Positions 1-64,000 of a stretch of 64,000 nucleotides of DNA are shown piece after piece. The DNA comes from Turritopsis dohrnii (taxonomy: Eukaryota > Cnidaria > Hydrozoa > Anthoathecata > Oceaniidae), in NCBI GenBank assembly GCA_027922465.2, contig BQMF02000056.1:1-64000 (forward strand), written 5' to 3'. Within the stretch, counting starts at the first letter, position 1. The number at the start of each line of letters is the position of its first letter. The position numbers were made by a program, and so were the translations under genes. Under the pieces are notes generated by a model that did not search any database, was not told the DNA's origin, and saw only the letters and a list, made by a program, of their open reading frames with translations.

Positions 1-904
1 ATGCACAGTCACCTGTCAGACATCTGGAAGTTATAGCATGACCTGACATCAGTTCATCAGAAACATATATAATAGGATCAGTAACCCTCCCAAGATTATA
101 TGGCAGTTATAGTGGAATGCGTTCTATATGGGATAAATTGATCAGTTTGGGAAGATGACGTTTTCAAATAATGTTGTTATTGCAAGATGTTGACACAAAA
201 AACATGTGGACCATTATATCTCTTTCCCCGCGGAGAATTTTGTATATTTTATTTAGAAAGAAACATATTAAATCGTTCTTTAACTTTTCATCATTTTCTC
301 TATATTTCGATCATTCCGAGATAATTCATACGTAAATTAAAAGACACAACAGATCCGTTAGTTATTGGCTTGTAACCAACATGAACGGTGGTCTGACTTA
401 TTTATTAACCTTAGCAATTAACAACTAAATCTCATTCCCTATAGCCGCACATTTCACTGTCTTATCTTACTGTAAGGTGACCACAGATTTACGTTGATTT
501 AGTGTGCCCCCTTTATATTAACATAACTACCTTCCCCCTTAGTATAATGACTTTTTGTTTTTGGATTATTATACACTCGTTACAATGGTGATATCACCTG
601 ACAGGTGTCCTGCAAGTTCAAATTTGAATTTTAACTTGTACTAAGGTAAGGAATGTCCCACGTAGCTGAATGACTACGCCTCTTCATGAGAAGACAGTAA
701 CCATTTCTGCAAAAACATCAACCGCGCCAGAAGCACCATCCGATTTATTCATTCTCAAGTGCGCAATTTTAAATAACTTTACTGTAGCTTCATCTATTTC
801 CAGTAAAGCATTACAAATCATCTTCGCACTACGCCCAACATCAACAAAAATACTATTCAGGTCGTCTCACTACTGCCTAACTTGTTCAATGGCCACGCAT
901 TACA
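1..904. other. No recognisable gene
   Basis: AT-rich DNA without a convincing coding frame. A short open frame near 670-930 runs into the first diverged satellite units and has no recognisable domain. The last 40 or so bases already look like a degenerate edge copy of the satellite that follows. Confidence 0.5.
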
Positions 905-2239
905 GTTCTCCATCAACATTCCCGAAATAAGCACTTGCTTCGCATGCATCACCTTTTTCACCTACATGACAGATTTGTCGATGAATTGTCGAGTTCTTAT
1001 TATGCGAACTGAACTTCCCGAATTGAGCACTTGTTCCGTGAAAGGTAACCGCATGCACCATCTGGTTCACTAACCAGACAGATTTGTTGATGAACTGTCG
1101 ATTTCTTATTATGCGAACTGAACTTCCCGAAACGAGCACTTGTTCCGTGAAAGGTAACGCATGCATCACCTTGTTCACTAACCAGACAGATTTGTCGATG
1201 AACTGTCGAGTTCTTATTATGCGAACTGAACTTCCCGATACGAGCACTTGTTCCGTGAAAGGTAACCGCATGCATCACCTTGTTCATCAACCAGACAGAT
1301 TCGTCGATGAATTGTCGAGTTATTATTATGCAAACTGAACTTCCCGAAACGAGCACTTGTTCCGTGAAAGGTAACGCATGCATCACCTTGTTCACCAACC
1401 AGACAGATTTGTTGATGAAACGTCAAGTTCTTATTATGCGAACTGAACTTCCCGAATTGAGCACTTGTTCCGTGCAAGGTAACCGCATGCACCACCTGGT
1501 TCACTAACCAGACAGATTTGTTGATGAACTGTCGATTTCTCATTATGCGAACTGAACTTCCCGAAACGAGCACTTATTCCGTGAAAGGTAACGCATGCAC
1601 CACCTTGTTCACCTACAAGACAGATTTGTCGATGAATTGTCGATTTCTTATTATGCGAAATGAACTTCCCGAAACGAGCACTTGTTCCGTGAAATGTAAC
1701 GCATCCATCACCTTTTTCACTAACCAGACAGATTCGTCGATGAATTGTCCAGTTCTTATTATGCGAACTGAACTTCCCGATACGAGCACTTATTCCGTGA
1801 AAGGTAACGCATGCACCACCTTGTTCACCAACAAGACAGATTCGTCGATGAATTGTCGAGTTCTTATTATAGGAACTGAACTTCCCGAAACGAGCACTTG
1901 TTCCGTGAAAGGTAACGCATGCATCACCTTGTTCACCAACAAGACAGATTCGTCGATGAATTGTCGAGTTCTTATTATAGGAACTGAACTTCCCGAAACG
2001 AGCACTTATTCCGTGAAAGGTAACGCATGCACCAACTTGTTCACCTACAAGACAGATTCGTCGATGAATTGTCGAGTTCTTATTATGCGAACTGAACTTC
2101 CTGAAACGAGCACTTATTCCGTGAAAGGTAACCGCATGCACCACCTTGTTCACTAACGAGACAGATTTGTTGATGAACTGTCGAGTTCTTTTTATGCGAA
2201 ATGACTATCCCGAAACGAGCACTTGTTCCGTGAAAGGTA

Positions 2240-3540
2240 ACGCATGCATCACCTTGTTCACTAACCAGACAGATTTGTCGATGAACTGTCGATTTCTTAT
2301 TATGCGAACTGAACTTCCCGAAACGAGCACTTATTCCGTGAAAGGTAACGCATGCACCACCTTGTTCACCTACAAGACAGATTTGTCGATGAATTGTCGA
2401 TTTCTTATTATGCAAACTGAACTTCCCAAATCGAGCACTTGTTCTGTGAAAGGTAAAAGCATGCATCACTTTGTTCACTAACCAGGCAGATTTGTTGATG
2501 AACTGTCGAGTTCTTATTATGCGAAATGAACTTCCCGAAACAAGCACTTGTTCCGTGAAATGTAACGCATGCACCACCTTGTTCACCTACAAGACAGATT
2601 TGTCGATGAATTGTCGATTTCTTATTATGCAAACTGAACTTCCCAAAACGAGCACTTGTTCCGTGAAAGGTAACCGCATGCACCACCTTGTTCACTAACC
2701 AGACAGATTTGTCGATGAATTGTCGATTTCTTATTATGCGAAATGAACTTCCAGAAACGGGCACTTGTTCCGTGAAATGTAACGCATGGATCACCTTTTT
2801 CACTAACCAGACAGATTTGTTGATGAAACGTGGAGTTCTTATTATGCGAACTCAACTATCCGTAATGAGCACTTGTTCCGTGAAAGGTAACGCATGCATC
2901 ACCTTGTTCACTAACCAGACAGATTTGTCGATGAACTGTCGATTTCTTATTATGCGAACTGAACTTCCCGAAACGAGCACTTATTCCGTGGAAGGTAACG
3001 CATGCACCACCTTGTTCACCTACAAGACAGATTTGTCGATGAATTGTCGATTTCTTATTATGCAAACTGAACTTCCCAAATCGAGCACTTGTTCTGTGAA
3101 AGGTAACCGCATGCATCACCTTGTTCACTAACCAGGCAGATTTGTTGATGAACTGTCGAGTTCTTATTATGCGAAATGAACTTCCCGAAACAAGCACTTG
3201 TTCCGTGAAATGTAACGCATGCACCACCTTGTTCACCTACAAGACAGATTTGTCGATGAATTGTCGATTTCTTATTATGCAAACTGAACTTCCCAAAACG
3301 AGCACTTGTTCCGTGAAAGGTAACCGCATGCACCACCTTGTTCACTAACCAGACAGATTTGTCGATGAATTGTCGATTTCTTATTATGCGAAATGAACTT
3401 CCAGAAACGGGCACTTGTTCCGTGAAATGTAACGCATGGATCACCTTTTTCACTAACCAGACAGATTTGTTGATGAAACGTGGAGTTCTTATTATGCGAA
3501 CTCAACTATCCGTAATGAGCACTTGTTCCGTGAAAGGTAA
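2240..3540. repeat. Higher-order repeat, 6-unit block (about 650 bp) in tandem
   Basis: Variant units recur in the same order 650 bases apart. The stretch beginning near 2,471 reappears at 3,121 and the one near 2,688 at 3,338, with identical deduced peptides. A third copy of the same block lies at 5,074-5,490, 1,953 bases (18 units) downstream. The diagnostic variants are the GCATGGATCACC unit and the unit with CAACTATCCGTAATGAGC. Confidence 0.85.
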
Positions 3541-3683
3541 CGCATGCATCACCTTGTTCACTAACCAGACAGATTTGTCGATGAACTGTCGAGTTCTTAT
3601 TATGCGAACTGAACTTCCCGAATTAAGCACTTGTTCCGTGAAAGGTAACCGCATGCACCACCTGGTTCACTAACCAGACAGAT

Positions 3684-5203
3684 TTGTTGATGAACTGTCG
3701 AGTTCTTTTTATGCGAAATGACTATCCCGAAACGAGCACTTGTTCCGTGAAAGGTAACGCATGCATCACCTTGTTCACTAACCAGACAGATTTGTCGATG
3801 AACTGTCGAGTTCTTATTATGCGAACTGAACTTCCCGAAACGAGCACTTGTTCCGTGAAAGGTAACGCATGCACCACCTTGTTCACCAACCAGACAGATT
3901 TGTTGATGAATTATCGAGTTCTTATTATGCGAACTGAACTTCCCGAATTGAGCACTTGTTCCGTGAAAGGTAACCGCATGCACCACCTGGTTCACTAACC
4001 AGACAGATTTGTTGATGAACTGTCGATTTCTTATTATGCGAACTGAACTTCCCGAAACGAGCACTTGTTCCGTGAAAGGTAACCGCATGCACCACCTGGT
4101 TCACTAACCAGACAGATTTGTTGATGAACTGTCGATTTCTTATTATGCGAACTGAACTTCCCGAAACGAGCACTTATTCCGTGAAAGGTAACGCATGCAC
4201 CACCTTGATCACCTACAAGACAGATTTGTCGATGAATTGTCGATTTCTTATTATGCAAACTGAACTTCCCAAAACGAGCACTTGTTCCGTGAAAGGTAAC
4301 CGCATGCACCACCTTGTTCACTAACCAGACAGATTTGTCGATGAATTGTCGATTTCTTATTATGCGAACTGAACTTCCCGAAACGAGCACTTATTCCGTG
4401 AAAGGTAACCGCATGCACCACCTTGTTCACTAACGAGACAGATTTGTTGATGAACTGTCGAGTTCTTTTTATGCGAAATGACTATCCCGAAACGAGCACT
4501 TGTTCCGTGAAAGGTAACGCATGCATCACCTTGTTCACTAACTAGACAGATTTGTCGATGAACTGTCGAGTTCTTATTATGCGAACTGAACTTCCCGAAA
4601 CGAGCACTTGTTCCGTGAAAGGTAACGCATGCACCACCTTGTTCACCAACCAGACAGATTTGTTGATGAATTATCGAGTTCTTATTATGCGAACTGAACT
4701 TCCCGAATTGAGCACTTGTTCCGTGAAAGGTAACCGCATGCACCACCTGGTTCACTAACCAGACAGATTTGTTGATGAACTGTCGATTTCTTATTATGCG
4801 AACTGAACTTCCCGAAACGAGCACTTGTTCCGTGAAAGGTAACCGCATGCACCACCTGGTTCACTAACCAGACAGATTTGTTGATGAACTGTCGATTTCT
4901 TATTATGCGAACTGAACTTCCCGAAACGAGCACTTATTCCGTGAAAGGTAACGCATGCACCACCTTGTTCACCTACAAGACAGATTTGTCGATGAATTGT
5001 CGATTTCTTATTATGCAAACTGAACTTCCCAAATCGAGCACTTGTTCTGTGAAAGGTAACCGCATGCATCACCTTGTTCACTAACCAGGCAGATTTGTTG
5101 ATGAACTGTCGAGTTCTTATTATGCGAAATGAACTTCCCGAAACAAGCACTTGTTCCGTGAAATGTAACGCATGCACCACCTTGTTCACCTACAAGACAG
5201 ATT
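3684..5203. repeat. Higher-order repeat, 7-unit block (about 760 bp) duplicated
   Basis: Units at 3,684-4,443 repeat at 4,444-5,203 with a 760-base shift. Examples are the TTTTTATGCGAAATGACTAT variant at about 3,705 and 4,465 and the ATTATCGAG variant at about 3,911 and 4,671. Only a few substitutions separate the blocks, such as CTAACCAG versus CTAACTAG, which points to recent unequal exchange. Confidence 0.85.
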
Positions 5204-5711
5204 TGTCGATGAATTGTCGATTTCTTATTATGCAAACTGAACTTCCCAAAACGAGCACTTGTTCCGTGAAAGGTAACCGCATGCACCACCTTGTTCACTA
5301 ACCAGACAGATTTGTCGATGAATTGTCGATTTCTTATTATGCGAAATGAACTTCCAGAAACGGGCACTTGTTCCGTGAAATGTAACGCATGGATCACCTT
5401 TTTCACTAACCAGACAGATTTGTTGATGAAACGTGGAGTTCTTATTATGCGAACTCAACTATCCGTAATGAGCACTTGTTCCGTGAAAGCAAATATCTCA
5501 AGGTAATTACTTATTTTGCCATCTTATTTGCAAGGTCATCAGGATATGGGCTATCATTTGATAACGAAAAGGGAAATAGATATAGAAGAAACATTTAATG
5601 TTTTGCAATTATTTCTCTTTCGTATTAAAAAGAAGGATATTTGCTGCTACTGTGATGCAAATTATTAACAAAAAGAAATTTTATTACTCTAAGTAAAAAA
5701 AGAAAACGCAC

Positions 5712-8700
5712 TTACTCAGCACCCGATAAAGCAATCTGAAGTTTTTGATCGAACAACTTTTTCTTCTTCTCATTCCATATATTTATCATGTATTGGATGA
5801 AAAACATGAAATGCTCTTGCGACATCTGCTTAGCTGAGGCCTTGATACATTGAAGGTATGAGTTAAATTGCTCACATATACTAGTGTTAACGACACGAAG
5901 ATCTTGCATTGCTTTGCTACTGTAAAGCGAAGAACAGCTGTGACTAAATCCGTGGAAGATGTCATGATAAAATCTCGTATCTTTAAAGTATCCTGCTTCA
6001 CGATTTAAGCAGTATTCCTCCAAACCACAAGCAAAGTCGTAAAAAATTACTTCTGGCGGCTTTTCAAGATGGGTGTAAAGGGAATAGGCCGGATCTTTTC
6101 TTCCTTCACTTCCGTTTACAATGTGGCAACCATAACAGTGTCCATGCATTGGACAAAACCATAAAAACAAAAATGTGGTTCCCTTTTTGGTTACAACTGG
6201 GTAGATCTTTTTGCAGGAGGAGGTCGAAGGCTGATCATCATGATTATTATGTGGGTTGACATCTACACTGAATGATCGTGGTCGTCTGATCTGTTCTCCT
6301 TTTGCCGAAAAATAATACGCCCGGCCAAACTGAGGAGGGTTATATATAGGCCAGGAATCGGCAAACAATTTTCTGGCTCGATATCGCTCTTGTGAATGTC
6401 TTTTACTTTATCACGAAGATAAGAAACTATAGCAAAAGCATCATGATCCAGTGAACCATTAACATAGAATTCTTGAAGAAAATCGGATAAATGAAGAGAA
6501 TGACAACGCACTGCAGATATTGGAACTGACGTTACTGACAGCGTCGATAGCAATGAAACCGTTGATAAAGAAATTAATGCCCTTAAAGGAAAAACTTCAC
6601 TGCGGCAATATGTTGCCTTGGAGAAAGTTCTTTGTTAATAAATCGTTCCAATAACTTCTTGCTATCAGCTGGGAAAACAGCTAGTAGATTTCGATTCTTC
6701 TGAGCTAATTGCATTTCTGTCAAATCGAGTGTGACTGGGAACTTCGTAAGTTCTTTGAGATGAATGCGTGACTCTCGGATAATCTTTTCGGTTTCTTTTT
6801 GCTTGGATATTGGTATATCGTCAGACTTTTGAGGATATGCGAGAAAACATCTATCGAAACGGCGATGAAGGGTATTTTGTAAATCGGTACGTATGGAAGG
6901 CTCAACTGGTTTTATGTTACAATGTTTCTGGTGAATGCCAACCTTCGTTGCATCACAAGCCAGAACTTTAGGAGTAAATCCACACCAATGACACGGGGTA
7001 CGAAATTCACGACTTTGACTAGAAGCCCACGAAAAAAATAACTTTTTTTGCTGACACAAACAATCTAGGGGATTGGTGGCGGATGTACGTTTTGTTCATT
7101 AGAGAACGAAATGCGTTGAAGTTGCACTTCATTTCTGTTACCATATCGATAAATTCCCAGCAGACCTCTTCACCGATACAAAGTAATCCGGAAATGCGGT
7201 AAATATTTTCACAAGCACCATTCCAACTGATCGTGCATGTTTTATTCCGGCAAATAATGGAAAAGGCATTCACGGAAATACACGCAAGCTTCGTGTACAA
7301 TGTTGTAACGCAATCAAATTGGTATAGGAATTGCCCAGTTCCGTCTTTTGGCCAAGGGAGCTAAATTATAAAAGGTTGTCAATGATAAAACACGAAGACT
7401 AAATATATAAATGATACATATTAAAGCTTGGACTACATTTACCTTGCATTCACAAACTTCTGTTTTACAGCTCGGAAACATTGACACATGGAAATCGGAA
7501 TTTTTAATTTTGTATATATACGTCTGTCGATCTAGGCAATTTTTAATTAACTGGTCATCGAAAGGATCATTACCAACTTTGCGCTGGTATGGCGAATAAA
7601 ATCTCCAAAAGCCATCAGATTGATTAAATGGAACTCTCCGCTGAAGAAAGAAACAAATATTCAATATAGCAAGGTTTATATATATGTACTTCTGTTTCTT
7701 TTTCTCTTTACCGTCCCTTCTATTCAAAAACTTTTATAAATGAAAACATCAGCTGGGCAACATGAAAACTTACTTCGTTGAATTCATCGGAAACATTCCT
7801 TTCATCGCCATCTTCTTCTAGAAATTCATTGACACATTCTTCGTTGTTATCATCATCATCATCATCATCACCGATATTAGCATCATCAACATCTGATTCA
7901 TTTACCTCATCGGCATTACACGTTTGCAGCATAGCATATTCATTTTTGCGAAAGTCCAGATGGCATTTAAGGAATTTAAGATGTGGACACAGCGTAGTAC
8001 ATGTATTAAGTTGAATGATGTTTTTCTTCTTACTGAACTGACTCTGGCAAATTCCAGAGCAACACTTAACATATACTTGGTTGTTTGATTTCGATTTAAA
8101 CATGTGCGCAAACTCAACATCGAAACCAACACACACAGAAAACTTCTCAATATCTGCGTAGGTTGATGGCAAGTTAACAACCGGTTCTTTTGCAGTATCG
8201 ATACCAGTTTTTATTTTTTTGACTAACAAGCTATCTGAGATGCTTTCAACATTCTATGAAAAATTAAATTACCGTTAAAACACCGTTGTAATGACATTAC
8301 AATTTCTAGATCCTCTATATACTACCATCTTACCATGTCATGAATTTCTGCAAAAAAACCTACAATGACAACAAGTAATCCCTTCCCAATCATTTTCACC
8401 GAAATTAACCAACACTGTTGACATCAACGTTCTATATGTTTCACATGTACAAGTGTATGTCATTCTACCTTCCATCATTGTCTTTGTTACTATCACGTAT
8501 TCATTAAACTGCAAAAAAGAAAGTAGAGATATAAAACATTTAGAGGACTGATAAAGTTACAACCAATGTAACAGTTTTTAAAAGCATATTATATTGCCAC
8601 CTTAAAATTTCCGGATTCTGAGTTGTAATCATTCATAATCACAATTTCATCGATAGGTAACTTCACTCGCCATAGTAGAGTTCCATCTCCAATGAGGTTG

Positions 8701-10088
8701 CTTTTAAAGGAATTGTAGATAGATTGGGTACCAACTGTTGTTTGGATTTTCATTGTGTCATACTCTTCATCTGTTATTCCAAGGAAGTCTAGCAAATCAT
8801 TTGAGTTAAGTCTGACACGTTTTCGAGGATTTACTGATGTTCGTTCCAACAAAAAGTGAGATAAATTGACTGGAACAATATGATACTTGTTAGCATCCAC
8901 AAAAGAAAGAATAGTTTTTAAGTGAGCTCTTATCTTATCTATTTGACTACTTTCATTGTTAAGTTCTAAAATCCTACTAAGAACAGTAGTCATAATCTGG
9001 TGGCGTGGTGATTTTCCTTTAGGTAGGACATGCTCTTCCTTTTTGACTCCGTGTGCTTTACTTGAAGCCCAATGATGATAATTAGGGCATGAAGATAACA
9101 CGAAAAACTGTTGCTCTACAGAAAGAAATTCAACATCTTTGAATTTTTCGACTGCACCATTAATAGAAAGTTGATTAAGATGTGGATCTAGCATGTAATA
9201 TTTTATTTTTCTGTCCCACAAAAGAGAATCCCCAAGATTGTGCAACTTGAAATAACTAAAACAAAATGAATTAATTAGATGGAAAGAGGCTAGCAGGTTT
9301 CATACCAAAGCTAATAAGTTTATAAAGCTCACTAGTTATCAGCACTAAAACTGTCCTTTGAATAACGGGACATTCGTTTGCAAAACACCACATAACCAGG
9401 TGCATATTCATCAAATTGTTTCTGGATTGTAGCATGGGCAAGTGGTAAATATTTTGACACTGATGTTTTATTGTGCTGAGTTATATCTTTAAACATTTTT
9501 TGGCAGGTGTAGTATCTAAAAAAAGTAAAGCCACTGAATAAAATGATTTATAGTGAAGACATAAGAAAAGATCATAGCATTAGAACCAGAAGATAGAGAA
9601 TATAATCCTTTTTACTAACCAGGTTTCAAATTTTCACGATGTTGTAATGTTGCTGCAATGTCCCAGACATTGCAAATATGCAAAACATTCTTGAATATTA
9701 AACTTTTTAATTACATCTGCAAATAATCATTTCCAATTGCTTTGGAGAAACTGTTTCAAAACACCAGATTCAAAACACCTGAAGAGAAAATAATACAATA
9801 AACATATGATTTGAAAGCAAGAAGATATTTGTATTTTTAAATGTTCTTCACATACCTCAAATATAAAATAAATTGTCCATTCAAATTAAACACCAGTGGT
9901 ATACAGTAGAGAATTCCATCAGTACAATTTGGATATGAAGCTAGTAACAATATCTGCTTTTCAACAACTAACATATGTGGAGTTCCCAACATATGCTTTT
10001 TAGATGGATCTTCAAGGAATATGGTCGAAGTAATTGACTGCTGGATGTGTTTTTCGTAGTTTGCAGCTTCCAGTGAATTTATAAGCAA
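5712..10088 (-). pseudogene. Decayed KDZ-type (Zisupton/Dileera-like) transposase gene, multi-exon
   Basis: Several minus-strand coding blocks make one protein in order: about 10088-9856, 9515-9345, 9257-8604, 8516-8340, about 8229-7774, 7641-7453, 7300-7019, 7059-6583, 6553-6263 and 6368-5712. Recognisable parts are a cysteine/SWIM-like segment (CTCETYR, then CCHC), an acidic aspartate-rich linker, the CHWCGFTPKVLACD block and YDFACGLEEYCLNRE near the C-terminus. These are typical of KDZ transposases and HMGXB3-like host relatives. Splice signals are good in places, such as GAA/gtaagt at 7773. The frame is broken at four or more points (near 8,350, 7,040, 6,590 and 6,350), mostly in A or T runs. 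It is probably a dead element; assembly indels could explain some breaks. I found no terminal inverted repeats. Confidence 0.6.
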
Positions 10089-10181
10089 AGCAGAAAATCT
10101 TCAACACTTTCTATGAAAAAGAAAAATACATAATAATGCACATTCATAAACATTTATGCCAACAATGTTATATATTGTCAG

Positions 10182-10842
10182 TTGAATCATGGACGTATAA
10201 AAAGAGAAGGACTCACAACTCATTTCAATAGCTATTCAATTCTATTGTTAAAATCCATTGTGTCGGCATCCCTTTCATACCAAAGCGCGTCTCGCATTTC
10301 ACTGGATTTTTGTTGAGACGAACGATTATTTACGTGCCAATCCAACGCGGAAAACTGAAATATCAGAGGAATTAAGACTCATTAGCTTTCAAAACACTTT
10401 TATTCATTGTTCAAAGCCACAGACGACGATATTTAGTCGTTTTTAAAATGTTTGTGAGTTTGCTAGAAGATGTTACAAGTGAAAATAGAAGAAAATCATG
10501 GCACAGCGTCTCTGCATGTTATGAAGTTAATATTTGCGCCTCAAAAATGCCTAAGCTACACAAAACAGAGAGATAGTTTATCTATCTTTTCTGAAAGTTT
10601 CAAGTCTGAAGCTTTAGGAACTCCTAAGGAATCATACTTTTAGTTTTGGTGTTTTTCAACAGTTTTCGTGTTTATAACAAAAGGCTGCTAGTGTGGAAGC
10701 CAATGGAAACATGTATTTTTAACAGCACTTGAGGGAGTTTCAAAACTGCTTTTGTCAAAATTTCAATAAAGCGAGGCGAGCTTGTTTGAATAGATTTATA
10801 AAAGTTGTAAGTCCTTCTCTTTTTATACGTCCATGGTTGAAT
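10182..10842. mobile_element. About 660-bp element with inverted terminal repeats, family unknown
   Basis: A left arm at 10182-10220 (GGACGTATAAAAAGAGAAGG in its core) is repeated in inverted orientation at 10801-10842 (CCTTCTCTTTTTATACGTCC). The pairing extends for about 35-40 bases with few mismatches. The interior has no convincing coding frame. This looks like a non-autonomous DNA transposon, but the arms are imperfect at the outside and I cannot define the target duplication. Confidence 0.6.
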
Positions 10843-12302
10843 ATAAATGAACATACTAACCATTATTTGTAGACAAATGTAGCATACTGCTTTGCTGCAA
10901 ATGATCATCTTCTGTATGCTCTAAATTGTTTAAAATAAGTGTAAGATACCAATCTAATTGCATTGAATTTCAGAAAGGGATGCATAGTAGACAGTCTGCT
11001 ACATTATCTTTAAGATAGTATGTTATTAAAAATGAAAATATTTTGACTGAAGGAATAGACATTCATGGAGGAGTAGGTAGTACCATTGATGCATGCCATA
11101 CTTGTTGATGATGTGTTTTGCTGATCCATTGTCCTAACCAACTATCTCAGGTTCCAAACCAATAAAACTAAAGCAAATCATAACAAGATCATAACAGACA
11201 TTAATCAAAATGTTATAAATTAAAAATTTAAAGGATTTATTATGGTTTCAGAATTATCTTCCTTAGTGTTATATCATGAATACAATGAATGATATTTACA
11301 TAAAGTAATATCATTAACTACACATTTACATACACATCTGTCACAAATTACAAGTCAATTTGTCTTTATAAGCAGTCAAAGTGTTTCCTCTTAAAAAAAT
11401 AGAGACAGACAACCTATATGATTATCTGTGACGCATTGTTTGTAACTTCGATATATATTTTTCTGATCACGGGTTTTCTCCAAATACCCACAAAAGATAA
11501 TCACAAAACTATTAGTTATATATAAAACAAATTTCTAACCATGATTAAGGAAGTTAAAGGTTAAAGATTTCTCTATTTTCCTGAAGAAATTTGTCCATTG
11601 GTAAAATGTTTGGTATATACGCCAAATGAAACTTAGGAACTAATAAAATAAATTTAGAAAGTCATTCGTAACAAAGTAAAAACAAAATTAAAAAAGTAAA
11701 TCAACTATCTGTATAATTTCCTTGCTACACTGTATCCAGTCGGGCAGTTGTACAGTCCTGTAAGGTAAAATGTGTGTACTAAACTAGGTAAGCACTATAT
11801 TCAAAACCTTATTACCACATTTTTAGTTTCAAATATATAAGCCTTTAGTTAGAAATTATCTTCAGAACTCACAGCGATTGCTATCTGACAATCACTAATT
11901 ACTTTGATGAGTCTACATGGAAATTTGTTTGAACTTGGAAAATGTCAGAATAAGAGTACTTACCATTCAACTAGTTCCAGTTAATGTTTTTTTCTGTTTC
12001 TTTTGTCACCGTCCCTACTGAAAAAAGGAAGAGCAAATACAATCATATACAAATTGTCACATGTTCAAAAAATGAACATGTTTTTAACAAACACATTCCT
12101 CACAACTTAACTTACTATGTGGCATTTTGCTTGGTTATCATCAGCAAATAGTATATAAGCCATAAGGCTAATTATTAGGATGATAATATGATGAGTTGCA
12201 TAGCCTCAATATTTAATTTCTTTGTTTAAACGATGCCTTGGTCTTGTTTTATCCATACACTGGTTTTGTTTATTTAGTTTTTTTTGGACTAAGTAAAGTG
12301 TT
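10843..12302. other. No recognisable gene
   Basis: About 1.5 kb of AT-rich intergenic DNA. I see no long open frame, tandem repeat or clear element boundary. Confidence 0.5.
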
Positions 12303-12350
12303 GCCCATGACATTGTTTATAATGCAGCCCATGACATTGTTTATAATGCA
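12303..12350. repeat. Perfect 24-bp tandem duplication
   Basis: The sequence GCCCATGACATTGTTTATAA plus TGCA occurs twice back to back, at 12303-12326 and 12327-12350, with no mismatch. It lies just outside the MITE that begins at 12367. Confidence 0.9.
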
Positions 12351-12366
12351 TACAAAATTAGAAAGG

Positions 12367-12510
12367 GGTGCTATTTCCTTTTGGCACCCCCCACTCTCCG
12401 TCCAGGGTCAGGGTTAGGGTCAGGGTTAGGATTAGGGTTATTTTTATCTCCGTGATGAAAAGCTAACTAGTAAAAAAATATGGCAGGGGGTGCGAAAAGG
12501 AAATAGCGCC
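12367..12510. mobile_element. 144-bp MITE with 9-bp target duplication and telomere-like core
   Basis: The left end GGTGCTATTTCCTTTTGGCA and the inverted right end GGCGCTATTTCCTTTTCGCA form terminal repeats of about 25 bases. The 9-mer TTAGAAAGG flanks both sides (12358-12366 and 12511-12519), as expected for a target-site duplication. A 9-base duplication fits Mutator-like or Merlin-like families, though the family is not proven. The interior at 12404-12440 holds several GGGTTAG/GGGTCAG units resembling telomeric TTAGGG. A related terminal-repeat fragment lies at 42077-42103. Confidence 0.8.
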
Positions 12511-12933
12511 TTAGAAAGGCTGATTGGAACCATGAATATTAACGATTTGGGGAATGTGGGGAACGTCTTTTTCGTCTGTGGTTTGACCACATGGGTATAC
12601 CTAGTTGCATCATGCATGGTAGAAAGCAGTGTTATTATTTTATATTGATACTAGTTACATCATTTACTAATTTACCAACTACAACCATTATTTGTAACAA
12701 TAAAAGATGCAAAAAATCCCGCTCACCAGCTCGCCAAAGGAAGTGATAAAAGATCAAGACTAAAGCACATTGTTAGACTTAAATCTCTGTGATTCAAAGA
12801 AAAGTTTGCGACACGATCGTCACACAGCTGTAGTACCATTATTAAATATTTCGGACCAAATGTACAAGAGTATCCTTTGACCAATGAAATTGTAGAATTT
12901 TTATAAGCGAGCCATGAACTTCCCCGACCTGAG

Positions 12934-14031
12934 ATGCAGCTGACGATAGAGCAAAGAGTTTTTGTGGTAAGAACATATCATTAAACGCGAAGTTTGCAAG
13001 CTGTTAGAGAGGCCTTTCGAGTGAGGTTCCCGAATAGAAACCCACCGTCAAATTCTGCTATTCAAAAAAATATAAGAAAGTACAACATCGAGGGGACAAG
13101 TAAAAACTTGAATAAAGGAAGAAGTGGCAGGAAGCGTACAACGAGAGGTGCTCTAGCAATTAACGATGTTCGTTTGTTACTTCAAACGCAGCAACCAAAT
13201 CAGTAGCCACGAATCACGTGCAGAAGAAATTCACTTGCAATATCGAAGTCGTCATTTAATCGCATAACAAAAAGTGACATTAAATGGCATCCTTTTAAAA
13301 TAAAAGTTGCACAAGAGCTGAAGCCAGGAGATTATGCAAGGCGACGCAGATTTTGCAATTGGTTTTCTCTAAGAGCCCAAAATGTCCGGTTTATGTCAAG
13401 CATTGTGATAGGTGATGAAGCCGTATTTAGCATGGATGGGACTGTGAACACTCAAAATGTGAGATGTTATGCACCCAAAGGACAGCTACCTGAAGATTTT
13501 CGTTATGAAAAAAGTCAGTGTCGGCAAAAGCTACATGTTTGAGTTGGTTTTTGTGGAAACGGAAGTATCGTAGGGCCACATTTCTTCAACAGGAGCGTCA
13601 ATGGAAGAACATATCGTGATATGTTGGAAAGAATTGTCTTCCCTGCTTTAGGGTACGTTTACCACCACTGATACAACAATGGTATCTTTGATGGAGTTTC
13701 GTGGTTTCAAGATGGTGCCCCTCCACATGGAAGTGTTCAAGTTCGAAATGTTTTGCGTCAAAAGTTTGAAAACCGTGTTGTGGCGTTGCACCATAATGTT
13801 GAATTCCGCCCTAGGGCACCTGACCTTACACCACTAGACTTTTTTCTTTGGGGTTACTTGAAAAATAAAATTTTTGAAACGCCCCCGCCTGACTTGGCAA
13901 CACTCCGGAGAAAAGTCGTTGATGAGATCAACTTACTAAAAGGAAAACCAGCTACTATCCGTAGCTCATTTACTGAAATGGCTCGGAGAGTAAACCTTTG
14001 TATTGCAAAAAATGGAGGACATGTTGAATAG
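12934..14031 (+). pseudogene. Mariner-like transposase with four nonsense codons (DD41D-type spacing)
   Basis: One reading frame of about 366 codons runs from ATG 12934 to the natural stop at 14031. In-frame stops lie at 12982 (TAA), 13204 (TAG), 13540 (TGA) and 13669 (TGA), with no frameshift. The N-terminal helix-turn-helix part contains NPPSNSAIQKNIRKY, as in the DUF4817-type mariner relatives. Catalytic landmarks are IGDEAVF, FQDGAPPH and DLTPLDFFLWGYLK. The second and third aspartates (codons 13711 and 13837) have 41 residues between them, unlike the 34 of classical mariner and like DD41D families. A right-end terminal repeat (CTGGGACACACTG) lies at 14362-14374 beside a TA. I could not find the matching left end, so the copy seems 5'-truncated as well as inactive. 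Confidence 0.85.
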
Positions 14032-14361
14032 CACTTTACTTTTAAGCTTATAATTTGTTGAGTTGTAAATTAAGTTCAGAAATGTAAATCAGGCTTTAAA
14101 ACAGTGTGTTAAATCTTTTTACTTGAGTTATTCTCAATTGGAATTACTTCTTTTGTAATTTCTTTTAATTGATCGTTATCGTTTTAATGACAAATTTTCA
14201 TGATAAAATTCAGCATAACTACTCTTCTGTATTCCAAACCTAAACAAATATCATATTCCTGAAGGGAGGAGAAAAAGCTCTTTCAAATGATATAAAATTC
14301 GCAAATATCCGACAAATATTTGAGAAGAAATAGTCGTTTGAAACCTCGAACCACTTTTATC

Positions 14362-14374
14362 TGGGACACACTGT
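14362..14374. repeat. Putative right terminal repeat of the mariner-like element
   Basis: CTGGGACACACTG followed by TA is typical of the ends of such elements (outside-in reading CAGTGTGTCCCAG). It lies about 330 bases beyond the transposase stop. No left counterpart was seen between 11.7 and 12.9 kb. Confidence 0.55.
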
Positions 14375-14563
14375 ATAACGGGTTATATTTCAGTTCCAAG
14401 ATTTACAAATTGGCTATTATACTGAAATAGCGTATATTGTGCATGCGAAAAAGTGTGCTAAAAAAAGATACATATAAACTCTCATTTTTTTTTTTTTTTC
14501 TTAATTTTTTTATTTTTTATTTTTGATATTTTTTGATATATTTTTTTTTAATATTATTTTATA

Positions 14564-17500
14564 TTATTGCAGAGTCTTTGCCAGTGCTCTGTCCAGCAAA
14601 TGTTTATGGGTCACTTTACAGAAGCTTTTGTAATTAACAGTTGTCCGACAGGACTGTGGGAGATCATTGAATGATTTCGAGGCTACATGATCAAACAAAG
14701 CAGGGTTTTTGCTATCGCAGTTGATGATTAGTCTTTTAACATTCCTTGTTGGTGGTTGTGGCTCGGCCAGTCCTGGCAATTAATTGATTTCCATGCCAAT
14801 TTTACGATGCTATGCTCAACCCGCTCTTCAATTGGCAGCCAGTTCAGGGCAATAACTTCGGAGCGTCTTGTGTAACATCCCTTCACAAAGCTTGCTGTGG
14901 CGTTTTGGGCTCTTTGTAATTTGTTGAATAGGTATTTTGGTGCATTATGAAATATAGCGTTGCCATAGTCAAGCTTGCTCAGGACAAGTGACTCAGCTAA
15001 TTGTTTTCTAAGGTGAAATGGTAAGTATCTTTTGAGCATCGCCAGAGTTTTAAGTGTCGCGATTGCTGAGGATGTTACTTTGTTGACATGCGAATTCCAT
15101 TTTAAGTCTTTGTTAATGATTATTCCCAAAAGTTTGAAGGTTGATACTTGTTCGATGTTGTTACCATCTAATGATTTGATTTCATACGCGAACTGGTGTT
15201 TCTTTGCCATCTTTGTAGTAGAAAACAGCATAGTTTTCGTTTTATGCGGGTTTAATACCAGGTTTGTTTCTTTTGACCACATTTGAAGTTTGGCAATGTC
15301 GTTGTTTAATGCATTTGCGCATTCTTTAATTTGCTTTGGTTTAGAGTGTCGGTATATGCTGGTGTCATCTGCATACTGAATGCATTTAGCAGACGTCTTG
15401 TTAGACATGTCGGGAACATAAATATTGAATAGCATAGGACCTACCAGTCTATTAGTGACTGGTAAATGTTTTGAAGATAGTTCGTCGATTTGTACATATT
15501 GGTAACGATGAGATAGGTAGCTTGCCAGGATAAGCATAGTCTGTTTCAGGAATTTAAGGGAGTGAAGTTTATGTATTAATATCTCAAAATCAACCGAAAG
15601 CTTTGGAGAAATCAGCCCTGACAGCTAGAGTAACTTCGCCACGATCCATTGCTTTGATGATGTCGTCTTTTATTTTAATACACGTTGTAACAGTGCAGCT
15701 GATAGTCGGTCGTCGACATGCTTAATGATTTGTGTTATAATTAGCTTTTCATGCACTTTGGAGAGGGTTGGAAGTATGGATATTGGTCTGTAGTCACCTG
15801 GTTCCTTTGGTTGGGATATTTTTGGTATGGGACTGATTTTAGAGATTTTCCATTGTTTTGGGAATGTTGAATTGCTTATCGATGAGTTGATTATGTGACA
15901 TATTGGGCTTGTTATTTCATCAATGCAAAGCTTCAGATAGTAAGAAGGGATCTGATCAGGACCAGTTGAGCAATCATTACGAAGCCCTAGAATTGTTTTT
16001 CTAACATCATTGTAGCTGACTTCGGAGATTTGGAATGCGTAATCTTGGACTGGAAGGTCGTTAATCAGGTCTTGTAGAAGACGTTCGGGTTTAGGTTGCG
16101 AATTTAAGAGTCTTTTAGCAGTGGTGTTGAAATACTCGTTAAGTACGTTTGGATCTGAAGTAATACGCTGAGGGTTTGGATTTAGAATGCGGTGGATGGT
16201 ATTCCAAACCTCTTTTGGGCGTTTGGATGATAGTGCCCTCTTGTAGAAGTTGGATTTGGCAGTTTTTATGAGCATCTTAATTTTATTTCTAATGTTTCTG
16301 ATCATTTCCCAGTCAGCTGTATGTTGCGTCATGTGTGCTTGTTTGCGAAGTTGATCTCGTTGTCTTTGCATTTCTCTGATATTCAGATCTTTTAGCCAGG
16401 GTGCTGGTGGTCTTGTAATCTTTTGTTTGATGAGGGGCGCATGTTGGTTTAGACATGAGAGGAAGAGGTTACTAAAGACATCCAGTTTTTCTTCAGGTGT
16501 TTCCATGGCATAAACTAGATTCAAAGGAAGTTTTTCTACGTCGGCTACAAAAGATTGTTGGTCAAATTGTTTTATAGACCGAATATATTTATAACGTGTT
16601 TCGAACCTCGGCTTTTTGATGCTGCATATGTATGGTGCGTCGTGATCGCTAATTTCATCACATGGGAGAACATCTTGGTGATGGATCTTATCGATGTTCG
16701 AGGAGATGTGGTCAATAAGTTTTGATCCTTTCCTTGTCGGTTTGATGATGTGTTGCTTTAGGCTAAGATGGTCTAACGTTTCTTGGTATTGTTTCACAGC
16801 GGCATTTTCTTTATTTAGCAGATTAATGTTCATGTCTCCTGTGATGATGATTGGACCTGTCCAAATCGTGTAGACGTATGATAGTAGTGAATCAAATTTT
16901 TGTGTCCAAGTCTGTTTATCAGTGAGTATTGAGCTTGGCTGGTAGAATACCGCGATCAATAAAGAATTACTCTTGTTTTTCACTTCCAACCACATATGCT
17001 CGATAGTATCATCCTTTTTGTTTATGTCAGATCTCAGCTTTTAGGAAAATTCTTCTCGTATATACAAACCAACGCCACCTCCGCGTTTGTGCAGTCTATT
17101 TTTGAATTCGAATTTGTAGCCTGCAATCGTTATGTAGCAAAGCAGAGGTGGATTGTTTTTCAGCCAAGATTCTGAAAGGGTAATGATGTCAAATTTGTAT
17201 TTGGATAGCATTGCCTCGAACTCCGGAAAGGAAGAACTCAATGATTGCGTGTTTAGGTGGCAGATGCTGATACGATTTCTATTGGCGGTTAGATGGGCTG
17301 ATGGTTATCATTTTCTGTAGTTATTGGAGTTGTTGGTAAGTTGGTGAGTTGCGTTGGTTGGTGCATAGTCAATATATCAGTGCCATGAAAAGGTAGTTGA
17401 GATAATAGGCAGCTGTGACATGTCCATACTGAAAGTTTGGGTGCATATTTATTGTTTACTTTGAGTATGCACTTCGTGTGTGTCGCATTTTTGCAGACTA

Positions 17501-17783
17501 CGCATTGATGTTGGAAAGAGTTTCTCCGGACAGTTTTCTGATAAACATTGCAAGTCGGTCGATGAGTCGGTCCAGGATTAGTCTCTATATCGCCGGAGAG
17601 AATTAATTGAAATGTAGCGTCGTGGTTCTTGTATAACAAGATGGGTGCACTGAGCCTTCGCTTGGTGTGACGAGTATAGATTAATATTGATTTGTGTTGA
17701 CTCGATGCAGCAGTCGTATAAGTAATATTGTCTGCAAAAAGATAGATCATAGCAAAGACCAGAAGCTTGTTCATCTTTATCAC
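14564..17783 (-). mobile_element. Degenerate CR1/L2-like LINE with 2A-like motif, endonuclease and reverse transcriptase
   Basis: On the minus strand the order is as follows. (1) 17783-17289: a hydrophobic N-terminus, a 2A-like SGDIETNPGP, then a PHD-like cysteine/histidine finger (CVVC, HTKC, CHSC). (2) 17280-15670: an endonuclease with ITLSESWL, GGGVGLYI, ITGDMNINLL and ISDHDAP, passing into reverse transcriptase (STGPDQIPSYYLK, DYRPISILP). (3) 15600-14728: more reverse transcriptase with QYADDTSIY. (4) 14779-14564: a C-terminal tail. Breaks are a frameshift near 17,290, an in-frame TAA at about 17,041, stops near 15,670-15,570 and a frame change near 14,770. The usual QGS of the reverse transcriptase palm is degenerate. 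The 3' side ends in an A/T-rich tail at 14,480-14,560. It is a dead copy. Confidence 0.9.
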
Positions 17784-18297
17784 AACGCGAGAACTACCGT
17801 TTTCTTCAATACGATAACAAGTTTTTGTTTACGCTCAAAAATCAATCACGACCAGGGTCCTATTAACTCCTGCCCCAGTCGTAGTCGAAAGTTGAGGTAA
17901 AGTATCGACAATTATAGTAGTTTTAAACAGTATTTATAATCAAAATTACAAGAAAATAACAGCCACGTGAAAAAAGCGTCCGTTGCCGAGGAAGCCTCTG
18001 CAGTGTTTTGATAAGAAAAAATATAATCAACCCGGCATTCAGAAGTTCATGGCGCTTCATTCGCCTCATTTCGATTTTGCTCATAAAATTTAGCAAAATT
18101 TAATAGTTAATTGATATGTTTTTAAGAATAGGGCTCCCCTATAATAACGCTCTTTCTAATATACTCGAGGGCTTATCGGGGGCAAGAGCGGAATTTATGA
18201 TAAACCCATGGTACATAATCCTACGTGTTTTGGTACATACATGTGACTTCTCGGTTTATGTTTATGTTTATTTTTTTGTGCTACGAAAAAAACCTTC
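17784..18297. other. No recognisable gene
   Basis: Just upstream of the LINE on its own strand, so it may include the LINE 5' untranslated region or promoter. No coding frame or clear repeat was recognised. Confidence 0.4.
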
Positions 18298-18342
18298 ATG
18301 GTGTATAAGAAACTTGATTTTGGTATCAATTTCCCCACCCCA

Positions 18343-18516
18343 ATGCCACGAGGTACAAAACATAAGAGGCCGAGGATGATTTTGCAGAAACGATTGCTTG
18401 TGAATGCAAGAGAAAGAGAACGAATGAGAGTTTTGAATAAAGCCTTTGAATCGCTAAGGGGTGCGTTGCCGTGTTATATCGCTGACAGACATATGGCAAA
18501 AATAACAACACTTTGA
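18343..18516 (+). pseudogene. Group A bHLH transcription-factor domain interrupted by TGA in helix 2
   Basis: The frame from ATG 18343 begins with a basic stretch and then gives NARERERMRVLNKAFESLR, the basic region and helix 1 of group A bHLH proteins (Atonal/Musculin-type). The loop and start of helix 2 follow (ALPCYIADRHMAKITTL). A TGA at 18514-18516 falls where such proteins normally carry Arg, and the frame after it (LSIIYI) still resembles helix 2. CGA to TGA is the simplest explanation. Without helix 2 the product could not dimerise normally. It may be a pseudogene, a polymorphic null or a sequence error; subfamily is not assigned. Confidence 0.65.
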
Positions 18517-20514
18517 CTATCAATTATTTATATACTTCTTTGGATACATATCACACTTTTTATTTACATTGACATTTGAAGATAAACGTGAGCCAAAGAA
18601 AATAATAATAACAAGATGCCCTACCGGGCAGAAGGATTTCTGCAAGCTTTGCTGCTGAAAATGCCACAAAAATGCAACACTAGCACACTAGTCCTGCAAA
18701 ACTAAGACAGTCACACCATTCAGCTCGAGAAGCATCAGCATTAAATAAACAAAAATATTGATGCGACTGACAATGTTCGTCAAGAAAGTCAGCCTACCAT
18801 AACATAAAAAAGGGGCTTTTCTTTATGCTATCGCGGAGATCATTTATGAAGACCTGTTTTTTTGTACGAATAAGCTGAATGATTGTTACTGGATATTTGC
18901 CACCCACGTACTCCAAAAAAGTGCATCGACACAATACCAAACTTTAATTTAACCACATTAAATATAACGAATCCTATAAAAAGATTGTGTATACTGGCGG
19001 TAACCAACATATGGTTTGGGCAGCACAAACTAATATACAAAGTTTCTATATTGATCTTCTCAGAATGAAAAATATAAATATCACAATAATAATTACTTAG
19101 AAATTAAAGCTCATATCTAATCTAAAAGTTAAAAAAAAATACAACATACGTAGGGAGAAAAGAGATAAGCTGATATAGCCAGAATACATCCAAAAATTGC
19201 CACTAAATATAGTATAAATAGCTGTATAAAGTGCATATGTTGGTGATGTTGGGGAGGAGCTGAAAGGAAGCTAAGCTGAGCTTTAAAAATCCAAAAGCTT
19301 CTAAAAATTGACTTCAAACATGCATACACATACAAAATACACGAAGGTCTTTCATATTTAAAAAGGCTTGGAGCAAAAATAAAACAAGAAATACCTTTTC
19401 TTCCACACACCATGTATTGGCACTGTTTTCATATTTTAAACTTCAAGAAAACTTCTTTCAAAAAACAGAATAACCACACTGTAATTTAATTTTGTGAACA
19501 TGATAAGTTCCCGACAGTAATGCAATTCTTTATATAAAATTATAAGCTGTATTAACTTCTTTTAAAGCCATATTTCCATCAAAGAAACTTTTAGCAAACT
19601 ACACACGTTCTTTCGCTGCCATTTTTAAAACATTTTGTGGACGATCACATGGCATGGCGAAAATCAGCCAATAAACTATCGCTATTTAAGTGGAGGTGGC
19701 TAAATTAGCACCCTTTCGTAGAAATCGGGCATTATGCACCAATGACAATTAAGACGGCTTTTGTATGAACCAATCAAATTGGAGAAACAAATATGACTAG
19801 GTTTGGACAGTCAGATGAAAAAAAAAAAAACAAAGACGATCGTAAAGTATTTCTTGCTTTGCAGAAATCCAAAAAATTAATGTCTTCTTCGATGAAAATT
19901 AGAAATAAACAAAAACGAAATGTCTTTTCAAAATACTGTGAACGAAACAAAATAAACAAATAAACAAATCAATTAACAAACAAGAATAGTTTGTCAAACG
20001 GTTTTCAAATTAGAGTGAAAAACTAAAACTGCTTCTACTGAAGCTTCTGCTGTAGGCGATTTTCGAAGCTTAATAACATAAGCGTAAATAGATTTCAAAG
20101 TGATAATTCGAATTAAAGATTACTGGAAGTCCTCTTTTTTTTCTTCGTTTAGAAAATGCTTTTATTAAAAAGATTAAGGATGGTGAGTGTGGATGTTTTC
20201 ATTTCAGAAACTGGCATCCTGATTAAGAAATTGAATGAGTTAAAGTTGACGGCATTACACCAAATATGAATGGAATAGTTCCCATTAAAGCAAAACAAGA
20301 TGTCGAGATATTAATTCGTTCATTGAAATATATTTATATATGCTGTGGTGAATCCTAAGAGTAGTCGCAACTTGTGGAGAACACATTAACATGATTTGTG
20401 AATTGCATTATTAGTGAGATTATCTGAACGTTTTTCTTTTATATTTAAATTGCTAAAACTTTTCTACATGCATTGCGACTACCATCCAGATCCGCCACTG
20501 TGTATGTACATTTT
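18517..20514. other. About 2 kb without a recognisable gene
   Basis: AT-rich DNA with only short, unconvincing open frames on both strands. I recognise no domain, tandem repeat or transposon end. The 3' untranslated region of the minus-strand gene that ends at 20515 would lie at the right end of this stretch. Confidence 0.45.
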
Positions 20515-23500
20515 CTATTGACAAAGACGTTTTCTCAAAACACTCTGTATCCCATACAAAATCAAAAACACCATTGGATTCAAAAGTATCTCAAGAATTC
20601 CGTACACATCCAGCATCTTTGTCACTGATCCTTCATTGGATAAACTGTACACGTACAGGAATGAGCGGAAAAGATTCACATTCACCAGGATAACCAAACT
20701 GGTTAACGACGCTGTTTCCAAGTGATTCACCAAACTATCTTTATAAGGTTTCACCGACAAATGTACGATCAACAGACATACTATGATTGGCCCGATAAAT
20801 CCCGATCGGTACAATGGATCAATAAGAAAAACAGAGAAGAACGCCACCAGAAGTCGCCCGAATAACCGCCACGAATCCCAATACAACGAATCACCACGAT
20901 CATCATATCGGAATGGTTCTTCAAAGATTTTCAACAGATCGGTTTTAGCACTTTTTTCATCCACTTCGCACTTCGGTTGTACGTCATCCTTTCTTCTCCT
21001 CACATAAATGAAAACAGCAGGAGCGATGACTGGTAACAGCAGACACAAGAAGAATGTTTTTAATCTGATCTGGCTGGATTTGATCATCCGTAACGAAAAA
21101 TACAGCGCCATTGGAAACGGTACCACCCATAAGACTAATACAACCAGTAAAAGGTACTGCCACCACACCCAACAGTTGACCACTCCACTGATATAAAGTA
21201 CTGGGTTGTTATCGACATACCTACAGTTGATCATAACCATGCTAAACGTGGCAAGTGTCTTGTAATTCAAGACTAACAGCCTCATAAAACTAATGTAGAT
21301 ACGATTGAGTGATATTTTGTATAAATGTTTTTCCGGCTGCGTAACCTTTGATGTGCATTCGAGATTTTTGTTCAAAACGCCTGGTATCATTCCCAGAAGG
21401 TTCTCATCAGTGCTGTTATCAACTTCAGTGTCATTACTTGAGCTGTTTATATATGTCGTTATTCGATCATTTGACCTAATACCACTCATCTCAGATTTTT
21501 TAGTTCTTATTTTTCTTGCAAGAATCAATACAACCCATAAAACTGCTACTGGAATCAACATGGTTAATGGGAAAAAAAAATCTCTGATGACAACTTTTGT
21601 GACATCATCCAATGATTTGGTTGGACAAAACGTAGAAGGTATTTTTGCGAAATCCAAGTTAAAGATGGCGGTTAAAATTGAATCTACAGCTGATGCTCCA
21701 TACTGTTCGTTCAAGTTAATGCTAATCAAAGCTTTGAGTTGATAAAAAGCAACCATCACGTTAAAAATACCCGATATTCTCCCCGAACTCTCCTCCTCCT
21801 CTTTGGTTTCCACCAGGTTGTCGTCGTCGCTTTCGCTGATATTTCTGTCAGACGTATTGTCAACTATGTTTTCATTTTTCCCTTCGTCACTGCTTTCTTC
21901 AGCATCGCGATTGCTCTGGACATTTCCTTCTTCCGCATCTTCCATTCCTATGTTAAGAATGTCTTCAGCTGTTGTTACAACGTCCTCGACTTCGAATTCT
22001 TCACCAGAAACACCATTTCTCGCATTCATTTCCGTGTTGTCTAGATTATCTACAGCTGCTGTTTCGTCGTCTTCCAATTCAACATTTTCACCAGAAACAC
22101 CGTTTGACTCGTTAATTTCTATCCTGTCTAGATTGTCTACACATGCTGTTTCATCGTCTTCGAATTCAGCATTTTCACCAGAAACACCATTCATCGCGTT
22201 CACTTTCATCTCGATGACTGTTCTAGATTCTAAATCATACTCAACGTTTTTCTTTCGGCAAACTGAGCACATTCGTTTAAATGTTTCTTTTAATTTTTTG
22301 CCAATCACTGGTATCTTGTCAATGTATGCGATGACAGTCGTGTAGATCATTGCAAAGACTGCAAAAATCAACCAGAAGAGTACAGGACTTTTACATTTTA
22401 TATTTTCCATACACTTTGGAGATAAATAGTCGACATGATAACCTTCTAAACATTGACCACAAAGCACTCCCGTCCGGAATTTCGCACAACTATTGATTGA
22501 ACTACATTCGGAGTTTTTTTTAGTACAACAGTAACCTTCTGGACAAGCTAAGAAGGATACTTTACTTCCTCCACTTTTGTAGCCCCAAAAGTTATCAGTG
22601 CTTGTTATTTCACCATCGCAAAATCCACCAGCTGGACATGAATTGCAGGTTTGTTGGTGAGACGTGTAAGTTTCGTTGATTGTGTTGTTAGTTTGAAGAG
22701 ACAGACTAACTTTTGCGCTTCCGCCAAGCAGGGCATATGTTCCTCGTTTACATAATGTGCAGTAGAATAAGTACCTGTTAATCGCAATGCCATTATCTGT
22801 GCGTCTTTCTGGATTACTGTTCTTTGGGCAAGAAATCTGTAAATTGAATTCTTTTTGATTCCTGTCGAATTTATAAAAAGCGTAATGATGTTTTACGATG
22901 TGAACCGATGCAATGGGTATTTTTGGCATTACTTGTGATACGAATAACGTGACATCATCGATAAACATTAAGCTTGCGCGACCTGCAATCAATTTGAGAA
23001 TTTCCTCAGTGTTTCTTATAACTAAAAATGTGCAGTTTTGCATGATAAAGAATTCCTGTTGCCAACGTAACAGATTACTAATAAAGATTCCAGCTCCTTC
23101 CTTGTACATGAAAGAACTGTCTAAAATCACAATACTACTGTGTGTTGCTCTCACAATTACTCTGTTTTCTGCGGTATTGTTGACATATAAATTTGAAATA
23201 TTTACTTTACTGTTTATGACATCAACTGTAATTTCAAGTTGACTGTTCTTTATCTGCAAATCTTTTAAGGCAAATTTGGCTGTCTGTGCATAAACCCCCA
23301 CTTTCACGCTTGTGTTTTCTATTCGAATATCATTCAGATGTAAATGTTTAACTATCTTAAAGATGAATAAAGAAGTGGTCACATCTGCTTGTATATGAAC
23401 GTCATCAATGGTGACGTCACGACTGTTGAAGACAACAATACTATGGAAAAAATTGTTATATTGAAACAGTACATTGCTGACTTGTGTCTTGGTGGAAAAC

Positions 23501-24957
23501 GTTAGTGACAACCCATAGTTGAATATGTTTTGAGTGAAATTTACTTTCTCGATTCTGTTGATGCATCTATCGCAATGGATTCCTGTAAAATTGCCTTTAT
23601 TTTTGTCTAAAGAAAATGACTTTATTGATAAAGTATTATCTGTACCGCAGAGAAAATTTATAGTGCGGCTTCTCACATGGTTCTTTGTGTTCCATCCAAT
23701 GAAATCTTCTACAGTCAGGTTGCTTTGAACGTGAGTAATTACACAGTGTATCTTCATCACACTTGTAAATATATTGTTTTTATACTCCAGGTGCTTCAAC
23801 GTGAATTCTTGTGAATAGTCAAGTATTACTGCAAATGTGTTTTCGTTATTGACAATATTCAAATTCTCCATTACAACCGTGCTTCCAGTTGAACGAAATA
23901 ATAAAAGATTCGTGTTGTCGTAAACATACAGGTCTTTAACGACAACGGCAGAGTTTTTTGTGTATATTCCGTAGTAATCGATATTTCTGTTGATGCTTTT
24001 GATATTACGGAATATTGTGTTTATTAGCTGCAACTTACACGCGTGGATATGAAGTACAGCTTGAAGGCTTCTTTCCAATACCATACCCTCAAAAACAGTT
24101 CCGTTAATAAGAACTAGGTTAACATTGTTAATCATATTGTTGTACTGATGTTGCATCTGGACGAGGCAATTGTGTAATTCAACTGATTTGCTATTGAACA
24201 TACTGAAAAAAAATCTTCCTTGAAAACTTACATCAGTCACATAAATGCTGATGTAACCTGCAATCTGCAAATAAGCTAGTTGACTTACAGAGTGAAATGT
24301 CGCGTTCCTCACATTGACGTAAGCTATATATGCTCTGTGAAGGTTTAATTGCTGGATCACATTTGAACTTGACAGGATTTCAGAATCTTCTATTGAAATA
24401 GTGAACGGTCCATTTATATGACAGATGATACCTAATGACATAGATGTGTTCCGGATATCAAGAAGTTGACCTTTACCATTGACTTGGTAATCCTCCATCT
24501 TCTTTTCCAACACGATAAAGTCTGATACTTTGTTGCTTGGAAAGACATGACAGCCTGTAACGACAATAACACTTCCATTGTAGGCTAGTTTTCCAGTGTT
24601 CTTCATCAAGCCAATATCTTTAAAAGTTATACCATGAACACGAATATTTAAGAACGATCCATGACTGAAAAACACGAAATCTGCATCGGCTCCACCAATA
24701 AGGGTAGGTTTGTAGTGTTTCTGTGGATAACCGCTTATGTTGACCGACATTGGCTTGTTGACATTGATAACTTGTTTCATTTCATAAAGAAAGGAGGAAT
24801 TGAAACCTCCATCTATAAAAATAACGTCATTGTGTAACATGGTGCTGTTGAAAATATGTTGTAATGACCGACATGGATTTGTGATATTTCCACAATACAT
24901 CTCGTCTTTACCAACCATGGAAACATGATACTTCGCTGCTTGGCTGCCTGATAACAA
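20515..24957 (-). CDS. Large beta-helix, cysteine-rich, multi-pass membrane protein (1480 codons)
   Basis: One intact frame. The first codon in the open frame is TTG, preceded by a good acceptor (tgttatcag) just upstream of GCAGCCAAGC. The true N-terminus, probably a signal peptide, is therefore likely on an upstream exon I could not find. Residues about 60-700 are repetitive, hydrophobic/Asn-rich and N-glycosylation-rich, resembling a pectin-lyase-like right-handed beta-helix. A cysteine-rich region follows (CNSCPAGGFC, ACPEGYCC, GVLCGQCLEGYH). After it come a membrane segment (VLFWLIFAVFAMIYTTVIAY), a long acidic cytoplasmic region with three related repeats, and several more membrane spans to the C-terminus. 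This architecture is common in expanded families of non-bilaterian animals and other invertebrates. Function is unknown; adhesion or sensing is only inference. Confidence 0.85.
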   Translation of the reverse strand: MLSGSQAAKYHVSMVGKDEMYCGNITNPCRSLQHIFNSTMLHNDVIFIDGGFNSSFLYEMKQVINVNKPMSVNISGYPQKHYKPTLIGGADADFVFFSHGSFLNIRVHGITFKDIGLMKNTGKLAYNGSVIVVTGCHVFPSNKVSDFIVLEKKMEDYQVNGKGQLLDIRNTSMSLGIICHINGPFTISIEDSEILSSSNVIQQLNLHRAYIAYVNVRNATFHSVSQLAYLQIAGYISIYVTDVSFQGRFFFSMFNSKSVELHNCLVQMQHQYNNMINNVNLVLINGTVFEGMVLERSLQAVLHIHACKLQLINTIFRNIKSINRNIDYYGIYTKNSAVVVKDLYVYDNTNLLLFRSTGSTVVMENLNIVNNENTFAVILDYSQEFTLKHLEYKNNIFTSVMKIHCVITHVQSNLTVEDFIGWNTKNHVRSRTINFLCGTDNTLSIKSFSLDKNKGNFTGIHCDRCINRIEKVNFTQNIFNYGLSLTFSTKTQVSNVLFQYNNFFHSIVVFNSRDVTIDDVHIQADVTTSLFIFKIVKHLHLNDIRIENTSVKVGVYAQTAKFALKDLQIKNSQLEITVDVINSKVNISNLYVNNTAENRVIVRATHSSIVILDSSFMYKEGAGIFISNLLRWQQEFFIMQNCTFLVIRNTEEILKLIAGRASLMFIDDVTLFVSQVMPKIPIASVHIVKHHYAFYKFDRNQKEFNLQISCPKNSNPERRTDNGIAINRYLFYCTLCKRGTYALLGGSAKVSLSLQTNNTINETYTSHQQTCNSCPAGGFCDGEITSTDNFWGYKSGGSKVSFLACPEGYCCTKKNSECSSINSCAKFRTGVLCGQCLEGYHVDYLSPKCMENIKCKSPVLFWLIFAVFAMIYTTVIAYIDKIPVIGKKLKETFKRMCSVCRKKNVEYDLESRTVIEMKVNAMNGVSGENAEFEDDETACVDNLDRIEINESNGVSGENVELEDDETAAVDNLDNTEMNARNGVSGEEFEVEDVVTTAEDILNIGMEDAEEGNVQSNRDAEESSDEGKNENIVDNTSDRNISESDDDNLVETKEEEESSGRISGIFNVMVAFYQLKALISINLNEQYGASAVDSILTAIFNLDFAKIPSTFCPTKSLDDVTKVVIRDFFFPLTMLIPVAVLWVVLILARKIRTKKSEMSGIRSNDRITTYINSSSNDTEVDNSTDENLLGMIPGVLNKNLECTSKVTQPEKHLYKISLNRIYISFMRLLVLNYKTLATFSMVMINCRYVDNNPVLYISGVVNCWVWWQYLLLVVLVLWVVPFPMALYFSLRMIKSSQIRLKTFFLCLLLPVIAPAVFIYVRRRKDDVQPKCEVDEKSAKTDLLKIFEEPFRYDDRGDSLYWDSWRLFGRLLVAFFSVFLIDPLYRSGFIGPIIVCLLIVHLSVKPYKDSLVNHLETASLTSLVILVNVNLFRSFLYVYSLSNEGSVTKMLDVYGILEILLNPMVFLILYGIQSVLRKRLCQ
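21955..22215 (-). repeat. Three in-frame acidic repeats inside the membrane protein
   Basis: About 29-32 residues each, beginning NGVSGEN/NGVSGEE and continuing with acidic E-D-D-E runs and DNLD. They lie in the predicted cytoplasmic loop between the first and later membrane spans. The DNA copies are related (for example TTCACCAGAAACACC on the plus strand appears three times), indicating internal tandem duplication. Confidence 0.8.
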
Positions 24958-25191
24958 AAACGTTGATCAATGATAATTGTTTTGAAAGTATACGAGGTTC
25001 GCCCAAAATATGTTCGGGTGTTTCAAAAGATACTCGAACACTACAAGGTTTTTAGGAGTAAACTTAACTTTAATTTTATTTTTAGTTTAATTTTTTTCCA
25101 AAGTAGAAAACATATTGTTATATTTTTTTCGATTATACTTTGTGCATTAAGTCTCCAAATTGGCCACATTTACAGTAAATCCATCGCCGTT

Positions 25192-25301
25192 GCCAGTGGG
25201 CCCAATTGTCACTGCAGCGGAGATCATTTTTATTGAAATTGTGTGCATACTTATATAGAAATGCACTTCCTCGCAGAGATTTTTAACAATTGTGCCGGCT
25301 G
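25192..25301. mobile_element. Hairpin MITE, copy 1
   Basis: It begins CCAGTGGGC and ends GCCGGCTG, which pair as imperfect terminal inverted repeats. Inner arms (CACTGCAGCGGAGAT and a TCGCAGAGATTTTT-type segment) also pair, leaving TTTTATTGAAATTGTG in the middle. It matches six other copies in the window. Confidence 0.7.
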
Positions 25302-25764
25302 ATTCCTAGAAATGAACTAGGAATGAAAGAACGATAAGAGACAGTTACATGAAGAAAAGACCTACAGTTCAACTGCAGCATCCACAGGACAAGACAACCA
25401 AGTAGACCAATCATACTGAAAAATGTTTGAAGTAGTTGGAGAACTCGTCGTTACGAGTGAAAGAATCTTTTGGAAATGTCTGGTGCTAGAAATGGGGGAA
25501 AAAACTTTTGCAATATCATCAACTTGTAGTCCAGGTTGTTTTCTTTTTACTTGCTTATGAAACAGTAGATAAGTTCTCGTATCGAGGTGGGCAGAATTAA
25601 TGATTGGGAAAGATAGTAATTATGTTAATGTGGTGATAATTGGCCAAATTGACTGATCTTTACAGGTTTCGCCATGACTTGAGAAATTTAAGGGAACTTT
25701 GATTGGTTCTTGAGATAATTATTCTTGTTCTTGTTTCGATACATGTATTTAATTGAATTTCTTT

Positions 25765-25890
25765 AAAAACTTTCGCTACTTGTATTGAAATAAATGTTTT
25801 TATAACTTTCGCTACTTAAATAATTGTTTTAAAAACTTTCGCTACTTGTATTGAAATAAATGTTTTTAAGAAAGTTTCGATACGTGCATT
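25765..25890. repeat. Small tandem repeat with ACTTTCGCTACTT
   Basis: ACTTTCGCTACTT occurs three times in about 80 bases. The longer unit ending TTGAAATAAATGTTTTTA occurs twice, about 66 bases apart. Confidence 0.8.
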
Positions 25891-27017
25891 CAATGCAAAT
25901 GACTAAAATAAACCTATAAATCTGTTTGTTTTCAAATAACATGGGAAACTCATAGATCTTCATGAAGATCTTATCAGAAAGAACCGTTTAGAACTACCAA
26001 TATTTCATGTCTTAGATTACTTAAAGTCACTCTATTGGCTAAAAACAATTTTGTCAGCAAAATTTTTCAATTTCCTCTTACGTATGCATAGGAAATTGTT
26101 TGGTTTACACATTTTACCTATCTGTTCTGTGTTACAGTTTTTCGCGGCTTTTGGAAAGTCAATTCGGATTTTGGATCATTTTTTATGCTAAGTGTAATGC
26201 ATAAAAAGGGCATTTTTAACGTTACATCATAAAATTATTATTCTTTTATAACCTTACACTACTATATTGGAAGTTATTTTTTTTATATTTTCAATTCATT
26301 CTTCAAATATTTCATTAACACCTTCTTAAGATATGTACGCACAACACGCGATCGTTTTGCCAACCAATCGTTTATGTAGCTTCGTAGAATCTTTAAAGAA
26401 GGATTTTAAGAATACTTTCCTGTTTATGCTTACTGTTAATCATTAAAACATTTCTTAGAGAGGAAGAAGAAAATGAAACATATTGAATAAAATAAAACAG
26501 CCATAAATGGCCGTAACTCAGCCGTCTTAACGAAAAATTGTGGGAATTAACTCACATTCGAACTACACAGACTCGCCTTTGCGTTTGTCTACATTTCTTA
26601 TATAAGAAGAAAGGTAGCGGAAATCGGGATTTTAGAAAAAAAAAGTCGTTGTCAATTTCATCTGCTTTTTCTTTCCGAAAAAAATCAACTACTAAGAAGC
26701 TACAAGGGTTAAAGGTTATAACGTAAAAAAATGACAATCGAAAATCTTAAGATTTTAATAAAACCAAAGGTGTAAAGATAGTAAAATATCTAACTGACAA
26801 AAAATACACAAGTGTTTTTCAAAAAACTAGGTTCATGGAATCATCATATTTTTTATGATTCATAAATTTAGACAGCCAATAAATGAATGCGAAATGTACT
26901 TTGTCTAAAACACATCAGTAATATAATAACTAAAATCAAAAAGGCGTCTAAGTGAAAAGGTTGAAGAAAAGCCATTTTACACAACAGAAGACAAGTTCAT
27001 GTGTGCGTCCGACTCAG

Positions 27018-27935
27018 TTAAACATTTATAGCAATAATCGCACCTCTGTTATCCAAATTCAGTTCGGTTGTATCGTCTTCTAGAAATACCTCCATAATTT
27101 CATCTATTGTGGTAGGTACAGTCAATTTTTTGGCTGCAAAATATTTGACAATATGCGTGTGATAAACATTCACAGTAGCTGAATCGAAAATCATTTTCAT
27201 GCTGAACTGGTTTTCTAGGTTATTGCGTAAGCACACAATTCCACATCTAGTGCACTTAAACAATCAACTTTTATCTCCAGACGAAACATTTTGACTACAA
27301 GGTGGACATACAACCCTTTGTTGCTCATTGAAAATCGAAGATGGCGGAAAATAAATTGATTTTATTCTCAATTCGAAAAGCGTGCTTTTAGCCTTGTTAA
27401 TGTCAGTAGAGGAAGGTGTAAAGATTGTGTTGTGGTTTGTATTAAGCGAAACAGTTCCAAAGTAATCGTTCACTACTGCACTTGTAATCAAATACACTCC
27501 ATCGTTCTGAACTGACTTTATCCCGTCACCCCACAATGTAACCTTTATTACACCCGTCTCATCATTAGCGGATAAATCTAACTTGTTTACAACTGCACCA
27601 GTTTTCCTTAACTTCGTAGGAATATTCGGACGACCTTCAACTGTGAGGTATGCTTCAAGTGATACTACATCTCGGTGAATTTTACTTTCTAATATTGACT
27701 TAATTGTCAGTAACTCCGACTTTGCATATTCAAATGATGGATTAACCACCTTCTCAATCTTTGAGTTATGTCCAATTTGAATATCTTCTGCTGTTGAATC
27801 GAAAAAGTTCATTTTTCTTTTCACCCCAGATAATTTGATAGGACTTCTCGTCTTGCAGCGTTTTCCAATTCGTCATGGTAGCTTTCATTAAAACAAACAC
27901 CACGGAACGTTTTGGTAGGCGATTGTAGCTGCAAG
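27018..27935 (-). pseudogene. Broken RPA-like OB-fold and zinc-finger protein
   Basis: The frame from 27824 to 27018 gives an OB-fold-like stretch (LDLSANDETGVIKVTLWGDG, then DYFGTVSLNT) and a C4 finger, CPPC then CTRC, as in RPA1-type single-stranded DNA-binding proteins. An in-frame TGA at 27264-27266 separates the two halves of the finger; the frame continues on both sides. Upstream, an acceptor near 27935 leads into a probable extra coding segment (containing FRGVCFNE) in another frame, implying a further frameshift near 27,850. Such multi-copy RPA-like genes often travel with transposons. It lies on the same strand and just downstream of the peptidase-like pseudogene. Probably inactive. 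Confidence 0.6.
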
Positions 27936-28077
27936 TTAAAATATTTCAAATTTTGATTTTTCTTGGTATGCTTCACTGATGTCACATTATGTACATAAGC
28001 AACGAGATCTGCAAAATAACAATAAGTAAAATTGACATAGAAACATTATAGACGAGTTTCCAATGTTAATTACACTT

Positions 28078-28617
28078 TTATACCTTGTACATACTAAAAA
28101 TCAAATACAATGTATGAAAATAGATAGGAAGTGCTAATGTGTATTGAAACTTTCTAAAGTCGATTGTCTTTAAGGGGACTCCAGAGAACCAATTAAAGTG
28201 ACAACATTTTGAAGTGTATAAAGAGACTTTTATTTCCTGCGAGGCTGCGTGCGCATATTCACAGGAAAATGACTTGATTAATGATATTCTATGTTGCAAT
28301 ATACCGTAATTATCGAGCAAAGAACACTGATGTTTATAAGCATTACGTCACTAAGAAACTCCTCTATATTCAAATGTCATTACAGTCAGACTGTATTTTT
28401 GAGACCAAAATATTGCAAAAAGACTTATGCATGCACATTGCCTACCAGCTGTATTCCCAAACATTTCTACGTTGCCTTGATTAAAGCTACCCAAAACTGA
28501 TTTGATAATATTGTAATTAGGCATAGTTTCTTCACGAGACGTTACGATCACCCAAAAACCAGTGTTGCAGTAGTAGTTCGAGTGCAAACACTTTAGGCAG
28601 TATAAATAAAAACACAC
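28078..28617 (-). pseudogene. Broken cysteine-peptidase-like domain (papain/OTU-like, transposon-associated)
   Basis: The frame from 28617 gives GSFNQGNVEMFGNTAGRQCA then ISLFAI. That resembles the active-site cysteine segment of a papain-like/OTU-like family found in mobile elements of fish and cnidarians and distantly at the N-terminus of some large DNA-virus tegument proteins. Two consecutive stops (TAG TGA, about 28351-28346) interrupt it. The same frame then continues for about 90 codons with the character of the domain's second half. The start of the frame touches the hairpin array on its upstream side. Family assignment is from remembered motifs only and no catalytic His could be fixed. 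Probably a dead mobile-element gene. Confidence 0.4.
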
Positions 28618-28905
28618 ACTGGAAACCTGCCCCCCGAATATATCAAACGTACTGGTAACTGTACGTTGCGGAAGGCACCAACTGGAAATGGACAGATGTT
28701 TATAGTTTAAGTGTACTGGAAACTGTACACTTCAGGAGGTGATACTTAATAAATAATAAACACACTGGAAAATGTGTGCCACAGTATATTTCATAATATT
28801 ACCAACGTACTGGAAATTGTACGTTGTAGGTGGTTTCAAGTGCACTGGAAACTGTACACTTCAAAAATATGGTAAGCAACAAACTCACTGGAAAAGTAGT
28901 GCCTA
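28612..28905. repeat. Array of eight short hairpins sharing a TGGAAACT-type loop
   Basis: The loop core TGGAAAN or TGGTAAC occurs at 28620, 28653, 28683, 28717, 28766, 28811, 28846 and 28889. Most copies are flanked by complementary arms: ACGTAC/GTACGT at 28653 and 28811, AAGTGTAC/GTACACTT at 28717 and its AAGTGCAC variant at 28846, CACAC/GTGTG at 28766. Arm sequences differ between hairpins but remain paired, while the loop stays nearly constant. The order of arm types partly repeats (CACAC, ACGTAC, AAGTG, CACAC, ACGTAC, AAGTG), suggesting duplication of a unit of roughly 130-158 bases. Outermost copies pair less well. Function unknown. Confidence 0.8.
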
Positions 28906-29049
28906 AAGTTGATGTTGTGTGTAGTGCATCATAAAGTCAACAAAAACTAGTAGAAAGAAATTTTTAAAAATAACATTGGAAACAAGTATGGCCACAGTAA
29001 AAAAAATAACTAAAAGTAAATTTGGGGGAACAAATAAGCAAAAACCAAC

Positions 29050-29223
29050 CTCTTTCTCTTTCGTAACTGCTTCGTAAGGAACTCCACGCTTTAACTTGGG
29101 GAGAGCACAAGATTTACGACTTACACCATTTTGAAGAACCGTGCGCTGCGCATGATGGAGGTGATAGCGTGCAGCCTGGATACCGCGTGGGAAGGTTAGG
29201 CTCCGAAAAAAGTTCGACGACAC
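29050..29223 (-). CDS. Possible exon of unknown minus-strand gene
   Basis: About 58 codons without stop, basic in character (RGIQAARYHLHHAQRTVLQN, then KLKRGVPYEAVTKEKE). It ends at a good donor, GAG/gttggt, at 29050. The frame opens at GTG with no ATG, so the real start is elsewhere. It is upstream of, and on the same strand as, the peptidase-like and OB-fold frames, with the hairpin array between. It may be the 5' part of the same mobile-element gene, but no domain was recognised. Confidence 0.3.
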
Positions 29224-29696
29224 GACAAAAAGAGGATTTTAATACTCAGCCTGCCGTAAACGGCCGGCTGAGTAATTATGCTTTAAAAAACTTTCATCAT
29301 TCATAACAGAAATGCATGTACTATCCAGATTACTGGAGAAAGATCTAATCAATACATACACGAAATTTTCTAATAAATGCATGAAACGTGTTTATCTCAA
29401 TTGAAAGAAAATTTTATCGACCTGTAAAGGAACTGAGTAAAACTTAAAGAATGTTTCGTTGTTGTTTACATATATTGACTACTTTCTTATTCCAAGCAAT
29501 TGACTCGCAATGCGAAAGAAATTAACGCAGAGGAAATTTACGCGGTCGAGGAACTTTTACTTTTGAATTTTTAATGAAATAGACCTTTCTCGAATTTCTG
29601 TTTAAACGATGCATTGTACCCGAGTTGTCGTGTCTAACCTCGCTTCTGATATTCAAACTATTTCTAAATATCGGAATGGGAATTAAGTATAATAGA

Positions 29697-30266
29697 GACT
29701 AAGGTGCTGATCATATGAAGCTTTTCATCCCGGCAAGGCGGGATGAAAATTGTCCCGGGACGGTTTTTACATTGCGATCATATGAGATTTTTGTCCCGCC
29801 TTGCCGGGATGAAAATCATCCCGGGATAGTTTTTATGCCATTGTTTATATAAAAAATTTTATTACTGCGCACGCGTGAAATATTATCTCGTCCCGGCAAG
29901 ACGGGATAACTGTGATCATATGGGAAAAACCACCTCGCTTAAGTGGGATCCCGGCAGAAATAAACGAGATCCCGCCTAACCGGGACAGGGTGTTTTTTTT
30001 TCATTTTCCATATGATCAGAAAATTTTTTTTGCGAGAAATACACAAAAGCTTGGATCTCGTCAAAACGTCTCGTCTCGCCCTGCGGGGATGAAAAGCTCC
30101 ATATGATCAGTCCCTAGGCGGGATCTCGTTTATTTCTGCCGGGATCTCGCTTAAGCGAGGTAGTTTTTTTCCATATGATCACAGTTATCCCGTCTTGCCG
30201 GGACGAGATAATATTTTACGCGTGCGCAATAATTACAATTTTTATATAAACAATAACTAAACAATA
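29697..30266. repeat. Mirrored foldback repeat with six TGATCATATG motifs
   Basis: Arms at about 29838-29977 and 30114-30266 are inverted copies of each other. Shared runs include GTCCCGGCAAGACGGGATAA and CCCGGCAGAAATAAACGAGA. GATCATATG appears three times forward (29709, 29776, 29914) and then three times as CATATGATC (30009, 30100, 30172). CCCGGGA-rich segments recur between them. The outer left segment (29697-29745) also pairs with 30070-30110, so the structure looks like nested or rearranged copies of a foldback DNA transposon. There is no coding frame. Confidence 0.8.
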
Positions 30267-30292
30267 TAAACAATAACTATCCCGGGGTGATT

Positions 30293-30361
30293 CAACCTCG
30301 AACCCAGGGTCTCTTGCCTTTTCGATATACGGATAGCGGCAAAGAAGACCCTGGCGAACGC
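30293..30361. repeat. CAACCTCG palindromic element, diverged copy
   Basis: It starts CAACCTCGAACCCAGGG and ends in an imperfect inverted copy (ACCCTGGCGAACG). The middle TTTTCGATATACGGA is shared with the perfect copy at 36539-36608. Confidence 0.75.
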
Positions 30362-30372
30362 TACCGAATTAA

Positions 30373-30626
30373 CTCATTCGGCGCCACGTAAAAAATCACT
30401 AAAAACATCACATTTTTTAAAAACCCATAACTAGTTTTCATGAAGCTCAATTATAGCCAAAATTCTAAGAAAACTGTTAGGAATTACCCCAGAAAACCAT
30501 ATATGTATGGAAAACTTAGTTAATTTTGAATCACTTAGTCCAAATTTTATCCCCTGAAATAAATTTGAGTTTGAGTTTTTGTGAAATACTGTGAGCCGCA
30601 CTGTGCGGCTCACGGCGCTGAATGAG
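30373..30626. mobile_element. 254-bp MITE flanked by TTAA (piggyBac-type)
   Basis: The ends CTCATTCGGCGCC and, inverted, CTCATTCAGCGCC are 12 of 13 identical. TTAA sits immediately outside both (30369-30372 and 30627-30630), the signature of piggyBac-type insertion. A subterminal hairpin GTGAGCCGCA...TGCGGCTCAC lies at 30591-30613. The interior is AT-rich and non-coding, so this is a non-autonomous copy. Confidence 0.85.
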
Positions 30627-31812
30627 TTAACGAATTCTATTGGCTGAAAATATTACAACGACCGCAGGATTTTCGAGCAAAAAGAAGAAATCATCCGAGT
30701 TACTGCTGAGGAAGATAAGAATTGGAGTCTAAAAATTTAATTATTCAAAATAACATTATTTTAGCTATCATTTCAATTCAAAAACCACTGGTATGGTGAC
30801 ATTATGTATTTACAATGAGAAAGGCTAACAACAAAAAATTCTTAAAATAATCAACAAGTGAACAAGATCAATTTTCATGCTCTTTTGACTGATAAAACAG
30901 AACAGTGATGAATTATGGCAGTCTTTTTTAGAAGAACATAGTTTCTAAGAACTTTAATTGTAGGCTCACACACATGTGCTAAAATTTAAGAGCATAATCT
31001 AGAAATATGAGGATGACCATCTTCAATCATTTCTGGGAGGAAAACATGAATTTTTTTTATGACACGATTTTTGAATATTATCAACAATAAAACTACAGAA
31101 ATCACAAATACATACAAATACATAGTTGAAACATTATTTGTTAATCACAGATTGACCTATATGTCCATATTTTAAATATCATAGAATTATTAGGACTGTT
31201 GTTATTCACGACACTCCATATGGACTCATCACCGGAATCAAACCAGATATATCCAAAATGCAAATCTTTGGATCAATGTGCTACCCAGTCGTGCAGAAAT
31301 CAAAGAAACTCGACCCTAAAAGTACCAATGGAATTTTCGTAGATGGTGATCGTGATAGTTCTATGATCCTGAATCACGAGTTGTCAGCAAACACCGTCTT
31401 GTAAAGTTTATCACATTATCGGATGCTGATGATGAATCAATGCCAGTTTCCGATGAACCGATCATCAAGACAAAGGAACCTGCTGCTACCGTTAGAACAC
31501 CTATCATAATTACTTAGATCACGTCAACCACCCAATTACTTCATTGATTACGAAGCTAAGTCAGAACCGTCCAATGGCGTAAATTATGGTGGTTATTGCT
31601 ATCACAACAAAACTCCGAGTTCATATGAAGATGCCGTATTTTGTCCAGAAGCTAACAAATGGAAACGTGCTATGTACAATGGGTTTGAAGTGTTACGATT
31701 GAATGATATTTTTGTCGTTACTGAACTGTCTTCCAATACGTCGATAGCTTGGGGTAGATGGGTATATAATTTGAAAGGAAATCCTGAAAATCCTATCTCG
31801 AAAATAAAATTG

Positions 31813-31880
31813 AAATCATAAGCATAGACGGTAAAAAACCAAAAGATCTTTTGGTTTTTTACCGTCTATGCTTATGATTT
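31813..31880. repeat. Perfect 68-bp palindrome with no spacer
   Basis: Two 34-base arms meet at GATC with no unpaired base. The left arm begins AAATCATAAGCATAGACGG and the right arm ends with its exact reverse complement. It lies inside the copia relic at the point where the reverse-transcriptase similarity ends. Confidence 0.95.
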
Positions 31881-32093
31881 TATTTTTAAAATGGCGTTTT
31901 ATTCTTTTGAAAATAAAATTGTTTATCTTTCACTTCTACCGTATCAATGATGAAATCTCTATGAGTATATCATGAAAATACTCATGAAATTTGTGATAGA
32001 TGAATGAGTGTAAACCTCGTGGAGCCCCCTGTGAATCCGAATGTTTATAATAATGTTTTTGCGGAACCTTATGATCAAAAGTTGTACCGTCAA

Positions 32094-32131
32094 ATGGTTG
32101 GGAGTTTAATATAGATTAAACTCCCAACCAT
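32094..32131. repeat. 17-bp-arm palindrome with 4-bp spacer
   Basis: The left arm ATGGTTGGGAGTTTAAT and its exact reverse complement are separated by ATAG. It sits where copia coding similarity resumes after a deletion. Confidence 0.95.
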
Positions 32132-32652
32132 GGTGTGTACCAGACCAGATCTGAACTATGTTGTTACCAAGCTATCGCAAAATCTATCGCGCCCAACAAC
32201 AGTAGATGCCAATATGTTGAAACACGTGCTTTCGTTATTTGAAGAATACCTCTGGTCACCGATTAACCTATACGAAATCAATCGACGGATCGCAAGTCAC
32301 TGTATATTGTGATACTGATTAGGCTGCAACAAGAAATCGTCGAAGTATCTCCGGATATTGTGTTAGTTTGAATCCTGCTGGTTCGCTGATTTCATGAAAA
32401 TCAAAATGTCAGAATTCCGGTGCGCTGTCTACCTGCAAGTCAGAATATGTTACTATGTCAATTGCATGTCAAGAAGTCGTTTATTTGAGACAAAGTTTGT
32501 TGAACGAAGTATTAAATGAAAATTTGTCTGCTGTCATGTTATGTGATAATCAAGGCGCACTTGCCTTAGCCAAAAATCCAACAAAGCATTCGAAAGCTAA
32601 ACATATCGACATTCGCTATCACTTTGTTCGCAAGGCTATAGCAATAATTTGA

Positions 32653-33519
32653 TTGTTTTGAAATATGTACCATTAAATGAAAAAAAAATGTAAAAAAATG
32701 CCAGTGTCTAACAAAAATGGTCCATAATTAACTTCCCAGTAATGTTAATCGCTAGGTTCATAAAGATTAGCCAGAGAAGACAATTGAGCAAGGGATATCG
32801 ATCTCACAAAATTCTTATTTGTCGAGATACTATTTCACATTTTAACGATGTAGCTACGAATACACCTTCATCGAATTTCTCTGTTTAAATGACGAGTTAA
32901 TGCTTAGTTATCAAGTTTAGCTTCGTTTCTAAGTATTTTATTGTTTTTCTAATTTCGTTTTTAGTAAGTGATTGTTACTCGTTCTTTCAGTTCCCCAGTG
33001 GAATAATTAGAAGTAATTAAGAGTTTGCAAACTTAGAGGCTAGGCTATAACACGATGTTTAAACAGAAATTCCGGAAAGGTGTATTGTACTTGCAAAAAT
33101 AAATAAATATATATTTCCATTTTAATTAAATCCCTACATATAAACGAGTTCTATGAAAGCATATTGAAACACAACACAAAAACAATCTATACTTAAACAG
33201 ACAATCAAAAAAGATAGCTGACAAGCGGACAGTCTTTCAGAAATCCTTTTGAAAGAGATTAAGGAACCCAAAGTGACTTTTAAGTTCTGTACGACTGGAA
33301 TCAGGATAAAATTTAAAGTCATCAAATCATCTATCAAGTGATTACAACTATATCTATCCTAATACCAAAATAATTTTAATTCTATTTATACATGAACAAT
33401 TAAATTTGATAAGTAAAAGCTACTATCGTATGAATAAATGTTTGATAATACAAAGAAATCATTGAAGCAAAATTGAGAAATTTCTCTTTGCTGAAAACCC
33501 ATATAAAAAAATAAAGTTT
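32653..33519. other. No recognisable gene
   Basis: AT-rich spacer between the copia relic and the receptor gene. Its right end includes the 3' untranslated region of the receptor (minus strand). Similarity to the inverted relic at 36.8-37.15 kb begins at about 33,400. Confidence 0.5.
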
Positions 33520-36159
33520 TTAAACTTTTGCTTCTCGCACACTGACAGCATGTTTCATCGATGCAACGCGAGAGCTTTTTGTAAGTAACACTGGCGAATC
33601 AAGTGAAGAGTTTTTAAAACATGGATAATGAGACCAAACTCGTTTGTTCAAACATATGTAGAGCAACCAAATGAGGAAGCCACGGAACGAGCGCAAAAAC
33701 GTAAACAAGAAAGACATGGCAGCATTGAAGGCCAAACTGCTGTCACTGGTAGGATTTGGGATTTGAACAAAACCAATCACTTCCACACATCCAAGAAGAA
33801 CTATCAGTTTCAAGGCAGTCTTGGCGAGATTTTTATCACTGGAACTGCTACTGGACTTTGAGAGGAGTTTCTTGGAAATTGTTTGCTGTTTGTGAATTTT
33901 GGCGATTACCCAAATCAGAATGGTTGTATCAAAGCAAGCCATTAGTATAACAGGAATGATATAGAGAACCACACGACCATAATTAGAGCCAATCCAACAT
34001 CCGGAAGATGATAATCCATATCCAATAAACAAGACGTTTCTGAAGTCAAATATAGTTGTGATAATAATAACGAGTGTCGGCACAGAAAACGCTATAACAC
34101 AGTAACAGTAAAAGCGTTTGAACGATCGACCGAAACGACTTGAGGTATTTTTACGTAACGTCAACCAAACCTCCAAAGAGATAATAACGGTCCATATCTG
34201 AACAGTAAGGAGTGTCCAATGCAATGAAACAGCTATGATCTTACAAGTAGTGCTTCTTGTTTTTATAAATATAGTGGATAGAACAAGGAGATCGGATAAG
34301 AACAACACCGTACAAAGAGACGTGATGTTCAAACTGGGAATTGTTTTCAACTCTTTGAAACACAAGTATGTGAAAATGATGATGAAGTAACAGAAAGCGC
34401 TGACAACCGTTCCAATCAAGGTAACATATTCTTCAATTTCCTGTGTCGATTGTAACCAGTCAGGCTTAGCTGAACGAGCAGTAGCGTAGTTTTCGAGGCA
34501 AACTCCAACGCCATCATTCAAGGGAATGTAATCTGATACGTTATATACTTGTTCTTTTTCTTTTAAGACAGTGATAGTAGAATCATTATTGATTATATAG
34601 TCTTGAGGGCTGAAATGCTGAAGAGGACAATTTGTAGATAAGTAAAATTGTTTGCAAGTTGCTACATGAAACTTCTTAAGGATTGAGCTTGAGTTGATAT
34701 AGCTGTAATGAAGCCAGATAATGAAATCATCTTTATAAAAGGTGGTGTTATCAGCAGTTAGACTACAGAATTCATTGATCCATATTGAACTTATGTTCTG
34801 TTCTTGGGATTGAAAGCATTGCTTGGCATTAGGAAATGTTCGACTCAGATCAAAACCATGTAGTATTGAAGTTTGAAAGTTGTTTTCGGAGGATACATTT
34901 AACACAGTCTTGCCCACTAATGACGAAAACTTCATCAACAGATTATCTAGTGTTCGCAAGTCATCCAAGGTACGTATTGTGTATTGAACAAAATTGTAGT
35001 CTTCAAATTTCCCAATTATATGGTTAGATGGAAACTTCATCTTTACAGATTCGCATACTTCACATTCATTATAATATCTCAAGATAATATTTGCTCCAGG
35101 AAATGACTTGGACAACATACATTTTGTTAATCTAGTGTCAAGAGAATCCAGTTGACCTATACCAGAACTAGAATTTGAGTTTTTATGTGTTCTAATGCAT
35201 GTAAAGCCAGTTTTTTCGTAACCATAGGCACATCTGAATTTCTTACAACTTCCAGTGTTAAAATCATAAAGTTCGTCTGGATCACAATGCATTTCAATTT
35301 TGAGTTTGTTACCATCCTTATCATATGCGTACATCGCTTTCTCGCTGTAACTAATAACTATAGAATAACGCATGATCTCTTCTGGACGTTTGGGACAGGA
35401 GTTAACTGACAATCCATTTAAACTGTCACCTCTACATTTGAGACAATGAACATTTCGAAAAGGTATGTTTGACTTTGAAATGGTTCCTTGGTAGCCAGCA
35501 CATAGTAGACTATCTCTACTATTAGAATTAGGGCAGGTATTTTTAACAGGTCTGAAATCACAAGACTGAAAATGTTGATTCGGTTTATTTTCAACTTTTA
35601 CCATATAGTGACAGTTATTGGTGGTAAGTAAGCCAGCTGTACTGTTGACATAATTACAAGTGATCGACAGATTCAACAGTCTGGTCTTTGTAACACCATG
35701 CCATGCTGCTGTCGTCGGACTGTAGTATACCAAGTTGTCATCACCAACGACTGGCTGAAAGCCTTGTTCGGTACTGTTTGGGTGAAGAGAGACGATCAAA
35801 ATGTTTTCTACAAGATCGCTGGCTTTTGCATTTTGGACTACAGGCAAGCAAGAGAACTGTTTCTTTCTATCAATTTTCTCCAAAAAATAATCTAAGTATT
35901 CATCAAGACTATTCCAAGTTGGCCGCTTGTTCCATAGATAATCAATACAGCATGTTCGAAATGTCAGACATGACGGATGACATGAACAACATCTGTTTTC
36001 ATTTACTTGATTTTCACTACACAACTGTGTGTCCGACAAATTGAAATACAAATCAGGAGACGAAAAATTAAGAAAGTGATACAATTTTTGGACAGGAAAT
36101 ATATCAGCAAACACATTTGTTGATAGTAATATGATAAGGAGTCGAAATCTCATTGTCAC
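33520..36159 (-). CDS. Seven-helix receptor with N-terminal SMB-like domain (secretin/adhesion-like GPCR, 879 aa)
   Basis: Intact single-exon frame. It starts MTMRFRLLIILL, a clear signal peptide ending near residue 18. Residues about 48-77 (RCCSCHPSCLTFRTCC) match a somatomedin-B cysteine pattern. A long, glycosylation-rich, cysteine-bearing ectodomain follows. Seven hydrophobic spans occupy about residues 590-850; the last reads SFRGFLIWLLYICLNKRVW, typical of class B/adhesion/Methuselah-type receptors. No clear GPS cleavage motif was seen. The ligand is unknown. It probably acts at the cell surface through G proteins. The last 50 codons are duplicated as an inverted relic at 36830-36979. 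Confidence 0.85.
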   Translation of the reverse strand: MTMRFRLLIILLSTNVFADIFPVQKLYHFLNFSSPDLYFNLSDTQLCSENQVNENRCCSCHPSCLTFRTCCIDYLWNKRPTWNSLDEYLDYFLEKIDRKKQFSCLPVVQNAKASDLVENILIVSLHPNSTEQGFQPVVGDDNLVYYSPTTAAWHGVTKTRLLNLSITCNYVNSTAGLLTTNNCHYMVKVENKPNQHFQSCDFRPVKNTCPNSNSRDSLLCAGYQGTISKSNIPFRNVHCLKCRGDSLNGLSVNSCPKRPEEIMRYSIVISYSEKAMYAYDKDGNKLKIEMHCDPDELYDFNTGSCKKFRCAYGYEKTGFTCIRTHKNSNSSSGIGQLDSLDTRLTKCMLSKSFPGANIILRYYNECEVCESVKMKFPSNHIIGKFEDYNFVQYTIRTLDDLRTLDNLLMKFSSLVGKTVLNVSSENNFQTSILHGFDLSRTFPNAKQCFQSQEQNISSIWINEFCSLTADNTTFYKDDFIIWLHYSYINSSSILKKFHVATCKQFYLSTNCPLQHFSPQDYIINNDSTITVLKEKEQVYNVSDYIPLNDGVGVCLENYATARSAKPDWLQSTQEIEEYVTLIGTVVSAFCYFIIIFTYLCFKELKTIPSLNITSLCTVLFLSDLLVLSTIFIKTRSTTCKIIAVSLHWTLLTVQIWTVIISLEVWLTLRKNTSSRFGRSFKRFYCYCVIAFSVPTLVIIITTIFDFRNVLFIGYGLSSSGCWIGSNYGRVVLYIIPVILMACFDTTILIWVIAKIHKQQTISKKLLSKSSSSSSDKNLAKTALKLIVLLGCVEVIGFVQIPNPTSDSSLAFNAAMSFLFTFLRSFRGFLIWLLYICLNKRVWSHYPCFKNSSLDSPVLLTKSSRVASMKHAVSVREAKV

Positions 36160-36538
36160 TAACAGGTATCATATAAAACCAGAATCGTGTCAATACAAAC
36201 AATGTCAACTTCAATTTCTGATGTACTCAGTTGACTTTCATTAATATCATAATTGATCCTTCAGTCTTTAACGTCAACCTCCTATCTCTATGAAGGAAAA
36301 ATCGCTGTTATTTAAAACTCAATTTAAAGACAGTTAATCATTTTAAAAACAAAATAATGTTATCAATAGCCACAAATATTCATATTCATCACATTATGAT
36401 CTTAAACGTTAAAGACATAAAAACTCAATTAAAAACAATGATGATTTAAGCTGATTACCGGAAAACCGTTCAAAAGCCTCTGTAAAGAATTTCGAAACAA
36501 CGTCCATACCATGTAGACTTAGAAACCATGTATCGAAA

Positions 36539-36608
36539 CAACCTCGTACCCAGGGTTTCTTGCCTTTTCGATATACGGACAAGGCAAGAAACCCTGGGTA
36601 CGAGGTTG
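36539..36608. repeat. CAACCTCG palindromic element, perfect copy
   Basis: 28-base arms (from CAACCTCGTACCCAGGG inward to GCCTT) pair perfectly around a 14-base spacer TTCGATATACGGAC. Related elements are at 30293-30361 and 37777-37832. Confidence 0.95.
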
Positions 36609-36829
36609 GTATCCAAAGTGTTTTTGTAATTCTTTATATTTTTTTATGTGGTTCTTCTCCCTAGAACATAAATTTTCAAATAAAAATATTAAAAATATAT
36701 TTTATTAAATAACTTTAACGATAAAATTGTGTACGGGAAGGAAAAGCGAGCCAAGTTTTCAATATCAAACAGGAACAGCACCAAAAACAAACAAAATTCG
36801 CAAACAAAAATGCATGCTGAAGAGATATT

Positions 36830-36979
36830 TGGTTGCTCTATATATGTTTGAATCAATGAGTTTTGTCTCATTATCTATATTCTAAAAACTCTTAACTTGA
36901 TTCGCCAGTGTTACTTACAAATAGCTCTCGTGTTGCATCGATGAAACATGCTGTCAGTGTGCGAGAAGCAAAAGTTTAA
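36830..36979 (+). pseudogene. Inverted relic of the receptor C-terminus
   Basis: Fifty codons on the plus strand match the end of the receptor at 33520, from WLLYICLN through SRVASMKHAVSVREAKV to the stop. Two internal stops (TGA after LNQ; TAA after SKNS) show it is dead. Similarity continues into the 3' flank to about 37,150, beyond which it is lost. It is a leftover of a second, head-to-head receptor copy or of an inverted duplication. Confidence 0.9.
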
Positions 36980-37056
36980 AAGTTTTTATATGCGTTTTCA
37001 GTGAGGATAAATTTTCGCAATTTTCCTTCAACGATTTCTTTGTATTATAAGCCATT

Positions 37057-37123
37057 TTATCTATACGATAGTAGCTTTTATCTATACGATAGTAGCTTTT
37101 ATCTATACGATAGTAGCTTTTAC
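37057..37123. repeat. 21-bp minisatellite, three copies
   Basis: CTATACGATAGTAGCTTTTAT occurs at 37061, 37082 and 37103. The equivalent place in the receptor's own 3' flank (near 33,430) has one copy, so the expansion happened after the duplication. Confidence 0.9.
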
Positions 37124-37776
37124 TTATCAAATCTATATTGTTTATAAGTAAAGAGAACCCGGTTTGGTAGGAGGATCTTGTGACCACTCAAAAGGAAGAC
37201 TTTAAACTTGATCAATCCAGTCGTACAATAGTGATAGTGAAATTAGTAGCTTCTTTGATCTAACTGCTTATGAGATTTCACTAAGCGAAAAATTATAAGT
37301 TTCGGCGTCGTTCTATCTATCTTCTCTGCCTGTTCTATCTATCTTTGTGGCCGCACTTAAAGTTCTTTTATTTCTATTTCTTTTCTTCCTTGCTGTCATG
37401 ACCATGACAAGTTTTTGTATAAAGTGGGTTTTTTATATTACAAAAAAAAGATCTTTCCCTAATGAAAAACAAAAAGAAGGATCTCAACTTTTTTGATTCG
37501 AAGTATCACTTGGAAATTTAGTTATGCTTTTGATGTTAATATGCTTCGAACATCAGTTGCAGCGAAGAAGCAGTTTTAATTTTTAACTCGAAATTCAAAC
37601 CGTTCTATTTGTTTGTTATTTGATTTATTTATTTTGTTTGAGTATTTTGGATAGATTTTTTATCATATTTAATTTTAGCATCATTTGAAGCTGTTCATAT
37701 CTTTCCAGAATCATCACAAGATGATCGATCACAAGGAAACGATTTCTTATGCCAATAATGCAAACAACTACTTTGC

Positions 37777-37832
37777 CAACCTCGTACCTCTTGTCTTTTC
37801 ATTGTACGGCGCGGCCGGCCCTGGGTACGAGG
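37777..37832. repeat. CAACCTCG palindromic element, rearranged copy
   Basis: It starts CAACCTCGTACC and ends CCCTGGGTACGAGG, with a different, GC-rich middle (GGCGCGGCCGGCC). Confidence 0.65.
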
Positions 37833-38276
37833 ATGCTACTTTGCCTAATTTTTGCTACAGCCAAAAAGATTTTTTCCCTGATCATAAAATTATTTTCCTC
37901 ACACTCCCTCCTCTAACTCGTTGGACCAAGATCCAACCTGAATTGAGTAGATTTTTTAGGAGACTCGTAGTGTTCCCCAAGTTCAATTTTTTGAAGCTGA
38001 AATAAAAAGATAAATTGTTTTTTGTTGTTGCCCACGATGTTTCTCTTTTCAGAAAGAAAGAAAAAAACCGTGATATTGACTCGCCAAAAAAACCCACAAC
38101 TTTTTTCAATTATTTTATTTTTCTTTTTAATGCAGTAAAATTGATCTTGACGTGAAAATTCCTTGGGTTGAAACATTCGCTATGTTGTCATGACAACTTT
38201 AAAAGTTAATGTGTAACTCGTGCTTATCCACACGTGTTTACTTTACATGTTGTGTTCATCTTCTACGGTTTCTAAT

Positions 38277-38392
38277 TGGCAAAATCGTCAAAAAGTCTCT
38301 GCAACAGAGGGCACTTTTTATTGAAATTGTGTATATATTACTTAAGAAATGCACTCCTTCGCAGAGATTTTTTAACAAATGTGCCGGCTGGG
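38277..38392. mobile_element. Hairpin MITE, copy 2
   Basis: It starts TTGGCAAAATCGTCAAAAAG and ends TGTGCCGGCTGGGA. The middle TTTTTATTGAAATTGTGTAT and the arm CTCCTTCGCAGAGATTTTTT match the other copies. Confidence 0.75.
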
Positions 38393-39156
38393 AAGTCATA
38401 AAAAAGATGGAGGAAACCGAAATGACAAAAGAAACAAACATCATCCTGCTGGATCTGCTGACTATACACGATGTGTTGTGCTGTGTTTTTGAGAAGATAA
38501 TGAAAATCAGATGACTACTGACATTATGCTTTTGGTGTCTGTTAGTTCATCAAAACTTCATAGTGTGGTGTAAGCCCTTCATAATAAAGGCAATGACAGT
38601 GAGGTCATCTCTAAAAGTTTTTACCAAAACGTTTGTTGGTCCTAAATTGTTAAGTGAACACACTTTTGTAATAACCCAACGTAGATCTATCGCTATCTAT
38701 CGCAGAAAAGATAAATGAAAAATAATCAAAACGTGTTGAAAATTCTGTTCTAAATTTTGTAATGGTTCCGATTCTCCCCTAGTATTTTAGTGATGAAATA
38801 GAGAGTTTGATGAGTGTTAGGTGTTGAGGGAGAGATAGATTAGATGGGTATTTCGATTGAATCAGCAGTAAAAAAGAGCTTTTTGGAATCCATTCATTAA
38901 CGTCTTTGGTAAAGAAGGTGTTAAACACTGATGTGGAAAAGTAGACACATTATAGATGTTTGATAAAAACAGCAGTTAAGTATTATGATTTTACCCATTT
39001 AGTACCCGGTCCCTGGGTTGTGGGGTAAAGGAAGAATATGGGGATGACTCTGTGTGTGTGTTGTGGACAGATTTTTGATACCCGTTCACGTCTGCTATAT
39101 TCACCGAATGTCGAATCGGAGAAACCGGTATTGTACCGGTACCAGCTCTAATAAAA

Positions 39157-39232
39157 ATGGCGGACATTCGCTGTGTGCAAGAGGAAGCAAATGGTGCAGC
39201 TCCATGTGGTCCAGGAAATGTGTTTCGTAGAG
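39157..39232 (+). CDS. Possible first exon with ATG in strong context
   Basis: AAAAATGGCGGAC begins a 25-codon frame (MADIRCVQEEANGAAPCGPG and on) ending at a strong donor, AGAG/gtatgagt. Splicing to 43802, the first BTAF1 acceptor, would make this ATG an upstream frame that overlaps the BTAF1 start out of frame. Alternatively it belongs to another gene whose remaining exons I could not find. It could mark the BTAF1 promoter region, about 4.6 kb upstream. Confidence 0.35.
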
Positions 39233-39734
39233 GTATGAGTTATTGAAATAAAATCACAAGATATGGTATTATAAGTAGAACTGGTTAAATTTAACATGTT
39301 TAATTATTGAATTGCTAAATAACAAGAAATTCATGCCCCAAAAACATTAAGTCTCATCATGTATGTATGACTTTTAACAAAATTCATCATCATTGCTGCG
39401 TTTTTTCAAGTGCAGTGGCTCGATGAAATAGAATAGCCAAGCACCCGAACAACTACAAGTGCCCTTACATGTAGTTTAACTCTAGCACCTTTATTGAATA
39501 TGTTAAAAACAAGTTTGTAACAAAAAAAGACTCATTTTCCAGGAAGCAGATATATAATTTTTCTGCAGTCTCAGCACTTTGCAACTTTGAAAAATTTGCA
39601 ACTTAAATGCAACACAGTATTGTATTCCCAGATGTATATATGTAAATTATTGTTTTCCTAGACATACCTTAGGCACAAAGGCTGCACTAATAAATTGTCG
39701 CAAACAAATTCTCACGACAGGGAACCGCTACAGA

Positions 39735-40115
39735 GATGTGGATAGAAGATTTTGATGACGTCACAGACCTGTCCCAAAAGAAATTGTGCCCAAATTTTTC
39801 ATTGCCTCATCACCTCTATAATAGACCCCAATTAACATCAGTTTCCCCTGTTGGGAGCCGGTAGAATTTGTATTTGACCAGAGGAGGACTGGAACCCAGA
39901 ACCTCGGGAGGGCGCTGGTTGTTGTCCAAAATGTTTATTCATTTCATTTTTTATATCTAGTTAATGTATCGTTTCCTAAACCTAGTAAACAGTGGTCCTG
40001 GGAAAATAAAATCAATAATAATAAAAAAAACATTATCCCTATTGATCCTGAGACGAAAAAGTTGTGTTCGATTTGGGATGCATACACTGATTTCCCACTG
40101 ACGTGGCACACAATG
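39735..40115. repeat. Unclassified interspersed repeat, copy interrupted by about 195 bp
   Basis: 39750-39835 (GATTTTGATGACGTCA, then GTGCCCAAAT) aligns with 55345-55440. 40033-40110 (ATCCCTATTGATCCTGAGA and TTCGATTTGGGATGCA) aligns with 55445-55530. The roughly 195 bases between them are absent from the 55-kb copy and look inserted. Confidence 0.65.
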
Positions 40116-43100
40116 AAAGATGTAATTTCTCTCACACCTCACATCTATTTTGCATGACAGACAGACAAACAAACAGAGAATCAACTATTAATATACAGAT
40201 GTTTTCAATTTAGAAAATACCTAGCAAAGCCGACCTAAAAACCGACCAAGGTAACCATGGCTTCGGCAGCCTCGTGCCGGCCCAGACTAGCGTTTTTCTT
40301 ACAGCATTTTGTTTTTTCTTTGATTTGCCGACATCTGGAGACAACATTCACCCATTTCTATATATATTTCTTTGTAGTTTCATTCTTAAGGAATTAAAAT
40401 GATTATGTACCAGGAAATTCCCCTTAAACTTCATGCTGACATTTCAACTTTTTGTTCATGAAGCAGAGAGAGAAAGATTTACGAAAGTTACTTCTTCACA
40501 TATTTTCATTTTAACAAAGCTTTGTAAGATGTTTTATATGTTTTAGTGTACATGTCTCATTATTTCCGCTCTTATTGCTCTTCTTCATTGCTCAAATTAA
40601 TCTATCTCTTATATTCCTATTTTCTATGTTCTCCTTTAAAATGAAATATAATTATACATCCGGTATTCCACGCGAATAAATTCTATTTTCAGAGTTAGCA
40701 ACGGCAATCAATACGCTCTCTTTCATTGTTCAAAAACTTTTATTTCTATTTTTTGTATAACTAGCAGTTTTCTTTACATGTTAAAGACGTATAAAGAAAT
40801 CAAAATCGAAACTATAAAGAAGAAATACTATTTCTTTGATGAAAAATAAGAATAGAAATACGTCATAAACATAAGAGATTGAAATTGTAGAATGATATAA
40901 TCATCTTGAACATAAACGTTGCTACATATCGTGATGTGATACTTTCTTTTACTTAACTGTCCAGACAAATGTTAATATAGCGTCAAGTGAAAAAAAGAAA
41001 CACACCTGATGTATTTAACGTAAATAAATAGAGAATGTGTCATTAATATTGTGTAATACATTATTGTTAAAAAATGCTTATAGTATGTCATTATTTCGTT
41101 TGCAAAATAATGCATAACAATAAGTCTTTTACGCTGAACGAAGTATTCAATAACTATGGCCTAATATTTACATGAAAAAACAACGAGAAATTTTCAGTTA
41201 TTAATTCATAAAAAATGTACTGTGCCGACCCAGAGATGCAAGGAGAACAGCAATGCCGACCCCATTTAAGACCCCATTTAAGAAATAGGCCAGCCTTCAG
41301 CCGCTTCAGATCAGTATTGACGTGCCGATCTGAAATTCTTTGAATTTCGTGGGCTAACTATTACATATTGAAAGTGCATTAAACCACATAGTGAAAAAAA
41401 GATCAAGAACAAAAAGAAAAAATATAAATAAAAAATATAATAGACTAAATCAATGTAATTAAATTTCGAGCTTTCAAGAAAAACATTCAATTAAACAATT
41501 TTGTTCTTGCATATGTTTTTATAATTTGCCTCTCCATCAAAAAAAAGGTTTTCTGTGAGATTCTGAATACAAAGCAATTTGATTCCACAAATGAGAAAAG
41601 CTATGGTGTTACGAAAACTGTTGGTCTCATATGAATTTTGATGAGTAATAGGGAACAGTTCCACAGTTTGAAGGACTACGTATTGCCTCAATTTCAGTTA
41701 ATGATAAGGAATCAAAAACAGCCATATCAAGTCTTCTAAGCAAAATGAATGGATTTAATGGACAAGAAGTAATAGTGCATAGGAAGAATGGACAGCTTGC
41801 AAACAAGATGCGCGAGCTCAACAAAAGAAAAACAAAGAAATAAATGCATGCCTCCCAATAAAATTCGTTATATCCTAGACAGAGTGCTACAAAATCAAAA
41901 GAGTGGAGGACGTTATGCAAGCAATTCAGAAATAATTTTTTTACAATAACCTTTTTTCTGATAATTCTTTGTGAAAATAAGTGTCAATATTTTTTTTCAC
42001 CACTTTCAGTAAAATATGATCATTTTTCACTATTCACTGTTTGCTTGTGCTGTGTAGAATGGTTTCCAGTGAAAAAATAGGGGGTGCAAGAAGGAAATAG
42101 TGCGTATGACACATATACAATAAGAATTTTGTTAGACAATCACATTGCTTATTACAAGTTCTCCAAACTCAGAGCAGAATATCAATAAAATAAATGGATG
42201 AGAAATTTTTTAATGATTTCCTCACATATATTATTATAAGAAAGATGGTTTTATGTGTATAGTTAATATTTTTTGTACACGACAATAATGAAACTACATG
42301 ATTCTTTTGAAACTGTTTTTGGTCTATGATGGAGACTTTAAGAAATGAGGTCATCAGAACTAACGTTGGAAGTGTGAAAGACTGTTTTTACGATTTATAT
42401 TTTTATAAACAACACAAATAAAGCATTTGATGTCTCACTTGTTTTTCGGGATTGCTCATTTACTCATCACTGTTTTTATAATCGATAATTTAAAACAAAA
42501 TAAAATCATCATTAGGAAGAGGAAAAAGGAAAGGATGAAACTGACTCACACTGCACATACCTAAAATATGCTGAAAGAAGGACTTTGAGTTCAACCTGGG
42601 CTATAGAATTTCAAAGTAGGCAACTTTCTAATTTGAAATGTTTACCATGAAAATATGTGTTTAGTTTTAGGATTAGGTATGATCGTTGCTGGGAAATATG
42701 TTAGATGTCCACGACAATTAGCATGACTTACTGTTCTCAATAATTTCTTTGTACTTCAACATAAACATGGATGGTCAAGTCATTGACTACCAATGCACCC
42801 TTTATGATCTAGTGATCATTTAAAACAAAATTTAACATGTTTCATTAATAGGCATTACCACTTTTCAGTTTGTAGAAAAGGTGAAGCATGTAATGTAATG
42901 TAATGTCATTCTGACCTACCTAGAGATGAGATGTCAACTCCAGAAGATCAGCATTCTTCTAAATATATTAATCAAAAGCTAGTCTATGTTACTCAGGTTA
43001 CCATTATAATTAAAAAGATAGTCTAAACCCTTTTTGAATAGGCTTAGTTCATCATGTTGTGTCCTTCAGCTGGTCTTTAAGTAACTCCTTCAAACTTCTC

Positions 43101-43801
43101 TGGATTTAAACTTCTTTTCCAATTGAAAAAATGAAATATTTAAAACAAAAAAAGTCAGTAAAACATGTGTTGTATATTTATATTGAACCAAAAAAACACA
43201 CAGAGTTTTCACAATATTTCGATTTATTAAAAATCTTTGTCAAGTGTGTCAATCTTTGACACTTGAAATAAATCACCCAAGCCTGTAAACTATAATTTTA
43301 GGTTATCTCCATTCTTCTACTAAATACTATGGTGTTCTCCTTTTCCATGATCCTAGCTGGACATCCCAAACTAGCAATAAAAGTCAATAGAGCTCTTGTT
43401 AGCTTGCCTTGTTACCTAGTACCTTCTGCAGTATGACAGTCAGTCTATTGTTTACGATATGACTAACAATATTCCTATCTGATATGGTAGGAACCTTATG
43501 CTGTGCTCGTATAAGCAGTCTCTGGTCCAAATTTGAAAAATTTAGGTTCTTGGATTTTATAGAATATTCAACTGAGCTTCTTTATTTATCCCTGCTTTCA
43601 TCTATTATAATACAAATAAAACAGAGATGTCCAAAGAAATTTATAAAATAAAGTGAATACAATGCCACCTTTATAATGATGAAAACGTAAAACATATTAT
43701 ACAACAACAGTAACCTACTTAAAAGAAAATAGAACAATGGCTGTTTGCCCCAATAAATAAAACTTAAAATGTGCAAACTTGTTTTATGTTCTTATTGCAG
43801 A
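40116..43801. other. About 3.7 kb without a recognisable gene
   Basis: AT-rich. It may be intron if 39157-39232 is the first exon of BTAF1. The only element seen is a fragment of the MITE terminal repeat at 42077-42103. Confidence 0.45.
42077..42103. repeat. Solo terminal-repeat fragment of the 12.4-kb MITE family
   Basis: GGGGGTGCAAGAAGGAAATA followed by GTGC matches, inverted, the terminal repeat GGCGCTATTTCCTTTTCGCA of the element at 12367-12510. No partner end was seen nearby. Confidence 0.6.
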
Positions 43802-63145
<19,344 letters not shown>

Positions 63146-63568
63146 TCAAATTTGCGTTGCTAAGTAAAGCACAGCTTGTGTGACGTAATTGCTAATCTTT
63201 CGTCTGGGTGTTCTTGATTTCTCATCTGTTCGTGTTCGACTGCAGTTTCGATAAACCGACTCGAGCATTTGCACGAATGTCGAAGCGAACGTGTTGTCGA
63301 GATGTTCTAGCTGGTATGTGCAAGAGATTTCATCTCCTATTTCGCACAGGTGATTACTCACTTCCGTCCAGACTGACACGGCTCGATCGCGACGTTCTTC
63401 ATTTCCTGGAATATTTAGCCTGGTTTTGTTAACGGTGTTTAGACCGAGCTCACGTTCTATCACCTTCGTTAAACTGTATCTTCGATTTATAAACGTTTCT
63501 TTAGACGTTGCACCGTGTTCGTCACTCAAACTAATGGATCTGTATTTTGATGGAGCTTGACGGACCAT
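63146..63568 (-). CDS. Candidate BH3-motif protein (pro-apoptotic Bcl-2 family?)
   Basis: Intact 140-codon frame from ATG 63568 (MVRQAPSKYRS) to the stop near 63146. Residues around 63349-63326 read LCEIGDEI within WTEVSNHLCEIGDEISCTYQ, fitting the BH3 consensus L-x-x-x-G-D-E with a hydrophobic at the fourth position, as in Bax, Bim or Bik. Before it lies a basic, Ser/Thr-rich stretch; after it TFVQMLESVYR, then a basic tail. I see no BH1/BH2 motifs (NWGR-like) and no C-terminal membrane anchor in this frame. So it is either a BH3-only protein or the first exon of a longer Bcl-2 protein. It is convergent with BTAF1 or nested in its last intron. Codon usage looks more GC-balanced than the surrounding introns, which supports real coding. 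Confidence 0.5.
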   Translation of the reverse strand: MVRQAPSKYRSISLSDEHGATSKETFINRRYSLTKVIERELGLNTVNKTRLNIPGNEERRDRAVSVWTEVSNHLCEIGDEISCTYQLEHLDNTFASTFVQMLESVYRNCSRTRTDEKSRTPRRKISNYVTQAVLYLATQI

Positions 63569-64000
63569 TCTGCTGGTTCTAATGAGAGAAAGGGAAATCC
63601 TTCGTTTTACATTTGACCGACCTGATATAACCTATTTCCACTATAGCCATACATATCCATTATTTTTTTCACTATATGCAACATACTGCATCTACTTACT
63701 GTTTTCAACTTGCTGGCTTGTTTACCTTTCTTCCTGGTCGTGAATGATTTTGTAAATTTCAGATTGGAATCTCACTATTTATCTGTTTTCATCGGATTCG
63801 TTCATGAATTATTTATGGCGATATCTCATTGTTCCTGTTCGTTACACTTATTTTTCCATCATGAAAATAATAACCTCTTATGAAAAATGTTCTCCGGTTT
63901 TATACTTGACGGTCGTTCAACGCCGTCGTTGTGTGATTTTCACGAATCGTACAAACGATTTTATCGGATTTTTTTCCCCCACATAATTCGGGTTGAATTA
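63569..64000. other. No gene recognised; upstream of the BH3 candidate
   Basis: Would contain the promoter or 5' untranslated region of the minus-strand BH3 candidate, or the remaining BTAF1 intron. No clear motif. Confidence 0.4.

Follow-up and report, generated by a model that had tools for sequence, protein, structure and literature searches.

Within the window analysed here, a 64,000-nucleotide stretch of the Turritopsis dohrnii genome, lies a row of short sites built on the core TGGAAA, several of which are enclosed by complementary arms. An earlier note, made from the letters alone, described them as serial hairpins with a constant loop and co-varying stems, and suggested a structured end or recognition region of an unknown mobile element. 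The locus raises the question of what kind of DNA carries the array and whether it is the stem or the sequence of the site that has been kept. The sites are as follows (window positions throughout).

28612..28904, minus strand (element sense): array of eight TGGAAA-core sites (array region also given to 28905)
28612, 28645, 28675 and 28709: starts of sites C1, A1, x and B1
28758, 28803, 28838 and 28881: starts of sites C2, A2, B2 and C3
28967..28990 (near 28972), minus strand: C4, a decayed ninth site, reading AACATTGGAAAC in the window

The core is read on the plus strand; on the minus strand, which is the sense strand of the element described below, it reads AGTTTCCA. At the place of C4 the relatives L153 and L155 have AAACACACTGGAAACA. 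All eight loops are present where the earlier note had put them. The core, searched as CTGGWAA, occurred eight times in 294 bp (28612-28905), whereas 2,000 dinucleotide shuffles averaged 0.14 occurrences and never exceeded 3, and eight of the 11 plus-strand CTGGWAA occurrences in the 64-kb window fell inside the array.

The stems were more variable than the loops. Four of the eight units formed perfect stems around an 8-nt loop (7 bp from 28646, 8 bp from 28709, 5 bp from 28761 and 8 bp from 28803), and the unit from 28838 had eight stem positions including one A.C mismatch. Units 28612, 28675 and 28881 had no good in-register stem, the last of these having an alternative 4-bp stem, so the claim that most loops are flanked by complementary arms holds for five units and fails for three. 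Perfect stems of at least 5 bp with an 8-nt loop gave five entries in the array region, two of them overlapping (shuffles: mean 0.37, maximum 4). In the window as a whole there were 104 such stems, and a second 300-bp bin held as many as that of the array (4); stems by themselves are not unique to the array. Folding was better than that of any of 100 shuffles both for the plus strand as DNA (z -3.2) and for the minus (sense) strand as RNA (z -4.0).

The unit types recur in a set order (C-A-x-B, C-A-B, C), and alignment of the first unit with the second gave a local score of 112.5, compared with 41.6 ± 5.6 (maximum 61) in 500 letter shuffles; the array is therefore a diverged tandem duplication, with about 2.4 copies of a three-hairpin unit. 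Such an origin is in keeping with passive tandem repeats, in which a palindromic unit that arose by chance was duplicated and its arms were kept complementary by template switching or gene conversion, with no function. According to the accessible text of the papers concerned, template switching can both create and maintain hairpin stems (PMC8794818), non-autonomous Helentrons may carry microsatellites or central tandem repeats (PMC4067079, PMC7492417), and central tandem repeats are known in HINEs (PMC7492417).

The element that carries the array was delimited by aligning 20 fetched loci to the window, which revealed one repeat element at 26492-29275, its ends (5' at 29275, 3' at 26492) being the points at which similarity to dispersed copies stops. 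The 3' end was seen in 13 of the 20 loci and the 5' end in 15, and the 5' end also in L153, which aligned from 28400 to the 5' end; L155, L156, L157 and L159 aligned solely within about 28400-28992. The flanks of the copies differ, except for a 5' flank common to L145 and L148. The array is thus part of a mobile element, as the earlier note had proposed. The parts of the element are listed from the 5' to the 3' end.

26492..29275, minus strand: whole element, by its gene content and ends a Helentron-type rolling-circle transposon with an internal deletion; about 2.47 kb without the private insert
29243..29275, minus strand: 5' terminus, sense TTACTCAGCC..GGCTGAGTA
29265-29273: 5' subterminal inverted repeat, CGGCTGAGT on the plus strand
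28400..28524, minus strand: first ~42 codons (MPNYNIIKSVLGSFNQGNVEMFGNTAGRQC...) of the peptidase-Rep polyprotein
28051..28364, no strand assigned: private 314-bp insert, outside the Helentron proper
27018..28019, minus strand: OB-fold gene, weakly RPA/SSB-like, frame broken in the window copy (exon-like DLVAYVHNV.. at ~27850-28019; ORFs 27264-27824 and 27018-27263)
26516-26524, minus strand: 3' subterminal inverted repeat ACTCAGCCG
26500-26511, minus strand: 3' terminal palindrome GCCATAAATGGC

Two other candidates for the ends were rejected. A 320-bp element with terminal inverted repeats (13-nt repeat, 28590-28602 / 28897-28909) was discarded because the repeat is of about chance strength by a rough estimate and the element ends are located elsewhere, and the inverted pair 28056/28968 because one arm lies inside the private insert.

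An internal deletion cuts the peptidase-Rep frame at 28399/28400, where homology to L153 stops (at 28400); the junction sets L153:5288 beside L161:3111, with about 7.7 kb missing. Judged by this comparison, the window element is a deletion derivative with two gene pieces left, and these are the broken peptidase-like and broken OB-fold frames that had been noticed on one strand beside the array. The piece at 28400..28524 matched no Pfam family. The OB ORF of the window gave REPA_OB_2 with E 7e-4, below the cutoff, and PDB SSB chains with E 6e-4; a shorter, 186-aa reading of the gene gave no family. Open frames of this gene in L161 and L158 encode 283-284 aa, with weak zinc-ribbon matches only. 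No relative of the OB protein was found at E ≤ 0.001 among 200 word-sharing candidates of a large protein set, nor among viral contigs. In L158 (contig C9), about 4 kb of DNA that includes an unclassified 467-aa open frame interrupts the array.

The 314-bp insert is edged by TATA on either side, and its inverted ends are short and imperfect (GACGAGTTTC / GAGGAGTTTC). None of the 15 fetched loci that aligned on both sides contains it, the uninterrupted site being seen in L141 and L161, and it is possibly a short non-autonomous DNA transposon.

A relative of about 10.2 kb on contig C492 (L153 and L161; L153:4411 to L161:4720) has the 5' end and the array as in the window, followed by a 962-aa ORF with matches to Herpes_teg_N (5e-7), DUF6570 (9e-18) and Helitron_like_N (PF14214, 6e-32). 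A PIF1 match (PF05970, 2e-31) lies in an ORF in another frame than the Rep ORF. A 380-aa ORF comprises the PIF1 C-terminus (PDB PIF1 E 1.5e-12, residues 86-172) and, at residues 197-370, a match to Exo_endo_phos with E 5.9e-5 (23.4 bits, compared with a cutoff of 24.5). Downstream of this Exo_endo_phos-like ORF come the OB-fold gene and then the 3' end, both as in the window. The C492 copy is not intact, a stop codon lying just upstream of SVLGSF in the likely first exon. The peptidase-like domain of the polyprotein scored to Herpes_teg_N in L153, L157 and L166, and a GRQC..DSHSRD reading was made out by eye in that of L153 and L166.

At the ends, the ACTCAGCCG repeat is set back by 2 nt on the 5' side and by 24 nt on the 3' side, and the palindrome GCCATTTATGGC stands 8 nt from the 3' end. 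In mite HINEs the subterminal inverted repeats are placed 2-4 and 38-60 nt from the ends (PMC4067079, accessible text), so the 3' distance is shorter here. The termini (5' TTACTCAGCC, 3' GGCTGTTTTAT) are not those of canonical Helitrons (5'-TC / 3'-CTRR). Among the 12 copies compared at both ends, the insertion flanks were T/A-rich, the 3' flank starting with T in 10; no target duplication was constant, and L142 had a 9-11 nt repeat in its AT-rich flanks.

On its gene content and ends, the host element of the array is classed as a Helentron-type rolling-circle transposon, and hence not as an unknown element. The accessible text of PMC4067079 gives subterminal inverted repeats, a 3' palindrome, an endonuclease tail, RPA and a cysteine protease as Helentron features. 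The family described here resembles Helentrons and the non-autonomous HINE / DINE-1 elements in its Rep/helicase, its cysteine-peptidase-like domain, its subterminal inverted repeats, the palindrome near its 3' end and its deletion derivatives, and probably also in the putative endonuclease-like tail of the helicase, the weakly OB/RPA-like gene and the T/A-rich insertion sites. It shares Helitron_like_N, the PIF1 helicase and a palindrome near the 3' end with canonical Helitrons of the Helraiser type, but differs from these in lacking TC...CTRR ends and in possessing the putative endonuclease-like tail, the OB gene and subterminal inverted repeats. From Helentrons as described in the accessible text of PMC4067079 and PMC7492417 it differs by the row of GTAC-TGGAAACT-GTAC palindromes that precedes the start of the polyprotein. 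The peptidase also differs, scoring to Herpes_teg_N and being fused to the Rep ORF here, whereas the described Helentrons, in the text accessible, have OTU cysteine proteases in additional ORFs. The array is moreover internal to the element, some 380-650 nt inside the 5' end in the sense direction, and is not a structured end.

A KDZ element was rejected as the host, the KDZ transposase fragment of the window (PF18758, 4e-9) being about 17 kb away with no CTGGWAA nearby. This fragment belongs to decayed pieces of a KDZ (Kyakuja-Dileera-Zisupton) transposase at 5712-9245 on the minus strand (Pfam KDZ 4e-9 for 5712-6368, the rest by eye). Elsewhere in the window are about 42 copies of a 108-bp tandem repeat (941-5489, 90 % matches), non-LTR-like reverse transcriptase pieces (14728-17783, minus strand; RVT_1 1.4e-10 for 14728-15537) with a weakly PHD-like upstream ORF, and a class B receptor (7tm_2, 5e-22). 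A large nested fold-back element (29702-30292) with CCCGGCAAGGCGGG-type arms (90 nt, 93 % complementary) adjoins the 5' end of the Helentron. A perfect 30-bp palindrome with an 8-nt loop (31813-31880) lies in what by eye looks like a decayed pol region of copia type (31.2-32.7 kb), two pieces of which gave no Pfam family.

The copies of the array within the genome were used to ask what has been conserved. In 435,911,712 bases (891 contigs) the array region had at least 28 matches, including the window, and a search with the diverged copy L138 added no contig to those found with the window array. Between the hairpin types of the window array, arms do differ and stay paired, as had been claimed: the covariation score was 0.241, compared with 0.125 in shuffles (0 of 500 as high) and 0.161 in the best slid control. 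The simpler counts were less distinctive, five pairs with both sides changed being reached by 28 of 500 shuffles and five further pair types by 450 of 500. Between genomic copies the claim fails. In the 20 copies including the window, both sides had changed in one of 43 stem pairs, in one copy, and the other arm changes were one-sided or unpaired. The pair in question (A1 28649/28664) was G-C in eight copies, A.C in nine and A-T in one, with gaps in two, and both of its changes are probably CpG transitions. Covariation is thus a property of the differences between types only and does not represent the reverse of ordinary repeat decay; nor do the copies point to selection for co-varying stems.

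The sites themselves have nevertheless changed slowly. On a tree of 23 copies, arms had 17 changes over 72 sites and loops 10 over 40, together 27 over 112 (0.24 changes per site), which is about half the rate of the spacers (70 over 158 sites, 0.44), the flanks having 67 over 137 (0.49); these figures are to be read with the provision that one locus set gave the alignment, the tree and the counts, that several loci are near-identical pairs and that L139 and L163-L165 cover part of the region only. When the hairpin labels were shifted circularly, two of 390 shifts gave a value as low as that observed. The three loops without a good hairpin were equally constrained (5 changes over 24 sites), which places the constraint on the sequence of the site and not on the stem. 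The halved rate at the hairpin sites counts against passive tandem repeats.

Losses within the array were also seen. Five of the 20 copies (L126-L130, two of them with the same 5' flank) had a common 10-bp loss of the left arm of B1, L134 was without C1, L135 was without A1, and in L163-L165 the A2-B2-C3-C4 end alone was seen. Since deletion derivatives with partial arrays occur in several copies, parts of the array are probably dispensable in cis for copying. That copies with lost units are still numerous is compatible with passive repeats.

These losses also bear on a role as single-stranded DNA, in which the strand displaced during rolling-circle transposition would fold at the array and the hairpins would be recognised by the OB protein, a primase or Rep. 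Single-strand origins of rolling-circle plasmids fold into recognised hairpins. The element encodes an OB protein, the array folds well as DNA, and the related Helitron Helraiser forms circles in transposition (PMC4778049, accessible text). Against such a role, partial arrays persist in several copies and stem length is not conserved between elements. In the accessible text of the same paper, moreover, precise cleavage of the Helraiser ends is set by the terminal 40 bp, far from where the array stands here (PMC4778049). We consider a single-stranded role improbable and, because the Helraiser determinants lie in that terminal stretch, the array is unlikely to be a cleavage site.

More distant elements carry the same site. 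A pattern of three ACTGGAAA sites 22-50 nt apart had 103 matches in the genome, compared with 16 for the pattern read backwards. Among the matches listed were copies of the window family, plain tandem repeats (by eye C175, C238, C380, C39, C99 and C348) and another kind, in which GTACTGGAAACTGTAC returns at intervals of 35-38 bp (C155, C196, C322, C127, C604 and C613). Four of these last six contigs were fetched (C604, C155, C196 and C322), and in the first three of them tandem GTAC-TGGAAACT-GTAC sites stand directly upstream of the peptidase ORF, within roughly 90-130 nt. The C604 array has a similar 5' end (TTACTCAGC..GCTGAGTATTAAAAT) on one side and, on the other, a peptidase ORF that is 58 % identical to that of C492 (Herpes_teg_N 5.8e-6). 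Decayed peptidase readings follow the arrays of C155 and C196; their identity to that of C492 is 57 and 54 %, respectively, and to that of C604 70-72 % over the main part. C322 has arrays, and no peptidase match was found within its 1.4 kb. Arrays beside the same peptidase, for which the earlier note had proposed a search, thus recur in diverged elements of the genome. The array of C322 (L167) is interrupted by about 560 bp that are 89 % identical to window 55133-55692, apparently a dispersed repeat. In viral contigs a two-site pattern gave at least 120 stretches, of which the 12 densest clusters look like protein-coding repeats by eye.

Position is also similar. Counted in the sense direction from the 5' end, the sites of the window family stand at 382-651 nt with the ATG at 752. 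For C604 the corresponding figures are about 537-685 nt (exact-match sites) and about 817 nt. C155 and C196 have variant sites (AGATTCC) closest to their peptidase. The arrays are otherwise far diverged: the best match to the window array was 58 bp of C322 (76-78 %, E 0.004), and the C604 array had no match to it at E ≤ 0.01. Because the C604 array is 77-80 % similar to that of C322, the diverged elements do not represent two independent cases. When the 17 units (16 distinct) of the window, C604 and C322 were taken together, the covariation score was 0.180, compared with 0.185 in the slid control (34 of 500 shuffles as high), with 61.7 % of cells paired as against 57.0 % in the slide; with the C604 and C322 units added, the excess over the control that the window array had alone is lost. 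Judged across these arrays, what is common to the elements is a 16-bp site, in both sequence and place, and the long stems are particular to the family of the window.

The recurrence of one core at one place, although the spacers of these diverged elements have little in common, is the second observation against passive tandem repeats, and with the support for such repeats given above we hold them to be a rather unlikely explanation. An effect at the RNA level, with the hairpins forming part of the peptidase-Rep transcript, in its 5' leader or in an intron at the 5' side, and slowing translation or binding a protein at the AGUUUCCA loop, appears quite improbable. The array is just upstream of the start codon, its sense RNA folds well, and several arm differences are G.U in the sense strand (A1 28649 in nine copies, B2 28843 in all 20 and C2 28774 in two). 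Yet the single changes in L135 and L140 wobble on the other strand, and the commonest arm change in C604 and C322, CG to TG, is a wobble in the antisense strand and a mismatch in the sense RNA. Most stems of C604 and C322 extend no further than 5 bp, the covariation score of the joint set is not above that of the slid control, and the Rfam covariance models gave no match in 26500-31500 at E ≤ 1.

On balance we favour, with moderate assurance, the reading that the array is a cis-acting control or recognition part of the Helentron, a set of promoter-proximal protein-binding sites. Its unit is the 16-bp inverted repeat GTAC-TGGAAACT-GTAC in tandem, which follows the 5' terminus and precedes the start codon of the peptidase-Rep gene, and the sites are most likely bound by protein as double-stranded DNA. 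Candidate binders are proteins that the element encodes, such as the Rep, the OB/zinc-ribbon protein or the DUF6570/peptidase region, or else a factor of the host. Binding to several sites at the start of the gene may set, or feed back on, the expression of the transposition proteins; alternatively, it may mark the 5' part of the element for its own machinery. We infer the binding, the partner and the regulatory role from the location of the sites, their recurrence, the conserved core and the slow change. The altered core in type C (CACAC..GTGTG) and in unit x counts against binding sites, as do the variant sites closest to the peptidase in C155 and C196, the copies with partial arrays and the arrays of C322, which have no peptidase match within its 1.4 kb. 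The window array itself is carried along in a defective copy, because the gene that it would serve has been deleted there.

Replicons with iteron or operator arrays, like rolling-circle plasmids with their single-strand origins, also have tandem sites beside a Rep gene and palindromes with a conserved middle. The likeness lies in the tandem sites and the palindromes; plasmid context, demonstrated binding and origin activity belong to those systems, and the Helentron array is known from its sequence. A more far-reaching reading, which we regard as doubtful, is that the array is a dedicated, conserved, iteron-like set of 16-bp palindromes by the Rep gene that is bound by a protein of the element and senses its dose, and so controls expression or copying. 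If so, deletion derivatives that keep the array would titrate the regulator. No such array is described in the accessible passages on Helitrons and Helentrons that were reached by a search, a search that covered neither subscription papers nor Repbase reports.

The locus is a warning case, in that an apparently co-varying hairpin array owes its conservation, as judged by its genomic copies, to the sequence of its sites. The regulation of Helentrons, and the stretch from their 5' end to the transposase, are little described in the accessible literature, and the 16-bp site may offer a handle for pulling down the binder and for testing whether these elements control their own dose.
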